Notes under the pieces: generated by a model
The model's input: only the letters and a program-made list of their open reading frames with translations
Told to the model about the DNA's origin: nothing
Database searches by the model: none
Program-made: the position numbers and the translations under genes
Part shown: one piece after another, positions 1 through 64,000 of the stretch
Layout of the letters: each line of letters opens with the position of its first letter
Position numbering within the stretch: the stretch's first letter is position 1
Source: Halolamina sp. CBA1230
Lineage (GTDB): Archaea; Halobacteriota; Halobacteria; Halobacteriales; Haloferacaceae
Reading direction: 5' to 3'
DNA length: 64,000 nucleotides
Assembly (NCBI RefSeq): GCF_002025255.2
Contig: NZ_CP054587.1
Span: forward strand, 2,790,001 to 2,854,000

Positions 1-1204
1 TGTGGACGCCCGCTGCGGAGAGGAGCAGGAGCGCCGCGGCGACCCGGGCAGCGTCGCCGGCGCTGATACTCGCTCTCGCGTACCGCCAGAGCGCCGTGAG
101 CCCGACGGCTGCGGGGAGCGTCGCGGGGACGAGCACGTGAACGGCGACCCAGGGCTGGCTCACCTCCGACGCGACCGGGAACAGGAGGAGTCCGGCGCCG
201 GCCCAGTAGGCGGCGAAGTTCACCAGCGGCCGCGACCGGCCGGCGTAGCGCTCCCGGAAGAACCCCCAGACGGCGAGCGCGACGACGGGCAGCGCCGTCG
301 CCAGCAGCACCTCGGCGGTGCCGGCGACGAAGGGGAGCAGCGGGTGGTCGTTGGTGTACGTCGGCGGCGCGTACCGACCGAGCACGCGCACCGAGAGGAA
401 CCGCTGCATGGCGCCGAGGGTGCCGGCTTCCAGCGCCGACAGCAGCGTCGACGGCTCCGTGAGGTCGACGCGGCCCCGGGGGAGGTAGAACGCGAGCGCG
501 ACGACGACCGTGATCGCGGCGGCGCGCAGTAGCGCGACGGACCGATTGGCGAGGGCGTCGACGCCGGAACGGGCGCGTTCGCGGAGCGTCGCCGGATCGT
601 CCCCACGAACGCGCACCTCGTCGACGGTCAGCAGCGCCGCGACCAGCCAGCAGCCGAACACCGCGAACACGAACCCCGAAGTGGTGAGCGCGAGGCCGAC
701 GGCCGCCGCCGCGGCGTACAGCGCGCGGCGACTTCCCCGATCCCGCGCGCGCCACGCGAAGCCCACGGCGACGAGCGAGAACGCCGCCAGCGGGAGATCG
801 CCGCGGAGAACACGGGCGTAGTACAGCAGCGGCGGCGCGAGCGCGAGTAGTGTCGCGAGTGCGGCGGTTTCTCCCCCCGAGAGCCCGTTTCGGTCGGGGT
901 CGCGCCGGCGGAACAGCAGCGCCCCGAGCGGCAGCAGGCCGCCGATCAGGGCGACGGGGAGGCGGGCCGCGGCGTCGCTCGTGAGTCCGAGCGCGAACAG
1001 TCGGCGGCCGACGACGTAGAGGAACGGCCCGCCAGCGACGGGGCGGTACTCGTAGACGCCCGTCTCGAGCGAACGGAGCGTCCAGTAGCCCACTCGGGCC
1101 TCGTCCCAGTGGAACGGGCGCGCGCCGATGCCGACCAATCGAGCGAAGACTGCGAGCGCCGTCAGTGCGACGACGGCCCGCTCGACCCGATCGAGTCGGC
1201 GCAT
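1..1204 (-). CDS. Agl23-like multi-pass membrane protein, C-terminus outside the window
   Basis: The frame is open from an ATG at 1204 down to the window edge, so only the first 401 codons are visible. The N-terminus has one hydrophobic helix followed by the HWDEARVGYWTLR motif (residues 32-44), then many hydrophobic helices separated by Arg-rich loops. This motif and layout match the haloarchaeal family annotated as flippase activity-associated protein Agl23 (TIGR03663), which resembles the dolichyl-phosphate-mannose glycosyltransferase superfamily. The Asp-Glu pair after the first helix is where GT-C glycosyltransferases keep their catalytic acid. A role in N-glycosylation or lipid-linked glycan handling at the cell membrane is inferred. 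Short tandem repeats lie directly upstream. Confidence 0.75.
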   Translation of the reverse strand, partial: MRRLDRVERAVVALTALAVFARLVGIGARPFHWDEARVGYWTLRSLETGVYEYRPVAGGPFLYVVGRRLFALGLTSDAAARLPVALIGGLLPLGALLFRRRDPDRNGLSGGETAALATLLALAPPLLYYARVLRGDLPLAAFSLVAVGFAWRARDRGSRRALYAAAAAVGLALTTSGFVFAVFGCWLVAALLTVDEVRVRGDDPATLRERARSGVDALANRSVALLRAAAITVVVALAFYLPRGRVDLTEPSTLLSALEAGTLGAMQRFLSVRVLGRYAPPTYTNDHPLLPFVAGTAEVLLATALPVVALAVWGFFRERYAGRSRPLVNFAAYWAGAGLLLFPVASEVSQPWVAVHVLVPATLPAAVGLTALWRYARASISAGDAARVAAALLLLSAAGVH

Positions 1205-1234
1205 GGGCGTCCCTGCCGCGCGCTGTGGCAAGAA

Positions 1235-1333
1235 GGTTCGGAAGCGCTATCGGCGCGAGGGAACGTTCGGAAGCGGCCCCGCCGCGAGGGAACGTTCGGA
1301 AGCGGCCCCGCCGCGAGGGAACGTTCGGAAGCG
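1235..1333. repeat. 29-bp tandem repeat in an intergenic promoter region
   Basis: Two perfect 29-bp units lie at 1255-1283 and 1284-1312, followed by a partial third (1313-1333) and preceded by a degenerate copy (1235-1247). The core of each unit is GGAACGTTCGGAAGCG and contains the palindrome AACGTT. The array fills most of the space between the divergent starts at 1204 and 1363. Confidence 0.85.
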
Positions 1334-1362
1334 CCTTTGGGGCGAGCGCCCGACCGTCGGCC

Positions 1363-1650
1363 ATGAGCGTGCTCGACTCCCTCCCGGATCGCCCGCTGAC
1401 CGACGCCGAACTCGCCTCGTTCAACCGCTCGGACGCGCTGGAGATCGCCGTCGACGTGGCGGACCGCGAGGGCGCCGGCGAAGGGGCGATCGTGGGGCTG
1501 CTCCTCGCGACGGAGGACTGGGTGAAGGGGATCGTGTACGACCACGACGGCTGGCGCGTCGCGGAGACGGTCCCGCTCGGTGAGGGGGAGAACGAGCGCT
1601 ACGAGGGGATGCAGACCTGTGAGTCGGCGGTACGGGCGGCGCTGGACTGA
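1363..1650 (+). CDS. Small acidic haloarchaeal protein of unknown function
   Basis: This 95-residue soluble protein starts at the ATG at 1363; the open frame extends further upstream, but only through the tandem repeats. It is acidic, with no signal peptide, membrane segment or Cys motif. The central part (LLLATEDWVKGIVYDHDGWRV cut to its core, residues about 46-66) looks like a small beta-sheet domain. I do not recognise a characterised family. It precedes the universal stress protein by 41 bp and may be co-transcribed with it, although uspA has its own T-rich box. Confidence 0.7.
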   Translation: MSVLDSLPDRPLTDAELASFNRSDALEIAVDVADREGAGEGAIVGLLLATEDWVKGIVYDHDGWRVAETVPLGEGENERYEGMQTCESAVRAALD

Positions 1651-1691
1651 ACCGTGGTTTCTAATCCCTCCCGCCCTACGGTCACGACGAG

Positions 1692-2126
1692 ATGTACGAC
1701 GACATCCTCGTTCCCACCGACGGAAGCCCCGCGGCGACCGCCGCGATCGACCACGCCGTCTCGCTCGCGGAGACGTACGACGCCACCATCCACGCGCTGT
1801 ACGTCGTCGACGCCAGCGCGTTCTCCTCGATCGAGTCCGGCTCCGAACTGGTGATCGACGCGCTGGAGGAGGAGGGCCAGCGGGCGGTCGAGGAGGTCGT
1901 CGACGCCGCCGAGGCCGCGGGCATCGACATCGAGACCCATATCGTCTCCGGCACCGCCTACCGCCGCATCCTCGACTACGTCGACAGCGAGGACGTCGAT
2001 CTGGTCGTGATGGGTACCCACGGCCGCAGCGGCGTCGAGCGGTTCCTGCTGGGCAGCGTCACCGAGCGCGTCGTCCGCACCTGCGACGTGCCCGTGCTCA
2101 CGATCCGGCACAAGGACGAGGAGTAG
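1692..2126 (+). CDS. Universal stress protein, UspA family
   Basis: A 144-residue single-domain Usp protein. The N-terminus reads DDILVPTDGS, as usual for the first strand and ATP-binding loop. The C-terminal half carries the ATP-binding signature G-x2-G-x9-G-S at G108, G111, G121 and S122 (GTHGRSGVERFLLGS). This is the ATP-binding (UspFG/MJ0577-like) subtype rather than the non-binding UspA subtype. It is expected to form cytoplasmic dimers. A T-rich box TTCTAATC about 27-34 nt upstream suggests a leaderless transcript. Haloarchaea carry many paralogues, so the specific stress is unknown. Confidence 0.92.
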   Translation: MYDDILVPTDGSPAATAAIDHAVSLAETYDATIHALYVVDASAFSSIESGSELVIDALEEEGQRAVEEVVDAAEAAGIDIETHIVSGTAYRRILDYVDSEDVDLVVMGTHGRSGVERFLLGSVTERVVRTCDVPVLTIRHKDEE

Positions 2127-2174
2127 ATACGGATCGGGAAACGCTTTTCTCGGCTCCCTACCCAGTCCAGAGGG

Positions 2175-2510
2175 ATGACCGAGCACACCGTGGAGTTCGT
2201 CGGCACCGGCGAGACCATCCAGGTCCCGGAGAGCCGGCCGATCCTGCAGGTCTGCATGGAGGAGGGGATCGCCCAGGAGTACTCCTGTCGCGTCGGGATG
2301 TGTCTGGCCTGTTCGGCCGAGATACTCGAAGGCGAAGTCGAACAGACCGTCGTCGAACAGCGCGCGCTGACCGAGGAGGAGGCCGAGGACTACGCGCTGA
2401 CCTGCATGGCCCGCCCGAAATCCGACCTGAAACTCGACCGCGGGAGCTACCCGCCGAGCATCGAGGACGCCGAGGCCGACGCCGCGGACGCGGCAGCGGA
2501 CGACGACTGA
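2175..2510 (+). CDS. 2Fe-2S ferredoxin, plant type
   Basis: A 111-residue protein with the plant-type 2Fe-2S ligands C38, C43, C46 and C77 (YSCRVGMCLACS, then LTCMARP). The region from residue 85 onward is an acidic Asp/Ala tail. It is smaller than the classic 128-residue halobacterial ferredoxin, which has an inserted acidic domain, and so belongs to the shorter paralogue group. It is an electron carrier in the cytoplasm; the partner is not shown by the sequence. Its stop codon lies immediately before a row of three hairpins. The neighbouring convergent gene encodes a rhodanese/beta-lactamase-fold protein, which hints at redox or sulfur chemistry. Confidence 0.92.
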   Translation: MTEHTVEFVGTGETIQVPESRPILQVCMEEGIAQEYSCRVGMCLACSAEILEGEVEQTVVEQRALTEEEAEDYALTCMARPKSDLKLDRGSYPPSIEDAEADAADAAADDD

Positions 2511-2609
2511 GGCGCGGCGACCGTCAGCCGCGCCTCTGTGACGACGGATCTCGCCGGCAAGTTGAGCCGGCGAGGACGACTGATCAGCCCGGCGACGGTC
2601 GGCCGGGCT
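2511..2609. terminator. Row of three 8-bp stem-loops between convergent genes
   Basis: Three perfect hairpins follow the ferredoxin stop: GGCGCGGC/GCCGCGCC (2511-2534, loop GACCGTCA), TCGCCGGC/GCCGGCGA (2551-2573, 7-nt loop) and AGCCCGGC/GCCGGGCT (2586-2609, loop GACGGTCG). Each is next to a copy of GACGACTGA (2502-2510, 2575-2583, 2611-2619). The stem sequences differ but pairing is kept in all three. The position between convergent genes suggests a bidirectional terminator or mRNA-end element; that role is inferred. Confidence 0.6.
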
Positions 2610-2643
2610 GGACGACTGACGGCCTCGGACCGTTCTTTCTTCG

Positions 2644-3801
2644 CTACCCCGCCGCGCAGTTGTTGGGCCCGAGTTCGAGGTCGAACGCCGTCCCGTCGTC
2701 GACCGCTTCGGCCCCGAGGTTGATCCGGATGATCTGCGCGTCGTTGGACGGGCGCTCGGGCAGCGATCCAGTCACTTCTTCGACGAACTCGGACTCCGAG
2801 CGCGAGAGCAGGTCGTGTCTGTCTCGGAGGGCACCGATCGTGGCGACGTACCGGCCCTCGTCGTCCGCGCTGGTCGCCGTCGCGACGTGCCCCGGCGCGA
2901 TTCGGGTTTCGTCCGGCAGGTCGAGGAGTTCCGAGAGCGATCCGTGGAGCTGTCGGGCCATCGCCTCGACGTCTCCTTCCTCGACCGCGAGATCCGGCCG
3001 CGCGACCGCGTCGAGGAACAGCGTGTCGCCCGCGAGCAGCAGGTCGCCGTGCTCGCCGTCCGCGATCCGGAACCCCACGCCCTCGGGGGTGTGCCCCGGC
3101 AACGCGAGCGTTTCGAGTCCGGCGTCGCCGACGGCCAGTTCCTCGCCGTCCGCCAGCAGGCGGTCCGGGTCGAACTCGATGCCGCGTTCGTCGACGCCCT
3201 CCGGCAGCACGATTTCGGCGTCGGTCGCGTCGGCGACGGCGCGGACGCCGCTGACGTGGTCGGCGTGGACGTGCGTGTCGACCGCGTACCGGACTGTCGC
3301 GCCGTGATCCGCCGCGTCGTCGGCGTAGCGGTCGGCGAACGCTCGCAGCGGGTCGACGACCGCGGCCTCGTCGCCCGAGACGAGCAGGTAGCCCAGACAG
3401 CCCGAGGAGGGGCGCTGGTACTGGAGCACCGTCCCGTCGGTAAAGGGAACCTCCACCGCCTCGTACTCGCGGGCCCACGCCTCCATCCCGCCGGCGAGGT
3501 TCCGGGCGTCGATATCCTCGTCGCGGAGCTGTTCGGCCACCTCGGCGCTGGCCTCGCCGACGCCACAGACGACGAGGATCGGCTCCGGCCCGTCGGGGAC
3601 GAGTTCGTCGGTCGTCCCCTTCGCCCGCGCGGCGATGAACTGCTGGTGGGGGATCTGGACCGCCTCGGGGGCGTCGACATGCCACGACTCGAACTCGTCG
3701 CGGTCCCGCACGTCGAGCACGGTGAACGCCCGATCCTCGCGCTGCCACGCCGCGAGTTCGGCGGCGTCGACGGCCGACGTGTCACCCTGACTCTCGGACA
3801 T
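2644..3801 (-). CDS. Rhodanese domain fused to a metallo-beta-lactamase-fold hydrolase
   Basis: A 385-residue protein starting at ATG 3801; an upstream in-frame codon at 3828 is less likely. Residues 8-118 form a rhodanese domain with the candidate active Cys at C79 (VVCGVGEAS). Residues 120-385 are a metallo-beta-lactamase fold with THVHADH (H177, H179, D181, H182), then GHTPEGVGF and LLAGDTLF as later metal-ligand motifs. The beta-lactamase part resembles ETHE1-type persulfide dioxygenases and glyoxalase II. The rhodanese domain comes first here, whereas many persulfide-dioxygenase fusions have it at the C-terminus. Likely substrates are glutathione-like or low-molecular-weight thiol persulfides; haloarchaea use gamma-glutamylcysteine, so the exact thiol is open. 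Confidence 0.85.
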   Translation of the reverse strand: MSESQGDTSAVDAAELAAWQREDRAFTVLDVRDRDEFESWHVDAPEAVQIPHQQFIAARAKGTTDELVPDGPEPILVVCGVGEASAEVAEQLRDEDIDARNLAGGMEAWAREYEAVEVPFTDGTVLQYQRPSSGCLGYLLVSGDEAAVVDPLRAFADRYADDAADHGATVRYAVDTHVHADHVSGVRAVADATDAEIVLPEGVDERGIEFDPDRLLADGEELAVGDAGLETLALPGHTPEGVGFRIADGEHGDLLLAGDTLFLDAVARPDLAVEEGDVEAMARQLHGSLSELLDLPDETRIAPGHVATATSADDEGRYVATIGALRDRHDLLSRSESEFVEEVTGSLPERPSNDAQIIRINLGAEAVDDGTAFDLELGPNNCAAG

Positions 3802-3882
3802 GGCTCGGGGTAGGGCGGGCGCGGGCAAAACGTCGGCGCCCGGGCCGGGAGACCTTTCCTCGCGCCGGCCGAACCCGTGAGT

Positions 3883-4515
3883 ATGGACGGCGCGACGTTC
3901 CGCGAGCAGGTGACCGAGGCGAAGGAGACCGAACTGAACCGACTCGGCTCGAACAAGCTACTGGTCGCGCTCACCGACGCCGACCTCACGGCCCGGCGCG
4001 TGCTCGAAGCGGCCGCCGACTCCGAACACGCCGCCCACACCACGTTCTCCGAGTGGGCCGAGGACGAGCCGAACGAGCGGGCCCGCGAGGCGTTCGCCGA
4101 CGTGGCCGACCGCGAGGCCGACCACCGCGAGCGCGTGCTCGACGCGATGGACGACGGGTACGAGCCGAACGACGGCGGTGCGCTCCACGAGTACCTCCGC
4201 GGCCGCGAGGGCACAGTCCTGCGCGTGGCCGCGGGGATGGTCGGGCGCGGGCTGGTGGCCGATCGAACCCACCAGCAGGTGGTCTCCTTCTTCGTCAACG
4301 AGGCCGACACCGCCCGGGCGGATCTGTTCCGCGAGCTGCGCGAGGAGACCGAGTCGGGGACCGAACGCGGGCTGGAGCTACTGGAGACGCTGTGTGCCGA
4401 CGAGGACGACTGGGCGGACGCCCGCGACGTCGCCGAGTACACGGTCCAGGTCGCCTACGACGACTACGCCGACGCGCTGGAGGGGATGGGCGTCGATCCC
4501 AAACCCGTCTGCTGA
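3883..4515 (+). CDS. Rubrerythrin-like, ferritin-fold helical protein
   Basis: A 210-residue, almost entirely helical acidic protein. I chose ATG 3883 over an in-frame GTG six bases earlier. It has repeated Glu/His clusters of the ferritin-like di-iron type, such as DSEHAAHTTFSEWAEDE (near residue 45) and ADREADHRERVLD (near residue 75), and later FFVNEADTARADLF. I cannot confirm a complete set of di-iron ligands. It matches the haloarchaeal proteins annotated as rubrerythrin family, but lacks the C-terminal rubredoxin domain of true rubrerythrin. A role in iron handling or peroxide defence is inferred from the fold only. Confidence 0.6.
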   Translation: MDGATFREQVTEAKETELNRLGSNKLLVALTDADLTARRVLEAAADSEHAAHTTFSEWAEDEPNERAREAFADVADREADHRERVLDAMDDGYEPNDGGALHEYLRGREGTVLRVAAGMVGRGLVADRTHQQVVSFFVNEADTARADLFRELREETESGTERGLELLETLCADEDDWADARDVAEYTVQVAYDDYADALEGMGVDPKPVC

Positions 4516-4577
4516 GTCCGAAACGAGTTCGGCCCAACTTTGAAACGGCTCGGTGAACAAGCGCCCGGATAGAGGGT

Positions 4578-4760
4578 ATGAGCGTGGGACTCCTGAGTTC
4601 CATCTCGGACGCGATCTCCGACGGGTCCGACGACGACGACGTGTTCACCTACCAGTGCGCGTCGTGTGGCTCCGAGTTCGACCTGCCGAAGACCCGCATG
4701 ATCGGCGTCCGCTGCCCCGACTGCCGCTCGATGGACGTCCGGGACGCGTCCGAGAGCTGA
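4578..4760 (+). CDS. Small single zinc-ribbon protein
   Basis: A 60-residue protein with one zinc ribbon formed by C27-x2-C30 (QCASCGSEF) and C46-x2-C49 (RCPDCRS). The first 22 residues are a helical, Asp-rich lead. This is one of the many haloarchaeal zinc-finger micro-proteins. Function is unknown; such proteins may bind nucleic acid or protein partners. It lies 62 bp downstream of the rubrerythrin-like gene and 42 bp before the DUF2797 gene, all on the same strand. Confidence 0.8.
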   Translation: MSVGLLSSISDAISDGSDDDDVFTYQCASCGSEFDLPKTRMIGVRCPDCRSMDVRDASES

Positions 4761-4802
4761 GCCCGGACGCCGGTCGAACGACCGGCTGTTCTCGCGTTTT
4801 TC

Positions 4803-5594
4803 GTGACCGATGGACAGCCCTATGTCCGGCGCCACCCAAGCCGGCGTGTGCAGTTCGTGGGCTACGATTCGGGTGACGGCGGCCTGCTGCTCGCCGACGG
4901 TGGCGGCGTCGAGTACGTCGACCTGACGCCCGGGACCGAACTCGCCTACACGCTGGGCGAGCGCCACTGTGCGGGCGTCGTCGACGACGGCGAGCACGTC
5001 GCCTGCGACGCCGACGGTGTGCCGTACTGCGACCAGCACAGCCACGTCTGGGTCTGTGCGAAATGTACCGGCGAGTGTCTGAAAGACGAGATGGACTGTT
5101 TCGAGGACCACGCGGTGTACCTCGCGGCGTTCGCCCCCGACACGTTCAAGGTCGGCGTCACCCGGGAGTGGCGCCTCGAAACCCGGCTGCTGGAGCAGGG
5201 TGCCGACCGCGCGGCCCACATCCGGACTGTCGACGACGGCCGCGCCGCCCGGCGGATCGAGGCCGGTATCGCCGAGCGCATCCCGGACCGGATCCGTGTG
5301 CCCACGAAGATCGACGGGCTCCACCGCTCGGTCGACGACGACGCGTGGACGAGGCTGCTCGACGAGTTCGACCCCATCGACACGTTCGACTTCGACTACG
5401 GGCTCAACCTCGCGGATCGACCGGTCGCGGAGACGATGGCCAGCGGCACCGTTCGCGGCGTGAAGGGGCGGATCCTCCTGCTCGACCGCGGCGGCAGCAC
5501 GTACGCCGTCGACCTGCGGGAACTGGTGGGGTACGAGGTGCAGGAGGGGGCGACCGAGCGCGAGATGCAGTCGAGCCTGGGCGCCTTTGGCTGA
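4803..5594 (+). CDS. DUF2797 protein
   Basis: A 263-residue protein; the start is taken as GTG 4803, although a later start is possible. A Cys/His-rich N-terminal zinc module (RHCAGVV, then CDQH, CAKC, GEC and MDC between residues about 55 and 100) precedes the segment TFKVGVTREWRLETRLLEQG. That segment is characteristic of DUF2797 and resembles a GIY-YIG-like core (KVGVT). The C-terminal third is a small beta domain. DUF2797 proteins occur across archaea and actinobacteria and have no established function. It precedes SBDS by 44 bp, but SBDS has its own TATA-like box. Confidence 0.8.
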   Translation: MTDGQPYVRRHPSRRVQFVGYDSGDGGLLLADGGGVEYVDLTPGTELAYTLGERHCAGVVDDGEHVACDADGVPYCDQHSHVWVCAKCTGECLKDEMDCFEDHAVYLAAFAPDTFKVGVTREWRLETRLLEQGADRAAHIRTVDDGRAARRIEAGIAERIPDRIRVPTKIDGLHRSVDDDAWTRLLDEFDPIDTFDFDYGLNLADRPVAETMASGTVRGVKGRILLLDRGGSTYAVDLRELVGYEVQEGATEREMQSSLGAFG

Positions 5595-5608
5595 CCGGAG
5601 GGCGACGG

Positions 5609-5615
5609 TTTATGG
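5609..5615 (+). promoter_or_regulatory. TATA-like box of the SBDS gene
   Basis: TTTATGG lies 24-30 nt before the SBDS start codon at 5639. There is no Shine-Dalgarno sequence between them, which fits a leaderless haloarchaeal transcript. Confidence 0.55.
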
Positions 5616-5638
5616 TCCCGGCCGTGGAACCCTGAAGC

Positions 5639-6364
5639 ATGATTCCGCTCGACGAAGCCGTCACCGCACGCTTGGAGTCCCACGGCGAGCGTTTCGAAGT
5701 GCTCATCGACCCCGACGCCGCCCTCGCGATGAAACGCGGGGAGTTCGACGGCGAGCTGGAGGACGTCATCGCCGCGGAGGACGTGTTCGAGAACGCCTCG
5801 CGGGGGGATCGCCCCGCGGAGGACGACCTCGAGGAAGTGTTCGGCACGACTGACCCGCTGGAGATCATCCCCGAGATCGTCGAGCGCGGGGAGATCCAGA
5901 TCACCGCCGAGCAGCGCAAGGAGATGGAGGAGCAGAAGCACAACGCGCTGGTCAACAAGATCGCCCGGAACGCGGTCAACCCCCAGATGGACAACGCGCC
6001 CCACCCGCCGGAACGCATCGAGCGGGCGCTCGAGGAGGCCGGCTTCTCGGTCGATCCGATGGAGCCCGTGGAGTCACAGGTCGACGACGCGCTCGACGCG
6101 CTCCGGCCGGTGATCCCCATCCGGTTCGACGAGGTGACCGTCGCCGTCAACGTCCCCGCGGACTACGCTGGCAGCGCCCAGGCGAAGATCCGTCAGTACG
6201 GCGACCTCGAACGCGAGGAGTGGCAGGCCGACGGCTCCTGGATCGGCGTCGTCACGTTCCCCGCCGGGATGCAGAACGACTTCTACGACATGGTCAACGA
6301 GCAGACCAGCGGCGAGGCCGAGACACGGATCGTCAAGGAGAAAGACGACATCAAGACGCGCTAG
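5639..6364 (+). CDS. SBDS ribosome maturation protein (Sdo1 homologue)
   Basis: A 241-residue protein of normal archaeal SBDS length. The N-terminal FYSH domain (MIPLDEAVTARLESHGERFEV cut to its core, residues 1-85) is followed by the three-helix domain with the conserved stretch NKIARNAVNPQ (near residue 106) and HPPERIERALEEA, then a ferredoxin-like third domain ending IVKEKDDIKTR. SBDS helps release the anti-association factor IF6 from the large ribosomal subunit. In many euryarchaea it neighbours proteasome and exosome genes; here it is followed by a convergent FUN14 gene. Confidence 0.97.
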   Translation: MIPLDEAVTARLESHGERFEVLIDPDAALAMKRGEFDGELEDVIAAEDVFENASRGDRPAEDDLEEVFGTTDPLEIIPEIVERGEIQITAEQRKEMEEQKHNALVNKIARNAVNPQMDNAPHPPERIERALEEAGFSVDPMEPVESQVDDALDALRPVIPIRFDEVTVAVNVPADYAGSAQAKIRQYGDLEREEWQADGSWIGVVTFPAGMQNDFYDMVNEQTSGEAETRIVKEKDDIKTR

Positions 6365-6402
6365 CCGGGCCGAACCCAGTTAGGCGTGTTCGGCATTCCC
6401 GA

Positions 6403-6738
6403 TCAGGCGCGCCGCCAGCCGAGGTAGAAGCCGGCGGTGAACCCGGCCGACACCGAGATCGTCGAGAGGACCGTCTCGACCCACGACGGCGGCGCCCCGC
6501 TTGCGGCGTCCTGTCCGGCCCCCATCAGCCCGGAGGTCAGCTTCTCCCAGTCGACGGTGATGATCTCGCGGGACTCGAGGAACTTGAACAGCGCCAGTTC
6601 GATGCCGATCAGGACGGCGATGATCTTGGCGACCTTCTTCGCGGCGAACCCGACCAGTGCGCCGATCAGCCCCCCGGAGCCGGCCTCCACCCCGAGCTGC
6701 TGGAAGTCGAGTTCTAACTGTAAGACGGCGGGATCCAT
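6403..6738 (-). CDS. FUN14-family small membrane protein
   Basis: A 111-residue protein starting at ATG 6738. Its Gly-rich region LIGALVGFAAKKVAKIIAVL (near residues 25-44) and a second hydrophobic helix near the C-terminus (STISVSAGFTAGFYLGWRR) fit the FUN14 family of two- or three-helix membrane proteins. In eukaryotes FUNDC1 is a mitophagy receptor; archaeal members have no known role. It is convergent with SBDS and divergent from the cis-prenyltransferase at 6934. Related proteins are widespread in haloarchaea. Confidence 0.85.
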   Translation of the reverse strand: MDPAVLQLELDFQQLGVEAGSGGLIGALVGFAAKKVAKIIAVLIGIELALFKFLESREIITVDWEKLTSGLMGAGQDAASGAPPSWVETVLSTISVSAGFTAGFYLGWRRA

Positions 6739-6933
6739 GACCGCACCTGCGTCGCTCTCCGTTAAGTGGTTTGTGGGACACCCGTTCCGTGAGCTGCCCG
6801 GCGACGGTCGACGCCGGGACCGATTTCGACGTCGACCTGCCCGGGATCGTCCAGACGGTCGAAGGCGGAACGGCGGTGTTAGGCAGCGATTTGCGTCACA
6901 AGACTCATACGCCGCGCCGGTCCAGAGACAGCC

Positions 6934-7863
6934 ATGAAGCAGTGGGTCCGAGAGCAAGTCGGCCGGGCCTACGAGCGCCTGCTCCGCCGCGAGGGCGAGG
7001 GCGGCCCCTCCCACGTCGCGATCATCCAGGACGGGAACCGCCGCTACGCGAGAGAGCGGGGCGACGACGCCACCGAGGGCCACCGTGCCGGCGCCGAGAC
7101 CACCGAACAGGTGCTCGAGTGGTGTCAGGATCTCGGCGTGAAGGAGCTCACCCTCTACGCGTTCTCGACGGAGAACTTCAAGCGTCCGCCGGCGGAGCGC
7201 GAACAGCTCTACGACCTGCTCGAGGAGAAGCTCACGTCGATCGCCGACAACGACCGCATCCACGAGAACGGGGTGGCGATCCGCGCGATCGGCGAGACCG
7301 ACCGCCTGCCCGAGCGCGTCCGCGAGGCGATCCGCTACGCCGAGAACCGGACCGCCGACTACGACTCGTTCCGGCTCAACGTCGCGCTGGCGTACGGCGG
7401 CCGGAACGAGCTCCTCCGGGCCGCACGCGACGTGCTCGAAGACGTCGACGCCGGCGACCTGGACCCCGCCGACATCGACATCGACCTCGTCGACGACCGG
7501 CTCTACGGCCGGCAGGTCCGCGACGTCGACCTGATCATCCGCACCGGCGGCGACGAGCGCACCTCGAACTTCCTCCCCTGGCACGCCAACGGGAACGAGG
7601 CGGCGGCGTACTTCTGTGCCCCCTACTGGCCGGAGTTCTCGAAGGTCGACTTCCTACGGGGGATCCGCACCTACCAGTCCCGCGAGCGATCCTGGCAGCG
7701 CACCCGCCGGGAGCGCGCGGCCGCCATCGTTCGCGCGGTCGCGGAGACCGAACTCGCCGAGGCGCGGACGGTCGCCGGCCGGCTGCGCGAGAAACTGCCC
7801 GGCGGCGCCGCCCCGGAGATCGACGCCGAACTGGACGGCTCCGCCGGCGAGTCGGCGGACTGA
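6934..7863 (+). CDS. uppS: Cis-prenyltransferase (polyprenyl diphosphate synthase), catalytic subunit type
   Basis: A 309-residue cis-prenyltransferase that extends an allylic diphosphate with isopentenyl diphosphate to make the long polyprenyl (dolichol-type) carrier used for glycan transfer. The catalytic motif IIQDGNRRYARERG is present (D33, G34, N35, R36), as are STENFKRP (E80-N81-F82) and the diphosphate-binding RTGGDERTSNF (R203-F213). The Mg-binding Glu equivalent is probably E222 in NEAAAYF. After that point the sequence departs from bacterial UppS: there is no SELYFTD and no C-terminal RxG motif. Those motifs occur instead in the convergent neighbour at 7975. A box GACTCATAC lies about 25-31 nt upstream. 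Confidence 0.93.
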   Translation: MKQWVREQVGRAYERLLRREGEGGPSHVAIIQDGNRRYARERGDDATEGHRAGAETTEQVLEWCQDLGVKELTLYAFSTENFKRPPAEREQLYDLLEEKLTSIADNDRIHENGVAIRAIGETDRLPERVREAIRYAENRTADYDSFRLNVALAYGGRNELLRAARDVLEDVDAGDLDPADIDIDLVDDRLYGRQVRDVDLIIRTGGDERTSNFLPWHANGNEAAAYFCAPYWPEFSKVDFLRGIRTYQSRERSWQRTRRERAAAIVRAVAETELAEARTVAGRLREKLPGGAAPEIDAELDGSAGESAD

Positions 7864-7866
7864 TCG

Positions 7867-7959
7867 ACTCGGCACGTGGTCAGGCGAGTCGGGCGACGGG
7901 TCTACTCGGCACGTGGTCAGGCGAGTCGGGCGACGGGTCTACTCGGCACGCGGTCAGGC
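7867..7959. repeat. 37-bp tandem repeat between convergent cis-prenyltransferase genes
   Basis: Two identical 37-bp units, each beginning ACTCGGCACGTGGTCAGGCG, lie at 7867-7903 and 7904-7940. A third partial and slightly changed copy occupies 7941-7959. The array fills the whole gap between the uppS stop and the stop of the convergent gene. Confidence 0.9.
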
Positions 7960-7974
7960 AAACCACCCGACTGC

Positions 7975-8583
7975 TCACTCCCCGAAGCGGCGCTGTCGGT
8001 CCTCGAACTCCCGGACTGCACGGAGGTAGTCCCGCTTCCGGAAATCCCGCCAGTTCACGTCGGTGAAGTACAGCTCCGAGTACGTGGACTGCCAGATCAG
8101 GAAGTCCGAGAGCCGTTCGGCACCGGTTTTGATCAGCAGGTCCGGCTCCTCCGGAAACACCAGGTGGTCGGTGACGGTCTCCTCGTCGACGTCCTCGGGA
8201 TCGAGATCGCCGGCGGCGACGTCCTCGGCCATCTCCCGGACCGCGCGGGCGAACTCCCCGCGGCCGCCGAGGCCGACGTTGATCCGGATCGGCGCGTCGG
8301 CGCGTTCGACGTTCTCGGGGCCGCGGACCGCGACCTCGCGGGGCGCGTCCACGTCGCGGAGCTCGCGGACGAGCGTCGGCGCGACCGCCTCGTCGAGCAC
8401 TGACACCGAGACGGTCACGCGCTCGGCGCCGTAGTCGAACGCCCAGGCGAGCGTCCGCGCTAAGGTGTCGTAGGCGCCCTGTTCGAGCAGATCGCGCTCG
8501 GTCAGCACCAGCGCGACGTGGTCGGGGCCGTCGGGGTCGGCGAGGCGGTGGCGGAGGGCGAGGTAGGCGTCGTACGCTCCCAC
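7975..8583 (-). CDS. Cis-prenyltransferase homologue lacking the DGNR catalytic motif (possible accessory subunit)
   Basis: A 202-residue protein starting at GTG 8583. The C-terminal half is clearly cis-prenyltransferase: PDLLIKTGAERLSDFLIWQ (residues 147-165), YSELYFTDVNWRDF (168-181) and the terminal RxG motif R199-F200-G201. The N-terminal motif that holds the catalytic Asp is replaced by HVALVLTERDL (residues 22-32), so no DGNR is present, and the ENFxRP region is also lost. At 202 residues it is about 50 shorter than bacterial UppS. This is the pattern of NgBR/Nus1-type subunits of two-component enzymes. Its gene converges on a complete uppS and is divergent from the DUF92 gene. A degenerate, inactive paralogue is the alternative. 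Confidence 0.88.
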   Translation of the reverse strand: MGAYDAYLALRHRLADPDGPDHVALVLTERDLLEQGAYDTLARTLAWAFDYGAERVTVSVSVLDEAVAPTLVRELRDVDAPREVAVRGPENVERADAPIRINVGLGGRGEFARAVREMAEDVAAGDLDPEDVDEETVTDHLVFPEEPDLLIKTGAERLSDFLIWQSTYSELYFTDVNWRDFRKRDYLRAVREFEDRQRRFGE

Positions 8584-8687
8584 AAGGGACGGTAGCGCTC
8601 GCGTGCTCGAAAACCCTTCGCCGGCCGGTGAGGCCCACGGAACGACGGGGACGTACCGCGACTGGCCCCAGTGTGGTGTCGGGACCG

Positions 8688-8694
8688 TTAAGTA
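8688..8694 (+). promoter_or_regulatory. TATA-like box of the DUF92 gene
   Basis: TTAAGTA sits 23-29 nt before the GTG start at 8717. It supports this start over the upstream in-frame codon at 8603, which lies before the box. Confidence 0.55.
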
Positions 8695-8716
8695 CGCGTC
8701 GCAGGTAGCCGACGAC

Positions 8717-10072
8717 GTGAACCGGAGGCTCAGGCGTGACGCCGGCTTCGCCGCGGTCTCCCTCCTCGCACTCGCGGCGCCGCTGCTCGGCCGGGCGACG
8801 GTGCTGCCGTTCCTCGCCGTCGCCGGCGCCGCGGCCTTCCTGATCGAGGACGGGCCGCTGTTCGATCTGTTCGCCCGTCCGCGCGACCGACAGGCCGGCC
8901 GACTGTACGGGCTCGCGGCGTTCTCGCTGTCGGCGGCCGTGCTCGCCTTCCTCGCGGCGCCGCCGGTCGCCGCGTCGTACACCATGCCGCTGCCCGCCTT
9001 CGCCGCCAGCGTCGTCGCCGTCGGCGTCGGCAACCTCGGCGCGACGGCGGTCCGGGACCGGTTCGACGAGCAGTTCCTCGTCGTCTCGACGTTCACGGTC
9101 GTCGCCTTCCTCGCCGCGCTGCTGGCACAGCTGATCGTCGTCGCGCTGGCGAGCCTGCCGCTGGTCCCGATGGGCGTCGACGCCGGCCTCGCGGCCGCGC
9201 CGACGTTCACGTTCCACGCCGCGATGGCGGCGCTGGTGGCCGCGCTCACGCGCTCGATGCTCTCGCCGGGCGACGCCGGCGCCGTGACGTTCGCCGTCGG
9301 CGCGTCGATGCTCGTCGTCAGCGGGATCGCACCCGCGATCCACGTCCTCGACGTGGGGCTTGCGCTGGGCGTCGCGCTGTTCCTCGGGATCCTCACCTAC
9401 GCCACCGGCACCGCCTCCGTCGAGGGGATGCTCTCTGGCGTGTTGCTCTGTCTGGTCACCATCGGTCTCGGCGGGCCGGGCTGGTTCGTCCTCCTGCTCA
9501 CCTTCTTCGGCGTGGGGACGCTCTCGACCAAGTTCCGCTACGAGGAGAAAGCCGACCGCGGCGTCGCCGAGGAGAACGAGGGCGCCCGCGGGCTGGGCAA
9601 CGTGCTCGGCAACGCCGGCATCGCGCTCCTCGCGGTCGTCGGCTACGCCGCCGCGGGCGACCTCCCGATGGTCGACGCCGACCTGTTCCGTCTCGCGTTC
9701 GCCGGCTCGCTCGCGACGGCGATGGGCGACACGCTCTCCAGTGAGATCGGCGGGCTGTTCGACACGCCGCGGCTGGTCACGACCGGCGAGCGCGTCCCTC
9801 CCGGTACGGACGGCGCGATCACCTGGCAGGGCGAACTCGCGGGCGTCGTCGGCAGCGCGGTCGTCGGCGTGCTGGCGGTGGCGCTGCTCGGCGTCACGCG
9901 CTCGCCCGGGGTCGTGGTCGGCCTCGTCACCGCCGGCGGCCTCGCGGGGATGACCGCCGACAGCGTGCTCGGCGCCACCGTCGAGGGCGACCGCCTCGAG
10001 AACGAGACGGTGAACCTGCTCGCGACGCTTGCGGGCGCGCTGGCGAGCGTGCTGCTCGCCGTTCTGGTGTGA
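8717..10072 (+). CDS. DUF92 (TMEM19/VTE6-like) integral membrane protein, candidate prenyl-phosphate kinase
   Basis: A 451-residue protein with about ten to twelve hydrophobic helices. The signature region near residues 270-300 reads GVGTLSTKFRYEEKADRGVA and continues into GLGNVLGN; later come ATAMGDTLSSEIGGL and GMTADSVLGATVEG with conserved Asp residues. These are the hallmarks of DUF92. The plant member VTE6 is a phytyl-phosphate kinase, so a kinase for a polyprenyl or phytyl-type monophosphate is a reasonable inference for the archaeal protein, and the adjacent cis-prenyltransferase genes support prenyl metabolism. It overlaps the next gene by 3 nt (GTGTGA). Confidence 0.87.
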   Translation: MNRRLRRDAGFAAVSLLALAAPLLGRATVLPFLAVAGAAAFLIEDGPLFDLFARPRDRQAGRLYGLAAFSLSAAVLAFLAAPPVAASYTMPLPAFAASVVAVGVGNLGATAVRDRFDEQFLVVSTFTVVAFLAALLAQLIVVALASLPLVPMGVDAGLAAAPTFTFHAAMAALVAALTRSMLSPGDAGAVTFAVGASMLVVSGIAPAIHVLDVGLALGVALFLGILTYATGTASVEGMLSGVLLCLVTIGLGGPGWFVLLLTFFGVGTLSTKFRYEEKADRGVAEENEGARGLGNVLGNAGIALLAVVGYAAAGDLPMVDADLFRLAFAGSLATAMGDTLSSEIGGLFDTPRLVTTGERVPPGTDGAITWQGELAGVVGSAVVGVLAVALLGVTRSPGVVVGLVTAGGLAGMTADSVLGATVEGDRLENETVNLLATLAGALASVLLAVLV

Positions 10073-10476
10073 TCCGCGAGGGGCGCTCCGGGGACCGCCC
10101 GACCGTTCGTCGCCTCCAGGAGTGCCTCCCCGAACCGGCCCCGGAGCTGCTCGATCCGGTCGCGGGCGGCGAACTTCTGGTCTCCGTCGCCGACGGCGAC
10201 GTGGTCGGCTACCTGCTCTGGTTTCCGGGCGAGCCGGCCGCCGTCGCGGAGCTGGTCGTCCACCCCGACTACCGCCGGGAGGGTCGCGGCCGCGCGCTGC
10301 TCGGCGCGCTGTTCGACTGTCTCGACCCCGGGGCCGAGGTGACGCTGCGAGTCGCCGCCGACAACGAGGGGGCCAAGGCGCTGTACGAGGAGTTCGGGTT
10401 CGAGCGGATCGCCGTCGAGCCCGACGCTTACGACGACGGACCGGGCTACCTGCTTCGGGCCGTCGTCGGCGGCTGA
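10069..10476 (+). CDS. GNAT-family N-acetyltransferase
   Basis: A 135-residue GNAT domain beginning with a GTG that overlaps the DUF92 stop codon, so the two are translationally coupled. The acetyl-CoA-binding motif A is VVHPDYRREGRGRALL (near residue 65), followed by motif B NEGAKALYEEFGFERI. The substrate is unknown. Coupling to the DUF92 protein suggests a link to the same process, but GNAT proteins are too versatile to say more. Confidence 0.88.
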   Translation: MIREGRSGDRPTVRRLQECLPEPAPELLDPVAGGELLVSVADGDVVGYLLWFPGEPAAVAELVVHPDYRREGRGRALLGALFDCLDPGAEVTLRVAADNEGAKALYEEFGFERIAVEPDAYDDGPGYLLRAVVGG

Positions 10477-10545
10477 GCGGTCGCCCGAAAACGTGCCTCG
10501 ACACGTACGTATACGTGGGTGGAGCCAGCAGTGGTGTGTAAACAC

Positions 10546-11019
10546 ATGGGTAAGGAGCCGTCCGACTCGCGGGCCGTCCGATATCTCGCCGAGAACGGGC
10601 CGTCACCGCGGGAGGAGCTTCCGGTGCAGAACCTCGCGACGACCGTGCGGGCGCTGATCGGGACGCTCAACATCTCCGGCGGGCCCGGCGGCGGCGGGTC
10701 GACCGCGGGCGTCGCCGGCGGCCTGACGGAGGTGGCGTACCTCCGCGGCGAACACGACCTGGAGGCGGTCGTGGAGGCGTGGATCGACGCGAACGAGGAG
10801 CAGGTCGAACAGCTCTCCGCCGACTCCGTCCGGCGGCGACTCCGCGCGTCGGTCCCCCGCGAGCAGCGCGACGTGGTCAGCGAGGTGCTCTCGGCGGCGG
10901 GGCACGAGGTGGACTACACGGGCCGTGGCGGGCGACAGACCGACCCGTTCGAGTGTAGCCTCTGTGGGTCGTCGGTGCCGGATATCGCCGCCCACCTGCC
11001 GGAGTGTCCGGAAGGGTAG
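10546..11019 (+). CDS. Unknown haloarchaeal protein with a C-terminal C2HC finger
   Basis: A 157-residue protein starting at ATG 10546. The N-terminus (DSRAVRYLAENGPSPREEL) resembles a winged-helix start. A Gly-rich linker follows at about residue 47, then a helical middle, and the C-terminus carries C-x2-C-x9-H-x3-C (CSLCGSSVPDIAAHLPEC), a C2HC zinc finger. A DNA- or RNA-binding role is plausible but unproven. Upstream are the palindromic stretch CGTACGTATACG and TGTGTAAACACA (10535-10546), which reaches the A of the start codon. The gene converges on dnaG with a gap of only 6 bp. Confidence 0.75.
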   Translation: MGKEPSDSRAVRYLAENGPSPREELPVQNLATTVRALIGTLNISGGPGGGGSTAGVAGGLTEVAYLRGEHDLEAVVEAWIDANEEQVEQLSADSVRRRLRASVPREQRDVVSEVLSAAGHEVDYTGRGGRQTDPFECSLCGSSVPDIAAHLPECPEG

Positions 11020-11025
11020 CGCAGG

Positions 11026-12465
11026 TCAGGAGAGGAACCCATCGACCGGCCGCACGTGCGGGGTCGCGGGCTGTTTGACGAACTCGCCGGTCGACCGGGC
11101 GACCGCGTGCTGGAGGTCGCGGTCGGCAGCCGCGTCGAGCGTCCGCTGGTCGAGTTCGCCGTCGAGCACCAGCGCGTGAGCGCCCTCGCTGTCGTCGACG
11201 GTCTCGTACGCGTCGTCCGCGGGCGCCTCGGTCAGCGTCGATAGCTCCTCGTCGAGCAGCCGGACCGTGCCGGCGTTCTCGCCGACGACCTCGCGGACGT
11301 GATCGCCGAGCGTCGTTTCCGCCGATTCGTCGTCGGCGTCTTCGGTTTCGCTCGTCGCTCGTTCGGCCTCGGCTGTCGCGTCCGTCGTCTCGTCCGCCGC
11401 GTCGGTCGTGGCTCCCTCGACCTGCTCGACCATCGTCCCCTCGGCGACTGCTGCGGTCGACCCGCCGTCAGCCGTCGGTCCGCTCGCCGCCGAGGCGGAC
11501 GAGCCGCCGGCGTCGGCCGAGTCGTCCGTTCGGTCCGGGTCGTCGCCGATCGAGGCCCCGTCACTGCCGACGAGTGGGTTCCCCTCCGAACTCCCCGATT
11601 CGCGGAGCGTGCCGCCGGTCGCGACCTCTCGGGCCGACTCGGGGTCGCCGGTCTCCCGGGCGCGCTCGTACACCTCGTAGGGCGTTTTCTCCCGGAGCGC
11701 GGCGAGCAGTTCGCCGCGGGGAAGCTCCTCGACGGACTCGCCGTCGGGAGCGAACGCGACGAAGTCGATATCGCCGACCTGTCCGAGTTCGCGGAGGATC
11801 AGTTGGCCGCCGCGGTCGCCGTCGAGGAACGTGGTAGTCGTCCGTTCCTGCGTGAGTTCGGCGATCTCCTCGGGGACGTTGGTCCCCTCGACCGCGACGG
11901 CGTTTTTCACGCCGAACTCGAGCAGGCGGGAGACGTCGGCTCGCCCTTCGACGACGACGACCGCGTCGCCGTCGGCGACGTTCGGGCCGGCCGGGTAGCC
12001 TTCGTACTCGTTCATCTCGCCGGCACGGACCGACTCGCGAACCTCCTCGTGGAGCTCGTCGCTGGTGAGCACGCTCTCCTCGAAGGAGTTCGCGAGCAGT
12101 TCCTTGGCGCGCTGGACGACGATCCGGCGCTTGGCGGCGCGGATGTCCTCGATGTCGGTCACTTCGATCCGGGCCTGACAGGGGCCGACCCGGGAGATGG
12201 TCTCGAGCGACGCCGCGAGGATCGCGGTTTCGACCTTGTCGAGCGAGGAGGCGATCGTCACGTCGCCGAACGACTGCCCGCCCTCGGTCTCGACGCTGAC
12301 GTCGATGCGGCCGACTTTCGAGGAGTCCTGCAGGTCCCGCAGGTCCATCTCGTCGCCGAGCAGGCCCTCGGTCTGGCCGAACACCGCGCCGACGACGTCG
12401 CTCCGTTCGATGACGCCGTCCGCCGATAGCTTCGCGTGGATGAGGTATTTGGCTGTGTCTTGCAT
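11026..12465 (-). CDS. dnaG: Archaeal DnaG-type primase/exosome subunit
   Basis: A 479-residue protein starting at ATG 12465 with the invariant archaeal N-terminus MQDTAKYLIHAKL. The N-terminal domain runs to about residue 165, then the TOPRIM domain carries VVVVEGRADVSRLLEFGVKN with the catalytic Glu, and TFLDGDRGG with the metal-binding Asp residues. After about residue 300 comes a long low-complexity acidic linker of Ser, Ala, Asp and Thr, then a short conserved C-terminal domain (HVREVVGENAGTVRLLDEEL). Archaeal DnaG is also a stable part of the RNA exosome, and the replicative primase in archaea is PriSL. The linker is expanded compared with non-halophiles. Confidence 0.96.
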   Translation of the reverse strand: MQDTAKYLIHAKLSADGVIERSDVVGAVFGQTEGLLGDEMDLRDLQDSSKVGRIDVSVETEGGQSFGDVTIASSLDKVETAILAASLETISRVGPCQARIEVTDIEDIRAAKRRIVVQRAKELLANSFEESVLTSDELHEEVRESVRAGEMNEYEGYPAGPNVADGDAVVVVEGRADVSRLLEFGVKNAVAVEGTNVPEEIAELTQERTTTTFLDGDRGGQLILRELGQVGDIDFVAFAPDGESVEELPRGELLAALREKTPYEVYERARETGDPESAREVATGGTLRESGSSEGNPLVGSDGASIGDDPDRTDDSADAGGSSASAASGPTADGGSTAAVAEGTMVEQVEGATTDAADETTDATAEAERATSETEDADDESAETTLGDHVREVVGENAGTVRLLDEELSTLTEAPADDAYETVDDSEGAHALVLDGELDQRTLDAAADRDLQHAVARSTGEFVKQPATPHVRPVDGFLS

Positions 12466-12633
12466 GGTGAGTGCCCGATCCGGGCTGAATGGTGATGTGC
12501 GGACGGTCGCTCCGTCCATCGGAACGAGGCGATACGGGTGGATATAGCTGTCGTCGTCCGGGAAACACCGGCGTCGAGCATTCGCCGTCGGCCGGAGTCC
12601 GGGGTGGCTCCGCCGGCCGATCCGGGAGAAAAC

Positions 12634-12640
12634 GTTTACC
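12634..12640 (+). promoter_or_regulatory. TATA-like box before the gene at 12663
   Basis: GTTTACC lies 23-29 nt upstream of ATG 12663 and supports that start over the longer open frame from 12489. Confidence 0.5.
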
Positions 12641-12662
12641 GGTGTATCGCGTCGTTCCGGGT

Positions 12663-13217
12663 ATGGACGATCGTGCCCTCCGTGCCGCCGACGCGAACGG
12701 GCGCGCCGAGGAGCGCCCGATTCCTGCCGACCTCGACCTGCCAGCCACGCCCTCGCTGGAGAGCGGCCTCGCACCCACCGAGACCGTGACCCGGCGGATC
12801 GACGCCGGGCCGCTGACGGCGATCCACTACCAGCAGTTCGCGGATCTGCCCCACCAGCACGCCGCCACCACGTCGCTGGGCGAGTCCGGTCCCCGCGTGG
12901 TCGCGACGCTGGCGAACGGGAGCGACGAATCGTGGGCGTACCGCGTCCCGCGCGGCCCCGCGCCGTTCGCCGGCGGGCGTGCGAGCGCCGACGGTACCGA
13001 CGCCGAACTCCGTGCGGCGCCTGTCGACGAGTCCGACGGGTTCGGCGACGGCGTGCTCCGGCCCGGCGAGTCGGTCCGCACGACCGTCTCGATATCGGCG
13101 CTGACCGGCGGCGAACCGGGGTGGCCCGACGGCGAGTTCACGTTCCTCCAGCCGGTCAGCGTCTGGGCCGACGACGCGGCGTACAGCTACAACTGGCAGG
13201 TGACGCTGATCGTCTGA
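12663..13217 (+). CDS. Unknown haloarchaeal protein, mostly beta
   Basis: A 184-residue acidic protein with no signal peptide or membrane segment. The second half has alternating beta-type segments (RVVATLANGSDESWAYRVP, then GESVRTTVSISALTGG and AYSYNWQVTLIV) that look like an immunoglobulin-like sandwich. There are no Cys residues. I do not recognise a characterised family. It is divergent from dnaG across about 200 bp and converges on the membrane protein at 13224. Confidence 0.7.
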   Translation: MDDRALRAADANGRAEERPIPADLDLPATPSLESGLAPTETVTRRIDAGPLTAIHYQQFADLPHQHAATTSLGESGPRVVATLANGSDESWAYRVPRGPAPFAGGRASADGTDAELRAAPVDESDGFGDGVLRPGESVRTTVSISALTGGEPGWPDGEFTFLQPVSVWADDAAYSYNWQVTLIV

Positions 13218-13223
13218 GAAACG

Positions 13224-13631
13224 TCACGGCGCGACGGTCGCCTCGCCGTACAGCGGTATAAACACCAACAGCAGCGACAGCGCGAGGAGGGCAGCGACGG
13301 CCGCGACGCTGCGGGCGGTGGCGGTCGGCCGCCCGAGGAGCGTGAACATCCGTTTCCCGTCCCCGCGAGCGACGGCGACCGCCGCGATCCCGAGCAGCGA
13401 GAGCTGAACGAGGAACTCGACATAGCTCGCTGTCTGACCGAGATCACCGCGGAGGACCGCGACCATGAGCACGGTCGAGGTGAGCGTCAGCGCCGCAGCG
13501 GTGACGGTCGCCGCGTCGTCGGCTGCCACACGGACAGCCGCGGTCAGCCCGAGATTGCCGAGCAGTCGCAGGCCGACTAGCACGGCGACGACCCACGCCG
13601 GCGTCCAGTTGGGGAAGAGCCACTCGAACAC
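13224..13631 (-). CDS. Small four-helix membrane protein, unknown
   Basis: A 135-residue protein with four predicted transmembrane helices: AWVVAVLVGLRLLGNLG, the Thr/Ala-rich second, SLLGIAAVAVARG and the C-terminal AAVAALLALSLLLVFIPL. No catalytic or binding motif is visible. It ends 6 bp from the convergent neighbour and starts 39 bp from the stop of the cyclodeaminase-family gene on the same strand, so it could be the last gene of that transcript. Confidence 0.65.
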   Translation of the reverse strand: MFEWLFPNWTPAWVVAVLVGLRLLGNLGLTAAVRVAADDAATVTAAALTLTSTVLMVAVLRGDLGQTASYVEFLVQLSLLGIAAVAVARGDGKRMFTLLGRPTATARSVAAVAALLALSLLLVFIPLYGEATVAP

Positions 13632-13670
13632 GGCCGGTAGTCGGTCAGCGGCGTCAAAGCCTTTCCGGCG

Positions 13671-14669
13671 CTACTCCCCGGTCAGCGCCCCGCTCGCCGG
13701 CGAGAACTCGATCGTCTCGCCCAGTCCTTCCTCGACGGCCTTCTCGTACAGCAGATACGCGCCCGCGACCGTCTCGATCCCGGTACCGCCGGAGTCGAAC
13801 ACCGTGATCTCCTCCTCGTCGGTTCGGCCCTCGGCCTCGCCGGCGACGACCTCGCCCAGTTCCGCGTGGACGTGATTCTCGTCGACGGCGCCCTCCTCGA
13901 GCGCGTGGAGGAACGACCCGGCGTCCTGGGTCGCTCGCGCCCGGAGGTCCGGAACGTACGTCGATCGCTCGATGGTCGTCGCGTCGAGTTCGCGCTTCTC
14001 GGGGTCGTACTGCCCCATCGCGGTGACGTGGGTGCCGGGTTCCAGGTCGTCGCCGTCGAACACCGGCTCGGATGCGGTAGTCGCGGTGATCACGATATCG
14101 GCGTCCTCGATCGCCGCCGCGGGGGAGGCGACCGCGGCGACGGAGGCGTCGAGACGCTCGTTCATCCCGCCCGCGAACGACTCGCGGTGCTCCTTCGTCG
14201 GGGAGAACACCCAGACTGTCTCGAGGTCGCGGACCGTCGCGGTACAGCGGAGCTGCCCGCGCGCCTGCGCGCCGGAGCCGATGACGGCGACGCTGTCGGC
14301 GTCCTCGCGAGCCAGCGCGTCCACACCGACCGCGCCCGTGGCGCCGGTTTTGAACGGGTTCATCGATGCGCCGTCGAGCAGCGCCAGCGGCTCGCCCGAC
14401 TCGGCGTCGAACAGCGGTGTGGTGAACCAGGCGTCCTCGGCGCCGAAGCCGGCGCTGTACATGTAGCCGCCCATCGCGCCCGTGTCGGGCAGCACCGCGC
14501 CGTAGGTGGTCAGCATCCCCGGCGGGTCCGCGCTCCCGAGTTTGGTTCGCGGCTCGGCGGCGGCGCCCTCGCCACGCTGGCGGTACCCCTCGCGGACGGC
14601 GTCGACGTACTCCGCGGGGTCGGCGAGGCCGTCGAGTTCGTCGCTGCGCAGGAACAGCGTCTCGGTCAT
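13671..14669 (-). CDS. Ornithine cyclodeaminase/mu-crystallin family NAD(P)-dependent enzyme
   Basis: A 332-residue protein of standard family length. The N-terminal substrate domain includes EPRTKLGSADPPGMLTTYG (Arg and Lys ligands near residues 41-43), and the Rossmann motif is VIGSGAQARGQL (near residues 127-138). The later TATTASEPVFDG and AMGQYDPEKREL are also family-typical. Members include ornithine cyclodeaminase, archaeal alanine dehydrogenase, ketimine reductase and lysine cyclodeaminase; the sequence alone does not choose between them. In archaea the alanine dehydrogenase activity is the best precedent. No amino-acid biosynthesis gene lies beside it. Confidence 0.88.
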   Translation of the reverse strand: MTETLFLRSDELDGLADPAEYVDAVREGYRQRGEGAAAEPRTKLGSADPPGMLTTYGAVLPDTGAMGGYMYSAGFGAEDAWFTTPLFDAESGEPLALLDGASMNPFKTGATGAVGVDALAREDADSVAVIGSGAQARGQLRCTATVRDLETVWVFSPTKEHRESFAGGMNERLDASVAAVASPAAAIEDADIVITATTASEPVFDGDDLEPGTHVTAMGQYDPEKRELDATTIERSTYVPDLRARATQDAGSFLHALEEGAVDENHVHAELGEVVAGEAEGRTDEEEITVFDSGGTGIETVAGAYLLYEKAVEEGLGETIEFSPASGALTGE

Positions 14670-14726
14670 ACGCCGAGCGTTGACGGCGAGGGGCTAAAGG
14701 CTACTTGCCGTCGGCGGCGGGGACGG

Positions 14727-14969
14727 TCAGTCGGCGCGGGAGGCCGGCTCCGAGCGCGTGGACGCTTCTACCGCGGACTGAGCCGCCTCGGCCGCCGGCT
14801 CCTCGACCGGCGCTCGCACGAACACCGCGTGGCACACTACGAACGACGACGCCCCGGCGCCGGCGAACAGCGCCGCCCACAACGGCGTCCCGAACAGTGT
14901 GAGCATCGCGGTCACGCCGACCAACACACCCGGGATCAGTGCGAGGACGTAGTCGTAGTAGCCAGTCAT
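14727..14969 (-). CDS. Small two-helix membrane protein, unknown
   Basis: An 80-residue protein with two transmembrane helices (YVLALIPGVLVGVTAMLTLF and LFAGAGASSFVVCHAVFV) and a cytoplasmic-type Ala/Glu-rich tail. I chose ATG 14969 over ATG 14984 because the box TTAATACC on the minus strand (14995-15003) is 26-34 nt from 14969 but too close to 14984. Similar small proteins are common in haloarchaeal genomes. No function is known. Confidence 0.65.
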   Translation of the reverse strand: MTGYYDYVLALIPGVLVGVTAMLTLFGTPLWAALFAGAGASSFVVCHAVFVRAPVEEPAAEAAQSAVEASTRSEPASRAD

Positions 14970-14984
14970 ACTCCGTCGTGACAT

Positions 14985-15105
14985 ACTGTAGCATGGGTAT
15001 TAACTGTTTTCCATAGTTCACTGGTAATCAGAACAGTGGTCACTGATACTGTTTCTACAAATATTGTGGAAGCATAATTATGAATTCTCATAACTTATGA
15101 CTGGC
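14985..15105. promoter_or_regulatory. AT-rich intergenic island with inverted repeats
   Basis: About 110 bp here are far poorer in GC than the surroundings. The stretch holds TTATGA-attc-TCATAA (15078-15093), AACAGT-n10-ACTGTT (15032-15053) and another AACTGTTT at 15003-15010. It lies upstream of the minus-strand gene starting at 14969 and downstream of the DUF3054 gene. It probably contains a promoter with regulator sites; the regulator is unknown. Confidence 0.45.
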
Positions 15106-15168
15106 TGCGCGGGTTCCTACCCGGGCGCTGTGACATCGGTGACGAAACCGCCACGAAAACCGGCCGAC

Positions 15169-15570
15169 TCAGCGGAGTTTGAACGCGACCCAGCGCCACG
15201 CCCCCAACGCGACGGTGCCGGTGACCAGCATCACGACGAGGAAGATCAGCAGCCCCTGGTCGAACGCGCTCTGGACGACGCCGCGGATCGCGACGCCGAT
15301 CACCGCGGCCGGGATCCACGAGCGGATCGCAAGCGGAACGGCAGCCTTCGCGGACTCGGCGGCGCCGGCGGAGTAGGCGCCGATCGGGACGCTCGTGACC
15401 GCCCAGCCCAGCAGGAACGGCGCGGCGGTCTCGAGCAGCGCGACCGCGCCGGTCAGGGAGTTGTGGTTGCTCATGCCGATCGCGATCACGACCAGGATCG
15501 CGACGAGGTCGCCGACCGCCAGCGGCGCGGCCGACCCGTCCACCCGCTTCGAGAGGAACGACTCGCTCAT
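15169..15570 (-). CDS. DUF3054-type membrane protein
   Basis: A 133-residue protein with four transmembrane helices. The first helix reads LAVGDLVAILVVIAIGMSNH and the second contains LLETAAPFLLGWAV, a pattern typical of DUF3054. The family is found in haloarchaea and actinobacteria and has no assigned function. It lies 48 bp downstream of the methyltransferase gene on the same strand, so the two may form one transcript. Confidence 0.72.
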   Translation of the reverse strand: MSESFLSKRVDGSAAPLAVGDLVAILVVIAIGMSNHNSLTGAVALLETAAPFLLGWAVTSVPIGAYSAGAAESAKAAVPLAIRSWIPAAVIGVAIRGVVQSAFDQGLLIFLVVMLVTGTVALGAWRWVAFKLR

Positions 15571-15618
15571 GGCTCCGGGTTTCCGCTCCCCCCTACTGAC
15601 TCCTTCGCTCCGAGCCGC

Positions 15619-16209
15619 TCACTCGGTCGGGACGCGCCCGACGACCGTGTACACCGTTCCTCGATCGAGCACTCTGGACTGCAGGCCGGCGCGTGTGAGA
15701 TCCTGTGCGGCGGCGTCGACGGCGACGAACCGGGAGTCCATCCCGAACAGCGACTCGCCCGCCGCGATCGCCCGGCCCGGAAGCGTCGTCGGGTCGAAAT
15801 CCCGGATCGCGACCACGCCGCCCGGCGCCACGACGCGGGCTGCCTCCCGGACCGCCGCCTCGCGGTCGGGCAGGTGGTGGTAGGCGTCGACGACGACCAC
15901 GGCGTCGACGGCGTCATCCGAGAGCGGCAGCCGCCCAGCGTCGGCGCGGACGGCCGGGAGTCCCCGAGCGCGTGCCCGATCGAGCATCCCCGTCGAAACG
16001 TCGGCGACGACGGGGTCGTACTCGGGCGCGAGCGCGGCCGCGACCCGGCCCGTGCCGCCCGCGAGATCCAGCACGCGCTCGACGGGACGCTCCGCGAACG
16101 CGAACGCCTCGGTCGCCCAGTCGGTCCGAGAGGGTGGCATCGCCACGTCGTAGAGCCGCGCGACGCGGTCGAAGAAGCGCACGTCGCCGCGGCCCAGCCA
16201 GCCGGTCAT
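15619..16209 (-). CDS. Class I SAM-dependent methyltransferase
   Basis: A 196-residue protein; the start is taken as ATG 16209, with an in-frame ATG at 16239 as an alternative. The SAM-binding motif I is VLDLAGGTGRVAAAL (near residue 45), followed by PVVADVSTGMLDRA (motif post I), then VDAVVVVDAYHHLPDR and VAPGGVVAIRDF. It resembles UbiE/COQ5-type methyltransferases. The substrate is not evident. It is divergent from the acetyltransferase at 16288. Confidence 0.85.
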   Translation of the reverse strand: MTGWLGRGDVRFFDRVARLYDVAMPPSRTDWATEAFAFAERPVERVLDLAGGTGRVAAALAPEYDPVVADVSTGMLDRARARGLPAVRADAGRLPLSDDAVDAVVVVDAYHHLPDREAAVREAARVVAPGGVVAIRDFDPTTLPGRAIAAGESLFGMDSRFVAVDAAAQDLTRAGLQSRVLDRGTVYTVVGRVPTE

Positions 16210-16287
16210 GAGTGGGCCGTGGGGCGGCAGCGAAATCAACCCGGCGGCGAGCGAACGCTGATAAGCGTCCAGCCGTACCGATCAGGT

Positions 16288-16935
16288 ATGGAGTTCGCGC
16301 TGCTGGGCTGGCCGGAGGCGGGGGCGACGCTCCGGCTCGACTTCCGGGAGTTCAGCTACGCGGGGAAGTTCGTGATGAGCAACACGGGAAAAGCAGTCGC
16401 CCGCGACTCGGAAGGGACGCGTGCGGCCGTGCCACGCGCCGACGCCGACATCGAGCGCCCCGACCCCGGGAGCGAGGACGACCCGTTCGAGCGCGACATC
16501 GTCGCCGCCGCGGCGTTCAACGAGGACCGCACCGACCCGGGCGTGCTGTGGATCCGGTATATCACCACCCGGCACGACCGGCGCGGCGAGGGGATCGGCG
16601 CCCGGCTCGCGGCGTTCGTCGCGGAGCGAGCGGCGGAACGTGGCTACCGCCGCTGCCGCATCGCGGTCAACAACCCCTACGCCTACCACGCGCTGTACAA
16701 GGCGGGGTTCGTGTTCACCGGCCGGGAGACCGGGCTCGCCGAACTGGTGCTCGAACGCCCCGGTCAGCGCGACGCCGCGACCTACCAGTGCGGGCTGGAC
16801 ACGTTCCGGACCGCCGAGGAACGCGAGCTGAGCGACGAGGAGCGCGCGTTCCTCGATCGCCACGAGGGCGACGGGGCGCCCGGTCTCGTGCCCGTTCCCG
16901 ACGAGGGCGACAGCCGAGCGCCGCCGGAGCCCTGA
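16288..16935 (+). CDS. GNAT-family acetyltransferase, haloarchaeal long form
   Basis: A 215-residue protein starting at ATG 16288. The N-terminal 70 residues (MEFALLGWPEAGATLRLDF cut) are a beta-rich extension, and the GNAT core follows with WIRYITTRHDRRGEGIGARL (acetyl-CoA motif A) and VNNPYAYHALYKAGFVFTG. The C-terminal tail contains TYQCGLDTFRTAEERELSDEE. It is larger than minimal GNATs and matches a haloarchaeal family usually annotated only as GNAT. The substrate is unknown. It precedes fen by 48 bp, but fen has its own box. Confidence 0.8.
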   Translation: MEFALLGWPEAGATLRLDFREFSYAGKFVMSNTGKAVARDSEGTRAAVPRADADIERPDPGSEDDPFERDIVAAAAFNEDRTDPGVLWIRYITTRHDRRGEGIGARLAAFVAERAAERGYRRCRIAVNNPYAYHALYKAGFVFTGRETGLAELVLERPGQRDAATYQCGLDTFRTAEERELSDEERAFLDRHEGDGAPGLVPVPDEGDSRAPPEP

Positions 16936-16953
16936 CCGGCCGCGATCATCCAC

Positions 16954-16960
16954 CTTCAAG
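16954..16960 (+). promoter_or_regulatory. TATA-like box of fen
   Basis: CTTCAAG lies 24-30 nt before ATG 16984. The same weak TTCAAG-type box recurs at the same distance before two genes of the pilus-like operon (51136-51142 and 54855-54860). Confidence 0.4.
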
Positions 16961-16983
16961 CCCGGGCGCCGGCTACGCGACCC

Positions 16984-17964
16984 ATGGGCAACGCGGATCT
17001 CCGCGACGTGGCGGCCATCGAGGACGTGTCCTTCGACTCGCTCTCGGGGAGCGTCGTCGCCGTCGACGCACACAACTGGCTCTACCGCTACCTGACGACG
17101 ACGGTGAAGTTCACCGCCGACTCGGTGTACACCACCGCCGACGGCGATGAGGTCGCGAACCTCGTCGGCGTCGTGCAGGGGCTGCCGAAGTTCTTCGAGC
17201 ACGACGTGACGCCGGTGTTCGTGTTCGACGGCGGCGTCACCGACCTCAAGAGCGATGAGGTCGAGCGCCGGCGCGAACAGCGCGAGCAGGCCGAACAGCG
17301 CCGGCAGGAGGCCGAGGAGGCCGGCGAAGCCGTCGAAGCCGCACGACTGGACGCCCGCACCCAACGCCTGACCGATACGATCCACGAGACCACCCGCGGG
17401 CTGCTCGACAGGCTCGACGTGCCGTACATCGAGGCGCCGGCGGAGGGGGAGGCGCAGTGTGCCCACATGGCCGCCGTCGACGACGTGGACTACGCCGGCA
17501 GCGAGGACTACGACACGATGGTGTTCGGCGCGCCGCGGACGCTGCGCCAGCTCACCTCGAAGGGCGACCCGGAGCTGATGGATCTCGGGAAGACGCTGGA
17601 GAAACACGATATCACCTACGAACAGCTCGTCGACGTGGCGCTGCTGATGGGGACGGACTTCAACGAGGGCGTCAGCGGCTACGGCCCCAAGACGGCAGTC
17701 ACGGCGATCAAGGAACACGGCGACGTCTGGGGTGTGATGGAGGCCGACGACGTGTACGTCGAGAACGCCGACCGGATCCGGGAGCTGTTTTTCGACCCGC
17801 CGGTCACCGACGAGTACGAGATCGACCTCGACGTCGACCCCGACATCGACGCCGCGAAACGGTACGTGACCGAGGCGTGGGAGGTCGACGCCGACGAGGT
17901 CGAACGCGGCTTCGAGCGGATCGAGGAGTCGCTGGTCCAGACCGGGCTCGACGACTGGACGTAG
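16984..17964 (+). CDS. fen: Flap endonuclease 1
   Basis: A 326-residue FEN1, the structure-specific nuclease that removes 5' flaps during Okazaki-fragment maturation and repair. The N-terminal nuclease region has [14 protein letters not shown] with D28, VFVFDGG with D82 and then a helical clamp rich in Arg, Glu and Gln. The internal region has [12 protein letters not shown] and [14 protein letters not shown] as further metal-ligand motifs, followed by the helix-hairpin-helix [16 protein letters not shown]. The C-terminus ends QTGLDDWT, which resembles a PCNA-interacting (PIP) box. Length is normal for archaea. Confidence 0.97.
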
Positions 17965-17996
17965 GTGTCGCGGCGGGAGCGAGCCGAACGGTCCTG

Positions 17997-18470
17997 CTAC
18001 TTCGACGGCACGAACGAGACAGACAGCGCCGCGGCCGGCGACTCTCCTTCGCGAGCGTACGCGACGGGTGCGTCCACATCCGCCGGCTCGCGAACGACCG
18101 CGAAACAGTCGATCCGAACGACGAGGCGGCCGTCGTCGACAGTCCCGCGGAGGGCTGGCCCGGTGCTGGTCAGCACGACGTACGGCGGCGCGGGCACGGG
18201 CGTCGCCGGGAGCGCGTACCCTGCCGCGTCGACGGCCGCCGCGAGCGTTTCGGGGTACGTTTCGAGCACGCCGCGCTCGTCGAGTTCCGCGCGAAAGTCG
18301 TCCACTAGTGCGTCGCGGTCGGCAGTGGCAGGCCGCCCGCCGTCGAGGCGGGGCCAGTCGGCCGCGACGGCGTCGGCAGCAGCGAGCGTGGCGTCGATCG
18401 TGTCCGCGTGTGCGGCGAGCAGGTGCTGTCGGGCCGCGGCCGCGGGGTCGTCGACGTCGTCGATCGGCAC
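17997..18470 (-). CDS. Unknown haloarchaeal protein
   Basis: A 157-residue protein; I prefer GTG 18470 (VPIDDVDDPAAAARQHLLA) because the longer frame to ATG 18524 begins with a Pro/Arg-rich stretch unlike the rest. The N-terminal half is helical, and the C-terminal half is beta-type with APPYVVLTSTGPALRG and RLVVRIDCFAVV. No metal or catalytic motif is apparent. It is convergent with fen and divergent from bolA across the tandem repeats at 18509-18610. Confidence 0.65.
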   Translation of the reverse strand: MPIDDVDDPAAAARQHLLAAHADTIDATLAAADAVAADWPRLDGGRPATADRDALVDDFRAELDERGVLETYPETLAAAVDAAGYALPATPVPAPPYVVLTSTGPALRGTVDDGRLVVRIDCFAVVREPADVDAPVAYAREGESPAAALSVSFVPSK

Positions 18471-18508
18471 GGCCGTCGGTCTGTCGGGGGGCGGCTTGAG
18501 TGTACCTC

Positions 18509-18610
18509 TCCGACCGCGGCTCACTTTGCCGCAGTCCGATGCTCCGACCCCGGCTCACCGTGCCGCGGTCCGATGCTCCGACCCCGGCTCACCGTGCCGC
18601 GGTCCGATCC
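18509..18610. repeat. 34-bp tandem repeat upstream of bolA
   Basis: Two identical 34-bp units, beginning TCCGATGCTCCGACCCCGGC, occupy 18535-18568 and 18569-18602. A diverged copy precedes them (18509-18534) and a fragment TCCGATCC follows (18603-18610). The array lies between the divergent starts at 18470 and 18660. Confidence 0.88.
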
Positions 18611-18659
18611 TTCGACTACCACCGACTGTCTTTTCCCCTCGCGCGACCGGAAAGGGAGT

Positions 18660-18929
18660 ATGGACCCGGACGAACTCGAATCGATCATCGAGGCCGAGAT
18701 CCCGGAGGCGGAGGCGACGGTCGACCTCCCCCGCGCCCACCACGACCGGAACCACCAGGACGCCCACTTCGCCGCGGTCGTCGTCTCCCCCGCCTTCGAG
18801 GACGAGACGCTGGTCGAACAGCACCAGATGGTGTACGACGCGGTCGGCGACGCGATGACCGACAGCGTCCACGCGCTGGAGATCGAGACGTACACGCCCG
18901 AGGAGTACGCCGAGCGGAAGGAGGAGTAG
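18660..18929 (+). CDS. BolA-family protein
   Basis: An 89-residue protein starting at ATG 18660. It has the BolA/KH-like core with HHDRNHQDAHFAAVVVSPAF in the middle and the helix LVEQHQMVYDAVGDAMTDSVHALEIET with the conserved signature shape of BolA (L-x-H-Q-x-VY-x-A-x-G). BolA proteins work with monothiol glutaredoxins in Fe-S cluster handling in eukaryotes and bacteria, and some bind DNA. The haloarchaeal role is not established. A T-rich box TGTCTTTTCC lies about 25-33 nt upstream. Confidence 0.9.
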   Translation: MDPDELESIIEAEIPEAEATVDLPRAHHDRNHQDAHFAAVVVSPAFEDETLVEQHQMVYDAVGDAMTDSVHALEIETYTPEEYAERKEE

Positions 18930-18965
18930 CGGGGAACTTTCACCACCGGACCGCTCACCCGAGGT

Positions 18966-19331
18966 ATGAACCTCTCGTCGGCGTGGGGCCGACTTCCGTT
19001 GACCGTCGCGAGCGTTGCTTACGCGAGCGTGCTGCTCGTGACGGTGGTCGAGACGCCGCCGACGGCCTGGATGCTCCTGGGAGCGGTGTTCACGTTCGCG
19101 CTCTCGGGCGGCGGCACGGTCCGGCTCGCCGACGAACACGGGCTCCGCTCGCCGCCGATCGCGTTCTTCGGAACCGTCGTGCCCCTGCTCGTGGCGGCGT
19201 GGTGGCGCGATCCCGGGAGCGTTCATCCACTCGTCGCGATGTCGATCCACTTGTTCGGATTGTTCGTCGTCGCGGCCGTCGGTGCGGGCGAACTGTTCCT
19301 GCAGCAGTCGACGGGAGCCCGGGGGACGTAG
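18966..19331 (+). CDS. Small four-helix membrane protein, unknown
   Basis: A 121-residue protein with about four transmembrane helices (LTVASVAYASVLLVTVV, WMLLGAVFTFALSGGG, IAFFGTVVPLLVAAWW and LFGLFVVAAVGAGELFL). No recognised motif. It follows bolA by 36 bp on the same strand. A short GC-rich inverted repeat GGGGG/CCCCC overlaps its stop codon. Confidence 0.65.
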   Translation: MNLSSAWGRLPLTVASVAYASVLLVTVVETPPTAWMLLGAVFTFALSGGGTVRLADEHGLRSPPIAFFGTVVPLLVAAWWRDPGSVHPLVAMSIHLFGLFVVAAVGAGELFLQQSTGARGT

Positions 19332-19358
19332 CTCCCCCGCGACGCCGACATCGGAGGG

Positions 19359-19366
19359 TTTTACGC
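19359..19366 (+). promoter_or_regulatory. TATA-like box of fumC
   Basis: TTTTACGC lies 23-30 nt upstream of the fumC start at 19389, the distance expected for a leaderless transcript. Confidence 0.55.
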
Positions 19367-19388
19367 TGCACCGACCGACCAGTCGCGC

Positions 19389-20798
19389 ATGAGCGAGGAC
19401 TACCGAACTGAGGAGGACAGCCTCGGCGAAGTGCAGGTGCCCGCGGACGCCTACTGGGGCGCGCAGACCCAGCGTGCGGTCGAGAACTTCCCCATCTCCG
19501 ACATCGTGTTCGGCCGACGGTTCGTCCGCGCGCTCGGCGTCGTGAAGAAGGCCGCCGCGCGGGCCAACCGCGATCTGGGTCACCTCGACGACGAGACCGC
19601 CAACACCATCGTCGCCGCCGCCGACGAAGTGATCGACGGCGAGCACGACGATCAGTTCCCCGTCGACGTGTTCCAGACCGGTTCCGGCACCTCCTCGAAC
19701 ATGAACGCCAACGAGGTGATCGCCAACCGCGCCGCCGAGATCGCCGGCAGCGAGGTGGGCGAACGCGTCGTCCACCCCAACGACCACGTCAACTTCGGGC
19801 AGTCCTCCAACGACGTGATCCCGACCGCGATGCACGTCGCCGCGCTGGAGGCCGTCGATTCGGACCTGATCCCCGCGCTGGAGACGCTGCGCGACGAACT
19901 GGCCGCGAAGGAGGACGAGTTCGACGGCGTCGTCAAAACCGGCCGCACCCACCTGCAGGACGCCACGCCCGTCCGCCTCGGCCAGGAGTTCGGCGGCTAC
20001 CGCACGCAGGTCGAGAAGGGGCTGGACCGACTGGAGAGCGCCCGCCCACATCTCGAGGAACTCGCACTCGGCGGGACCGCGGTCGGAACGGGGCTCAACA
20101 CCGACCCCGAGTTCCCGGAACTCGCCGCGGAGTACATCAGCGAGGAGACCGGCCTCGGCTTCCGTGAAGCGGACGACCACTTCGAGGCCCAGGCCGCCCA
20201 CGACGCGATGAGCGAGGCCCACGGCGCGCTGCGTGTCGTCGCGGGCAGTCTGAACAAGATCGCCAACGACCTCCGCCTGCTCGCCTCCGGGCCGCGGAAC
20301 GGGCTCGGCGAGATCGAGCAGCCCGAGAACCAGCCCGGGAGTTCGATCATGCCTGGGAAGATCAATCCCGTCGTCGCCGAGGCGGTGAACCAGGTCCACA
20401 AGCAGGTCGTGGGCAACGACGCCGCCGTCTCCGCGGGCGCCGCGGAGGGCCAGATCGACCTGAACCTCTACAAGCCCGTCATCGCGCACAACTTCCTCGA
20501 GTCCGCCGAACTGCTTGCGAACAGCTCCGAGACGTTCGCCGAGAAGTTCGTCGCGAAGCTGGAGGCGAACGAGGAGCACTGCGAGGCCCAGGTCGAGCGC
20601 TCGATGGCGCTGGCGACGGCGCTCAACCCGGCGATCGGCTACGACAAGGCGTCGAAGGTGGCGAAGCAGGCGCTCGCGGAGGGGAAGTCCGTGAAGGAGG
20701 TGGCTGTGGCTGAGGGGTACCTGACCGAGGAGGAGGCCGAGGAAGTGCTGGATCCGGAGAAGATGACCCACCGCGGGATCCTGGGCGACGAGGACTGA
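19389..20798 (+). CDS. fumC: Class II fumarate hydratase
   Basis: A 469-residue fumarase that interconverts fumarate and L-malate in the citric acid cycle. Family motifs seen are QTGSGTSSNMNANEV (near residue 95), HPNDHVNFGQSSND, KTGRTHLQDATP and the superfamily signature GSSIMPGKINP (near residue 317), which holds the catalytic Ser loop. The C-terminal domain is complete. The enzyme is cytoplasmic and homotetrameric in characterised relatives. It has its own promoter-like box, and a T-rich tract follows the stop codon. Confidence 0.97.
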   Translation: MSEDYRTEEDSLGEVQVPADAYWGAQTQRAVENFPISDIVFGRRFVRALGVVKKAAARANRDLGHLDDETANTIVAAADEVIDGEHDDQFPVDVFQTGSGTSSNMNANEVIANRAAEIAGSEVGERVVHPNDHVNFGQSSNDVIPTAMHVAALEAVDSDLIPALETLRDELAAKEDEFDGVVKTGRTHLQDATPVRLGQEFGGYRTQVEKGLDRLESARPHLEELALGGTAVGTGLNTDPEFPELAAEYISEETGLGFREADDHFEAQAAHDAMSEAHGALRVVAGSLNKIANDLRLLASGPRNGLGEIEQPENQPGSSIMPGKINPVVAEAVNQVHKQVVGNDAAVSAGAAEGQIDLNLYKPVIAHNFLESAELLANSSETFAEKFVAKLEANEEHCEAQVERSMALATALNPAIGYDKASKVAKQALAEGKSVKEVAVAEGYLTEEEAEEVLDPEKMTHRGILGDED

Positions 20799-20821
20799 TT
20801 TCTTCGCGGTTTCGATTTTTC
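20799..20821 (+). terminator. T-rich tract after fumC
   Basis: The stop codon is followed by TTTCTTCGCGG and then GATTTTTCTG. T-runs of this kind are the usual archaeal intrinsic termination signal. Confidence 0.45.
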
Positions 20822-21053
20822 TGCGGCGACTACTGCTCTCCGAGAGTTGATCTACTCGAACAGGACCGCGGAGTGTGCTTGGCCACTTGTACCGCACCGC
20901 GACCACGAACCTCCCCAGCCGACTCGCTCCCGTTGGTCGCTCGTCCCTCGCGCTAGGTCGCGCCACGAGGGCGCTCCCGTTTCGCGCCACCGCAACCGAG
21001 GCCCGACCTCCAGCCACCACGAACAACTCATCACCAGCCACCAACTGCGACCA
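20822..21053. other. Gene-free stretch before gatE
   Basis: I see no coding region or RNA gene here. The part at 20931-20953 (CGCTCCCGTTGGTCGCTCG) resembles a sequence at 28425-28447 beside tRNA-Lys, and the stretch has an imperfect CCTCG/CGAGG stem. It looks like degenerate haloarchaeal spacer DNA. Confidence 0.4.
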
Positions 21054-21060
21054 TTTTTAC
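21054..21060 (+). promoter_or_regulatory. TATA-like box of gatE
   Basis: TTTTTAC lies 24-30 nt before ATG 21084 and supports that start over upstream in-frame codons. Confidence 0.5.
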
Positions 21061-21083
21061 CCCCACCGCCCCCTGAACCGAGT

Positions 21084-22958
21084 ATGAGCGACGACGCCCG
21101 CGACTACGAGGAGCTCGGCCTCGTGGCCGGCCTGGAGATCCACCAACAGCTCGACACCGAGACCAAGCTGTTCTGCGACTCGCCCACGGAACTCCGCGAA
21201 CCGGAGGAGGCGACCCACACGATCACCCGGGAGCTCCACCCGACCCGGAGCGAACTCGGCGAGCTCGACGAGGCGGCGATGGAGGAGAGCCGCGTCGACC
21301 GCACGTTCGAGTATCTCGCCTACGACACCACCTGTCTGGTCGAGGAGGACGACGAGCCGCCTGCCCGCATCGACGAGGAGGCGCTTTCGGTCGCGATGAG
21401 CATCGCGGACCTGCTCGACGCCGACGTGGTCGATCAGGCTCACGTGATGCGCAAACTGGTGATCGACGGCTCGAACACCTCGGGGTTCCAGCGCTCGATG
21501 CTGCTCGCCCAGAACGGCGAGATCCGGACCGACGAGGGCAGCGTGGGTATCGTCGACGTGATGCTGGAGGAGGAGTCCGCCCAGCGCGTCGCGGAGACCG
21601 ACGAGGGCGTGCGCTACTCGCTCGACCGCCTCGGCATCCCGCTCGTGGAGATCGGCACCGCGCCGGACATCCGTTCGCCCGAGCAGGCCCACGAGGCCGC
21701 CGAGCACATCGGGATGCTCCTGCGCTCGACCGGCTCCGTGAAGCGCGGGCTCGGCACGATCCGGCAGGACGTGAACGTCTCCATCGCCGACGGCGCCCGC
21801 GTCGAGATCAAGGGCGTGCAGGCGCTGGGCGACATCCGCGACATCGTCGCCGGCGAAGTCGACCGCCAGGTCGAACTGCTCGAGATCCGCGACGAACTCG
21901 AAGCCCGGGACGCCGCCGTGGGCGAGGTCGTCGACGTGAGCGAGACGTTCGCGGACACCGACTCGGGCGTGATCCGCGGCGCGCTCGACTCCGACGGCGA
22001 GGTGCTCGCGGTCCCGCTGTACGGCTTCGACGGGCTCGTCGGGCGCGAACTCCAGCCCGACCGCCGGCTCGGTACCGAACTCTCCGACCACGCCAAGCGC
22101 GCCGGCGCGGGCGGCATCTTCCACACCGACGAACTGCCGGCCTACGGCGTGACCGGGGCGGAGGTCGAAGCCCTCCGCGAGGCCGTCGACGCCGGGCCGA
22201 ACGACGCGGTCGCCATCGTCGCCGCCGACAGCGACGTGGCCGGGCAGGCCATCGAGGCCGCCGCCGACCGCGCCCGGAGCGCCATCGAGGGCGTGCCCGA
22301 GGAGACCCGCGGCGCGAACGACGACGGGACGACGCGCTACCTCCGGCCGCTCCCCGGCGCGGCGCGGATGTACCCCGAAACCGACGTGCCGCCCGTGGAA
22401 CCCGACCCCAGCGACGTGGAGACGCCAGAACTCCTGACCGAGCGCGTGGAGCGCTACGCCGAGGAGTTCGGGCTGGACGAGGGGCTGGCCGAGCAGGTCG
22501 CGTTCGGCCGCCGGATGGTGCTGTTCGAGGAGGCGGTCGAGGAAGGGGTCGACCCCACGTTCGCCGCCTCGACGCTGGAGTCGACGCTGACGGAACTCCG
22601 CCGCGACGGCGTCGACGTGGAGGCGATTCGGGACGACGCGCTGCTTTCGACGCTGCTGCTCGTCGAGGAAGGCGAACTGCCGAAGGAGGGGGTCAACCCC
22701 GTGCTGACCGCGCTCGCCGCCGATCCCGAACTCACGCCCGAGGAAGCGATGGAGGAGGAGGGCGTCGGCGGCGTGAGCGAGGACGAGGTCCGCGAGGCGG
22801 TCCAGGAGGTCGTCGAGCGCAACGCCGAGCAGGTCGAGGAGGAGGGGATGGGGGCGTTCTCCGGGCTCATGGGCGAGTGTATGGGCGCGCTGCGCGGGCA
22901 GGCCGGCGGCGACCTCGTGAGCGAGGTGCTGCGCGAGGAGATCCAGAAGCGAGCCTGA
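21084..22958 (+). CDS. gatE: Glu-tRNA(Gln) amidotransferase subunit E
   Basis: A 624-residue protein starting at ATG 21084. With GatD it converts Glu-tRNA(Gln) to Gln-tRNA(Gln) in archaea. The N-terminus has GLVAGLEIHQQLDTETKLFC, the GatB/GatE signature. Further kinase-domain motifs are MRKLVIDGSNTSGFQRS and IRQDVNVSIADGARVEIKG. The middle holds the AspRS-like GAD insertion (GELVGRELQ-type segment near residue 310), which separates GatE from GatB, and the C-terminus is a YqeY-like helical tRNA-binding tail. gatD is not in the window. Confidence 0.96.
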   Translation: MSDDARDYEELGLVAGLEIHQQLDTETKLFCDSPTELREPEEATHTITRELHPTRSELGELDEAAMEESRVDRTFEYLAYDTTCLVEEDDEPPARIDEEALSVAMSIADLLDADVVDQAHVMRKLVIDGSNTSGFQRSMLLAQNGEIRTDEGSVGIVDVMLEEESAQRVAETDEGVRYSLDRLGIPLVEIGTAPDIRSPEQAHEAAEHIGMLLRSTGSVKRGLGTIRQDVNVSIADGARVEIKGVQALGDIRDIVAGEVDRQVELLEIRDELEARDAAVGEVVDVSETFADTDSGVIRGALDSDGEVLAVPLYGFDGLVGRELQPDRRLGTELSDHAKRAGAGGIFHTDELPAYGVTGAEVEALREAVDAGPNDAVAIVAADSDVAGQAIEAAADRARSAIEGVPEETRGANDDGTTRYLRPLPGAARMYPETDVPPVEPDPSDVETPELLTERVERYAEEFGLDEGLAEQVAFGRRMVLFEEAVEEGVDPTFAASTLESTLTELRRDGVDVEAIRDDALLSTLLLVEEGELPKEGVNPVLTALAADPELTPEEAMEEEGVGGVSEDEVREAVQEVVERNAEQVEEEGMGAFSGLMGECMGALRGQAGGDLVSEVLREEIQKRA

Positions 22959-22978
22959 GCAGCGGTCCCTTTTCGGAA

Positions 22979-23464
22979 CTACTCGTCGGCGAGCATCTCC
23001 ACCAGCGTATCGAGCGAGTAACTCTCCAGCGGTCGCTGGCCGTCCCGCAACGACTTGATCACGAACGTCGAGTCGGTGCGGTCGACCTCCTCGACGTCCT
23101 CGAACGCGCGGATGAGCCGTTCCACGTCGTCGCTGTCGGGCAGCCGCGCGACGACGACGAAGTCGGTCTCGCCCATCGTGAAGTACGCCTCCGTGACTCC
23201 CTCGATCGCGAGCAGACGGTCGCTCAGCTGCTCGTGGGAGCCGCTGTAGTCCGCGAGCACTTCCACGACGACCGTGACGCCCAGCCCCAGTTCGTCGAGG
23301 TCCAGGTCGTACAGGTCGTTCTCGATCACGCCGTCCTCCCGGAGGTTGTTCAGCCGGTAGTGGATCGTCGAGACGGGGATATCCGTCTCCTCGTGGAGTC
23401 GTTCGGGGCTGCCGGTGCCGAGGTCGGAGATCGCCTTCAGCAGGCGCACGTCGCGTTCGTCCAT
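22979..23464 (-). CDS. Lrp/AsnC-family transcriptional regulator
   Basis: A 161-residue protein starting at ATG 23464. The N-terminal winged helix-turn-helix begins DERDVRLLKAISDLGTGS and includes PVSTIHYRLNNLREDGVIE, and the C-terminal RAM/AsnC ligand domain (residues about 70-145) has VTEAYFTMGETDFVVVARL. It is divergently arranged with the DMT exporter across 151 bp, the classic layout of a regulator controlling its neighbour. An amino acid or related metabolite is the expected effector by family precedent. Confidence 0.93.
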   Translation of the reverse strand: MDERDVRLLKAISDLGTGSPERLHEETDIPVSTIHYRLNNLREDGVIENDLYDLDLDELGLGVTVVVEVLADYSGSHEQLSDRLLAIEGVTEAYFTMGETDFVVVARLPDSDDVERLIRAFEDVEEVDRTDSTFVIKSLRDGQRPLESYSLDTLVEMLADE

Positions 23465-23580
23465 GCGGCCCCGTTCGACGCCCGGGACCAAATGGATTGC
23501 CCTATTCTTGGCTGTTCCACTAATTGAATCGCACTTTGCAGAATACAGTTCGAAAAACACGGATACCGGGGGAGACAAGC

Positions 23581-23587
23581 ATAAGTA
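23581..23587 (+). promoter_or_regulatory. TATA-like box in the Lrp/DMT divergent region
   Basis: ATAAGTA lies 29-35 nt upstream of the exporter start at 23616. The region 23500-23600 is noticeably AT-richer than its neighbours and is the likely binding site for the divergent Lrp protein. Confidence 0.45.
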
Positions 23588-23615
23588 CTGGAGTCAATTC
23601 GTTCCAAACACGAAA

Positions 23616-24590
23616 ATGAATGCGATTCACTGGAGTCGCGGCCAACTTCTGGCCGCTCTGTTGTTCGTTTCCCTCGCGTCGATCTGGGGCGGGTCGTTCG
23701 TCGCGATCGAGATGGGGCTGGGATCGGTGCCGCCGCTGTGGTTCGCGGGGCTGCGCTACCTGCTCGCCGGGCTGGTGATCTCCGTCGTCGCCGCGGCGAC
23801 CGGCCGGTTCCGGCCACAGGACCGGTCAGAGTGGCTCTCGATCGGCCTCACCGGCGGGTTCGTCGTCGCCGGCTACCACGGGCTGCTCTACCTCGGGACG
23901 GCCGTCGTTTCCGGCTCCATCTCGTCAGTGATCGTCAGCCTCAACCCGGTGTTGACGACCGTCGCCGCCGGCATGCTGCTGGCCGACGAGACCCCCGGCG
24001 CGAGCGACGCGCTTGGGCTGCTGTTCGGCCTCGCGGGCGTCGTCGTGATCGCGAACCCCGGCGGGAGCGGGGTGCCGCTCTCGGGCGTCGCGCTGGTGTT
24101 CGTCGGCGTCACGATGTTCGCGAGCGGCTCCGTGGGGCTGCGTGCGCTGGACCCCGACCTCCCGGCGGCGTCGCTCCAGGGCTGGTCGATGCTGCTCGGC
24201 TCGACGATGCTCGCCGGGGGGGCCGTCCTCCGGGGTGAGCAGTTCCCGATGGGCGTCGCCAGCGGCGAGTCCGCGCTGCCGTTCGTCTACCTGGTGTTCG
24301 GCGCCGCGGTCGTGGGATATCTGATCTACTTCGACCTGCTCTCACGGATCGGGCCAGTCCGGGTGAACTACGTCGCCTACCTCGAGCCGGTCACCGCGGC
24401 GATGGTCGCGTGGGCGGTGCTCGGCCGCGCGCCGACGGCGACCACCGCGACGGGGTTCCTGCTCGTCGCCTGCGGGTTCGCGCTGGCGACGGTCAACGAC
24501 CCGCTGAAACGGCTCGGCCTGCGCTCGGAGGGGATCGTGTACAGCGACCTCTCCGAGAACGGCAGCGTTGAGGTCCACTACGCCGACTAA
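23616..24590 (+). CDS. DMT-superfamily (EamA) permease
   Basis: A 324-residue protein with two EamA repeats and about ten transmembrane helices. Typical segments are SLASIWGGSFVAIEMGLGSVPP at the start of repeat one (shown in part), SGSISSVIVSLNPVLTTVAA, and RVNYVAYLEPVTAAMVAW in repeat two. These drug/metabolite transporters mostly export amino acids or related metabolites. The divergent Lrp-type regulator fits amino-acid export. The C-terminal 40 residues are a soluble acidic tail. Confidence 0.9.
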   Translation: MNAIHWSRGQLLAALLFVSLASIWGGSFVAIEMGLGSVPPLWFAGLRYLLAGLVISVVAAATGRFRPQDRSEWLSIGLTGGFVVAGYHGLLYLGTAVVSGSISSVIVSLNPVLTTVAAGMLLADETPGASDALGLLFGLAGVVVIANPGGSGVPLSGVALVFVGVTMFASGSVGLRALDPDLPAASLQGWSMLLGSTMLAGGAVLRGEQFPMGVASGESALPFVYLVFGAAVVGYLIYFDLLSRIGPVRVNYVAYLEPVTAAMVAWAVLGRAPTATTATGFLLVACGFALATVNDPLKRLGLRSEGIVYSDLSENGSVEVHYAD

Positions 24591-24633
24591 CGAACGCCAC
24601 AACAGCCAACACCACGCCGGTTGAACGGCATCT

Positions 24634-25068
24634 GTGACCACCTACTTCGACGACATCGCCGTCGGCGACACCGACGAGTTCGGCAGCTACGACGTGACCG
24701 AGGAGGAGATCCTGAAGTTCGCCGGGCAGTACGACCCGCAGCCGTTCCACACCGACCCGGACGCCGCGGCCGAGACGATCTACGGCGGGCTCATCGCCTC
24801 CGGCTGGCACACCTGCGCGATGACGATGCGGCTGCTCGTCGACGGCCACTTCGACGACAGCGCGGCGATGGGCGCCCGAGGCGTCGAGGAACTGCGCTTC
24901 CCGCGGCCGGTCCGCCCGGGCGACTCGCTCTCGGTCCGAACGGAGATACTCGAGAAATCGGTCGATTCTGCGGACCGCGGAACCGTGCGGGTTCGCTCGG
25001 AGACGGTGACCGACGACGACGAGTTGGTGCTCTCGATGATCAGCGAGGTGATGTACGCTCGACGGTAG
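24634..25068 (+). CDS. MaoC-like (R)-hydratase, hot-dog fold
   Basis: A 144-residue single hot-dog-domain protein starting at GTG 24634. The MaoC hydratase signature is FAGQYDPQPFHTDPDAAAE with the catalytic Asp-His pair, followed by YGGLIASGWHT. Such enzymes hydrate or dehydrate acyl-CoA esters. It lies 43 bp after the exporter gene. Homologues in haloarchaea take part in beta-oxidation-like or PHA pathways, but no such genes are beside it here. Confidence 0.88.
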   Translation: MTTYFDDIAVGDTDEFGSYDVTEEEILKFAGQYDPQPFHTDPDAAAETIYGGLIASGWHTCAMTMRLLVDGHFDDSAAMGARGVEELRFPRPVRPGDSLSVRTEILEKSVDSADRGTVRVRSETVTDDDELVLSMISEVMYARR

Positions 25069-25089
25069 TTTCGAACGGCAGCGTCGGAC

Positions 25090-25920
25090 TCAGCGCCGGA
25101 GCTCGTCCTCCTCGTCCAGTTCGTCGAGGAGCTCCTGTCGTTCCTCGAGTTGGTCAGTCGCGCGCCGGAGCACACCCAGTAGCGTGGTGACCTCACGATC
25201 GGTGGCGTTCGCGCGCCCGACGAGCCGCCGGAACATCCGCTGGGTCTTCTCGTGTTTGTGTTCGCGGTGCCCCATCGCCGTCAGGAACTCGTCCCAGTAG
25301 TCGTGGAGGCGTTCGACCTCCTCGGGGTCGGCACGGTGGGGCTCGGTGTCCGGCAGTTGGCTGCCGGACTGTTCGAGCGTGAGTTTCCGGAGTTCGTACA
25401 GCGTCACGGTCGCGGCCTGGCCGAGGTTCATCACGGGGTACTCCGGGTCGGCAGGGATCGAGGCAACCTGATCCAGCCGGCCGAGCTCCTCGTTCGAGAG
25501 CCCCTTGTCCTCGCGCCCGAACACGAGCGCGACCGGGCTGTCGACGCCGCGGAGCTCCTCGACGAGGTCTTCGGGCGTACTGTAGGGGAACCGGACGTGC
25601 TTGCGGCTGTCCTCGCCCGTGATCGCGGTGAAGCCGACCGTGTGGTAGTTCGCACAGAGCTCGTCGAACGTGATCTCCTCGGCGCCGGGGAGCACGTCCT
25701 GGCGGGCGTGGCCCGCGAACCCGTACGCCTCGCCGTCGGGTTCGATCTCGGGCGGATCGACCAGCAGCAGGTCCTCGACGCCGAAGTTCTTCATCGCTCG
25801 GGCGATGGTGCCGACGTTGCCGGGCGTCTGGGCGTCGACGATACAGACCGAGATGTCGGGGGTTCTCCCGGCGTCGCCCCCGTCGCCCGGTCCCTCCTCG
25901 GAAGCGCGCTCCTCGCTCAT
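25090..25920 (-). CDS. trmJ: TrmJ-like tRNA 2'-O-methyltransferase (SPOUT)
   Basis: A 276-residue protein. The SPOUT core begins with [20 protein letters not shown], has [16 protein letters not shown] in the middle and ends with the knot motif [14 protein letters not shown]. These match the archaeal TrmJ group, which methylates ribose at position 32 of tRNAs. The C-terminal 80 residues are a helical extension ([17 protein letters not shown]) as in archaeal TrmJ. It overlaps the upstream gene by 4 nt (ATGA), so the two are coupled. Confidence 0.9.
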
Positions 25921-26498
25921 TCGCCGGTGGGGTAGTCGGTGTCCAGGTCGAGGTCGGAGACGTCGAGCTCCTCGCCTTCCTCCTCCTCGTCGTCACTGAC
26001 TGCCCGCAGGTCGTAGCGCTTCTCCTCGAAATCGACGGACTGCTCCAGGCGGCGCTGGGCCTCCTCGGGCGTCGGGAGGTTCGGCATGTCGTCCGGCGCC
26101 TCCTTGACGTGCTCGTCCGGGCCGTACCCCTCTGGCGCGCGGTTGCCGGCGACGAACCACTCGTGGAATTCGTCGCGGAACGCCTCCTCCCCGGCGAGCT
26201 CGCTGCCGCCCTCCTCGCGGAACCAGTAGAGGAAGTCCCCCTCGTGCTCGTCACACAGCAGCACCTCGTCGCCGGGTTCGCCGTAGACGATGGCTGCGGG
26301 GTTGGCGCGCTGTTTCTCCGCCTCGCCGTGTTCGAGGTAGCAGGCGTCGCAGGGCTGGTCCATCAGGAGCCCGAGCCGCAGCAGCCGGTTCCGGGCGTCG
26401 TCGGGCATCTCGTCCAGCGGCGCCCAGTCCCCGTCCTCGGTGAACACCTCGTCCTCGTCGAACCGCCAGCCGCGAAGGCCGACGCTCACTTTCGCCAT
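25917..26498 (-). CDS. Haloarchaeal protein with a CxxC/CxxH zinc site
   Basis: A 193-residue acidic protein coupled to trmJ by a 4-nt overlap. It contains C-x2-C in [17 protein letters not shown] and, about 30 residues later, C-x2-H in [10 protein letters not shown], which together could bind one zinc. The C-terminal third is very acidic. I recognise it as a conserved haloarchaeal protein but know no function. Coupling to a tRNA methyltransferase makes an RNA-related role possible. Confidence 0.72.
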
Positions 26499-26574
26499 TA
26501 CCGTCGGTTCCCGCTACGCGGGCAAAAAGGGCGCGCTCCCGGCGCGGGACCGTGGCTCGCTCGAGACGGCACGA

Positions 26575-26910
26575 TCAGCGGAGTTCGTCGATCAGCGCGT
26601 CGACGGCTCGTTCGAACGGCTCCCGAGTGATCCGTCCCTGCCAGCGATCGATGTCGTCGGCGTCCACCGACTGAACGCTCCACGGGACGATCCGACTCTG
26701 CTCCGGGGTTCCGCCGTACTCCCAGTGTTCCTCCCGAAGTTCGATCAGCCCATCGAGCCACGACCTCGTTGTAAGCGTGAGCGCGACGTACTGCTCGCCG
26801 TGAAACGGACGTTCCTCGAAGTTCGAGACGACGAGCCACGGTCTAGCGGCGTCGGCACCTTTGAACGGGTCGTCGCCGTACACCACGTCGGTCGGTTCGT
26901 AGACAGTCAC
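26575..26910 (-). CDS. PemK/MazF-like protein, possible toxin
   Basis: A 111-residue protein starting at GTG 26910. ARPWLVVSNFEERPF and QYVALTLTTRS match the first strands of the PemK/MazF SH3-like fold, and SRIVPWSVQSVDADDI matches its later strands. MazF-family toxins cut mRNA. The start overlaps the stop of the HTH gene by 4 nt (GTGA). The order, regulator first and PemK second, is that of a type II toxin-antitoxin operon. Some of the usual N-terminal residues of MazF (RGEIWWVDL) are not obvious, so a non-toxic PemK-fold protein is possible. Confidence 0.72.
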   Translation of the reverse strand: MTVYEPTDVVYGDDPFKGADAARPWLVVSNFEERPFHGEQYVALTLTTRSWLDGLIELREEHWEYGGTPEQSRIVPWSVQSVDADDIDRWQGRITREPFERAVDALIDELR

Positions 26911-27275
26911 GAATCGTCGGCCCCCGGATGCGGTTCGTCCGGAGCGTGTTCCCGCCAGCGCTGTTCGTCTTCCTCGCCCAACTGCTCGTTGAACAGTTCG
27001 GTCGCGCGCTCGTAGCCGGCGTGATCCGTCAGTCGTCCCTCGTCGTCGGTGACTGCCCAGTAGGTCGCCTTGTGCTCGACGAGCCCACGCTCTTTGAGCC
27101 GCGAGAGCGCCGTGCTCACGGCGCCCGGTTCGAGGTCGACCCGGGCGGCGATCTCGCGGGCCTCGAACGCGCGGTCGTCGTTGGCGGCGAGGAAGCCGAG
27201 TACACGCTCGGGATCGGAGAGCTCCGCGAGCTCCTCCTCGCTCGCCGACTCGAACGTCTCCCTGTCGATGGACAT
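26907..27275 (-). CDS. MarR-like winged-helix protein, possible antitoxin
   Basis: A 122-residue protein starting at ATG 27275. Residues 20-85 form a winged helix-turn-helix: ERVLGFLAANDDRAFEAREI, then RVDLEPGAVSTALSRLKERG and a wing. The C-terminal 35 residues are acidic and probably disordered, the usual shape of a toxin-binding tail. Translationally coupled to the PemK-like gene. Direct repeats of GAAAACG (27319-27334) in the upstream divergent region could be its operator. Confidence 0.75.
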   Translation of the reverse strand: MSIDRETFESASEEELAELSDPERVLGFLAANDDRAFEAREIAARVDLEPGAVSTALSRLKERGLVEHKATYWAVTDDEGRLTDHAGYERATELFNEQLGEEDEQRWREHAPDEPHPGADDS

Positions 27276-27368
27276 CTGTCTCGGCGTTCGAGCCCCAGCG
27301 TAAAGAGCGTTATTCGTGAAAACGATGAAAACGCACACTCTCTTTGCCCTGTCGCCCGAAACGCCGTC

Positions 27369-27809
27369 ATGACCGACTTACTCGACACGTACATCGAGAA
27401 CCGCGAGCGCGTCCAGCCCACCGACGCCAACAACTACGGGACGGCCCACGGGGGCAACGTCACGAAGTGGATGGACGAGGTGGGCGCGCTGTCGGCGATG
27501 CGGTTCGCGGGCGAGACCTGCGTCACCGCTTCGATCGACCAAATGGACTTCGAGCGCCCCATCCCCGTCGGCGAAACGACAGTGATCCGGTCGTACGTCT
27601 ATGAGGCGGGGCGAACGAGCGTCAAAGTCAACCTCGAAGCGTACCGCGAGGAGCCCCGCTCCGGGGAGCGGAAGAAGACCACCGAGTCGTACTTCGTGTT
27701 CGTCGCGGTCGACGAGGAGGGCAAGCCCCAGGAGGTGCCGGAACTGACGGCCGAGACCGAACGCGCGGAGCGGCTCCGGCGGAAAGCGCTCGACGGCCGG
27801 GACGACTAA
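27369..27809 (+). CDS. Acyl-CoA thioesterase, hot-dog fold
   Basis: A 146-residue protein starting at ATG 27369. The segment PTDANNYGTAHGGNVTKWMD carries the Asn/Asp and Gly-rich turn typical of YciA/BACH thioesterases, followed by CVTASIDQMDFERPI and SYVYEAGRTSVKVNLE. It hydrolyses acyl-CoA to free acid and CoA. It is divergent from the HTH/PemK pair across 93 bp. The enzyme is cytoplasmic, and its chain-length preference is unknown. Confidence 0.9.
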   Translation: MTDLLDTYIENRERVQPTDANNYGTAHGGNVTKWMDEVGALSAMRFAGETCVTASIDQMDFERPIPVGETTVIRSYVYEAGRTSVKVNLEAYREEPRSGERKKTTESYFVFVAVDEEGKPQEVPELTAETERAERLRRKALDGRDD

Positions 27810-27847
27810 CCAGAAAAGGTTCACCGCTCGCTGAACGAACGCCGACC

Positions 27848-28240
27848 ATGCCCTCCATCCAGCGACGCGCGTTCGTCGGCACGGTCGGGTCCGTGGCAGC
27901 CGCCGGCCTCGCTGGCTGTCTGGTCGGCTTCGGCGGGACGCCGACGACCATCGACGTGTACGTCACGAACGAGGACGACACGACCCATACCGTCGACGTG
28001 GTCGTCGAGTTCGGCGAAGAAACGCTGCTCGACGAGCAGTTCGTCGTCGACCCCGACGAGCAGCAGGAAGCGGCGTTCTCGAACCCCGAGGAGACCGGCG
28101 ACGCGACGGTGACGGCGTCGGTGCAGAACGGCGAGTCGACGGATCGAGAGCTTCCCGCCGGACGGGGGTCCGGCCTCTCCACCGTGACCGTCGAGGTCGG
28201 GGAGGACGGGAGCGTGGAGACGTGGGCCGCGGTCCGGTAG
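27848..28240 (+). CDS. Tat-exported lipoprotein, unknown
   Basis: A 130-residue protein with a twin-arginine signal and lipobox: RRAFVGTVGSVAAAGLAGC, where the Cys at about residue 24 would be lipidated. This is the typical haloarchaeal route for surface lipoproteins. The mature part is a small beta domain (TIDVYVTNEDDTTHTVDVVV) that looks like an Ig-type fold. It is anchored outside the cell membrane. No specific function can be given. Confidence 0.85.
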   Translation: MPSIQRRAFVGTVGSVAAAGLAGCLVGFGGTPTTIDVYVTNEDDTTHTVDVVVEFGEETLLDEQFVVDPDEQQEAAFSNPEETGDATVTASVQNGESTDRELPAGRGSGLSTVTVEVGEDGSVETWAAVR

Positions 28241-28276
28241 CCACGGCAGGTCCAGTCTTCCGTCACCGAAGGCAAC

Positions 28277-28504
28277 GGGCCGGAAGGGATCGTGAACCAC
28301 GGTCGCACGTGCTCGCGTTCGCTGCGCGCGTGCTCCCTGCTTCAAATCCCTTCGTGGCGTTTTCACTGCTCACTTCGTTCGCAGGAAAACGGGCCGGAAG
28401 GGATTGTGAACTACCGGAACTTCGCTCCCGCTGGTCACTCGTTCCGTCGTTCAAATCCTTCCGCGACGCTCTCGGTTTCTCACGTTCGTTCGAAACACGA
28501 GAAG
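28277..28504. repeat. Two diverged copies of the tRNA-Lys 3'-end block
   Basis: GGGCCGGAAGGGAT, the acceptor and T-arm 3' end of the adjacent tRNA-Lys, recurs at 28277-28290 and 28391-28404, with the true gene at 28506-28519. Spacing is 114 and 115 bp. The spacers share blocks such as TTCAAATCC and CACTTCGTTCG or CACGTTCGTTCG. No protein is encoded in this stretch. Confidence 0.7.
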
Positions 28505-28578
28505 CGGGCCGGAAGGGATTTGAACCCTCGACCGACGGATTAAGAGTCCGTCGCTCTCCCTAACTGAGCTACCGGCCC
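28505..28578 (-). tRNA. tRNA-Lys (CUU anticodon)
   Basis: Reading the minus strand from 28578, the acceptor stem GGGCCGG pairs with CCGGCCC near the 3' end, followed by a discriminator G at 28505. The anticodon stem GACGGA/TCCGTC encloses the loop CTCTTAA with anticodon CTT. The D-arm AGCTCAGTTAGGGAGAGC and T-arm GAGGGTTCAAATCCCTT are normal. No intron and no encoded CCA. Confidence 0.97.
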
Positions 28579-28643
28579 TCACAACCACCTCACTGCGGCG
28601 CGATAAAGAGGGTTTCCCTTTCCCGCCGAACCGAACGGTGGGC

Positions 28644-28650
28644 CTTAAGT
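28644..28650 (+). promoter_or_regulatory. TATA-like box of the TrkA-N/DHH gene
   Basis: CTTAAGT lies 28-34 nt before ATG 28678. Confidence 0.55.
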
Positions 28651-28677
28651 GTCGTCCCACGGAAGCACTCCCTAGAC

Positions 28678-30129
28678 ATGAGCACCGGGGTCAGCATCTC
28701 CTCGATGTCGTCGTACGCCATCCTCGGCTGCGGGAGCGTGGGCCACGCCGTCGCCGAGTCGCTCGACGCCGAGGGGAAGGACGTCCTCATCCTCGACAAG
28801 GACGAGGACCGCGTCGAGGCGCTGCGCGACCAGGACCTCAACGCGGTCGTGCAGGACATCGCTGCCCCCGACGTCGTCGACGCCGTCGCGGACCGGGACG
28901 TGGTGCTGATCCTCGCTTCCGACGTGGAGGCGAACAAGGCCGCCGTCGAGACGATCCGGAAGCGCGACGACGACCAGTTCCTCGTCGTCCGCGCCTCCGA
29001 CCCCGTCAGCGGTGACGAGCTCCGGGAGTTGGGTGCCGACGTGGTGATCAACCCCTCCGAGGTGATCGCCGACTCCGCGCTGCGCACGCTCGAATCGGGC
29101 GAGATGGAATACAAGGCCCGCCAGCTCGCGGAGATCCTGCGCAACGCCGACGGCGACCTCGCGATCCTGACCCACCACAGCCCCGACCCCGACTCCATCG
29201 CCAGCGCGGTCGCGCTGCGGGCGATCGCCGAGAGCTACGATGTCGACGCCGACATCCTCTACGACGGCGACATCGGCCACCAGGAGAACCGCGCGTTCGT
29301 GAACCTCCTCGGGATCGAACTCACCGAGCGCGAGGACGCGCCCGCACTCTCCTCCTACGGTGCGCTCGCGCTGGTCGACCACATGAAGAGCGGCGAACTG
29401 GACATCGACGCCACGATCGACGTGTTCATCGACCACTACGAGCCCGAGGAGGAGATCGACGCCGCGTTCGTCGACGTGCGGCCGAACGTCTCCTCGACGT
29501 CGACGATCCTGACGAAGTACCTGCAGGAGTTCGACATCTCTCCGAGCGAGGAGGTCGCTACCGCACTCCTGTACGGGATCCGCGCGGAGACGCTGGACTT
29601 CAAACGCGACACCACGCCCGCGGATCTCACCGCCGCCGCCTACCTCTACCCGTTCGCGGACCACGAGACGCTGGAACAGGTCGAGTCGCCGTCGATGTCG
29701 CCCGAGACGCTGGACGTGCTCGCCGAGGCGATCCAGAACCGCGAGGTGCAGGGGAGCCACCTCGTCTCCAACGCGGGGTTCATCCGCGACCGCGACGCGC
29801 TCACGCAGGCTGCGTCACACCTGCTGAACCTGGAGGGGATCACCACAACCGCGGTGTTCGGCATCGCGGAGGACACGATCTACCTCTCGGCGCGCTCGAA
29901 GGACATCCGGCTCAACATCGGGAAGGTGCTCCAGGACGCGTTCGGCGACATCGGCGAGGCCGCCGGCCACTCGACGCAGGCCAGCGTGGAGATTCCGCTG
30001 GGCGTGTTCGGCGGGATCGAGACGACCGAGGAGAACCGCGACACGCTGCTCAGCCTTGCCGAGGAGGCGGTTCGACGCAAGCTGTTCGAGGCGATGGGTG
30101 TCGAGGGCGAAACCGCGAACGGATCCTGA
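28678..30129 (+). CDS. TrkA-N (RCK) domain fused to a DHH/DHHA1 phosphoesterase
   Basis: A 483-residue protein. Residues 10-130 form a TrkA-N/RCK nucleotide-binding domain (YAILGCGSVGHAVAESL with the Gly-rich loop). Residues 155-320 are a DHH phosphoesterase with LTHHSPDPDSIASAVAL, LVDHMKSGE and VFIDHYEPEEEIDAA, the last two being the DHH-type metal ligands. The DHHA1 domain follows to the end (GGIETTEENRDTLL). DHH/DHHA1 enzymes hydrolyse oligonucleotides or cyclic di-AMP. Since RCK domains are c-di-AMP and nucleotide sensors of K+ channels, a link to c-di-AMP or potassium signalling is an attractive inference, not proved. A hairpin follows its stop codon. Confidence 0.88.
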   Translation: MSTGVSISSMSSYAILGCGSVGHAVAESLDAEGKDVLILDKDEDRVEALRDQDLNAVVQDIAAPDVVDAVADRDVVLILASDVEANKAAVETIRKRDDDQFLVVRASDPVSGDELRELGADVVINPSEVIADSALRTLESGEMEYKARQLAEILRNADGDLAILTHHSPDPDSIASAVALRAIAESYDVDADILYDGDIGHQENRAFVNLLGIELTEREDAPALSSYGALALVDHMKSGELDIDATIDVFIDHYEPEEEIDAAFVDVRPNVSSTSTILTKYLQEFDISPSEEVATALLYGIRAETLDFKRDTTPADLTAAAYLYPFADHETLEQVESPSMSPETLDVLAEAIQNREVQGSHLVSNAGFIRDRDALTQAASHLLNLEGITTTAVFGIAEDTIYLSARSKDIRLNIGKVLQDAFGDIGEAAGHSTQASVEIPLGVFGGIETTEENRDTLLSLAEEAVRRKLFEAMGVEGETANGS

Positions 30130-30137
30130 GTCGACGA

Positions 30138-30157
30138 CGCGGCGACGGTCAGCCGCG
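30138..30157. terminator. Hairpin after the TrkA-N/DHH gene
   Basis: CGCGGC-GACGGTCA-GCCGCG forms a 6-bp stem with an 8-nt loop, 9 nt after the stop codon. Its loop and stem base closely match those of the hairpins at 2511-2609. Confidence 0.5.
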
Positions 30158-30171
30158 AGGGTGAGAACTAA

Positions 30172-30462
30172 CTACGCCAGCGTTTCTTCGCTCTCTTCCG
30201 GACCGCGGAGACGCTCGATGATGTCGTTGATGAGGATCACGTCGCCGACCGCGCGTACCCAGCGGTACGGGACCATCACGCCCTTCCCCCCCTCGACGTT
30301 CCCCTGAAACAGCTCCGTGTTCAGATCCGACAGCGCGAGCCCAGTCACCTCTTCGGCGCCGAGATCGAGGCGGACGTCCTCGACTTCGCCGACGAAGACG
30401 CCGTTGTTGGAGTAGACCTCCCGCCCCACGAGCGCGGTGATCTCTTGGGAATCCACGTTCAT
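30172..30462 (-). CDS. PRC-barrel protein (CdpB-like)
   Basis: A 96-residue protein starting at ATG 30462 made of one PRC-barrel (GREVYSNNGVFVGEVEDVRL, then VTGLALSDL and the closing strand VPYRWVRAVGDVILI). Single PRC-barrel proteins of this size in haloarchaea include CdpB1 and CdpB2, which join SepF in the cell-division complex. This gene may be one of them, but the window lacks sepF, so the assignment to division is inference. It is divergent from the PAC2 gene. Confidence 0.82.
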   Translation of the reverse strand: MNVDSQEITALVGREVYSNNGVFVGEVEDVRLDLGAEEVTGLALSDLNTELFQGNVEGGKGVMVPYRWVRAVGDVILINDIIERLRGPEESEETLA

Positions 30463-30485
30463 ACCCGAGCCGACGAACCGGCGAA

Positions 30486-30494
30486 CAATAATAC
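30486..30494 (-). promoter_or_regulatory. TATA-like box of the PRC-barrel gene
   Basis: Minus-strand GTATTATTG lies 24-32 nt upstream of the start at 30462, and is one of the most AT-rich boxes in the window. Confidence 0.55.
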
Positions 30495-30548
30495 TTCGCT
30501 GTCCCCGTCGCCACAACGCACTTGCGCCGGACGACCCAACTGATACCC

Positions 30549-31295
30549 ATGGTCGAGATCCGCGTAACCGACGACTCGGTCGATCCGACGGGCGCGACGC
30601 TGATCGAAGGGATGCCGGGAGTTGGGCTGGTCGGCAAGATCGCCACCGACCACCTGATCGACCAGCGCGACATGCGGGAGTTCGCGAGCGTCCGCGGCGA
30701 CGGGGTCCCGCCGGTGACGGTGTTCGACGACGCCGACCGAGGGGTGAACTCCCCGATCCGGCTGTACGCCGACGACGAGGAGGAGCTGGTCGCGCTCCGC
30801 AGCGACGTTCCCGTGCACGTGATGGATGCGCCGCTGTTCGCGCAGCGCCTCACCGACTGGATCGACGAGCACGACGTGCTCCCCATCTATCTCGGCGGAC
30901 TCGCCGCCGAACGCGAGGGGGACGAGGTGCCGTCGATCGAGGGGATCGGCGTCGGGGACGGACAGGACCACCTCGACGAGGCCGCGGTCGCGCCCCCGGA
31001 CGACGGCGGGATGATCTCGGGACCCTGTGGCGCGCTACTCTCGGAAGCCGCCGACGAGGACGTCGACGCGGTGGGGCTGATGGTCGACACCGACCCCCGG
31101 TTCCCGGATCCGCAGAGCGCCCACGCGCTGATCGAGCAGGGGATCACACCCATCGCCGGCGTCGACGTCGACACCCAGCGGCTGGTCGACGAGGCCGAGG
31201 AGATCATGGAGCAGCGCGAGGAGCTGGCCCAGCAGATGCAGCAGGCCGACCAGCACGAGGCCTCGCAGGTCTCCCGGACCGGGATGTTCCAGTGA
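30549..31295 (+). CDS. PAC2-family protein (proteasome assembly chaperone-like)
   Basis: A 248-residue protein starting at ATG 30549. The N-terminal motif TLIEGMPGVGLVGKIATDHL is the PAC2 signature, followed by PIYLGGLAAE and GMISGPCGALLSEA. The C-terminus is a Gln/Glu-rich helix (EEIMEQREELAQQMQQADQ) that could form a coiled coil. Eukaryotic PAC2 assists 20S proteasome assembly; archaeal PbaA/PbaB belong to this family, but a role in assembly is not settled. It is divergent from the PRC-barrel gene. Confidence 0.9.
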   Translation: MVEIRVTDDSVDPTGATLIEGMPGVGLVGKIATDHLIDQRDMREFASVRGDGVPPVTVFDDADRGVNSPIRLYADDEEELVALRSDVPVHVMDAPLFAQRLTDWIDEHDVLPIYLGGLAAEREGDEVPSIEGIGVGDGQDHLDEAAVAPPDDGGMISGPCGALLSEAADEDVDAVGLMVDTDPRFPDPQSAHALIEQGITPIAGVDVDTQRLVDEAEEIMEQREELAQQMQQADQHEASQVSRTGMFQ

Positions 31296-31296
31296 G

Positions 31297-31701
31297 TCAG
31301 AACCCAGCGATCGAGATGTCGCCGGTCGCGAGGTCACGGACGAGCCGCCCCAGCCATCCAGCGAGTGCGCCGACCGCGAGCGCGAGCGGGAACCCGACGA
31401 AGACGGCACCGACTGCCTGCGGACCGCCGGTGAGCCAGAGGAGCTGCAACGCGGAGTCGGTCCCCTGAAACGTCAGGTACCGGGCGACGCCGACCGCGAT
31501 CATCGTCAGTGGCACGGCCACGCCGGCCGCCACCGCGCCCTCGGCTGCCCCGTCGAACTTCACGGGATCGCTCACTGCACCTGCGATGAACGGGCCGACG
31601 AGCGCCAGCGACGTGACCGGCGTCGGCAGCTCCCCCAGCACTACCCCTGTCGCGACCACGGCGGCGACGACGGATCCACGGGCAGCGGCGAGTCGGTCCA
31701 C
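31297..31701 (-). CDS. Small four-helix membrane protein, unknown
   Basis: A 134-residue Gly/Ala-rich membrane protein with about four helices (SVVAAVVATGVVLGEL, SLALVGPFIAGAVS, GVAVPLTMIAVGVARYL and FVGFPLALAVGALAGWLGRL). The pattern of helix-Gly repeats resembles haloarchaeal small membrane families of unknown function. It ends one base from the PAC2 stop codon and starts 40 bp downstream of the aminotransferase stop on the same strand. Confidence 0.65.
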   Translation of the reverse strand: MDRLAAARGSVVAAVVATGVVLGELPTPVTSLALVGPFIAGAVSDPVKFDGAAEGAVAAGVAVPLTMIAVGVARYLTFQGTDSALQLLWLTGGPQAVGAVFVGFPLALAVGALAGWLGRLVRDLATGDISIAGF

Positions 31702-31741
31702 AAACAGGTCAAAAGAAGTACGTGTTCAAAAACGTTTCCGG

Positions 31742-32860
31742 TTACTGGACCGCCTCGTACGCCTCGCCCATGATCGAGAGCGCCTCCTCCAGTTCCTCGG
31801 TGCTCGTCGCGTAGGAGATGCGGGCGTACCCCTCGCCGGCGGAGCCGAACGCCTCGCCCGGCACGAGCACGACGCCGCGGGAGATACACTCGTCGACGAA
31901 CCCCTCGGGCACCTCGGGCATCACGTAGAACGCTCCCTCGGGCGTGGGCACGTCGAGGCCGATGTCGGTCAGCCCGTCGACGACCAGGTCACGCCGCTGT
32001 TCGAACGTATCAGCCATCTCCGTGACCACGTCCTGCGGCCCCGAGAGGGCGGCCTCGGCGGCGTACTGTGCCGGCGCGGACGCACACGCCTGCACGTACT
32101 GGTGGACGCGCAGCATGCGCTCGATGCGCTCGGGCGCGGCCGCCACCCAGCCTAGTCGCCAGCCCGTCATCGAGTACGTTTTCGAGCAGGCGTCGACGAC
32201 GACGGTCTGCTCGGGCGCGAACTCCGCCGGCGAGCGGTGTTCGCCGTCGAACACGATCCGGCCGTACACCTCGTCGGAGACACAGAGCAGGTCGTGCTCC
32301 TCGGCGATCCGAGCGAACTCCCGGACGTCCCCGACGGGCGAGACGGCACCAGTCGGGTTGCCGGGGCTGTTGACCACGAACGCCGCGGTGTCCTCGGTGA
32401 TCGCGTCCTCGATCTCGGCGGGATCGATGGTGAGGTCGTCTCGAACCGGCACCGGGACTGGCTCCGCGCCGGTCAGTTTCGTCAGCGCGTCGTAGGCGAC
32501 GAAGCCGGGGTCCGGGATGATCACCTCGTCGCCCGGGTCGACGTGGGCCTCCAGCGCGATGTGGAGCGCTTCGCTCCCGCCGGCGGTGGCGATGATCTGC
32601 TCGGGGTCGTAGTCGAGGCCGAGCTCGCGCTCGTGTTTTTCGACGATCCCCTCGCGGAGTTCGGGGATCCCCTTGTTGCCGGTGTAGGCGTCGGTCTTGC
32701 CGGCCTCGATCGCGTCGACGGCGCCCTGCCGGGCGTGCTCCGGCGTGGGGAAGTCGGGCTGACCGAGACCGAGGTTGATCGCGTCCTCGCCGGCGGCCTC
32801 GAACACTTCCCGGATACCGGAGATGGCGATGCGCTCCACACGGTCGGAGAACTGGGGCAT
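31742..32860 (-). CDS. Class I pyridoxal-phosphate aminotransferase
   Basis: A 372-residue enzyme, starting at ATG 32860 (an in-frame GTG lies 6 nt upstream). Fold type I features are INLGLGQPDFPTP, TAYTGNKGIPELR-type (residue about 60), NSPGNPTGAVSP and the PLP lysine in CSKTYSMTGWRLGWV. The C-terminal domain has PEGAFYVMPEVPEGF and YARISYATS. It resembles aspartate, alanine or aromatic aminotransferases; the substrate cannot be chosen from sequence. It is cytoplasmic. Confidence 0.92.
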   Translation of the reverse strand: MPQFSDRVERIAISGIREVFEAAGEDAINLGLGQPDFPTPEHARQGAVDAIEAGKTDAYTGNKGIPELREGIVEKHERELGLDYDPEQIIATAGGSEALHIALEAHVDPGDEVIIPDPGFVAYDALTKLTGAEPVPVPVRDDLTIDPAEIEDAITEDTAAFVVNSPGNPTGAVSPVGDVREFARIAEEHDLLCVSDEVYGRIVFDGEHRSPAEFAPEQTVVVDACSKTYSMTGWRLGWVAAAPERIERMLRVHQYVQACASAPAQYAAEAALSGPQDVVTEMADTFEQRRDLVVDGLTDIGLDVPTPEGAFYVMPEVPEGFVDECISRGVVLVPGEAFGSAGEGYARISYATSTEELEEALSIMGEAYEAVQ

Positions 32861-32884
32861 ATCCACGGGGTTGGCGGGGAGTGC

Positions 32885-32891
32885 GTTAATG
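32885..32891 (-). promoter_or_regulatory. TATA-like box of the aminotransferase gene
   Basis: Minus-strand CATTAAC lies 25-31 nt upstream of ATG 32860 and favours that start. Confidence 0.5.
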
Positions 32892-32911
32892 GTTGCTCTC
32901 CGCGACAGTGG

Positions 32912-33391
32912 TCAGCGGGTGAACTCCTCGCGGCGCTGTTCGGTGAGTTTCGCTCCGCTCCCGGAACCTCTCACGACGTACGTGCCCGCCGCCTGATCGA
33001 ACAGCCGCTGGTTCTGGTCGTCGATCGCGATCGCCGCCATACCCACCAGCCAGGTGGGCCACCCGCCGAACAGCGCCGGAACGTTCCGGACGAGCGCCTG
33101 CCCGTACCCGATCTCGCGGCCACTCCTGCCGACGACGCGGATATCCGTCACCATCTTCCCGACGGTCTTACCGTACGCGCCCTCGAGCACGGTCCCGTAC
33201 CCTAGGCCGACCGCGAGAAACCCGAAGAAGACGGTCGCTTCGACCGCGCCGGGGCTGCCGGCAGCTCCGGCACCGGCGAACACGACCACCAGCAGTAGGA
33301 TGAACATCACGACGTAGTCGATCAGCTGGGCGGCGATGCGCGCACCGACGACGTCGACGTCGCCGGGACCGTGGGAGGGCTGTCGCGACAT
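32912..33391 (-). CDS. RDD-family membrane protein
   Basis: A 159-residue protein with the RDD pattern: VGARIAAQLIDYVVMFILLL (Arg and Asp in helix one), a second hydrophobic segment, GKTVGKMVTDIRVVGRSG and YGQALVRNVPALF. Three or four membrane helices are predicted. RDD proteins are poorly characterised; a few affect Na+/H+ exchange. No close functional partner is visible. Confidence 0.85.
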   Translation of the reverse strand: MSRQPSHGPGDVDVVGARIAAQLIDYVVMFILLLVVVFAGAGAAGSPGAVEATVFFGFLAVGLGYGTVLEGAYGKTVGKMVTDIRVVGRSGREIGYGQALVRNVPALFGGWPTWLVGMAAIAIDDQNQRLFDQAAGTYVVRGSGSGAKLTEQRREEFTR

Positions 33392-33427
33392 GAGTGTCGT
33401 TTCCCACGGCGTCTCACCAAAAACTTC

Positions 33428-33580
33428 CTACTCCTCGGCCGCCTCCCGGAGGGTCTCGATCCGTGACCGCAGCTGTGAGAGCGCCACGTCGGCGTTCATG
33501 TACCCCTGGTCGTACTCCTCGTACACCGTGTCCGCGGCGTCGAGGAACTCCGCGACTGCCTCGTCTGAACCGTCGGTCAT
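33428..33580 (-). CDS. Small acidic protein, 50 residues
   Basis: A 50-residue acidic helical protein starting at ATG 33580 (DGSDEAVAEFLDAADTVYEE, then NADVALSQLRSRIETLREA). The longer frame to 33673 begins with an unlikely stretch. The second half forms a clear amphipathic helix and could be a coiled coil. No function is known. It is convergent with nothing and divergent from the helicase gene across 82 bp. Confidence 0.6.
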   Translation of the reverse strand: MTDGSDEAVAEFLDAADTVYEEYDQGYMNADVALSQLRSRIETLREAAEE

Positions 33581-33662
33581 GGCCGTCGCTATCGGCCCCG
33601 CGGTGGTAAGGCGTTCGGAGCGACCCCGAAATCCACAAGCACCGCGGCAGCCAACCCGGGGT

Positions 33663-35090
33663 GTGACGCTCACGCTCCGGTTCGAGGACGGGACGGTTCG
33701 GGCCGTGAGCGACGTTTACGGGAGCGAAGCTCCCGTTCGCAAGCCGGAACCGACAGCGGACGGTTCCGGTGACGACGACGCCGATCGGTCGGCGCTCGCC
33801 GAAATCGCCCACGAACACGAGTTCCTCGACGCCGACGAGCGGACCGGCGGCTACCGTGCGCCGGCGTACCGTTACGCCGACCTCCGGAACGCGCTCGACG
33901 CACGCGAGGTCGACTACCGCGACCGCGTGCTCGACACCGATCCCCTCTCGCTGTCGACGCGCTACCAACTCCGAGAGTACCAGCAGGCGGCGCTGTCCGC
34001 GTGGCACGACGCCGACGACCGCGGGGTGGTGGAGCTCCCGACCGGCGCGGGCAAGACGGTGCTCGCGATCGCCGCGATGGCCGAACTCGGCGTGCCGACG
34101 CTGGTGGTCGTCCCGACGGTCGACCTGCTCGATCAGTGGCGCCGCGAACTCGAATCCGAGTTCGACGTTCCGATCGGCCAGTTCGGCGGCGGCGAGCAGC
34201 GCGCGGAGGCGATTACCGTCTCCACGTACGACTCGGCGTACCTCAAGGCCGACAACGTCGGCGGGCAGTTCGGCTTCGTCGTGTTCGACGAAGTCCACCA
34301 CCTCGGCGGCGAGGGGTATCGCGATATCGCGCGGCTGCTGGCTGCGCCCGCACGGCTGGGGCTGACCGCGACGTTCGAACGCCCGGACGGTGCTCACGAG
34401 ACGATCGTCGATCTCGTCGGCCCGCGCGTGTACACGCTCGACGCCGCCGACCTCGCGGGCGACCACCTCGCCGAGTACGAGATCCGGCGGATCGAGGTCG
34501 ACCTCACCCCGGAGGAACGCGAGGCCTACGAAGACGCCCAGGGGACGTTCGTCGACTACCTCAAGCGCTCGAACATCTCGATGCAGCGCGGGAGCGACTA
34601 CCAGGAGCTCGTGAAGCGTTCCGGCCGCGACCCCGAGGCGCGCGAGGCGCTGCTGGCCAAGCAGCGCGCACGGCGGATCGTCCGCGAGGCAGACCGGAAA
34701 GTCGCCGAACTCGGTCGGTTGCTGGACCGCCACCGCGACGACCGCGTGATCGTGTTCACCGCGAGCACGGATCTGGTGTACCGGCTCTCCGAGCGCTACC
34801 TCCTGCCGGCGATCACGAACGAGACCGGCGCCGCCGAGCGCCGGGAGATCCTCGATCGGTTCCGATCGGGGGAGTACTCCCGCGTCGTGACCGCGAACGT
34901 GCTCGACGAGGGCGTCGACGTGCCGGACGCGAACGTCGGCGTGCTGCTCGCCGGCTCGGGGAGCGAACGCGAGTTCACCCAGCGTCTCGGCCGCATCCTC
35001 CGCCCCAACGAGGACGACTCACGGGCGCTGCTGTACGAGGTGGTCAGCGAGGAGACCGCGGAGGAACGCGTGGCTGAGCGCCGCCGCTAG
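33663..35090 (+). CDS. XPB-like superfamily 2 DNA helicase
   Basis: A 475-residue helicase starting at GTG 33663. The N-terminal damage-recognition-like region is followed by Walker A VVELPTGAGKTVLAIAAMAE, then FVVFDEVHHLGG (DEVH, motif II) and LGLTATFERPDG (motif III). The second RecA domain has VIVFTAS, VTANVLDEGVDVPDA and QRLGRILRPNE (motif VI). Archaeal XPB pairs with the nuclease Bax1, whose gene follows on the same strand at 35743 with one lipoprotein gene inserted on the opposite strand. Confidence 0.9.
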   Translation: MTLTLRFEDGTVRAVSDVYGSEAPVRKPEPTADGSGDDDADRSALAEIAHEHEFLDADERTGGYRAPAYRYADLRNALDAREVDYRDRVLDTDPLSLSTRYQLREYQQAALSAWHDADDRGVVELPTGAGKTVLAIAAMAELGVPTLVVVPTVDLLDQWRRELESEFDVPIGQFGGGEQRAEAITVSTYDSAYLKADNVGGQFGFVVFDEVHHLGGEGYRDIARLLAAPARLGLTATFERPDGAHETIVDLVGPRVYTLDAADLAGDHLAEYEIRRIEVDLTPEEREAYEDAQGTFVDYLKRSNISMQRGSDYQELVKRSGRDPEAREALLAKQRARRIVREADRKVAELGRLLDRHRDDRVIVFTASTDLVYRLSERYLLPAITNETGAAERREILDRFRSGEYSRVVTANVLDEGVDVPDANVGVLLAGSGSEREFTQRLGRILRPNEDDSRALLYEVVSEETAEERVAERRR

Positions 35091-35098
35091 CGCCGGAG

Positions 35099-35506
35099 TC
35101 AGAGCTCCCCTTGCCAGCCGTAGGAGAGGTCGGCGCTCGCGCCGGCCCACGTCTCGTACGCCACGTCGAAGACGAGATCGACCTCGGCCGCCGTGTCGGC
35201 GTCGAGCGAGACCTCCCGGCTGGCCTCGTACTCGGCCGTTCCGTCGTCGGTCTCGATCGTCGCCCGCCCGACGAGCGTGTCGCTCCGGCTGCTGTCGGCA
35301 GTGTTCTCGACGGTGATCACGAACACGAGCGCCCCGTCATCGCCCTCGCGTGGCGTCCCGTCGACGATTCGGAGGCCCCGAGTGGTCTCCACCGGCCCGC
35401 CACCTTCGGGCGTCGTCGGCGGGTTCCGCGGCCCGGAGCCGCCGCTGGCGCCCACACAGCCCGCGAGCCCGACCGCAGCCAGCGAGAGGAACTGGCGTCG
35501 CTGCAC
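35099..35506 (-). CDS. Tat lipoprotein, unknown, between XPB and Bax1
   Basis: A 135-residue protein starting at GTG 35506 with a twin-arginine signal and lipobox in QRRQFLSLAAVGLAGC. A Gly/Pro linker precedes a beta-rich mature domain (LVFVITVENTADSSRSD, TVLVGRATIETDD-type). It is a probable surface lipoprotein of an Ig-like fold. It lies on the opposite strand inside the XPB-Bax1 locus and has no evident link to DNA repair. Confidence 0.8.
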   Translation of the reverse strand: MQRRQFLSLAAVGLAGCVGASGGSGPRNPPTTPEGGGPVETTRGLRIVDGTPREGDDGALVFVITVENTADSSRSDTLVGRATIETDDGTAEYEASREVSLDADTAAEVDLVFDVAYETWAGASADLSYGWQGEL

Positions 35507-35742
35507 GGTCGTCACTGTTCGGGAGGGACAATCAGCGTTCCCCTGTGGCGACAGCGCGTCGCTGCCGACCGCGACGAACTGTGAACAGGTGGCGGTACCG
35601 ACTCCGCAGGGGGTCGCCACGCTCCCGCCTCGGCCACCCTGCGGTCGTGTTCAGACGACGGGGGGAGTGGTCCCGGCATCGTACTTGAACGTCGGCCCGG
35701 TCGCTCCGGCGGCGTTTTACGCTCCGGCCGCCAACGCCGCGT
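35507..35742. other. Divergent intergenic region before the Bax1 gene
   Basis: No gene is visible in these 236 bp. The plus-strand box GTTTTAC (35714-35720) lies 23-29 nt before the GTG start at 35743 and is the likely Bax1 promoter. TACTTGAAC at 35680-35688 is a TTCAAGTA box on the minus strand, but it is 174-182 nt from the nearest minus-strand start. Confidence 0.45.
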
Positions 35743-37275
35743 GTGCTGCGGAAGGAACACCTCCGGGTCTCGCGAGCCGGCGGCGGGTACCACCCACAGT
35801 TCACCGGCGAGGACGACCGCGCGCTGGCGGCGAGCCTGCTGGGGACGTTCCAGGGCCACGTCGGCGAGCGCCGCGCCCGGCTTCGGGAGGCGCTCGACGA
35901 GGCCGAACGCGAGGCCGACTCGTTCAAGCTGGTTCGGGGGCTGGCGGCGCTGCTGGAGCGTGAGGCGACGTTCGAGACCCGCGCACCGGTGCCGCCGCGT
36001 CGGACTCGCCGGGCGACGTTCGAGAGCGCGGAATCCGTCGGTGTCGCGAGCGACCCCGAGCGTGCGGAGGCGCTCGCGACTGCGGCTGATCGGCTGGGCG
36101 TCGATGTCGACACGGTGGAGCAGTCGCTGTACGCCGACCGCGAGGAGAACCAGGTGTTGGCGTCGTTCGACCCGCGCTGGGACCCCGAGACGCTACTGCA
36201 ACAGTACGATCTCTCGCTGGCCCAGACCGCGCTGTTCGACGCGACCGAGGTCCACGTGCGGAGCTCTGAACCGGCGGATCTAGTGCGCGCGGTGAAACGG
36301 CTCGGGCTGATGTACGAGGTTCAGCGGACAGAGGAGGGGCGAGAGCTCGTCGTGACGGGGCCGGACTCGCTGTTCAGTGCGACCCGGCGCTACGGTATCT
36401 CGTTCGCCCGACTGCTGCGCTCGGTCGCGAAAACCGACGACTGGCGGCTCTCGGCGACGATCGACGACCGCGGCCGCGAGCGGACGATGACCCTGACCGA
36501 CGAGGACGTCGCGGTCCCGGGCGTCGAACCGGTCGCGGAGCCGACGTACGACTCCTCGGTCGAGGCCGAGTTCGCGGCCGCCTTCGAGAGCCTCGACACC
36601 GATTGGGAGCTCGTGCGTGAGCCAGAACCCCTCGAGACAGGTAACCGCGTGATGATCCCGGACTTCGCGTTCGACTACGCGCCTGCCGGCGCCGAGGTGG
36701 AATCGGTCGCGGACCGCTTTCGGGTCTACTTCGAGATCATGGGGTTCTGGACGCCCGAGTACGTGGAGAAGAAGCTCTCACAGTTGGAGACGGTCGAGGA
36801 CGTGGAGCTCCTGGTCGCGGTCGACGAGTCGCTGGCCGCCAGCGAGGCGATCGAGGCCCGTGACCACCGCGCGATCCCCTACTCCGGCTCGGTCCGCGTG
36901 AAGGACGTCCTCGACGCCCTCCGGGAGTTCGAAGACGATCTGGTCGCCGACGCGGCCGCGGAGCTCCCCGAGGAGATCGTCCCCGACGCGGACGCGATAT
37001 CGCTGGCGGACGTGGCCGCCGAGTACGGCGTGAGCGTCGACGCGGTCGAGGACCAGTCGTTCCCCGACCACCGGCTCGTCGGGCGGACGCTCGTCCGACC
37101 CGGGGTACTCGAGAGCGCGGGCGAGGAGATCGAGAGCGGGATGGCTCTCTCGGATGCGGAGGCGGCTCTGGAGACGTACGGCCTCACCGACGCCTCGGCG
37201 GCGCTGTCGGCGCTGGGGTATCGAGTCGAGTGGGAGGGGCTCAGCGGCGGGACCGTGCGGGAGAAGGCAGAGTAG
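35743..37275 (+). CDS. Bax1-type nuclease partner of XPB (DUF790)
   Basis: A 510-residue protein of the DUF790 family, starting at GTG 35743. The N-terminus is helical, the centre has NRVMIPDFAFDYAP with the nuclease Asp, and FRVYFEIMGFWTPEYVEKK with the catalytic Glu and Lys. In Archaeoglobus and Sulfolobus Bax1 is a structure-specific nuclease that binds XPB and stimulates its helicase activity in nucleotide excision repair. The C-terminal 150 residues contain two repeated helical motifs (ISLADVAAEYGVSVDAVED and its neighbour). Confidence 0.9.
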   Translation: MLRKEHLRVSRAGGGYHPQFTGEDDRALAASLLGTFQGHVGERRARLREALDEAEREADSFKLVRGLAALLEREATFETRAPVPPRRTRRATFESAESVGVASDPERAEALATAADRLGVDVDTVEQSLYADREENQVLASFDPRWDPETLLQQYDLSLAQTALFDATEVHVRSSEPADLVRAVKRLGLMYEVQRTEEGRELVVTGPDSLFSATRRYGISFARLLRSVAKTDDWRLSATIDDRGRERTMTLTDEDVAVPGVEPVAEPTYDSSVEAEFAAAFESLDTDWELVREPEPLETGNRVMIPDFAFDYAPAGAEVESVADRFRVYFEIMGFWTPEYVEKKLSQLETVEDVELLVAVDESLAASEAIEARDHRAIPYSGSVRVKDVLDALREFEDDLVADAAAELPEEIVPDADAISLADVAAEYGVSVDAVEDQSFPDHRLVGRTLVRPGVLESAGEEIESGMALSDAEAALETYGLTDASAALSALGYRVEWEGLSGGTVREKAE

Positions 37276-37287
37276 TCGTCGTCGCGA

Positions 37288-37806
37288 TCAGTCGAGCGTC
37301 GCGAGTTCCTCCTGGTACCCTTTCGGCACCCGCGAGCGGAGTTCGCCGTGGAGGTAGAGCCCGACGCCGATCGGTTCGAGTTCGCCTGCGAGCTCGTGGG
37401 CGGCGATCAGGTAGCCCCAGTCGCCGTCCCAGCGGTCGAACTGCTGGTCGTGGCCGGCCGCAAAGGCCGCCGCTTCGCCGGGACCGAGTTCGATCACGTT
37501 CCTCGTCGCGTCGCGCCCGAACCGTCGGGCGCCCGTGGTCGTCGGTTTCCAGTGCTCCTGACGCGTCCGGAGCACGGTGATCCCCAGCCCCTCGGCCTCC
37601 ACGGGAGAGGGGAGGTCGGCGCTGAACGCCCAGATCTTCCCGGAGCCTTTCTCCCAGAACGTGACGTTCTCGAACGTCGCGGGGTCGACGCCGAAGCGTT
37701 CCTGCCACCAGTCGACGACCTCCTCGCGGGCGGCCCGCCCCTCGACCTCGCGATCGTCAGGGGTCGCCGGCAGTCGATCGAACCGCTGGCCGTCGTTCTC
37801 GCTCAC
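37288..37806 (-). CDS. Probable RNA-binding (PUA-like) companion of the NOL1/NOP2 methyltransferase
   Basis: A 172-residue protein coupled by a 4-nt overlap to the methyltransferase gene. The C-terminal half (NVIELGPGEAAAFAAGHDQQ, then GVGLYLHGELRSRVPKGYQ) resembles a PUA-like RNA-binding fold as found at the C-terminus of bacterial RsmF-type enzymes. The N-terminal part is WWQERFGVDPATFENVTFWE. Many archaeal and bacterial NOL1/NOP2 enzymes carry this region in one chain; here it is separate. The RNA-binding role is inferred from this, and I give no family name with certainty. Confidence 0.7.
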   Translation of the reverse strand: MSENDGQRFDRLPATPDDREVEGRAAREEVVDWWQERFGVDPATFENVTFWEKGSGKIWAFSADLPSPVEAEGLGITVLRTRQEHWKPTTTGARRFGRDATRNVIELGPGEAAAFAAGHDQQFDRWDGDWGYLIAAHELAGELEPIGVGLYLHGELRSRVPKGYQEELATLD

Positions 37807-38750
37807 GCGCCCACCTCCTCGTCAGCGTCGACACCCGCATCGGCGCCGCCCACGCGGAGTTTCGCGACGAAGAACCCGCCCGTATCGTTCTGGTGAGGGT
37901 AGACGCGGTGGGCTTTCCGGAGCGAGTCGTCGAACTGCTGGTCCTCCCACTCGGTAACGCCGGGTGAGGTTTCGAGCGGCGCGTCCCAGTCGACCATCTC
38001 GGCGTCGGTCGTTTCGAGGGCGTGGTCGACGACGGCCTCGTTCTCCTCGGGCGCGAACGTACAGGTGGAGTACACAACCTCGCCGCCCGGCCGGGTGAGA
38101 TCGATCGCGCGCCGGAGGATCCCCTTCTGGATGCCGACGAGGCTCTCGACGTGCCCCAGCGACCACTTCTCCAGCACGTCGGGGTTCTTCCGGCAGGTGC
38201 CCTCACACGAGCAGGGGACGTCCGCGACCGCGCCGTCCAGCGCGTCGATACCCAGATCCGAGAGCGAGAAGTTCCGCGCGTCGTCGTTGGTCACGACCAG
38301 GTTGCTCACGCCCAGTCGCTCGGCGTTGTGCCGCAGCGCCGAGAGCCGGCCGAGGTTGTTGTCGTTGCCGATCAGCACGCCCGAGTCGGCCATCAGGTCC
38401 GCGAGGTGGCAGGTCTTGCTCCCCGGCGCCGCGCAGGCGTCCCAGACACGGTCGCCCGGGTCGGGATCGAGCGCGAGCGCGGGCAGCGCGGAAACCTCCT
38501 CCTGGCCGTGGAGCCAGCCGTGGACGTACGGCCACGTCGTGCCCGGGGAGCCGTCGGGGAGGCGGAGCAGGCGGTCGTTCCAGTCGACCTCCTCGTAGGT
38601 GACGCCCTCATCGTCGAGCGCCTCGCGGGCGCGCTCGGGGTCGGCCGCGATCCCGTTGACTCGGACCACCGAGGGAAGCGGCCGGTCGCAGGCGTCGCGG
38701 AACGCCTCGACGTCGACGACGAGGGGCTCGTAGCGGTCGAGCGGGTTCAT
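37803..38750 (-). CDS. NOL1/NOP2/Sun-family RNA m5C methyltransferase
   Basis: A 315-residue enzyme starting at ATG 38750. The SAM motif I is VWDACAAPGSKTCHLADLM, motif IV is DVPCSCEGTCRK with the proline-Cys pair and motif VI is VYSTCTFAPEENEAVV with the catalytic Cys. These define 5-methylcytosine RNA methyltransferases. Whether it acts on rRNA or tRNA is not decided. The N-terminal region (VVRVNGIAADPERAREAL) is typical of the family. It is coupled to the downstream PUA-like protein. Confidence 0.93.
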   Translation of the reverse strand: MNPLDRYEPLVVDVEAFRDACDRPLPSVVRVNGIAADPERAREALDDEGVTYEEVDWNDRLLRLPDGSPGTTWPYVHGWLHGQEEVSALPALALDPDPGDRVWDACAAPGSKTCHLADLMADSGVLIGNDNNLGRLSALRHNAERLGVSNLVVTNDDARNFSLSDLGIDALDGAVADVPCSCEGTCRKNPDVLEKWSLGHVESLVGIQKGILRRAIDLTRPGGEVVYSTCTFAPEENEAVVDHALETTDAEMVDWDAPLETSPGVTEWEDQQFDDSLRKAHRVYPHQNDTGGFFVAKLRVGGADAGVDADEEVGA

Positions 38751-38793
38751 ACCGGGCGTCGGCGGCGCCGGCGCTTGTCGGTTTCGGAGCGGG

Positions 38794-39285
38794 CTAGCCG
38801 TCGTCGCCGAGGAGCGGATCGCCCCGAACGAGCCGCCACAGTCCGGTCCCGACGGCCAGTACCGCGGTGAGCCCGACACCCGTTGCGCTCCCGGCGGCGG
38901 CGCCGAACCACGCGAACGCGTACGTGCCGGAGACAGCTCGGGAGAGCGAGTCCGGGAGGATCCACCCGAGCGCTGTCAGGAGGACTGCCGCGCCGACGAA
39001 CGCCGCGGTTGCGGCAGCGGCCCGGACGATCGCCGAGCGATCCGCGAGCGGGCCGAACCGGAACGGGCCGCTCCCCGCGGGGAGCGCGTAGCCGACCTGT
39101 GCGAGGAGCGCGCCGGCGGACTGGGTGATCAGCACGAAGACGACCGCGAACCCGGCCGGGACGCCGTCGCTGTCCGGCGGCGGCTCGGGGAGCGTCGCAC
39201 CGACGTAGACGCCGTAGCAGAGCGTACCGACACCGACGATCAGCAGCCCGGCACGCACGAGGCCGAGGTAGCGTTTCGGGGACAC
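38794..39285 (-). CDS. Four-helix membrane protein, unknown
   Basis: A 163-residue protein starting at GTG 39285 (VSPKRYLGLVRAGLLIVGVG); the longer frame upstream is Arg-rich and unlikely. Four transmembrane helices are predicted, the second with AVVFVLITQSAGALLAQVG. No known motif. It ends 43 bp upstream of the methyltransferase start on the same strand and could be transcribed with it. Confidence 0.62.
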   Translation of the reverse strand: MSPKRYLGLVRAGLLIVGVGTLCYGVYVGATLPEPPPDSDGVPAGFAVVFVLITQSAGALLAQVGYALPAGSGPFRFGPLADRSAIVRAAAATAAFVGAAVLLTALGWILPDSLSRAVSGTYAFAWFGAAAGSATGVGLTAVLAVGTGLWRLVRGDPLLGDDG

Positions 39286-39495
39286 AGCGGACGGTTGGCG
39301 GTGCCCGACATAGGCTTTCTGTCGCCCCTGCTGATTAGGCGATCCGTTTCGGCGGGACGGACACGGCACAGATCCGGGCCGACGGCGCCGGCCTCGCCCG
39401 GCCGCTCGAGCGGTGATTCGGTTCCGACACAGCCACGGCGTCGTGCTCCGTAGTGCCGACACGGAGGTCGGCACAGGTCGCGAGCCGTGGCTGGT
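39286..39495. other. Intergenic stretch holding a structured 3' element
   Basis: These 210 bp contain no protein gene. The part nearest the zinc-ribbon stop codon folds into the nested stem-loop listed at 39431-39492. The rest (39286-39430) shows nothing recognisable. Confidence 0.4.
39431..39492 (-). terminator. Nested stem-loop after the 47-residue zinc-ribbon gene
   Basis: An outer 8-bp stem (39431-39438 AGCCACGG with 39485-39492 CCGTGGCT) encloses an inner perfect 8-bp stem (39453-39460 GTGCCGAC with 39467-39474 GTCGGCAC, loop ACGGAG) and two internal loops of 14 and 10 nt. It begins 3 nt after the minus-strand stop at 39496. A 3'-end structure of the mRNA or a short RNA is inferred. Confidence 0.45.
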
Positions 39496-39639
39496 TCACC
39501 CGTGTGTCGCCGTATCTGTCGTCCCGAGGATGGTCTCGCAGTGGGGACACTGCCAGACGACGGGTTCGCCCCAGTCGGCGTCGATGAACGCGCGTTCGAG
39601 TTTGCGCACTTCCCGCTCGCAGGACGGACAGTTGGCCAT
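39496..39639 (-). CDS. 47-residue double-CxxC zinc-ribbon micro-protein
   Basis: ATG 39639 opens a 47-codon frame ending in TGA at 39496, too short for ordinary ORF calling. The protein has NCPSCEREVRKLERAF and WQCPHCETILG, that is C4-x2-C7 and C31-x2-C34, giving one zinc ribbon. It belongs to the haloarchaeal CPxC-type zinc-finger micro-proteins, such as HVO_2753 of Haloferax, that are important for growth or stress but mechanistically unclear. It sits between the membrane protein at 39285 and the DJ-1 gene. Confidence 0.8.
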   Translation of the reverse strand: MANCPSCEREVRKLERAFIDADWGEPVVWQCPHCETILGTTDTATHG

Positions 39640-39727
39640 AGTTTGGCTCCCAACCCCCCCGGATTAATCGTTTCCGTCCCGGAAGCGCTCACCGAGTGCT
39701 TTTGCGCCCGGACGCCAACTGGTGGCT

Positions 39728-40411
39728 ATGACCACGCGTATCGACGTACTGCTGTACGATGGGTTCGACGAACTCGACGCGGTCGGCCCGTTCGAAGCCT
39801 TCCAGAACGCCGCCCGCGCGGGCGCCGACTGCACCGTTTCGCTGGTCACCCGCGAACGCCGCGAGCGCGTGATCGCCAGCCACGGTCTCGACGTTGGGGT
39901 AGACGGGACGCTCGCCCGCCCCGACGAGGACGACGCTCCCGACCTGCTGGTGGTCCCGGGCGGCGGGTGGTCCGCGGGGGAGGGAGAAGACTCGTCGGCA
40001 CGGGCAGGCGACGAGGACGGAGACTCGTCGGCACGGGCAGGCGACGAGGACGGCGTCCGCCGCGAGTACGACGCCGGCGACCTCCCCGAGGCGATCCTTG
40101 CCCACCACGCGGCCGGGACGACGATCGCCTCGGTCTGTACGGGCGCGATGCTGCTCGAACGGGCCGGTATCCTGGGCGACGGCCCCGCGATCACTCACCA
40201 GTCGGCGGTCGACGACCTCCGCGACGCGGGCGTCGAGGTGGCCGACGCTCGCGTGGTCGACGCCGGGCAGGTCGTCACCGCCGGTGGCGTCACCAGCGGG
40301 ATCGACCTCGCGCTGTATCTGATCGAACGCGAGTTCGGCGCCGACATCGCCGACAGCGTGGCGACGACGCTCGAGTACGAACGCGACGACGACGTACTCG
40401 TCGTGAACTAG
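39728..40411 (+). CDS. DJ-1/PfpI family protein
   Basis: A 227-residue protein starting at ATG 39728 (an in-frame GTG lies 6 nt earlier). The nucleophile elbow is ASVCTGAMLLERAG with C137, and the first strand has LLYDGFDELDAVGPFEAF. Such proteins include glyoxalase III, protein/nucleotide deglycases and transcription-regulator-like forms. Residues 88-98 and 99-109 are an exact duplication DSSARAGDEDG in the loop after VVPGGGW, encoded by the tandem repeat at 39989-40054. It overlaps the MFS gene stop tail to tail by 4 bp. Confidence 0.88.
   Translation: MTTRIDVLLYDGFDELDAVGPFEAFQNAARAGADCTVSLVTRERRERVIASHGLDVGVDGTLARPDEDDAPDLLVVPGGGWSAGEGEDSSARAGDEDGDSSARAGDEDGVRREYDAGDLPEAILAHHAAGTTIASVCTGAMLLERAGILGDGPAITHQSAVDDLRDAGVEVADARVVDAGQVVTAGGVTSGIDLALYLIEREFGADIADSVATTLEYERDDDVLVVN
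39989..40054 (+). repeat. 33-bp in-frame tandem duplication in the DJ-1 gene
   Basis: Units at 39989-40021 and 40022-40054 differ only at the last base (A versus C). Each encodes DSSARAGDEDG. Near-identity at the DNA level points to a recent duplication. Confidence 0.9.
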
Positions 40412-41595
40412 CGGCGGACGACCCCGAGCCAGATGACGGCGGCCGCCACGGCCGTGAGAACCGCGAGAGCCGTCCACCCCGTGTCGTACCCAACTGTCTC
40501 CGCGACGCTCCCGAACAGCGGCGGCGCGAGCAGCCCCCCGGCGTTGAGTGCGGTCTGCCCCCCTGCGGTGGCGGCGCCGATCTCGTCGTCGTCCACCATC
40601 GCGGTCATCACTGCGTAGTAGACCCCCGGGAAGCCGAGCATGAACACGCCGAGAAACCCGAACGCGGCCCATGTCGCTGCCTCGCCACGGACGGCGACGA
40701 CGGCGAGAAACCCCACCGTCGAGAGCACAGCCTGTCCGGCGAGGACCAGCGCGGGGCCGTGGGTCGGCTGGCCGGGAATGCGGTCCGCGAGCTCGCCGCC
40801 GGCGAGGCGTCCTAGGCTGCCCGTCACCTGCGCCGTCGCGAGGACCATGCCGGCGACGCCGGCGGTGGCCGCCACGGTGTCGGTGACGTGCGGGACGACG
40901 TAGCTGGTGGTGGTGAACACCGCGGCGCCGAGGAAGAACCCCGAGACGAGCAGCCCCCGGTACGCCCGCTCGTCGAGCAGCGAGCGCACGTCCGGCACGG
41001 ATAGCTCCCCGCTCGCGGGCTTCCCCTCGTACCGGAGGGCGGTGACGGCGGCGACGACGACGGCGAGAGCCGCGCCCGCGAGGAACGCGGCCTGCCAGTC
41101 GAACCGGACGATCCCCAGTACTGCAGCGGCGTCGCTGGTCGCGAGCCGCGTGAGCAGGATCGCCGAGACGGCGCTCCCCGCGGTGACGCCGACCTGCTTC
41201 ACGTTCATCGCCAGCGCCTCCCGCCCCGGCGGGGCGACGTGGATCGCCGCGCGGTTGGTCGCGGGCATCGCCGTCGCGTACGCGAACCCGACGAACAGTA
41301 GCGCCACCAATAGGATCGGGAACGACGGCGCGACGGCGACGAACGTCATCCCCGCCGCGAGCGCGAGCAGTCCGTACACGAGCAGCGGCCGCTCCCCGAA
41401 CGCGTCGGTAGCCGCGCCCGTGCCGAACAGCAGCGCGGTGTACCCCAGCATCACCGCCGTCACGGTCAGCCCCGTCACCCCGAGCGAGACGCCGAACCCC
41501 TCGCGAACGAACGCCGTCGCGGCGAACACCGTGTAGAAGCAGAGGCTGGCGGTGAACTGCCAGGCCGAGACGAGCGCCACCCCGCGCCAGGACAT
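40408..41595 (-). CDS. Major facilitator superfamily transporter
   Basis: A 395-residue protein starting at ATG 41595 with about twelve transmembrane helices. It shows a GATDAFGERPLLVYG motif after helix two (the MFS loop 2-3 motif A region), and internal helix pairs repeat in the second half (GRLAGGELADRIPGQ). The substrate is unknown. It converges on the DJ-1 gene and is divergent from sod across 142 bp. Confidence 0.88.
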   Translation of the reverse strand: MSWRGVALVSAWQFTASLCFYTVFAATAFVREGFGVSLGVTGLTVTAVMLGYTALLFGTGAATDAFGERPLLVYGLLALAAGMTFVAVAPSFPILLVALLFVGFAYATAMPATNRAAIHVAPPGREALAMNVKQVGVTAGSAVSAILLTRLATSDAAAVLGIVRFDWQAAFLAGAALAVVVAAVTALRYEGKPASGELSVPDVRSLLDERAYRGLLVSGFFLGAAVFTTTSYVVPHVTDTVAATAGVAGMVLATAQVTGSLGRLAGGELADRIPGQPTHGPALVLAGQAVLSTVGFLAVVAVRGEAATWAAFGFLGVFMLGFPGVYYAVMTAMVDDDEIGAATAGGQTALNAGGLLAPPLFGSVAETVGYDTGWTALAVLTAVAAAVIWLGVVRR

Positions 41596-41694
41596 ACACC
41601 CACTGTGGCACACCCACGGAAGTGCCTACCCGTTCCGGCACTCGCCGCACCGCGAACTGTCGTGTGGGGGGCGCTACCATACGTTTCCTCAAGA

Positions 41695-41702
41695 TTTAAC
41701 AC
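41695..41702 (+). promoter_or_regulatory. TATA-like box of sod
   Basis: TTTAACAC lies 36-43 nt before ATG 41738. Between them are AGGTGG (41721-41726), a possible Shine-Dalgarno site, and the small inverted repeat GGTGA/TCACC (41726-41736), so this gene may have a short leader. Confidence 0.45.
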
Positions 41703-41737
41703 GAACCGCAACCCATCAACAGGTGGGTGATTCACCG

Positions 41738-42340
41738 ATGACTGATTACGAACTGCCGCCGCTTCCGTACGAGTACGACGCGCTGGAACCGCATATCTCC
41801 GAGCAGGTGCTGACGTGGCACCACGACACGCACCATCAGGGGTACGTCAACGGCTGGAACAGCGCCGAGGAGACGCTCGCGGAGAACCGCGAGAACGGCG
41901 AGTTCGGCGACTCGCCGGGCGCGATCCGCGACGTCACCCACAACGGGTCGGGGCACGTTCTCCACGACCTGTTCTGGCAGTCGATGAGCCCCGAGGGCGG
42001 CGACGAGCCGTCGGGTGCGCTCGCGGACCGCATCGCGGAGGACTTCGGCTCCTACGACGCCTGGAAGGGCGAGTTCGAGGCCGCTGCCGGCGCTGCCGGC
42101 GGCTGGGCACTCCTCGTGTACGACTCCTACAGCAACCAGCTCCGGAACGTCGTGGTCGACAAGCACGACCAGGGCGCGCTCTGGGGCTCCCACCCGATCC
42201 TGGCGCTAGACGTCTGGGAGCACTCCTACTACTACGACTACGGTCCCGCGCGCGGTGACTTCATCGACGCGTTCTTCGAGGTCGTCGACTGGGAGGAGCC
42301 TGCCGCACGGTACGAGCAGGCCGTCGAGCTGTTCGAGTAA
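41738..42340 (+). CDS. sod: Fe/Mn superoxide dismutase
   Basis: A 200-residue superoxide dismutase starting at ATG 41738. Metal ligands are H28 (LTWHHDTHHQGYV), H76 (HVLHDLFW), D158 and H162 (DVWEHSYYYDY). Haloarchaeal enzymes of this type are usually Mn-dependent. It removes superoxide in the cytoplasm. A large nested stem-loop follows 3 nt after the stop codon. The MFS gene on the other side is divergent. Confidence 0.96.
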   Translation: MTDYELPPLPYEYDALEPHISEQVLTWHHDTHHQGYVNGWNSAEETLAENRENGEFGDSPGAIRDVTHNGSGHVLHDLFWQSMSPEGGDEPSGALADRIAEDFGSYDAWKGEFEAAAGAAGGWALLVYDSYSNQLRNVVVDKHDQGALWGSHPILALDVWEHSYYYDYGPARGDFIDAFFEVVDWEEPAARYEQAVELFE

Positions 42341-42342
42341 AC

Positions 42343-42405
42343 CAGTCACGGCGAATGACCAGCAACGGCCGTCGGGCCGTTGCCCGGAACTCGATGCCGT
42401 GACTG
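42343..42405 (+). terminator. Nested stem-loop after sod
   Basis: A perfect 10-bp outer stem (42343-42352 CAGTCACGGC with 42396-42405 GCCGTGACTG) encloses a perfect 9-bp inner hairpin (42362-42370 GCAACGGCC with 42375-42383 GGCCGTTGC, loop GTCG), with internal loops of 9 and 12 nt. It starts 3 nt after the sod stop. It is much longer and more ordered than a normal archaeal terminator. Confidence 0.55.
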
Positions 42406-42537
42406 TGTAACGGACGCTACTGTGTCGAGTACGCAGCCAGAACGCGTCGCCGTCCCGATTTCTTTCACCGTCCAGTTCGCCAGCGCCGTCGCCGCCGGAC
42501 CAGTAGCGTTTACGCCGTCCCGTCCGAACGCCGGGGT

Positions 42538-42873
42538 ATGCCTCGCGACAAGGAGAGCTTCGACGCGCTCCACCCGTGTGATTTCTACACGCCCGAGGAG
42601 CTGCTCGTCGAGGACCAGATGTACACCATCTACGAGATCGCCCGCCTGCTCCAGGGGCTCGACCCCGGCGCGGAGATCGACGAGGAGACCGAGTCCGTCC
42701 TGCTGGACTGGGCCGTCCCGTGGGTGATGACCAACGCCGACGAGCTCGTGGTCGCCGACCCGCCCGAGGAGGACGCCCCCGGCTACTACGGTCTGCGACG
42801 GCCGGCGGACGCCGCGGGTAGCGGGACCGAGCATTCGGAGCCGACCGACTCCGAGCCGTCGGATCCGGAGTAG
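42538..42873 (+). CDS. DUF5827-like haloarchaeal protein
   Basis: A 111-residue acidic protein starting at ATG 42538. The N-terminal 75 residues are compact (SFDALHPCDFYTPEELLVED, then YEIARLLQGL and LLDWAVPWVMTNADELVVAD), and the C-terminus is a disordered Ser/Glu/Pro tail. It matches the haloarchaeal family I know as DUF5827; I hold this name with moderate certainty. No function is known. Confidence 0.7.
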   Translation: MPRDKESFDALHPCDFYTPEELLVEDQMYTIYEIARLLQGLDPGAEIDEETESVLLDWAVPWVMTNADELVVADPPEEDAPGYYGLRRPADAAGSGTEHSEPTDSEPSDPE

Positions 42874-42921
42874 GCGTCGAGCTGCTCGTCGCCCGGAGCG
42901 GCGAGAGGCGGGCCGTCTAGT

Positions 42922-43686
42922 TTACTCGCCGAACAGCGACTCGTAGTGTTCCCGCGTTGAGCGTGCGCCCTGCCGGAGGTAGCCGATGTCGGTGCCGGCG
43001 ATCAGGTAGTCGACGCCGCGGCGGTGCCACGCGTCGATCTCCGTGGGACCGGTCGCGAGCGTGCCCACGGGCACGCCCGCTGCCTCGGCCGCCGCGAGCA
43101 CGCGGTCGAACGCCTCCCGGAACGTCGCGTCCTCGTACTCGCCGAAGCAGCCCAGGTTCGCCGAGAGATCCGCGGGGCCGACGAACAGCGTGTCGACGCC
43201 GTCGACGCGGGCGATCGCCTCGGCGTTGTCGACGCCCGCGGCGGTCTCGATCTGGGGCAGCACCGCGACGGCGTCGTTGGCCGACTCGACGTACGCCTCG
43301 GTGTGGGCGCCGTAGCCGTTAGCCCGGCTCCCGGCGACGCCGCGACTCCCCTCCGGCGGGTACGACGCCGCGTCGACCAGCGACTCGGCCGCCTCGACGC
43401 TCTCGACTTTCGGCGCCATCACGCCCGACGCACCCAGATCCAGCGCGCGTTTGACCTGCGTGGGGTCGTTTTCCGGCACGCGGACCACCGTGTCGGTGTC
43501 GCCGGCGGCGTCGACGGCCCGCACGAGTTCGCCGGCGCTCTCGATGGACAGCGGCGTGTGTTCGGTGTCGACGACGACGAAGTCGAAATCGAGCCCCCCG
43601 ACGACTTCGGCGGCAGCTGGCGAGCCCAGCGACACCCAGCTCCCGACCGGCGACTCGCCGGCCGCGAGCCGGTCCCGGAGCTCCAT
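42922..43686 (-). CDS. HpcH/HpaI-family aldolase
   Basis: A 254-residue protein taken from ATG 43686; a GTG at 43713 would add nine residues. The family signature appears in GSWVSLGSPAAAEVVGGLDF, DFVVVDTEHTPLSIESAGEL, then ALDLGASGVMAPKVESVEAAE (Glu metal ligand) and LPQIETAAGVDNAEAIARV (Glu ligand), and VDTLFVGPADLSANLG. Class II aldolases of this type cleave 4-hydroxy-2-oxoacids such as 2-dehydro-3-deoxyglucarate or 4-hydroxy-2-oxoheptanedioate. The natural substrate here is not evident. Confidence 0.88.
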   Translation of the reverse strand: MELRDRLAAGESPVGSWVSLGSPAAAEVVGGLDFDFVVVDTEHTPLSIESAGELVRAVDAAGDTDTVVRVPENDPTQVKRALDLGASGVMAPKVESVEAAESLVDAASYPPEGSRGVAGSRANGYGAHTEAYVESANDAVAVLPQIETAAGVDNAEAIARVDGVDTLFVGPADLSANLGCFGEYEDATFREAFDRVLAAAEAAGVPVGTLATGPTEIDAWHRRGVDYLIAGTDIGYLRQGARSTREHYESLFGE

Positions 43687-43793
43687 CTCCTCTGTGCGAA
43701 CGTTTCGAGTCACGACTCACACCGCGTCGGCGAGCGGCAAAAGTCGGTGGGTTCCGACAGAGCCGTCGCCGCTTGTTCGACGAACCGCGAGAA

Positions 43794-43942
43794 TGGCCGG
43801 GGCGGGCTCCGAACCCGCGATCTCCGCATGACCCAGGTCCGAGGCTCGGCGGCCCCGTGGGCTGCGGATAGTTCCTAGGCGTACCGCACCGAATCTCGAT
43901 ACCCTATGAGTGCGGCGCTATGTCCAGCTAAGCCACCCGGCC
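43794..43942 (-). tRNA. Elongator tRNA-Met (CAU) with a 75-nt intron
   Basis: Reading the minus strand from 43942, the acceptor stem GGCCGGG pairs with CCCGGCC (43795-43801), with A as discriminator at 43794. Exon one ends after the loop bases CTCATA (anticodon CAT at 43908-43906). The anticodon stem CCGCA (43915-43911) pairs with TGCGG (43828-43824). The sequence from 43904 down to 43830 (75 nt) interrupts the loop after base 37. This is the location and length known for the haloarchaeal eMet intron, which is removed by the bulge-helix-bulge endonuclease. Confidence 0.95.
43830..43904 (-). other. tRNA-Met intron
   Basis: A 75-nt intron between bases 37 and 38 of tRNA-Met. Around the splice sites are GGGTATCGAG at the 5' side and GACCTGGGTC at the 3' side. 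I infer a bulge-helix-bulge from the position and known precedent; I have not folded it. Confidence 0.85.
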
Positions 43943-44009
43943 GCACTCCCCCGTAGTCCGAAGTCGAACTTAAGCCCTCCCATCTCCGTCGGCGGGTCGA
44001 CCGGGTCGG

Positions 44010-44016
44010 ATTTATG
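44010..44016 (+). promoter_or_regulatory. TATA-like box of the gene at 44040
   Basis: ATTTATG lies 24-30 nt before ATG 44040. Confidence 0.5.
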
Positions 44017-44039
44017 CCCGTGGCCGCGAACGCCTACCC

Positions 44040-45032
44040 ATGACCCTGCCGGAGACCGTCACGGACCACCTCGACGGCGAGGAGCCGGTCGCGGAGGTCG
44101 ATCTCGGCGGCGAGGATCGACTGCTGGTCACGCCGACCCGAACGCTCGTCTACCGCGCGGAGGGGCTGCTCTCCGAAGAGACCGTCGAGGAGTACCCCCA
44201 CGACGCCGAGCGGATCACGCTCACCACGAGCCGCCGGAAGGCGAAGCTCACTCTCGACTACGGGCTCGACGGCGAGGAGACGCTGTCGATCCCCAAGGCG
44301 AAGATCGACGAGGTGCTCCACCCGCTGCTCGCGGGCGTGCTCGACGCCAACGGGATCACCGCCCCCGGGGAGACCGTCAAGCGGACGTTCCGCTTCTCGG
44401 AGCTCACCCTGATCGTCACCGACGAGCGTGTGGTCAAACATATCGGCCAGGCCGTCTGGGACGAGGAGTTCGAGGAGTACCCCTTCGAGGACGTCACGGA
44501 TCTGGAGTTCGAGCCCGGCAACGTCGCCACCAGCGTCGTCCTCACCCACGACGGCCGGCAGGAGCGGTTCAAAGCCCCGAACGAGGACGCCCGCGCGGTC
44601 GAGGCGGCGATTACCGACGCGCTGCTCTCCTACCACGACGTCCGGGATATCGACGAGCTCCGGGCACAGACCGCCGACGAGGAAGTCGACGAACCCGCCA
44701 CCGAGACGGAGGAGGACTCGCCGTTCGGCGACGGGCCGGACCTGTTCGGGGAGGACGAGGAGCCCGAACCGGAGGTGGAGGAGGAGTCGACCGCGGACGA
44801 GGCGACCGACCAGCTCATCCAGCAGGTCGAGGAGGCGACCGCCGACGAGGAGCCGACCGACGACGAACCCACGAGCACCGACGTCGACGCCGCCGGCGAC
44901 GCCCCCGACACCGCGGAGCTCGCGGCCGAGATCGACGATCTCCGGGACGCCGTCGAGCACCAACAGGCCGAGCTCGAACGGCAGAACGACCTGATCGAGC
45001 AGCTGATCGAGGAGCTCCGGCAGGGCCGCTGA
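44040..45032 (+). CDS. Haloarchaeal protein with a PH-like domain, acidic linker and coiled coil
   Basis: A 330-residue protein in three parts. Residues 1-200 are two beta-rich PH-like repeats (EDRLLVTPTRTLVYRAEGLL, then FRFSELTLIVTDERVVKHIG). Residues 205-285 are a highly acidic, low-complexity linker. Residues 290-330 are a probable coiled coil (AEIDDLRDAVEHQQAELERQ). I associate it with the haloarchaeal family DUF7115. Function unknown; the shape suggests a membrane- or protein-binding adaptor. It converges on the SDR gene. Confidence 0.72.
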   Translation: MTLPETVTDHLDGEEPVAEVDLGGEDRLLVTPTRTLVYRAEGLLSEETVEEYPHDAERITLTTSRRKAKLTLDYGLDGEETLSIPKAKIDEVLHPLLAGVLDANGITAPGETVKRTFRFSELTLIVTDERVVKHIGQAVWDEEFEEYPFEDVTDLEFEPGNVATSVVLTHDGRQERFKAPNEDARAVEAAITDALLSYHDVRDIDELRAQTADEEVDEPATETEEDSPFGDGPDLFGEDEEPEPEVEEESTADEATDQLIQQVEEATADEEPTDDEPTSTDVDAAGDAPDTAELAAEIDDLRDAVEHQQAELERQNDLIEQLIEELRQGR

Positions 45033-45036
45033 GCCG

Positions 45037-45912
45037 CTACGGCTCGCCGCGCCGGTACGCCTCGATCGCCGGCTCGTACCCCTCGTACACCGACGGGTAG
45101 GTCAGGTCGTACCCCAGTTCGAGCAGTCGGTCGTTCCGGCAGCGCTTGTCGCTCGCGACCCGAAGCGCGGCCGACCCGGACAGCCCGGCCAGCCGCTCTT
45201 CGACGGTCAGCTTCTCCGGTTCGGCGGCGCCACAGCGCTCGGCCAGCCAGTCCGCGAACGCCCAGCGGTCCACGGGGGTGCCGTCGCTCACGAGCACCGT
45301 CTCCTCGCGGGCAACGTCCTGGGTCAGGAACCACGCCAGCGCGCCGGCGGCGTCGTCGCGGTGGATCGAGTTCCGCCAGCCCGCGGTCACCGAGTCGAGA
45401 TAGGAGTCGATCCGGTAGCGTCCGGGGCCGTACAGCCCCGCGAACCGCGCGACGGTGCCGTCGATCCGACTTCGGTGGACGATCGCTTCGGCCTCGGCGA
45501 TGACGGCGGCTTTCGGCCGGTCCGGATCGACCGGCGTCGACTCGTCCACCCAGTCGCCGTCGTGATCGCCGTACACCCCGGTGGTCGACGTGAGGAGCAG
45601 TCGCTCGGGGGACGATTTGCGCCCCTCGAACGCCGCGACGACCGCGCGGAGCCCGTCGACGTAGAGCGAGCGAGCGTCGGACACGCTCCCGCGTCCCGCC
45701 GAGGCCGAGAAGACGGCCGCGTCGGCGTCGGGCAGCGTCGAAACCGCGTCCGGATCGGTCAGATCCGCCTGTACAGCCTCGATCCCGTCGTCCTCGATGG
45801 CCTCGACGCTCGACGCCGAGCGGACGACGCCGATCACGTCGTGCCCGCTCTCGAGCAGCTGCCGGCCGAGTTCGCGGCCGACGTAGCCACAGCCGAGGAT
45901 CAGGACGCGCAT
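45037..45912 (-). CDS. NAD-dependent epimerase/dehydratase (extended SDR)
   Basis: A 291-residue protein starting at ATG 45912 with the Rossmann motif VLILGCGYVGRELGRQLL at the N-terminus. It contains TSTTGVYGDHDGDWVDESTP, where the SDR catalytic Ser-x10-Tyr-x3-Lys pattern would be; I do not see a clean YxxxK. This resembles atypical SDRs of the YeeZ/TDP-sugar type. The start overlaps the upstream stop by 1 nt (TGATG), so the two genes are coupled. Confidence 0.82.
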   Translation of the reverse strand: MRVLILGCGYVGRELGRQLLESGHDVIGVVRSASSVEAIEDDGIEAVQADLTDPDAVSTLPDADAAVFSASAGRGSVSDARSLYVDGLRAVVAAFEGRKSSPERLLLTSTTGVYGDHDGDWVDESTPVDPDRPKAAVIAEAEAIVHRSRIDGTVARFAGLYGPGRYRIDSYLDSVTAGWRNSIHRDDAAGALAWFLTQDVAREETVLVSDGTPVDRWAFADWLAERCGAAEPEKLTVEERLAGLSGSAALRVASDKRCRNDRLLELGYDLTYPSVYEGYEPAIEAYRRGEP

Positions 45913-46337
45913 CAGCGTCGGGCGTTGACGTACGCCTGGATCGCGGCGAACTGTTCCAGCGTGGTCGGCAGGCGCCCCTCGATCGCCTGCTGGATCTCCT
46001 TCGCGTCGAGGTCGAGATCTGTCTCGCGGGCGACGGTGTCCACGTCGACGACTGCGGTGGTCATCCCCATCAGGACGTGGTCCCGAGCCTCCCACGCGAT
46101 ATCGTCGGCGTCCGGAGCGCCTTCCGCCAGCGACAGGACCTCCGAGGCCTCCTCGACGGTGAGTTCGGGGTGGTCGCCCGCCTCGATCGCTTCGACGGTC
46201 GCTCGGTCGAGGCCGGTCCCGCCCACGACGGTGTCGGCGCCGAGTTCGGCGACGACTGTCGCGAGCTCCTCGAAGTAGGCCGCGTGGAACGCCTCGGGCG
46301 AGGCCTCCTCGTCGGCCTCGACTGCATCGTACAGCAT
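45912..46337 (-). CDS. DUF5791-like haloarchaeal protein
   Basis: A 141-residue acidic protein, ATG 46337, with helical segments FHAAYFEELATVVAELGADT, ATVEAIEAGDHPELTVEEAS and AKEIQQAIEGRLPTTLEQFA. The latter two resemble short DNA-binding or helical-bundle repeats, but the evidence is thin. It matches a family I know as DUF5791. It is coupled by a 1-nt overlap to the SDR gene downstream. Confidence 0.68.
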   Translation of the reverse strand: MLYDAVEADEEASPEAFHAAYFEELATVVAELGADTVVGGTGLDRATVEAIEAGDHPELTVEEASEVLSLAEGAPDADDIAWEARDHVLMGMTTAVVDVDTVARETDLDLDAKEIQQAIEGRLPTTLEQFAAIQAYVNARR

Positions 46338-46372
46338 ACCCCGAGATCGGCGCCGACGCGCCTAAACCGTTG

Positions 46373-49300
46373 TTACTCCGTGCCGGTAGCAGTCTCGCAG
46401 TCGCTCCCGCCGTCGACGCCCGGACAGGGCCACCCCGGAGACTGCTCGTCCCGGGCCCCGTCCACGTCACCGACGCCCGGCATCCCGGGTGGAACGACCG
46501 CGACGACGGTCGTCGACGCCCCGAAGCCGACACGGTCGCCGCGGCCGAGCCGTTCGCGGTCGCCGTCCCCGTCCACGTCGAGCCGCACCGTGGAACCGTC
46601 CCGAACGTATCGAACGGTCCCGCCACTGCCGTCGGGTGCGACCCCTCGCGCACGAAGGGCGAAACGCTGATACTCGCCACGGACGGTGACGCTCCACGCA
46701 TTGGCCGTCGCGATCCAGGTGTACGGCGGGGGTGCGACGGGAATCCCGGCCGGCAGCCGCGAGGCGCCGGTCAGCTTCCGGGTCGCCCTTGCGCTGGCGT
46801 TCTCCAGGCTCCCGCTCACCTGCTTCCGGACGGTTTCACGGGCCGCCTGCTGGACCATCGAGGCGGTCCGGTTGGTCGTCGCCGCCGGCACCCCGGTCTC
46901 GCGTTCGGCGCTCAGTTCGCGCAGGCGGACCCGAACCCGAACGCTCGCCTCGTCGGCCGTCGCCGTGTCGACGCCGTGCGCCCGCAGTACGGCACCGAAC
47001 GCCGACCCGTAGCTGCCGTTAGCCATCGCCTGTGCTCGGTGTCCCAGTGTCGGCCACTGATCGCGGGCGTCGACGACTGCTGCGCGACACGTGGGCCGAC
47101 CGACGCCGGTTCCGTTCGTCGCGGCGTCACAGACAGCTCGCTCGACTTCCCCGACCGAGCTCCTGACCGCCGCGGCCAGTTCGTCGCGGTTCGCCGTCAA
47201 CGCCGTCGACTTCCCCTCGGGGTCGGGTGCGGCGGTCCGGTTCGCGGCGATCAACGTCCCCGCGGCCGTGCCGAGGCGAACCTGGCGGCTCCCACCGCCC
47301 AGTATCGTGTCGACGATCCCGGAGGCGGCGTCGCCGTACGGGAGCGCGACCCAGTTCGTCGTCCGCGCGGTCAGCGGGTGAGCAGACTCCCCCGCCGGCA
47401 CGCTGGGGGCCTGCTCGTGGTCGATCGACTGGAGCGTGAGGTACGCGGGCGACGCATCGGGCGTGATCACGAGGTCGTCCGGACCGCCGGACGCCACGTA
47501 CGCGTCGGCGGGCTGCTCGCTCGCCTCACCGCGTCCGAGTTCGATCAGCTGCGAGATCCTCGCCGTCGCTCGGTCACCGAGCTCGTCCCGGTAGTCGACG
47601 TTCCGGTCGCTGGCTTTGCTAGCGCGCGCGTCCAGTTCCGCGAGCACGCGGTCGAGATACGCCGCGCGAGCGGCGACCCGTGCTCTGTCGGCGGCGCCGT
47701 CGTACGTCGCCGGCGCGTCGAGCAGTGCGGACCGCCGCTCCCGGAGCTCAGCCGCCAGTCGGGCTGGCGCGTTCGCGTCGCCGCTGGCGACTGCCGCCCG
47801 CGGGATCGACACCGAAACGTTCGCGACCTCGCGGCGGAGCTCCCGAAGATCGGCGGCGACCCACGCGTCGAGATCCGCCGGCCGCGTCGCGGTGATGGTT
47901 CGCTGTCGGACGAGCGCGTCCGCCCCGCCGTTCCCCGTTGCGACCCGTTCGGCAACGCTGTCGATGCCGCCGTTGGCGTCGAGCAGCGCGTCAGCCGCCC
48001 GTTCGCGCGCACCGTCGAGGTTCGGCCCGTCGAGGGCGCCGCCGGGCTCGAACAGCGGCTCGGTCGACCGCTCGGGCGCGGCGTCGGTCGGGGCGTACTC
48101 CGTGGTCACCTCCACCGCGACGCGGGCGGTCTCGGTCCACTCCGCGGTAGTCGTTCGGGACGTTCCGTTCCGCGTCCAGTGTCGCTCGACGGCGTAGTGG
48201 ACCGTCACGTCGAGAACCGTGTCGACGACGGCCTCGGAGGAACCGGTCGACACGTCCTCGACGGACGTTCGCTCGGTCGTCCGTGCCTCCACGAGCGTCC
48301 AGTTCTGTAGTCGCGGTTTCGGTTTCGACTCGCTGGTCCGACTGAGTACCGAGACCCGGAGGTCACTCCGGACGCGGTAGCTTCCGGCTGTCGGCGTCCC
48401 CTCGACCGAACCGAGGTACGCCCGGTCGGCAGCGGCGTCGGGGGACACGTTGACCGGCGGGGCGTCCGGTCGTTTCGGGGCGAACTCCCCCGACGTCGAC
48501 TCCCTCGTGGCGCCGTCGACGGCGTTCGGGTTCACGAGCGCTTTCGTCGCGGTCGCAGCGTCGCCGTGACGGCCGCCGAGCACGTCGAGGACACCGACTT
48601 TCAGGGTCGCGATGTCGACTGCGCGTGCACCCGCAATGTCGTGGCGACCGAACGCGGCACGCTGCTGGGCGAGCAGCACGGCGTTGGCCGACAGTTCGAC
48701 GTGGCGGTTCCCGAGCACGTTCCGGATCGGCGCGCCGGCGTAGCGACCGTACCCCCGTGCCATCGCCACCGCAGTCAGGCGGGTCGTCAGCCCGCGTGCC
48801 AGCCCCGGCCCCTCGAGCGCGCCGCGGTTCAGCCGTCGCTCGTACGCTCGGGCACGCTGGTGGAGCGCCAGCGCCGGCGTCTCGACGGTGAGGCTGACGT
48901 TCCGTTGCCGCTGGGCGACCGTTCGCCCGTCCTCCCGGGCACTCACAGTGAGGTTCCGGACCGTCACGCGCATCGCCGCGCCGCCGTCGACCGGTGTGAC
49001 CTCGACGCCGGATTTCGCCTCCCGGAGCGAGGCGGTCGAGCCGTCGACCGCGGGGAGTCCGACGGTCGCTCTGACGCCGCCCCGCTCACGGGAGAGTTCC
49101 GAGACCGATTCCCGTGCGGCGACCGCGATCCGGAGCCTGAGCGCGTCGACGAACGGCCGGGAGTCGTTCAGTTCCCGCCCCGCCGTAGTGTTCGCGGGAG
49201 TGGTGACCGGCGTCCGAATCGATTCGCGCGCGGCGTCGCGAACCGCGTCCCAGAGCGCGGGTCGCGTGTCGCGGCTCACGCTGTCCATCGCCGCTGCCGC

Positions 49301-49435
49301 GGGGCGCTCGATCGACGGCTGTGCGCGGTCCGCGATCCCCGTCGCGTACACGGAGGCGCCGAGCAGCAGCAGGACGCCGACGAGCGCGAACGGCACCCGG
49401 GCACGGTCGTCGCTGGCGAGGCTCACGGCGACCAT
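46373..49435 (-). CDS. Large membrane-anchored protein of the pilus-like operon (DUF7286-like)
   Basis: A 1020-residue protein with one N-terminal transmembrane helix (FALVGVLLLLGASVYATGIA) and a very long outer part. The outer part has repeated Asn-rich segments with many potential N-glycosylation sites (NVSLT, NRTAS, NGTSR), TadE/TadG-like helical stretches and a C-terminal domain near PPYTWIATANAWSVTVRGE followed by a short Asp-rich tail. It is the terminal gene of an operon and overlaps its neighbour by 13 nt. I relate it to the haloarchaeal family DUF7286. It could be the minor tip or surface subunit of a pilus-like filament, an inference from context. Confidence 0.75.
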   Translation of the reverse strand: MVAVSLASDDRARVPFALVGVLLLLGASVYATGIADRAQPSIERPAAAAMDSVSRDTRPALWDAVRDAARESIRTPVTTPANTTAGRELNDSRPFVDALRLRIAVAARESVSELSRERGGVRATVGLPAVDGSTASLREAKSGVEVTPVDGGAAMRVTVRNLTVSAREDGRTVAQRQRNVSLTVETPALALHQRARAYERRLNRGALEGPGLARGLTTRLTAVAMARGYGRYAGAPIRNVLGNRHVELSANAVLLAQQRAAFGRHDIAGARAVDIATLKVGVLDVLGGRHGDAATATKALVNPNAVDGATRESTSGEFAPKRPDAPPVNVSPDAAADRAYLGSVEGTPTAGSYRVRSDLRVSVLSRTSESKPKPRLQNWTLVEARTTERTSVEDVSTGSSEAVVDTVLDVTVHYAVERHWTRNGTSRTTTAEWTETARVAVEVTTEYAPTDAAPERSTEPLFEPGGALDGPNLDGARERAADALLDANGGIDSVAERVATGNGGADALVRQRTITATRPADLDAWVAADLRELRREVANVSVSIPRAAVASGDANAPARLAAELRERRSALLDAPATYDGAADRARVAARAAYLDRVLAELDARASKASDRNVDYRDELGDRATARISQLIELGRGEASEQPADAYVASGGPDDLVITPDASPAYLTLQSIDHEQAPSVPAGESAHPLTARTTNWVALPYGDAASGIVDTILGGGSRQVRLGTAAGTLIAANRTAAPDPEGKSTALTANRDELAAAVRSSVGEVERAVCDAATNGTGVGRPTCRAAVVDARDQWPTLGHRAQAMANGSYGSAFGAVLRAHGVDTATADEASVRVRVRLRELSAERETGVPAATTNRTASMVQQAARETVRKQVSGSLENASARATRKLTGASRLPAGIPVAPPPYTWIATANAWSVTVRGEYQRFALRARGVAPDGSGGTVRYVRDGSTVRLDVDGDGDRERLGRGDRVGFGASTTVVAVVPPGMPGVGDVDGARDEQSPGWPCPGVDGGSDCETATGTE

Positions 49436-50274
49436 GTCCGGACGGAGATCTCGACGGTTCCCAGTTCGAGCGACGAAGCGGCGTCGGCGGGGGTTTCGGC
49501 GCCGTCGCGGAGATCGCTCGCGACGCGTTCGGCCATCGCGGTCGCGACCTTCCGGTTCGCCGCACGCGTATCCCCCCGCTCGATCGCTGCGGCTGTCTCG
49601 ACGCCGTAGCGGTCACTCACCTGTCGATATCGGTGTCGAACGAGGTCGTCGAGCGGCGCGTCGTCCGCGAGCGCCAATCGCCCCTTGTCGGGAGGGAGAA
49701 GCCCAGCCACCAGCGAGTCCGCGACGACACGGCTGAGGCGGGTGAACCCACCCTCGCTCGCCGCGGTCGATGCGTTCGCCGGCGGATCGACGCCGCTGGG
49801 CGCGCGAACCGTCGCCGCGTTCACGTCGACGTCTTCCGGCGGCGTCGGACCGACGGCGAACGAGCGACTCAGGTGTACACCGGGGAACGGCTCCCAGCGG
49901 ACGACGACCCGCGTTCGGGACGGCAGCTGGTCTGCAACCGTCGTCCGGACTGCGGCCGCGAACCGCTCGTTGGTGCCGGTCAGCGGCTCGGCGTCGACGC
50001 GGACGGTTCTGACCGCCGCGTCAGCCAGCAGCGAGGCGAGCGTGCCGTGGGCGACCCGTTCGAACTCGGGGCTCGTGTCGGCGTCGCCGTCACCGTTCGG
50101 CACCGGCAGGAGCGTGTACGGTACGTCCACGGTCGTCGCCGCCAGCGTCTCGGCGACGGCGTCGGCCCGATCCACCTCGCCGGCAGCGGTTGGTGACGGC
50201 GCACTGGTCACCGTCACCGCGGCCGCACTGATCAGGAGCAGACAGAGGCAGGCGTCGAGCGCGGTCGCCGTCAT
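49423..50274 (-). CDS. Membrane-anchored protein of the pilus-like operon (DUF7284-like)
   Basis: A 283-residue protein with an N-terminal transmembrane helix (ALDACLCLLLISAAAVTVTS) and a long outer part. The outer part contains the segment WEPFPGVHLSRSFAVGPTPP, predicted as a beta-rich domain, and a helical C-terminal third. It overlaps the upstream gene by 4 nt and the downstream gene by 13 nt, so the operon is tightly coupled. I relate it to DUF7284. Role unknown. Confidence 0.72.
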   Translation of the reverse strand: MTATALDACLCLLLISAAAVTVTSAPSPTAAGEVDRADAVAETLAATTVDVPYTLLPVPNGDGDADTSPEFERVAHGTLASLLADAAVRTVRVDAEPLTGTNERFAAAVRTTVADQLPSRTRVVVRWEPFPGVHLSRSFAVGPTPPEDVDVNAATVRAPSGVDPPANASTAASEGGFTRLSRVVADSLVAGLLPPDKGRLALADDAPLDDLVRHRYRQVSDRYGVETAAAIERGDTRAANRKVATAMAERVASDLRDGAETPADAASSLELGTVEISVRTWSP

Positions 50275-50678
50275 CGATGCACCACCACGCGGAGCCAGCC
50301 CGACTCCACCCGGCCGGGAGCGATCCGTACCGGAACCCGGCGCCCGGACGACTGCGTCTCGACGTTCGGCGTGGGGGCGTCACCAGCCGTCCAGTGCTGC
50401 GATCCGGCACGGAGATCGACCCGAACGGTCCACCCGTCCGGCCCGGCGTCGACAGCGCTCTCGAGTCGGGCCGGCGACGCGACGCCGGCTGGTGCGACGG
50501 CGTCGTGAACCCGGGACAGCGTCGGCTCGGCGATCTCGTGGTCCGCGGTCGGAACGACCCCGGCGAACACCGTCGCGTACAGCGACAGCCCCAGCCCGAC
50601 CGCCGCGACGGCGACCAGCGCTGCCGTCGGGGAAGCCTGCGCGCGTTCAGGCGCCGACGAGCGTGACGCGGTAGCCAT
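50271..50678 (-). CDS. Pilin-like protein (DUF7285-like)
   Basis: A 135-residue protein. Residues about 13-36 (AQASPTAALVAVAAVGLGLS) form a pilin-type N-terminal helix after a short charged leader, and the rest is a small beta domain (WTVRVDLRAGSQHWTAGDAP). A class III prepilin cleavage site is not obvious, so it may be a pseudopilin. It overlaps the upstream gene by 32 nt and the downstream one by 4 nt. Confidence 0.72.
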   Translation of the reverse strand: MATASRSSAPERAQASPTAALVAVAAVGLGLSLYATVFAGVVPTADHEIAEPTLSRVHDAVAPAGVASPARLESAVDAGPDGWTVRVDLRAGSQHWTAGDAPTPNVETQSSGRRVPVRIAPGRVESGWLRVVVHR

Positions 50679-51111
50679 CCCAACTCACCTCCCTGACGGC
50701 GATCCGATCCGACGTGATCCAGCCCGGCTCACGCTCCCGTGCCGTCGCGACCGCCTCGCGGAACGCGTCGCGGTCCCGGAACACTGTCCGTGGCGATCGG
50801 CCACGGAGAACGCGCCGGAGCGGGCCGTCGACGACGGCCACGACGGGCCCGAACGCGAACGTCGCCCGCGCGGTGCCGCCGTCGTTGCGCATCGCGACCC
50901 CGTGCGGGCGGAGCCGGACAGCCTCGGCGGCGTGATCGTGTGTCGCGCTCGCCGGCGCGTCGCCGGCTGCGACCGCGTCGACGGTGGCTGCGACACCCGC
51001 TGCGTCCGGTGCGGGGCGGGCGGGGAGCGATCCGGCGACGGCGAGAAACGCCGCCGCGGCGACCACGAGGCCGGCGTGCAGCGCCGGCGAGTCGACCGGG
51101 GGTCCGATCAT
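50647..51111 (-). CDS. Membrane-anchored protein of the pilus-like operon (DUF7283-like)
   Basis: A 154-residue protein starting at ATG 51111, with one N-terminal helix (LHAGLVVAAAAFLAVAGSLP) and a beta-rich outer part ending SWDGYRVTLVGA. It starts 39 bp after the T2SF stop. A TTCAAGT box 25-31 nt upstream (51136-51142) could provide a separate internal promoter. Confidence 0.7.
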   Translation of the reverse strand: MIGPPVDSPALHAGLVVAAAAFLAVAGSLPARPAPDAAGVAATVDAVAAGDAPASATHDHAAEAVRLRPHGVAMRNDGGTARATFAFGPVVAVVDGPLRRVLRGRSPRTVFRDRDAFREAVATAREREPGWITSDRIAVREVSWDGYRVTLVGA

Positions 51112-51135
51112 GGACAGCCCTGGTCCCGGTTTCGT

Positions 51136-51142
51136 ACTTGAA
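51136..51142 (-). promoter_or_regulatory. TATA-like box inside the pilus-like operon
   Basis: Minus-strand TTCAAGT lies 25-31 nt upstream of ATG 51111. It may allow the last four genes to be transcribed separately from the T2SF and ATPase genes. Confidence 0.4.
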
Positions 51143-51150
51143 CCCTCGCC

Positions 51151-52902
51151 TCAGAGCACCGCCCCCGCGGCGACGACCGCCGCGACGTACGCCGCCGTCG
51201 CGGTGGGCAGCGCGAGCCCGATCCGGTAGCCCAGGAGCGATCGGTCGATCCCGCGCTCCAGCGCGGTCGCCAGCCCGGTCAGGATCGCCGCGAGCAGCAG
51301 CACGTAGACGCCGACGACCGGGCCGAGCGAGGGGGGTCCGAGTGTGGTCGTTGCCGTCGACGTACCGCCTCCGCCGAGTGCCCCGCCGACACCGCCCGCG
51401 TCCGCCGGAATCCGTCCGACCATCGCCACGGAGACGCCGCCGACCAGCGGCCCGAACAGCGCCGCGGTGTTGGACAGCGTCCCCGTGATCGCCGCCAGTT
51501 CGCGCCGTGCCTCGCGCTCGACTCGGCGGAGTTCGCGGAGGTGGTCGCCCGCTGCCACGAGCGCGTCCCCCGCTGGGGGTCCTTCCGTCGCTGCGAGTCC
51601 GAACAGTCGGCCGGCGTCACGAGCGCGAGGGCTCGGCACGTCCTGGAGTGCGCCGAACCGCCCGAAGAAGGCCTTCTCCGTCGAGAGTCCAAGCTGTTCC
51701 CCCCGCTCGACGGCGGCTCCGAGCAGGTCGCCCGTACCCCCGGGGAGCGCCGCCGCCGCCTCCTCGAGCGCCTGTTCGACGGCGGTTCCGTCGGCGACGC
51801 GCCGACCGACCAGCGCGAGCGCGTCCGGGAGCCCCGACTCCGTTTCACGGACCTGCTTCCGGAGCTCCCTCGCGGGTGCGAACAGCCAGAGCAGTCCGGC
51901 ACCGACACCGGCACCGACGGCGACGACGGGCACAGCCCACGGCAGCACGGGCAGACAGCCTGCCCCCGCGATGACGCCCACGAACACACCGAGTGCGGCG
52001 GCGCTCCGCCGGCGGTCGGGAACGTCGGGGTGGTCGCTGTCGATCCGCGGCGGAGGGAACGAGATCGGTCGCCGTGCGAGCAGCCAGCCGCTCGCCGCGA
52101 GTAGGCCCACGGGAAGGAGCAGATCGTACAGCACTGCAAGCGTGCCGACGCCGATACTCACGCCCGCGAGCCGTGCCGCGGGGAGGACCCCCACGAGCGC
52201 GAGCGGGAGCAACACGCCGAACGCGTACAGCCCCGTCAGCGGCGCCCGGATATCGCCGGCGAACGCCGCTGCGCGCTCCTCGACGCCCGAACGCACGGCC
52301 GAGAGCGCGCGCTCACAGCCCCGTTCGCGTGCGTCCGCGGGGGCGTCGGCGGCGTCGGCGACCAGCGCCGCGGCGCGTTCGATCCCCGGTGCCGTCTCCC
52401 CCCACGCTGCAGCGAACGACGCCAACCCCGCATCAGGCGTTCCGCGCGCCCGTCGAGCGTGCTCCCGCAAGGACGCTGCGAGATCGCCGTCGCCGGACTG
52501 GCCGGCGAACGAGACCGCCCGTTCCAGGCTCGGCTCCACCCTGAGTCGCAGCGTCAGCCGACCGAACAGCGCCGGCGCGTCACCGACTGCACGAGTGCGG
52601 GCGAGTTCGGCGGCGGCGACCGGAACGTTTCGAGCGGCGAGCGGCGGGCCAACACCGAGGCCGATCGCGAGCGGGAGCAGCGGGAACGCGCCTGTCGCGA
52701 GCACCGCAACGATACCGACGACTGCGATGACGCTCCCGACAGCCTCGCCCGCGGCGACTAGCCGGGACGCGTCCGGCCAGCCGAGTCGATCGCAGGCGTC
52801 GATCAGCTCGCCGTCGACGTCGGGGTCCCGTGGCCACGACGACGATAGCTCGTCGACGAAACGAGTGGCACGCTCCCGTCGACCCCGCGACGGGGCTACC
52901 AC
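51151..52902 (-). CDS. Type II/IV secretion membrane platform with two T2SF domains (TadC/PilC-like)
   Basis: A 583-residue integral membrane protein starting at GTG 52902. It has two T2SF (GspF/TadC) domains, one at residues about 110-230 (RLRVEPSLERAVSFAGQSGD, then ERGCERALSAVRSG) and one at about 360-510 (ESGLPDALALVGRRVADGTAVEQ cut, then RRELAAITGTLS), each followed by hydrophobic helices. This is the platform protein of archaeal type IV filament systems (FlaJ/PilC/TadC type). It overlaps the ATPase stop by 7 nt. Confidence 0.85.
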   Translation of the reverse strand: MVAPSRGRRERATRFVDELSSSWPRDPDVDGELIDACDRLGWPDASRLVAAGEAVGSVIAVVGIVAVLATGAFPLLPLAIGLGVGPPLAARNVPVAAAELARTRAVGDAPALFGRLTLRLRVEPSLERAVSFAGQSGDGDLAASLREHARRARGTPDAGLASFAAAWGETAPGIERAAALVADAADAPADARERGCERALSAVRSGVEERAAAFAGDIRAPLTGLYAFGVLLPLALVGVLPAARLAGVSIGVGTLAVLYDLLLPVGLLAASGWLLARRPISFPPPRIDSDHPDVPDRRRSAAALGVFVGVIAGAGCLPVLPWAVPVVAVGAGVGAGLLWLFAPARELRKQVRETESGLPDALALVGRRVADGTAVEQALEEAAAALPGGTGDLLGAAVERGEQLGLSTEKAFFGRFGALQDVPSPRARDAGRLFGLAATEGPPAGDALVAAGDHLRELRRVEREARRELAAITGTLSNTAALFGPLVGGVSVAMVGRIPADAGGVGGALGGGGTSTATTTLGPPSLGPVVGVYVLLLAAILTGLATALERGIDRSLLGYRIGLALPTATAAYVAAVVAAGAVL

Positions 52903-54830
52903 GGTGTCTCACCCGTACCCGAACACTCGTCGCTTTCCTCGGCCCGGATCGCCGCCGGTCGCGTGACGCCGTCGGCCGCGAGCGAGCGCAGGTGGTCGGC
53001 CCGTGCGTCCAGCGTCGCCAGCGTCTCACCGTACCCCTCTCCGGGCACCGTGAGATCCGCGAGCAGGCTGCTCTCGCCGCGGTCGAGCCGTCCGGTCGGT
53101 TCGAGGTCGTCGCCGTCGAGCGCGAACAGTGGCCGGAGTTCGGCCCCGCCGGCGACCGACTCCACCTCCTCGATCGCGACCGCGCGCCGCCCCCGCTCGG
53201 TGTCGGCGACGGTGAGCACGAACCCCGTCGCGGCGAACGCGGACTCGCTCACGCCGAGATCCTCGGTCATCCTGGTCTGCACCGCGTCGGCGCCGTCGCC
53301 GTGGACCGTCCCGAGAACCGTCCCCGAGGCGGCGCCGACGCGCATCGCCTCGTACAGCGTGCCAGCCTCCTCGCCCCGAACCTCACCGACGACCAGCGCC
53401 CCTTCGCCGAGGCGGAGCGCTGTCCGGAGCGCGGACGCGGGGCTCGTCTCGCCGGTCTCGTCGTCGCCGCGGGCGACCCGGAGCGACTGCACGTCGCGCC
53501 CCGCCGCCCGGAGCGCTGCGGCGGGGAGTTCGGGCGTGTCCTCGATCAGTACTGTCCGTGTCCGGCGGGGCAGCGCCCACAGCAACGCGCCGAGCGTCGT
53601 CGTCTTCCCCGCACCGCGGGCGCCGGCGACCAGTCCGGTCCCGCCGCGCTCGACCGCCAGCGAGAGCAGTGCTGCCGCCCGCGGCGTCAGCGAATCGGTG
53701 GCGACGAGTCGGGGGAGCGTCCACGGCTCCGAGTCGTGGCGGCGGACGGCGAAGGCGGGTCCGGGCGAGAGCGGCCGCGTGACGCCGGCGATCCGGACCT
53801 GCTCGCGGTCGTCCGGCGGGCCGACGGGGAGCGTCGCGTCCACCTGTGGGCTCGCCCGCGAGAACGCGCGCCCGCTGGATCGACGGACCCGCGAGGCGAG
53901 CGTCCCGACTCCCTCCGGGGTGAGCCGGATGTTCGTCGGCATCGCTTCGCTGTCGACGACGACCCGGACTGGCGTCTCCGAGGCGGGCGCGGTGACGTAC
54001 ACGTCCGAGACACGGTCGTCCGCGAACAGGTCCGCGAGCACGCCGTTGCCGCGCGTGTGTTTCCTGAGCGTGGCCGAGAGCGCCGCTACCGGATCGTCGG
54101 CGTCGGCCACCTCACGTACGGCGCGAGCAGGGCCGAGATCACCCGTCTCCTCGGTCGTCGCCAGCCGCGCCGCCGCCGCGTCGAGCAGTTCGAACGCCCG
54201 CGTGTCGAACGACGCCGACGCAGGGGTGAGGTGGTACACGCCCGTCCCGGCCGCCGAATCGATCGCGTACCGCCGGACCGTTCCGCCGGTCGAAAGCTCC
54301 GTGGTGTCGCGCAGTCGCGCGTCGGCCGGCGGCCGGTGGTCGATCCCGACACGCGCGATCGTCGGGCCGTCGTGGGAACGCAACGCCGCCTCGTGATCGT
54401 CGGCGCGTTCGGCACCCGCCGCGAGCCCGGTTTCGGCAGCGAGGCGGCCCACCGGGCCGGCTCGGCCGGTCGCTTCGCGGGCAGCCCGCAGCGGCGCCGT
54501 CCGTGCGGTCGCGGCGATCTCGGCGTCGTGGTGTTCGGCCAGCGCAGCGAACCGGCCGGCAGCGTGGAGCAGACCGACGGCGTCGTCGTCGTACCAGCGC
54601 TCGTAGCCCGCCGATCGAACCCGAACGGCGTCGGCGTCCCGGTCGGCGAGCGCGTCGACCGCGGTCGCCCGACACGCCGGTTCGCTGGCGAGATCGCCGT
54701 CGCCCTGACAGTCGTCGGCGTCGATGCGGAGCTCGACGCGGTCCTCGACCCCTGTTCCGGCGGGTTCGGCGAACGACGGTCGGCAGCCACACGCGTCGTC
54801 GTCCTCGCCCCGCCAGGGAAGCAGTGACAT
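52896..54830 (-). CDS. Type II/IV secretion ATPase (TadA/GspE family)
   Basis: A 644-residue protein starting at ATG 54830. Walker A is GARGAGKT (403-410), the Walker B region is ALVVGEVRGEE (478-488) and the His box is GTVHGDG (507-513), so the motor core is complete. The first 130 residues are unusual: C14, C16, C41 and C53 (ACGCRPSF, DADDCQGDGD and EPACRATA) could bind a metal ion. It drives assembly of a type IV-like filament. A TTCAAG box lies 25-30 nt upstream. Confidence 0.9.
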   Translation of the reverse strand: MSLLPWRGEDDDACGCRPSFAEPAGTGVEDRVELRIDADDCQGDGDLASEPACRATAVDALADRDADAVRVRSAGYERWYDDDAVGLLHAAGRFAALAEHHDAEIAATARTAPLRAAREATGRAGPVGRLAAETGLAAGAERADDHEAALRSHDGPTIARVGIDHRPPADARLRDTTELSTGGTVRRYAIDSAAGTGVYHLTPASASFDTRAFELLDAAAARLATTEETGDLGPARAVREVADADDPVAALSATLRKHTRGNGVLADLFADDRVSDVYVTAPASETPVRVVVDSEAMPTNIRLTPEGVGTLASRVRRSSGRAFSRASPQVDATLPVGPPDDREQVRIAGVTRPLSPGPAFAVRRHDSEPWTLPRLVATDSLTPRAAALLSLAVERGGTGLVAGARGAGKTTTLGALLWALPRRTRTVLIEDTPELPAAALRAAGRDVQSLRVARGDDETGETSPASALRTALRLGEGALVVGEVRGEEAGTLYEAMRVGAASGTVLGTVHGDGADAVQTRMTEDLGVSESAFAATGFVLTVADTERGRRAVAIEEVESVAGGAELRPLFALDGDDLEPTGRLDRGESSLLADLTVPGEGYGETLATLDARADHLRSLAADGVTRPAAIRAEESDECSGTGETPW

Positions 54831-54854
54831 AGCGCGGGTGGTCGCGCTCTCCCC

Positions 54855-54860
54855 CTTGAA
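54855..54860 (-). promoter_or_regulatory. TATA-like box of the ATPase gene
   Basis: Minus-strand TTCAAG lies 25-30 nt upstream of ATG 54830 and supports this start over the long open frame to 55067. Confidence 0.4.
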
Positions 54861-54892
54861 CTCTCGGGGAGCGTCGACGGGCAGTCCTTCGA

Positions 54893-55318
54893 CTACGTCG
54901 TCAGTCGAACGGTGACAGCGCGGCCGTCGTCGCCGTCGACGAGGCCGAGCGTCAACCGATGCTCCCCGGGCGTGCCGAACCGAACGGTCCCGTCGGGCAA
55001 CGCGAGCGGGAGTGTGAGCCGGCGCGTCCGGGTAGCGTCGTTCTGGAGCGTGTATCGGACCGCACACGCGGGCTCACAGCCGACGGCGAACGTGTCGACA
55101 CCGACAGCCACCAGCGATCCGGCTGGGATCGAGACGGTGACGACCCGCCGTGCGCCGGGATCGTCGGCGGCGAGCAGCGACGCCCCCGCACGCTCCAGTC
55201 GGCCGACGTCACGGTCGAGCCCCGCGGCTGTTCGGTCGGCCGCCGCCGACTCGACCGCTGGGAACGACGCCGCGAGCAGCGCGGCCGCAAGCGCCACCGC
55301 GAGCAGGGCTCGGATCAC
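54893..55318 (-). CDS. Exported or membrane-anchored protein (DUF7311-like)
   Basis: A 141-residue protein starting at GTG 55318 with an N-terminal hydrophobic segment (LLAVALAAALLAASFPAVES) that is a signal peptide or anchor. The mature part has a beta domain with C80 and C84 (FAVGCEPACAVRYTLQ), close enough for a disulfide. The start overlaps the upstream stop by 4 nt (GTGA). Confidence 0.7.
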   Translation of the reverse strand: MIRALLAVALAAALLAASFPAVESAAADRTAAGLDRDVGRLERAGASLLAADDPGARRVVTVSIPAGSLVAVGVDTFAVGCEPACAVRYTLQNDATRTRRLTLPLALPDGTVRFGTPGEHRLTLGLVDGDDGRAVTVRLTT

Positions 55319-55731
55319 CGGAGGTCGTGCAAGCGTTCGCGCAGCCCACGTTCGGCCGGTTCGTCGGCCTCGTCAGCCTCAGCGGCTGCGTCCGTGTCGG
55401 CAGACGCCGACAGCACTGCGATACTCTCGGCTTCGTCTCGGGGGACGGGAGTGTCGGCCTCGCCGAGGCGGCGCTCCAGCCGTTCGACCGCCGCGACGGC
55501 GGCGTCAGCGCGGCGTTCGACCGACTCGTTCACCGCGGAGACGCCCCCGAGAAACCCGCGGATCGACTGCACCGCGGCGTCGAGTTCGTTGAGTCTGGAT
55601 TCGAGCGTCTCGACCCGTTGTTCGAGATCATCGACGCCGTCGCTGTCGGCTCCGATTCGATCCCGCTCCCCGTCGAGTGCGCGCTCGACGGCTGCCAGCC
55701 GTCGTTCCAGCTCCGTGTCGCTGTCGGACAT
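55315..55731 (-). CDS. Coiled-coil protein, first gene of the pilus-like operon (DUF7310-like)
   Basis: A 138-residue protein starting at ATG 55731. Residues 5-60 form a coiled coil (ELERRLAAVERALDGERDRI, then LEQRVETLESRLNELDAAV), and the rest is an acidic linker ending in the amphipathic GLRERLHDLR. The gene is divergent from cetZ with 96 bp between starts. A role in organising the machine is possible. Confidence 0.72.
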   Translation of the reverse strand: MSDSDTELERRLAAVERALDGERDRIGADSDGVDDLEQRVETLESRLNELDAAVQSIRGFLGGVSAVNESVERRADAAVAAVERLERRLGEADTPVPRDEAESIAVLSASADTDAAAEADEADEPAERGLRERLHDLR

Positions 55732-55746
55732 GGGACGGGCTGGTCG

Positions 55747-55769
55747 CCCGATCGCTGATAAGTATCGGG
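55747..55769. promoter_or_regulatory. Inverted repeat over the DUF7310-like promoter
   Basis: CCCGAT (55747-55752) and ATCGGG (55764-55769) flank GATAAGTA (55757-55764), a minus-strand TATA-like box 26-33 nt before ATG 55731. It could be a regulator site. Confidence 0.4.
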
Positions 55770-55797
55770 ATGCAGGACACTCCTCAGGCGGGAGAAT

Positions 55798-55803
55798 CTT
55801 AAG
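55798..55803 (+). promoter_or_regulatory. TATA-like box of cetZ
   Basis: CTTAAG lies 25-30 nt before ATG 55828, so cetZ and the operon have separate promoters in the same 96-bp region. Confidence 0.45.
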
Positions 55804-55827
55804 GCGGGCCGGAACGAACGGGGAGCC

Positions 55828-56961
55828 ATGAAGACGGTCCTCGTTGGCGTCGGGCAGGCGGGCGGAAAGGTGACGACTGCACTGGCCGAGTACGACGACG
55901 AGATGGGGTTCCACGCGGTCCGGGACGCTCTCGCGGTCAACACCGCGAAAGCCGACCTCCGCGATATCCCGCTCGACACGGTGTTGATCGGCCAGGACGT
56001 CGTGAAAGGCCACGGTGTCGGCGGCGACAACGAACTCGGCGCGGAGGTGATGCAGAACGACGCCGACGAAGTGATGAGCGAACTGAGCGGCAAGATCGGC
56101 TCCAAGACGGAGGCGATCTTCGTCGTCGCCGGCCTCGGCGGCGGCACCGGCTCCGGCGGCGCGCCCGTACTCGCGAAGGAGTTGAGCCGGGTGTACGACG
56201 TCCCCGTCTACGCCATCGGCATCCTCCCCGGCCGCGACGAGGGGGCCTTGTACCAGGCCAATGCGGGGCGGTCGTTGAAGACGCTCGCCCGCGAGGCGGA
56301 CGCGACGATCCTGATCGACAACGACGCCTGGCGCGAAGCGGGCGACAGCGTCGCGGAAGGGATGGCCGCGATCAACGAGAGCATCGCGCGCCGGATCGGC
56401 CTGCTGCTCGCCGCGGGCGAACCCGTTGAGGACCGCTCGCTCGGACTTGGTGGCGGCGGACTCGACCGCGACGTGGCCCAGAGCGTCGTCGACACCAGCG
56501 AGGTGATCAACACGCTCCGGTCGGGCGGCTTGGCGGCAGTGGGCTACGCCGAGTCCGAAGCCAGCGACGACCCCGACGAGAACGTCAACGTCGTCACGAG
56601 CACGACCCGACAGGCGCTGTTCACGGGGACGAGCCTCCCGAACGCGAGCGAGGCCGACGCCGCGCTGCTGGTCGTCGCCGGGCGCCCCGACACGCTCTCC
56701 CGCAAGGGCGTCGAGCGCGCCCGCTCGTGGATCGAGGAGGAGACCGGCAGCATGCAGGTCCGCGGCGGCGACTTCCCGCTCGACACCGACAAGATCTCCT
56801 CGCTGGTGCTGCTGAGCGGCGTCGAACGCTCCGACCGCGTCCAGGAGTTCATGAACCGCGCCGCCGACGCGCAGGCCGAGGCCGAGCAGCGCGACGAGGG
56901 CCAGCGCAAGCGCGACGCCGCCGACGCGTTCCAGAACGACGAACTCGACGACCTCCTCTGA
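55828..56961 (+). CDS. cetZ: Tubulin/FtsZ-superfamily protein, CetZ type
   Basis: A 377-residue protein. The N-terminus MKTVLVGVGQAGGKVTTAL carries the Q-A-G-G-K version of the nucleotide loop typical of CetZ, unlike the GGAGG of FtsZ. The tubulin signature GLGGGTGSG is at residues 102-110, and ILPGRDEGALYQANAGRSLK lies in the core. CetZ1 controls rod shape and motility in Haloferax; paralogues have unclear roles. The acidic C-terminal tail ends FQNDELDDLL. It is divergent from the pilus-like operon. Confidence 0.93.
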   Translation: MKTVLVGVGQAGGKVTTALAEYDDEMGFHAVRDALAVNTAKADLRDIPLDTVLIGQDVVKGHGVGGDNELGAEVMQNDADEVMSELSGKIGSKTEAIFVVAGLGGGTGSGGAPVLAKELSRVYDVPVYAIGILPGRDEGALYQANAGRSLKTLAREADATILIDNDAWREAGDSVAEGMAAINESIARRIGLLLAAGEPVEDRSLGLGGGGLDRDVAQSVVDTSEVINTLRSGGLAAVGYAESEASDDPDENVNVVTSTTRQALFTGTSLPNASEADAALLVVAGRPDTLSRKGVERARSWIEEETGSMQVRGGDFPLDTDKISSLVLLSGVERSDRVQEFMNRAADAQAEAEQRDEGQRKRDAADAFQNDELDDLL

Positions 56962-57036
56962 CCACGACGCGTCGAGGGCGTCGCCACCCACAGGGTGCCC
57001 GTCGGCTATTTCCCCTCGGCGCCCCCACCGTCGAGC

Positions 57037-57543
57037 ATGCGCGAGTACGCCGACGATCCGCCGGTCGAGGAACGGATCGGCGACGCCCTCCGGGAGCACG
57101 ACGCCACGGTCGCCGTCGCCGAGTCCTGCACGGGCGGGCTGATCGGGTCGCTGCTGACCGACGTGCCGGGCTCCTCGGAGTACTTCGACCGCTCGGTCGT
57201 GACCTACTCCTACGACGCCAAGCTCGAGGAACTCGCGGTCTCCCGGGAGAGCCTCGACGACCACGGCGCGGTCTCGGCGCGCGTCGCCGAGCAGATGGCC
57301 GCCGGCGTGCGCGACACCGCGGGGACGACGTTCGGCCTCTCGACGACCGGGATCGCTGGCCCCGAGGGCGGCAGCGAGGAGAAACCCGTGGGGACGGTGT
57401 TCATCGGCCGCGCCTACGCCGCCGACTGGGGGACCGGCGGCTCCTACACCGAGGTCTCGCGGCACGTCTTCGACGGCGACCGGACCGAGATCAAAGAGCA
57501 GATCGCGCGGAAAGCGTTGGCGCTGTTACTCGACGAACTCTGA
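57037..57543 (+). CDS. CinA C-terminal-type nicotinamide-nucleotide amidohydrolase
   Basis: A 168-residue stand-alone CinA domain starting at ATG 57037. Motifs are AVAESCTGGLIGSLLTDVPG and GLSTTGIAGPEGGSEEKPVG, which fit PncC-type enzymes that deamidate nicotinamide mononucleotide. There is no N-terminal COG1058 domain, so it is a single-domain form. A T-rich box lies 25-33 nt upstream. Confidence 0.93.
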   Translation: MREYADDPPVEERIGDALREHDATVAVAESCTGGLIGSLLTDVPGSSEYFDRSVVTYSYDAKLEELAVSRESLDDHGAVSARVAEQMAAGVRDTAGTTFGLSTTGIAGPEGGSEEKPVGTVFIGRAYAADWGTGGSYTEVSRHVFDGDRTEIKEQIARKALALLLDEL

Positions 57544-57589
57544 GCCGTCGACCGAAACGTTTTGCGGGGTGCCGGCCGCGCACACGGGT

Positions 57590-58087
57590 ATGGACAAGAA
57601 AGGCCACGTCCTCAACGCCCTGTTGCTGGCCATCGGCGTCGGCTACGTGCTCGAGCCCGCCGGCGACGTGACGACGTTCGTCGCCATCGCCGAGGTGTCG
57701 CTGCCGCTGGTGTTGGGCGCGCTGTTCCCGGACGTGGACACCGCGTTCGGCAAACACCGCAAGACGCTGCACAACCTTCCCGTGCTCGGGATCGCGCTGG
57801 CGTACCCCTACTTCTTCGGCAACCTCAGCTTCGTCTGGGCGGGGATCCTCAGCCACTACGTGCTCGACATGCTGGGGAGCAAGCGCGGCATCGCGCTGTT
57901 CTACCCGTTCTGGAGCGAGGAGTTCGGCTCGCCGACCGGTGTTACGACCACGAGCACGTACGCCGACGTGGTCACCATCGTCGTCACGCTGATCGAGATC
58001 GGGGTGTTCGCGGCGTTCGTCCACCTGCTCCCCCAGTACCTCCCCCCCGGGCTGGAGCTGAGCGGGGTGACGACGATGATGGGTTAG
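57590..58087 (+). CDS. Membrane-bound metal-dependent hydrolase-like protein (DUF457/YdjM)
   Basis: A 165-residue protein with about four membrane helices. KKGHVLNALLLAIGVGY begins it, and LVLGALFPDVDTAFGKHRKT holds the Asp-x-Asp and His residues of the YdjM/DUF457 family, followed by the His of LSHYVLDMLGSKRG. The family is related to LexA-regulated YdjM of E. coli, whose function is not known. It overlaps the PHP gene stop tail to tail. Confidence 0.87.
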   Translation: MDKKGHVLNALLLAIGVGYVLEPAGDVTTFVAIAEVSLPLVLGALFPDVDTAFGKHRKTLHNLPVLGIALAYPYFFGNLSFVWAGILSHYVLDMLGSKRGIALFYPFWSEEFGSPTGVTTTSTYADVVTIVVTLIEIGVFAAFVHLLPQYLPPGLELSGVTTMMG

Positions 58088-58845
58088 TACACCGCGACGT
58101 CGTCGAACCGGCCGCCGTAGGCGATGTGGTCGGGGTGGGTCGGCTCGGTACCCGAGAGGAACAGGCGGTCGATCTTCCCCCACGAGTTCTCGTACCCCAG
58201 GTGGGCGAACTCCGCGAGGTTCCAGAAGCGGTGGCGCGGGCCGGAACGGTGGACCACCTGTCGGTCGACGCCGGAGGCTAGCGCCTCCACGAGGTCGGCC
58301 TCGCTGTCGATATCGGTCTCGAACTCGGTCCACGCCTCCCCGATGGCGCCCCGAACGTGGGCGTACGACGAGCCGAACGCCTGGAGGCCGGCCTCCTCGG
58401 TGATGCGTTTGGCGCGCTTGTTGACGTGTGGCGGCGATTTGACGTTGTAGCTCTCGACGGCGTCGATGTGGTCGGCGTAGGCTCGGATCTCCGGTTGGCC
58501 GAGGCTGACGTTCAACAGCGTCGGATGCGGGACACAGAGCGCGGCGCCCTGATCGGCGAGCGCGGAGAGTGCACCTTCGAAGGAGACGAAGTCCGGCACC
58601 GGGTCGGAGAGCCCCACGGCGAGGATGTGACGGCGGTTCTGCCAGTTCCCCGTGAATATCTCACGCCCCGGCACGACCAGCAGCTCGTCGTCGCTGTGGC
58701 GTTCGGCCCGCTCCCGGATCTCCGGCAGTCGCGTGAAGTGGGGTGCGTACACCAGCACGTCGATCCCCCGGGCTTTCGCCCGCTCGACGACCCGCCCGTC
58801 GAGCACCTTGACGTGCATGTCGACCCGCGTCGGCGCCGTAGTCAC
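58084..58845 (-). CDS. PHP-domain protein, putative phosphoesterase
   Basis: A 253-residue protein. I chose GTG 58845 over the open frame to 59106, and ATG 58818 is an alternative. MHVKVLDGRVVERAKARGID and VLVYAPHFTRLPEIRERAE carry PHP-type histidines; VVPGREIFTGNWQNRRHILA and LCVPHPTLLNVSLG are later metal-ligand motifs. The first PHP His-x-His pair is replaced by HVK, as in the PHP-associated group. The substrate is unknown. Confidence 0.85.
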   Translation of the reverse strand: MTTAPTRVDMHVKVLDGRVVERAKARGIDVLVYAPHFTRLPEIRERAERHSDDELLVVPGREIFTGNWQNRRHILAVGLSDPVPDFVSFEGALSALADQGAALCVPHPTLLNVSLGQPEIRAYADHIDAVESYNVKSPPHVNKRAKRITEEAGLQAFGSSYAHVRGAIGEAWTEFETDIDSEADLVEALASGVDRQVVHRSGPRHRFWNLAEFAHLGYENSWGKIDRLFLSGTEPTHPDHIAYGGRFDDVAVY

Positions 58846-58941
58846 GTTCGACTGCAGTCGGTCGCCGCCCAAATAGCCTCCGTGTTCGATGTCGGGCGTC
58901 GGGGAGAACGCTTTTGCCGCCCCCACCCCGAAGGAGCGCGT

Positions 58942-59241
58942 ATGAGCCGCTGGAACTGCGGGATCGCCGGCTGTGGCCGGGAGTTCGACGGTCCCGAGGC
59001 CGTGATCGTCCACCAGACGACCGAACACCAGCGCCACGAGTGTGAGGTGTGTGGCACCATCGTCCCGGAGGGGTACTTCGCCATCCGCCACGCGTTCGAC
59101 GAGCACACCCGCGCGGAGTACGTGCGCGCCTACGACGCCGACGGGAGCGACGTGCGCGCCCGTGAAGGGATCAAAGAGGAGATCGAGGAGAACGCGGATC
59201 TCCAGAGCGTCGTCGACCGACTCAACGGCAACTCGGAGTAG
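58942..59241 (+). CDS. Haloarchaeal C2H2-like zinc-finger protein
   Basis: A 99-residue protein starting at ATG 58942. It has two finger-like units: C-x4-C-x11-H-x4-H in NCGIAGCGREFDGPEAVIVH and its continuation, then C-x2-C with H-x5-H in CEVCGTIVPEGYFAIRHAFD. The C-terminal 40 residues are helical. It resembles TFIIIA-type fingers and may bind DNA or RNA, but the target is unknown. A T-rich box lies 23-33 nt upstream. Confidence 0.82.
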   Translation: MSRWNCGIAGCGREFDGPEAVIVHQTTEHQRHECEVCGTIVPEGYFAIRHAFDEHTRAEYVRAYDADGSDVRAREGIKEEIEENADLQSVVDRLNGNSE

Positions 59242-59322
59242 CGTCGCGAACGCTCGTTCTCTGGCGGGAGCCTACCGCCCGGCGTCTCGCGAGTCGCTCC
59301 GCTCCCCGTTCGACTGGTTCGA

Positions 59323-59349
59323 GGAGCGGTTCGCTCCGCTCACCGCTCC
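59323..59349. terminator. Hairpin over the Spt5 stop codon
   Basis: GGAGCGGT (59323-59330) pairs with ACCGCTCC (59342-59349) over an 11-nt loop, overlapping the end of spt5 between convergent genes. Confidence 0.4.
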
Positions 59350-59777
59350 TCGGAGTCCAGCACGCGGATCTGGTCGCCACGCACCGTGACCGGGATCGGC
59401 ACCGTCGCCTCGTACAGCTCGACGGTCACCTGGTCTTTCCCCTCGTCGATGCGCTGAACCTGCGCCTTCTCGCCCTTGAACGGGCCGGCGATGAGTTCGA
59501 CGATGTCGCCCTCGGCGATCCCCTCCACGTCGGGGGTCGGCGAGAGGAAGTGTTCGACCTCGGTCATCGACGACGTGCCCGGCACGATCCCGTTGGCGTG
59601 GGGGATCTCGTCGAGCACGCGCTCGATGATCGAGTCGTCCTCCGCTTCGACCATCACGTAGGAGGTCAGCGAGTCCGGCGCCAGCACGGCGTGGATCTCG
59701 GGCATCTCCTTCGAGGCGATCATGTCGGCGACGGTCTCCTCCTGGCTCGCAGTGGTCTTGACGGCGTAGATCGGCAT
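59340..59777 (-). CDS. spt5: Transcription elongation factor Spt5 (NusG family)
   Basis: A 145-residue Spt5, the partner of Spt4 in archaeal transcription. Residues 1-85 are the NGN domain ([20 protein letters not shown]) and residues 88-140 the KOW domain ([20 protein letters not shown]). Its start is directly adjacent to the secE stop, so the two are co-transcribed. It binds the RNA polymerase clamp. Confidence 0.96.
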
Positions 59778-59963
59778 CTACGCACCACCCGGGACCGCGC
59801 CCGGCACGAAGCTCATGATGGCGAACATCAGGAACCCGAGGAAGCCGATGAGGAAAATGCCGGCGCCGGAGATCTTGGCGACCATCGAGAACTCCTCCCA
59901 CTCGGGGGTGCTCGCGAGTTTGAGCACGCGCACGTACTCCGAGAGGTCGTATTTGACGTCCAT
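59778..59963 (-). CDS. secE: Protein translocase subunit SecE/Sec61-gamma
   Basis: A 61-residue single-spanning protein (cytoplasmic helix EYVRVLKLASTPEWEEFSMV, then the membrane helix AGIFLIGFLGFLMFAIMSFV) that is the small subunit of the Sec translocon. It directly precedes spt5 with no spacing, the conserved secE-spt5 order. ftsZ1 lies upstream. Confidence 0.95.
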   Translation of the reverse strand: MDVKYDLSEYVRVLKLASTPEWEEFSMVAKISGAGIFLIGFLGFLMFAIMSFVPGAVPGGA

Positions 59964-60068
59964 CTTGACGTGTGGTTCAGCCCGGCGCCTTTTCTATCTA
60001 TTGAATGTGCTTTCGACGGCGAACACGCTCGCGAGTGGCGACGACGACGAAAAACCGAACCGCGGCGA

Positions 60069-61226
60069 TCAGTTCACGTCCTGGAGCTGGTCGGGCGAGG
60101 TGCCGCGCTGGGCGGCCTCGCCGCCGCCGTAGATCTGGGGGGACTCCACCCCAGTCACGACGATCATCGTGCGCATCCGGCCCTCGATCTCCTCGTCGAC
60201 GGAGGTGCCCCAGATGATGCGCGCGTCGGGGTCGATCCGGTCGTAGATCTCCTCGACGACGCCCTCGGCCTCGCCGATGGACATGTCCGAGCCGCCGGTG
60301 ACGTTCACCAGCGCGGAGTTGGCGCCGGAGATGTCCACGTCCAACAGCGGCGACCGCAGCGCGGACTGCACCGAGTCCTCGGCCTTCTCCTCGGTGTCGG
60401 ACTCCCCGAGGCCGATCATCGCGACGCCACCCTTCTCCATCACGGTACGGACGTCGGCGAAGTCGAGGTTGACCAGCCCGGGCTTGGTGATCAGTTCGGT
60501 TATCCCCTTGACCGAGCGCATCAGCACCTCGTCGGAGACCTTGAACGCCTGCTTGACCGGCAGCTTCCCCACCGCGTCGAGGAGGCGATCGTTCGGCACG
60601 ACGATCACGGTGTCGGAGACGTCACGCAGCCGTTCGAGGCCCGCCTCGGCGTTCGTGCGCCGGACCTCACCCTCCGCGGTGAACGGCGTCGTGACGATCG
60701 AGATCGTCAGCGCGCCCGCGGCCTGGGCGGCCTTGGCGACGACGGGTGCCGAGCCCGTTCCGGTGCCGCCGCCGAGCCCGGCGGTGACGAACACCATGTC
60801 CGAGCCGGCGATGGAGTCCTTGATCTCCTCCTGGGACTCGATGGCGGCCTCCTCGCCGACCTGCGGGAGCGAGCCAGCGCCGCGACCCTGCGTTTTCTCC
60901 TTGCCCATCAGGATCTTCGTGTCGGCCTCGATGGAGACGAGGTGCTGGACGTCGGTGTTCGCGGCGACCAGCTTCGCGCCGTGGATCCCCTCCTCGTGCA
61001 TGCGGTTGACGGTGTTGCCGCCGGCGCCGCCGCAGCCGACCACCGTGATGTTGGTCTTGAGGTCCTGCAGGACGTCCTGAAGCTCCTCGTCGGTCATCTT
61101 CCCCGACGAGGGTGTCTCGCCGCCGGTCTCCTTCTCGGCCGGGCTCTCTCCCTCGGCCTGGGCGTCGGGCTGCTCGTCGCCCTCGCCCTCGGCCTCGTCG
61201 ATCGCCTCCTCTACGATGGAGTCCAT
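60069..61226 (-). CDS. ftsZ1: Cell-division protein FtsZ1
   Basis: A 385-residue FtsZ starting at ATG 61226. An acidic N-terminal extension of about 55 residues precedes the GTP-binding core: [15 protein letters not shown], the signature [12 protein letters not shown] (150-161) and the T7-loop region [11 protein letters not shown]. The C-terminal end is [10 protein letters not shown]. In Haloferax FtsZ1 and FtsZ2 have separate functions in Z-ring assembly; the order ftsZ1-secE-spt5 is typical of FtsZ1. Confidence 0.97.
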
Positions 61227-61235
61227 TTGACCAGG

Positions 61236-61260
61236 GGTATTAGGCGGAGCCTATTGACCT
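61236..61260 (-). promoter_or_regulatory. Promoter region of ftsZ1
   Basis: An imperfect inverted repeat TAGGC-GGA-GCCTA (61241-61253) sits 15-27 nt upstream of ATG 61226, overlapping the TATA-like minus-strand AATAGGC. It may be a regulator site or simply the core promoter. Confidence 0.35.
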
Positions 61261-61299
61261 TTCTCCCTTTGCGGCGGTTCTCGCCACGACCGACACCGC

Positions 61300-62637
61300 T
61301 CAGATCGAGAACTGATCCTCCCGCTGACTCTCCACCGCCGAGGGAGGGATCACCTCGCCGTCGACCTCGACGGACTCCCCGCTGGAGAGCTGGCCCATCT
61401 TCGGCCCCTCCGGCACGCCGAGCTTCCCCGCCTTCTCGGGGTCGAACGCCTCCTCGCGGGCGACCACGGTGTCGTCGTCGACGGTCACCTCGTCGTACTC
61501 CGCCCGCAGGATCGCCGCGAGGTCGTCGATCAGGTCGTCGTACGCGTCGGCGTCCGGCACTGCCGCCTCACCTTTCGCTCGGGTGCCGTTCTCGATCGTG
61601 TCGAACGCGACCGTCGCCTCCGCGACCGCCTCCCGCGTCGACTCGCCGTCGACGTTCTGGGCGGCCGCGAGCAGGTCGTCGGGCAGACTCATTTTCTCCC
61701 AGTCCTCGGCGTCGTCGGGAGTGTGCGCGCCGAATCGGAGCCCCTCGTCGACGGTCGCGACGCCCGACTCCAGCGACCGGACCAGCGCCAGCGGGCGGTC
61801 GCCGACGGTCCGGACCCACGTCTCGCTCACGACGCGGTAGCCCAGGTCCTCGATGGCGTCGGCGACCTCGGGGTGGTCGCCGTCGAGCAGCGCGTGGGTC
61901 GCGTCGCTGCGCTCGAACGCCTGTTCGAGCACGGCCTTGGCGTCCTCGTCCCGCGGGTGGCCCAGCTCCTCGAGCTGCCAGTCGCTCGCGATGTGGCCGA
62001 CCGCCCACGGCGTCTCCCGGAGCACGCGGCCGAACCGCGGGGCGTAGTGGCCGCCGCCGATCCCGACGACCTGTCGGTCGCGGTGGGCCGCCACCCCACG
62101 CAGGGAGAGCACCGCCTGGGCGACCGCGCGAGCGCCGTCGGGGTCGTCCCACTGCTCCTCGCCGCTGCCGAGCTCCGCGAACATCGACGGCGTGTCGAGC
62201 GCGGTCGGGCCGTGGTGGGTCCCCTCGATCGCGACGTCGTACCCCTCGGGGGCGTGGGCCGCCAGCGCGCCCACGTACGCCGAGAGCGCGCTCGGCGCGG
62301 CTGCCGCGAGTTCGCCGTCGGCGCCGCCGTACTCCGCCTCGCCGAAGTTGCCCGTGAAGTGGCCCGTCAGCAGCGCGCCCGTCTCGCCGGAGTGCCGGGA
62401 GACGAACACCAGCAGGCGTGGCTCCTCGCTGAACGCCGGCGCCGGGTCGGCGAGCCCGATGTGGAGCTCGTCGAACTCCCGGAGTTCGAACGGGCCGTCG
62501 CGGTAGTACGTCCCGCCGCCGTCGGCGTCGTTCAGCGCCTCGTCCTCGTGTTCGGTCCAGTCCCCCTGCGCGAGCAGCTGCTCCCCGATGTGGAGCGAGG
62601 CGTGATCGGCCCGCGACACGACGATCCCGATTGTCAT
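61300..62637 (-). CDS. dtdA: Archaeal D-aminoacyl-tRNA deacylase (DtdA/DTD2)
   Basis: A 445-residue protein starting at ATG 62637. The core contains [57 protein letters not shown] and [17 protein letters not shown], which match the archaeal DtdA. The enzyme hydrolyses D-amino acids mis-attached to tRNA. It is longer than thermophilic homologues because of a C-terminal extension (residues about 285-445), as is usual in haloarchaea. Divergent from aroE. Confidence 0.92.
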
Positions 62638-62730
62638 CGACTCCGACTCCGGCCGCGCCGGCCAAGTAGCCGTCGTCTCCGGTCCACCCGTGGGCGCGAG
62701 CTTTTTCCGCAGGGCTCGCTCACCCCGACC

Positions 62731-63564
62731 ATGGACGTCTACGGGCTGATCGGCCGGCCGGTGGAACACTCTCTCTCGCCGCCGATGCACGAGGCCGCCT
62801 ACGAGGCGCGCTCGCTCGACGCGCGGTACGTCACGCTCGAACCCGACCCCGACCGGATCGGCGAAGCGGTCGCCGGCGCGGACGCCATCGGCGTCGCCGG
62901 CCTCAACGTCACGGTGCCGTTCAAGCGGGACGTGCTCCCCCACGTCGAGCCGACCGCCACGGCCGAGGCCGTCGGCGCCGTGAACACGATCACGTTCGAC
63001 GGGGACGGCCCGCCGGAGGGCCACAACACCGACGTCGAGGGTGTCGTCCGCGCGTTCACGCACCACGACGTCGAGATCGAGAACCGGTCCGCGGTCGTCG
63101 TCGGCGCCGGCGGTGCAGGGAGAGCAGCCACCTACGCGCTGGCCGACGCCGGCGCGGACACGTTCGTCGCCAACCGCACGGTCGAGCGCGCAGAGGAACT
63201 CGCGGCCGACTTCGCGGATCTGGGCGTCGACGCCGGCGGACTGGACGCGCTCGAGGACCGCGTTCCCGCCGCCGACATCCTCGTCAACGCGACCAGCGTC
63301 GGAATGGACGACCCCCACACGTCGCCCGTTCCCGCGGAACTGCTCCACGGTGATCTGGCGGTGCTGGACGCGGTGTACTCCCCGCTCCGGACGAAGCTCC
63401 TGCGGGACGCCGCCGACGCGGGGGCTGTCACCGTCGACGGCGCGTGGATGCTGTTGTACCAGGGCGTCGCCGCGTTCGAGCGCTGGACCGGCGTCGACGC
63501 CCCCCTCGAAGCCATGAACGGCGCGCTCCGTGACCGACTCCGAGAGAGCGCTCCGTCCGACTGA
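62731..63564 (+). CDS. aroE: Shikimate dehydrogenase
   Basis: A 277-residue enzyme of the aromatic amino-acid (chorismate) pathway that reduces 3-dehydroshikimate with NADPH. The substrate-binding motif is [17 protein letters not shown] near the N-terminus, followed by [10 protein letters not shown] with the catalytic Lys and [11 protein letters not shown] with the Asp. The Rossmann motif is [16 protein letters not shown], then [12 protein letters not shown] Thr-Ser-rich [14 protein letters not shown] segment is present. It is cytoplasmic and dimeric in relatives. Confidence 0.96.
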
Positions 63565-63602
63565 CTGTTCCCGCGGGAGAACCGGCCGACGGCGACGCTG
63601 GC

Positions 63603-63609
63603 TTTTTAC
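63603..63609 (+). promoter_or_regulatory. TATA-like box of the last gene
   Basis: TTTTTAC lies 27-33 nt before ATG 63636. Confidence 0.5.
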
Positions 63610-63635
63610 CACCGCGGATCGTTTTCGCCCACAGC

Positions 63636-64000
63636 ATGGTACTTCGGAAGCTCAAACGGCTCCTCGGGCTGGAGTCGGACGACAGCGACGGCCGGTCCGA
63701 GCGCGACGTGACGGTGCAGGAGCGTTCCGACGCCGACGCCGAGACGGAGGCGGCGGTCGAGGGCGCCGACGAATCGGGTGGTACGACAGACGACGAACCG
63801 GCCGCTGCTGGCACCGACGCGGAGGCGTCCACGGAGTCGCTCGTCGACGAGGAGGCGGCACAGGACGAGCCGTCGGAGCGGGCCGAGCCGGCGGAGGCCG
63901 CGGGCCCCGACAGCGGGGACGAGACGACCGACGTCGACTCCGTCGACGACGCGATCGAGGAGGCCGAACCGGACGACGAGGATCCGGTTGCGACCGACAC
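63636..64000 (+). CDS. Acidic low-complexity protein, N-terminal part of a probable helix-hairpin-helix protein
   Basis: The frame is open from ATG 63636 to the window end (121 codons visible). The first 15 residues MVLRKLKRLLGLESD form a basic amphipathic helix, and the rest is an Ala/Glu/Asp/Ser/Thr acidic linker with many low-complexity blocks. This lead helix plus acidic linker matches a haloarchaeal family that ends in a helix-hairpin-helix domain, but that domain lies outside the window and cannot be seen. FtsY-type N-terminal acidic domains look similar, so the identity is not secure. Confidence 0.5.
   Translation, partial: MVLRKLKRLLGLESDDSDGRSERDVTVQERSDADAETEAAVEGADESGGTTDDEPAAAGTDAEASTESLVDEEAAQDEPSERAEPAEAAGPDSGDETTDVDSVDDAIEEAEPDDEDPVATD

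Follow-up and report, generated by a model that had tools for sequence, protein, structure and literature searches.

The locus examined here, part of a 64,000-nt window of the Halolamina sp. CBA1230 genome, raises the question of why two homologues of the cis-prenyltransferase family (PF01255) lie side by side, and whether they represent two enzymes or two parts of one. The genes are convergent (tail-to-tail) neighbours, called here the plus and the minus gene after their strands, and they are the only PF01255 genes retrieved by a profile search of this genome. Both products exceed the curated Pfam cut-off for PF01255 (27 bits), the plus protein over residues 31-253 (242 bits, E 7e-72) and the minus protein with its C-terminal half alone (residues 97-201, 95 bits, E 6e-27), and the two align with each other at 32% identity. 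The view that this locus is a haloarchaeal member of the heteromeric cis-prenyltransferases is well supported, as set out below.

Table 1. Features of the locus, in positions of the window
Feature	Positions	Strand	Details
Plus gene, putative catalytic-type cis-prenyltransferase subunit (DHDDS-like)	6934-7863, including stop	+	309 aa
37-bp tandem repeat	7846-7959		3.1 copies, 92% match (Tandem Repeats Finder)
Minus gene, putative accessory subunit (NgBR-like)	8583-7975	-	202 aa; GTG start at 8583, stop 7975-7977
DUF92 (PF01940) membrane protein	8603-10072	+	PF01940 E 4e-56; divergent from the minus gene, 19-nt gap

The plus protein retains DGNRR (33-37), STENF (78-82, with ENF at 80-82) and the residues R203, R209 and S211, and it has no terminal RxG. 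In the minus protein the catalytic half is gone, the stretch HVALVLTERDL (22-32) placing VLTERDLL where MDGNRR would be expected; YSELYFTD (168-175) and a terminal RRFG (198-201, with RFG at 199-201) are present. Both open reading frames and all motif positions given in the sequence-only reading proved correct when the sequence was re-read.

That reading had suggested an alignment with DHDDS/NgBR and with archaeal pairs as a check, and the residue table compiled from 29 plus and 27 minus proteins together with E. coli UppS, human DHDDS and NUS1 returned the same complementary split at the catalytic and RxG sites. The E. coli residues D26, G27, N28, R30, F70, S71, E73, N74, R77, R194, R200 and S202 are kept in all 29 plus proteins, and R242 and G244, which make up RxG, are missing from the plus proteins and from DHDDS. 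Minus proteins have lost D26-R30, with a VITExDL-like stretch in their place, as well as the F70-R77 segment; they carry a glutamate at the E213 position (27/27), R242 (26/27, the remaining one having lysine) and G244 (27/27), and R242 and G244 are also present in NUS1. At the D26-R30 and RxG sites DHDDS patterns with the plus proteins and NUS1 with the minus proteins. The earlier claim that the plus protein lacks both the SELYFTD segment and RxG stands only in part: a contiguous SELYFTD and RxG are indeed absent, but the loss of the Glu213 equivalent depends on the alignment, because a two-residue insertion adjoins a conserved acidic residue, E222 (in GNEAA), whereas the missing RxG does not depend on it. 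In E. coli UppS a structural Mg2+ is chelated by His199 and Glu213 of different subunits, an arrangement that would fit a contribution in trans.

The same division is found in essentially all relatives, and for this reason it is not attributable to chance. Neither Y[SAT]E[LFI][YFH]F nor an RRxG end occurs in any of 134 distinct plus-type proteins (one of them a fragment), while the 161 minus-type proteins, a set that overlaps the former taxonomically and is not a sample independent of it, include none with DGN[RG], 160 with the YSELYF motif and 161 with an R[RK][FYH]G end. These counts and the residue table bear out the proposal that the minus protein lacks DGNR and ENFxRP and keeps YSELYFTD and RFG. 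A few plus proteins from methanogens carry an R-x-G close to the C-terminus, shifted by one residue (L222, ...RIRAGE; L213, ...RRRSGPKPSCP). Size varies among minus types: two are very reduced, with 163 aa (L256, G300:C1:104888-105187) and 144 aa (L257, G318:C8:1639-1905), and end in RRFG. Those of Halorubrum (L125, L129, L261 and others) frequently exceed 202 aa, reaching about 230 aa, contain a central low-complexity insertion and come from genes unlinked to the plus gene.

The two genes also travel together across genomes. A PF01255 match is present in all 292 Halobacteria genomes sampled, from 77 genera, and at least two matches in 291 of them. The sole exception, G072, has the minus gene alone, and comparison of its DNA with a Halorubrum relative places the plus stretch between contig ends. 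It was dropped as a lone-minus counterexample, its plus locus lying in a contig break (an assembly gap). Around plus genes, 43 of 61 loci contain a linked minus gene, convergent in 42 of the 43, with gaps of at least 6 nt. Among 80 named loci retrieved with the minus profile, 42 contain a linked plus gene, convergent in every case. The minus profile matches 386 of 393 Halobacteriota genomes; because plus-type proteins can also give weak matches to it, scores were used to separate the two types. All five sampled genomes of one family of this phylum (f18; G298, G307, G316, G325, G332) match neither the plus nor the minus profile, and the other two genomes with no minus match (G354 and G491) are 74-76% complete. 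Sampling of 28 non-haloarchaeal families with PF01255 found both types in 26, convergently adjacent in several, the plus type only in one, represented by a genome that is 64% complete (G541), and neither type in f18.

Exceptions to strict pairing exist. Several lineages have an extra plus-type gene with a single minus gene, so that 1:1 pairing is not universal, and the two genes are unlinked in many genomes, for example in Halorubrum. Two full pairs occur in one genome (G194): the first is convergent, and in the second (L086, G194:C39) the genes are co-directional, the minus gene preceding the plus gene. Across Halobacteriota the pair is essentially universal, and in haloarchaea its members are usually convergent neighbours. 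The two-subunit split proposed for Halolamina holds across the 77 genera of haloarchaea and in almost every other Halobacteriota family sampled, as reflected in co-occurrence, convergence, duplication of the pair and joint absence.

Very probably, the plus protein is the catalytic and the minus protein the accessory subunit of one heteromeric cis-prenyltransferase, the latter lending its RxG tail to the active site of the former. The heteromer would extend an allylic diphosphate with isopentenyl diphosphate, leading to a glycosyl carrier lipid of the dolichyl type. The plus subunit would bind the allylic diphosphate and Mg2+ via Asp33 of DGNRR and hold the chain tunnel, and the minus subunit, its own active site lost, would dimerise by its conserved C-terminal half. 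Its R199-F-G201 tail would then enter the plus active site, where it would bind isopentenyl diphosphate and complete the closure of the site, much as the NgBR tail acts on DHDDS. In the human enzyme, the RxG-bearing tail of NgBR reaches into the active site of DHDDS, and its backbone touches the S2 phosphate (PMC7573591). For Halolamina, the complex, the insertion of the tail and the product are all inferred by homology.

Other explanations of the pair can be weighed against the same observations. The plus protein could be a self-sufficient homodimer able to close its site in the absence of RxG, as MM_0014 of Methanosarcina mazei does with TLGG, and the minus protein could have an unrelated role. 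MM_0014 is indeed a homodimer lacking RxG (PMC8131916) and some genomes have more plus than minus genes, but the RxG missing from the plus protein is precisely what the minus protein has kept, the minus protein is essentially never missing where the plus protein is present, and a passage of PMC8131916 reports the M. mazei pair as heteromeric, all of which renders self-sufficiency improbable. Alternatively, the minus protein might bind and stabilise the plus protein while its tail stays outside the active site. The canonical RxG is absent from yeast Nus1 (PMC7573591), and an accessory subunit thus need not use the motif; such a purely stabilising role is nevertheless very improbable for proteins that, very divergent ones of 144-163 aa included, invariably end in R[RK]xG.

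The convergent orientation counts against viewing the pair as one operon, and genes that are not co-transcribed might be expected of independent paralogues forming separate homodimers with different products; an additional stand-alone enzyme does exist in some organisms, M. mazei among them. The minus protein, however, cannot be a conventional synthase, because the catalytic residues of D26-R30 and F70-R77 are lost from it, and the likelihood of two separate homodimers is close to nil.

Similarity searches and structure predictions were also examined with regard to a catalytic plus and an accessory minus subunit. The best PDB sequence match of the plus protein is human DHDDS, part of the DHDDS C-terminal extension included. 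AlphaFold2 predicted the plus monomer with moderate confidence (pLDDT 72, with a low-confidence loop around 207-216) and the minus monomer confidently (pLDDT 83). Human DHDDS chains occupy ranks 1-8 in a Foldseek search of the PDB with the plus model; with the minus model, general UppS-type chains rank first and NgBR is not singled out. The N-terminus of the 202-aa minus sequence, read by eye, has no hydrophobic segment and no visible membrane anchor.

The surroundings of the pair are consistent in one respect. The sequence-only reading had pointed to a DUF92 gene beside the pair, and this association is conserved, the DUF92 gene being the adjacent, divergently oriented neighbour of the minus gene in 37 of 43 and 43 of 80 loci. 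The link with uppS was already described: uppS is the single conserved context of arCOG02245/pfam01940, for which a kinase step in isoprenoid metabolism has been proposed (Makarova et al., PMC5898192); the Haloferax volcanii uppS named in that paper is HVO_2318. The DUF92 protein is predicted to be a prenyl-chain kinase of the same pathway. About 257 residues precede its Pfam domain; a comparable N-terminal region of a DUF92 protein from Methanosarcina barkeri resembles dolichol kinase (PMC5898192). SBDS is not a conserved neighbour in the locus comparison. The 37-bp tandem repeat begins within the final codons of the plus gene, fills most of the gap between the convergent genes and is probably incidental. 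Elsewhere in the window, ARAGORN calls a tRNA-Asp with anticodon atc on the minus strand (32982-33059), an unusual call and one that may be a boundary artefact.

It is tempting, if rather doubtful, to hypothesize that the eukaryotic enzyme was inherited from the archaeal pair, DHDDS from the plus and NgBR from the minus protein, and did not arise by a separate eukaryotic duplication. In a 63-row tree, in which bacteria and eukaryotes are poorly covered and Asgard archaea are not represented, plus proteins form one clade (98/89), minus proteins form one side of a branch (87/74) and DHDDS adjoins the plus clade (93/81); the best tree places NUS1, on a very long branch, with the minus proteins (62/86), and its placement with the plus proteins is not rejected (p 0.377). 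A wide minus profile (A6) matches human NUS1 over its full length (E 1e-11), and a search of the PDB with the profile of the haloarchaeal minus N-terminal half (A3) did not find NUS1; the link to NgBR is weak, because only the wide profile recovers it. The N-terminal half of NUS1, from a human query that is letter for letter PDB 6w2l_B, scores 18.0 bits against the minus N-terminal profile and 6.4 against the plus one, above all 2000 shuffles. DHDDS and the Halolamina plus protein outscore NUS1 on that same minus profile, and the NUS1 score may be regarded as supportive of kinship with the minus proteins, though not specific.

The heteromeric split has already been reported experimentally in one methanogen, and what is added here is breadth; a search of the open-access literature found no paper on a haloarchaeal heteromeric cis-prenyltransferase. 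The analysis gives a putative function to a gene that would otherwise pass for another undecaprenyl diphosphate synthase. It further indicates that two-subunit enzymes are the rule in the phylum to which the genetically tractable haloarchaea belong, so that what the accessory subunit and the RxG tail do can be tested by gene deletion in Haloferax volcanii. The pair also provides models, small and soluble, for a complex involved in human disease, and makes the ancestry of the eukaryotic enzyme a question that can be tested.

Among known systems, the closest counterpart is the M. mazei pair, MM_0618 and MM_1083, described as a heteromeric enzyme in a passage of PMC8131916 that cites Emi 2019; the C45-50 chains it makes are probably destined for a glycosyl carrier lipid. 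One sampled genome, G562, is taken as Methanosarcina because its third PF01255 protein aligns along almost its entire length with MM_0014 (7caq) and the related 7vq9. Its other two PF01255 proteins, L205 of the plus type and L240 of the minus type, fall in the plus and minus clades and are, by elimination, the likely orthologues of MM_0618 and MM_1083; the resemblance to the M. mazei enzyme put forward at the outset is upheld to this extent. Represented by L205 and L240, the M. mazei pair shares its clades, motif split and phylum with the Halolamina pair. It differs in being unlinked in G562, whereas the Halolamina genes are adjacent and convergent; M. mazei additionally has the stand-alone MM_0014, which Halolamina lacks, and the C45-50 product of its pair is a reported one, that of the haloarchaeal pair a predicted one.

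MM_0014-type stand-alone archaeal enzymes belong to the same family and likewise lack RxG, but they end in TLGG, form homodimers, make shorter chains, carry out irregular condensations and occupy a clade distinct from the plus and minus ones. Bacterial homodimeric UppS (E. coli IspU) shares the fold and family, and both of its active-site halves are recognisable; there the catalytic motifs and RxG stand on one chain, whereas in Halolamina they are spread over two. Human DHDDS/NgBR resembles the Halolamina pair in having a catalytic subunit without RxG and with a C-terminal extension, and an accessory subunit that lacks catalytic residues and keeps RxG and the glutamate at the E213 position. 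NgBR, with its N-terminal membrane anchor (PMC7573591), differs in this from the 202-aa minus protein and is only weakly similar to it in sequence.

Follow-up and report, generated by a model that had tools for sequence, protein, structure and literature searches.

The eight-gene operon analysed here probably encodes the type IV pilus-like machine known in haloarchaea as pil-2 (pilB2/C2), for which we propose a mechanism, and is probably an old occupant of the site beside cetZ2. It lies in a window (the whole stretch of 64,000 nucleotides that was analysed) from Halolamina sp. CBA1230, and its assignment as a pil-2 machine rests on the families of all eight proteins, the gene order and its conservation, the prepilin leaders, the ATPase motifs and the match to a prepilin peptidase. 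The sequence-only reading of this DNA had described an uncharacterised pilus-like machine. Protein families, leaders and ATPase motifs support the pilus-like machine well, and "uncharacterised" holds for its function; it does not hold for the operon and its cetZ linkage, which are already in print from 2015 to 2023, and the operon was rejected as novel since it is described in Losensky 2015, Makarova 2016 and Brown & Duggin 2023. What is new here is the order of the site with or without the machine, the in-place remnants, the separation of the two modules and the restriction of leaders to DUF7285 and DUF7286.

Locus organization

The minus-strand run of eight genes was confirmed from position 55731 down to 46373, and Pfam families and coordinates agree with its earlier delimitation from a coiled-coil protein to a large surface protein. 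The order is coiled-coil DUF7310, DUF7311, a GspE/TadA-type ATPase, a T2SF platform, DUF7283, DUF7285, DUF7284 and DUF7286, as listed below with the neighbouring features.

55828 to 56961, plus strand: cetZ2 (PF21011, 3.3e-60)
55732 to 55827, no strand: divergent intergenic region, 96 bp, with TATA-like boxes
55315 to 55731, minus strand: DUF7310 coiled-coil protein, 138 aa, first gene of the operon (Pfam PF23991, 2.4e-24)
54893 to 55318, minus strand: DUF7311 protein, 141 aa, N-terminal signal/anchor helix (Pfam PF23993, 1.2e-39; hydropathy)
52896 to 54830, minus strand: PilB2-type secretion ATPase, 644 aa, N-terminal four-cysteine segment (PF00437, 2e-20)
51151 to 52902, minus strand: PilC2-type membrane platform, 583 aa (T2SSF in homologues; hydropathy)
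50647 to 51111, minus strand: DUF7283 single-helix protein, 154 aa, without prepilin leader (PF23954, 1.1e-45)
50271 to 50678, minus strand: DUF7285 pilin-like protein, 135 aa, class III-type leader ending in ERA (PF23956, 2e-34)
49423 to 50274, minus strand: DUF7284 single-helix protein, 283 aa, leaderless in the window's family (PF23955, 6.6e-88)
46373 to 49435, minus strand: DUF7286 large surface protein, 1020 aa, class III-type leader before VPFALVG (PF23957, E 0, 1078 bits)
45912 to 46337, minus strand: DUF5791 gene, downstream (PF19104, 2.3e-48)
45037 to 45912, minus strand: NAD-dependent epimerase-like gene (named from its sequence and a position shared with the published epimerase)

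Packing by overlaps of 4 to 32 nt, as claimed earlier, was found at five of the seven junctions (4, 7, 32, 4 and 13 nt); overlap throughout had to be dropped, as the DUF7311/ATPase junction is a 62-nt gap (ATPase ATG at 54830) and the platform/DUF7283 junction a 39-nt gap. The run stays tight past DUF7286, where DUF5791 follows after 35 nt and the epimerase with a 1-nt overlap, and DUF5791 is possibly co-transcribed with the operon.

Motor ATPase and membrane platform

The assignment of a TadA/GspE ATPase was borne out by a PF00437 match above the cut-off and by intact assembly-ATPase motifs, with Walker A in 150/150 homologues and an N-terminal four-Cys motif (CxC..C..C) in 144 of them. The solved chains closest to it are 2oap (a type II secretion system protein), CpaF and FlaI, the best NCBIfam match is the TadA family TIGR03819 (119 bits, below the cut-off), and hydropathy gives no membrane helix. 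The double-T2SF platform proposed earlier stands in part. T2SSF matches were obtained in 7/12 of its homologues (best 5.9e-7) and about seven hydrophobic segments were seen by hydropathy, but for the window protein itself Pfam gives no T2SSF match and the genomic search one that stays below threshold (14.7 bits), and internal profile comparison of its halves for a two-fold repeat gave E 0.48. No match was returned by PHROGs for the platform, DUF7285 or DUF7283.

Pilin-like proteins and prepilin leaders

Hydropathy bore out the four single-helix surface proteins and the signal-peptide protein (DUF7311, N-terminal helix), and indicated no membrane helix in DUF7310. The search for prepilin peptidase substrates gave candidates in half of the pilin-like set: class III leaders occur in the window in DUF7285 and DUF7286 and in neither DUF7283 nor DUF7284. 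DUF7285 homologues carry an R[GA]Q.EP leader motif, with a leader candidate at 160/176 loci, a few of which are wrong frames; the iterative DUF7285 profile was contaminated by shadow reading frames and left out of the counts. The DUF7286 leader count includes false negatives from GTG codons within the helix. In DUF7283, no K/R precedes the helix in any of the 139 scorable homologues (of 170; 31 were unscorable). The same is true of DUF7284 at 29/29 loci of the window's family, where a strict leader pattern matched 0/29 and a relaxed one was set aside, its 14/29 matches being read-through residues upstream of the start codon; outside this family 47 DUF7284 proteins have a K/R leader and 19 lack it, a count affected by start-codon choice. 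With no positively charged leader on DUF7283 and the leader of DUF7284 lost in the window's family, half of the pilin-like set may enter the machine unprocessed by the class III route.

The genome has a single prepilin peptidase match (PF01478 at C1:1875038), outside the window, in agreement with the earlier statement that the window holds none; the accompanying statement on archaellum genes was checked through T2SSE, T2SSF and peptidase searches only. AlphaFold2 models of DUF7284 (pLDDT 90.7) and DUF7286 (pLDDT 78.9) matched best to ribosomal uS3 (Z 6.3, rmsd 3.6, 81 aligned) and SecB (Z 6.0, rmsd 3.0, 92 aligned), both in the noise range, and kinship to either fold was dismissed as noise. 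No pilin, pseudopilin or adhesin family was prominent among the solved folds compared with the two models, a result that excludes nothing.

Divergent cetZ2 neighbour

The cetZ on the other side of the promoter region was corroborated as cetZ2, facing the operon across 96 bp, its product scoring 487 bits to 4B45 vs 319 bits to 4B46, the CetZ2 and CetZ1 of H. volcanii (PMC9856176). One TATA-like box precedes cetZ2 by 29 nt and another precedes DUF7310 by 31 nt, and by pattern search the former recurs in 6/8 and the latter in 7/8 Halolamina-type loci; judging from these patterns, the two transcription directions seem to have separate boxes in such loci. The gene at 60072 to 61250 is FtsZ; it had been considered as a second CetZ, which was rejected on re-check.

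Conservation across haloarchaeal genomes

The gene order and cetZ linkage, sought in other haloarchaeal genomes, were both recovered. The DUF7286 family is present in 187/242 class genomes sampled, and 80 of 101 loci, picked from DUF7286 matches, hold the complete machine, so that gene order is conserved well beyond chance. cetZ is divergently adjacent in 53/80 complete loci, including 26/26 of the window's own family, and the linked loci are spread over seven families of the sample; DUF5791 lies within 2 kb in 63/80. Where a DUF7286 block has no motor nearby, the ATPase type is present somewhere in 13/14 genomes (E up to 2.3e-72, the next paralogues starting from 1.5e-28). Elsewhere in the phylum, no motor of this type was found in the 19-20 kb regions around DUF7286 relatives; the control Methanosarcina acetivorans is also among the genomes that match DUF7286.

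The site itself keeps its order with or without the machine. cetZ2 faces DUF5791-epimerase whether or not the machine lies between (facing DUF5791 in 13/14 machine-less genomes), and the epimerase adjoins DUF5791 in both states. Decayed machine ends remain in place at the cetZ2 site in four genomes (L132 to L135), which indicates that the machine was lost there by deletion; this count leaves out several further matches of the remnant search that proved spurious, arising from antisense cetZ or from read-through into DUF5791. On the CetZ2 tree at least 10 changes of state are needed, counts that cannot by themselves separate gain from loss, and machine absences nest inside machine-bearing clades. 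Mirror-tree signals are modest and the downstream epimerase correlates weakly with the machine, which tempers the case for long residence. Taken together, the comparison suggests that the machine has long resided at the cetZ2-DUF5791-epimerase site, with frequent loss and no obligatory tie to cetZ2.

Proposed mechanism and alternative readings

In the mechanism that we propose, cleavage of the DUF7285 and DUF7286 leaders by the genome's prepilin peptidase would come first. ATP hydrolysis by the cytoplasmic ATPase would then change the conformation of the PilC-type platform step by step, and the platform would extract the pilin-like subunits, anchored by their helices, from the membrane and build them into a filament or a short pseudopilus. 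DUF7285 would be the probable repeating small subunit and DUF7286 presumably a large subunit placed at the tip or surface, with DUF7283 and DUF7284 as minor subunits that enter unprocessed and DUF7310 as a cytoplasmic adaptor. Judged from the sequences, the machine most likely assembles a filament like a type IV pilus, or else a short pseudopilus, in which DUF7286 is the large subunit at the tip or surface; its role is most likely surface attachment. A bolder combination, in which a tip or base complex holds the unprocessed subunits and the machine is the ancestral, repeatedly lost occupant of the cetZ2 site and not a mobile cassette, is put forward tentatively and with some doubt.

The locus has four pilin-like genes, of which one is very large; two of the subunits lack leaders, and no major pilin of PilA type was recognised there. 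These features speak for a machine that, like a T2SS or competence system, makes a short pseudopilus and no extended pilus and pushes DNA, a surface protein or some other substrate across the envelope. However, the missing major pilin is weak evidence, the subclade's major pilins being reportedly stand-alone genes elsewhere (Makarova 2016; PMC4858521), and no secretion substrate was identified; we hold this reading to be possible but somewhat unlikely.

Brown & Duggin 2023 (PMC9856176) also raise the possibility that CetZ2 works with the machine as a single functional unit, its polymers scaffolding or positioning the machine, and the sequence-only reading had likewise suggested a link between filament assembly and shape control. 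The conserved divergent adjacency, a genome (G140) in which cetZ2 adjoins a separate copy of the motor ATPase and a CetZ-T2SF distance correlation of 0.58 favour such a unit. Yet a CetZ2-like gene is absent from 8/27 unlinked machine genomes and CetZ2 is kept in 14/20 DUF7286-negative genomes tested, so an obligatory partnership is not supported and a shared fate is weakened; with separate TATA-like boxes in the window's genus as well, the functional unit appears unlikely. The reading of Brown & Duggin 2023, in which the machine is a mobile cassette that entered the cetZ2 site recently, would agree with presence and absence at one fixed site, with the cetZ2-DUF5791-epimerase order occurring without the machine and with other machine copies away from cetZ2. 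The in-place remnants, the nested absences and the seven families with linked loci stand against it and render it improbable.

Comparison with known systems

The bacterial Tad pilus is built from components including TadA/CpaF, TadB/TadC and TadE/F/G. The window operon shares with it a TadA-family ATPase match and small and large single-helix subunits (a likeness in layout to TadE/F/G), and differs in that no Flp, TadV or secretin was recognised in it. Subclade 4F of Makarova 2016, with its coiled-coil gene and ftsZ-like neighbour (PMC4858521), is similar by features, namely the N-terminal ATPase cysteines, the coiled-coil protein and the ftsZ-family neighbour, and differs in its predicted PilA-type major pilin elsewhere, none being recognised at the window locus. 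The literature is inconsistent on the PilB2 subclade, as Legerme & Pohlschroder 2019 place Hfx. volcanii PilB2 in 4C rather than 4F.

The pil-2 operon of Halobacterium salinarum R1 (OE1347R-OE1332R; Losensky 2015) is co-transcribed, with pilB2 up 8.5-fold in attached cells (PMC4292770). Like the window it holds a PilB2 ATPase (arCOG01818), a platform and leader-bearing pilin-like genes, the likeness being one of gene order and arCOG as printed; unlike the window, R1 has an in-frame stop in pilC2. With pilB2 interrupted in NRC-1 (PMC4292770) in addition to this stop, the system is seemingly dispensable in some strains.

For Haloferacales and Halobacteriales, Brown & Duggin 2023 (PMC9856176) describe a pilB2/C2 regulon next to cetZ2. 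It has the divergent cetZ2 and gene arrangement of the window and is carried by the Haloferax loci L159, L160, L162 and L165. It was read there as a relatively recent acquisition (PMC9856176), whereas in at least four genomes the remnants reported above speak for loss and against gain. Although pil-2 machines are common among haloarchaea, the papers searched describe neither a mutant nor a filament of the system; its two leaderless subunits make prepilin processing directly testable, and the present comparison speaks against CetZ2 as its obligatory partner.

Gene layout and conservation of the machine

The eight minus-strand genes divergent from cetZ, which the sequence-only reading had described, are present in the window as follows.

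55731 to 46373, minus strand: eight-gene machine
52896-54830, minus strand: its PilB2-type ATPase gene
55828, divergent: start of cetZ (cetZ2)

Pfam names the window proteins DUF7310, DUF7311, T2SSE ATPase, DUF7283, DUF7285, DUF7284 and DUF7286. The proposed T2SF platform stands through its homologues (T2SSF matched by 7/12), while the window protein itself has no direct Pfam match; likewise, packing by overlaps of 4 to 32 nt applies to five junctions (4, 7, 32, 4 and 13 nt) but not to the other two, where 62 and 39 nt separate the genes. Close behind the operon lie DUF5791 and an epimerase-like gene, which may share its transcript.

DUF7286 is present in 187 of the 242 genomes of the class, and 100 regions from 97 genomes, picked to spread across genera rather than to cover all 187, were fetched from these matches plus a further search. 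With the window added, ATPase, platform, DUF7284 and DUF7286 share one strand in 80/101 loci, all seven profiles used matching in 77 of these 80; the gene order that had been proposed for comparison therefore recurs in other genomes. Linkage to a divergent CetZ within 3 kb was likewise found in relatives, in 53/80 complete loci (26/26 in the window's family, 27/54 in other families), and DUF5791 lies within 2 kb in 63/80. Among 80 loci of the named-genome set, 73 are complete, and CetZ was seen in 49 of the 69 with enough upstream sequence. The closest named relatives are Halolamina (DUF7286 identity 71-73%).

Eight Halolamina-type loci have 84-96 bp between cetZ2 and DUF7310. Two back-to-back promoters are suggested because, with the pattern used, TATA-like boxes precede both genes, 29 nt upstream of cetZ2 in 6/8 and 30-31 nt upstream of DUF7310 in 7/8; from motif position, both transcripts are probably leaderless. 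An FtsZ gene (60072-61250, minus strand; 390 bits against the solved FtsZ chain 1w58) lies about 3 kb past cetZ2, and ftsZ is taken to be near cetZ2 in the window's genus because the four other loci of the genus have a similarly placed tubulin-family match.

Separability from CetZ2 and loss of the machine

The suggestion that filament assembly and shape control are linked is favored by the adjacency in 53/80 loci, but the two are separable in both directions. Where the complete machine is unlinked (27 genomes), a CetZ2-like gene was found elsewhere in 19 (E up to 1.1e-126) and not found in 8 (best match 3.5e-93 or worse). Of the 55 DUF7286-negative genomes 20 were tested, and a CetZ2-like gene is kept in 14 of these 20 (E up to 1.8e-135; next match 4.7e-94). 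In 13 of these 14 cetZ2 faces DUF5791, within about 1 kb in 11, and the machine therefore fills, or leaves, the cetZ2-DUF5791 gap. Twelve of the 14 have the epimerase, and one is without both DUF5791 and epimerase. In two (loci L228 and L230) the spot held by the machine in relatives is taken up by other DNA, about 8 kb long.

Decayed machine ends were found inside this gap in four genomes; L134 keeps both ends with the middle gone.

Machine remnants between cetZ2 and DUF5791
L132: DUF7286 residues 761-992, 83% identity; DUF7310 match too
L133: DUF7286 residues 813-992, 87% identity; DUF7310 match too
L134: DUF7310, 78%; part of DUF7311; DUF7286 residues 956-1009, 87%
L135: two DUF7286 pieces, 81% and 79%

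The CetZ2 tree (74 rows) needs at least 10 changes of machine presence or absence, with absences nested within machine-bearing clades; the tree is unable to distinguish gain from loss, and the remnants show loss for L132-L135 only. Parts of the locus may have been exchanged horizontally, since distances for the downstream epimerase correlate less (0.14-0.37) than those of CetZ and machine genes (rho 0.34-0.58; 48 loci).

Subunits and motor

Class III leaders comprise a charge, next G or A, and next a hydrophobic helix. This rule is supported by the description in PMC4858521. The strict DUF7286 leader (R[GA]R-[VI]PFAL-like) occurs in 89/101 rows; the other 12 are made up of four decayed copies, a wrong frame and seven variants (e.g. 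RALVP, RGHVP). Most of the 160 DUF7285 rows found have an R[GA]Q.EP-like leader. For DUF7284, R[GA].ST was seen in 58/68 rows outside the window's family and 0/29 inside, and no in-frame start was found in the window upstream of its ATG at 50274; K or R precedes the DUF7283 helix in 0/139 scorable rows (170 in total).

The DUF7284 model is confident (pLDDT 90.7, pTM 0.83), with a predicted N-terminal helix, an alpha/beta domain and a helical stretch ahead of the final strand, while DUF7286 was predicted in parts (pLDDT 78.9, pTM 0.62). At a threshold of E 0.001, no PDB entry matched either model, and the best Z values (6.3 and 6.0, respectively) are in the noise range.

Subunits and motor are functionally tied, because 13/14 genomes whose DUF7286 block has no nearby motor hold an ATPase of the machine's type elsewhere. 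A single motor may serve several subunit sets, because paired DUF7286 blocks (L111/L112 in G140, L119/L120 in G076, L122/L123 in G115) include at least one without a nearby motor. The source genome has four secretion-type ATPases, the machine's own included, and a fifth T2SSE match of PRK13764/PINA type. A CxC..C..C segment at the ATPase N-terminus, kept in 144/150 homologues, is a possible metal site. DUF7286 relatives also occur in other families of the phylum (L231-L236), adjoined by a DUF7284-like gene in L231-L233; the machine's motor type was not found in these fetched regions.

Comparison with published systems

The description as uncharacterised holds in that no mutant of the pil-2 or pilB2C2 system was found in the literature searched, but the operon and its cetZ2 adjacency are in print. 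Brown & Duggin 2023 (PMC9856176), analysing 41 species, place the pilB2/C2 regulon beside cetZ2 in Haloferacales and Halobacteriales, suggest its relatively recent acquisition, and report that arCOG04674, to which DUF5791 would correspond by position, and the epimerase stay near cetZ2 with or without it. In Hbt. salinarum, Losensky 2015 (PMC4292770) reports co-transcribed pil-2 genes, pilB2 8.5-fold up in attached cells, an in-frame stop in pilC2 and an interrupted pilB2 in NRC-1; the mutants its abstract gives are flaI and pilB1. Legerme & Pohlschroder 2019 (PMC6491452) studied pilB1 and pilB3. In early biofilm, Hfx. volcanii cells with cetZ2 deleted are changed in length and roundness (PMC10606840). 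Makarova 2016 (PMC4858521) describes subclade 4F as having cysteines in the N-terminus of its ATPase, a coiled-coil protein and a neighbour resembling ftsZ, whereas PMC6491452 assigns PilB2 to clade 4C, in conflict with the 4F reading of the machine. The window adds one more example of the published pil-2 or pilB2C2 machine; the fresh points are its separability from CetZ2, the deletion remnants and the leaderless subunits.
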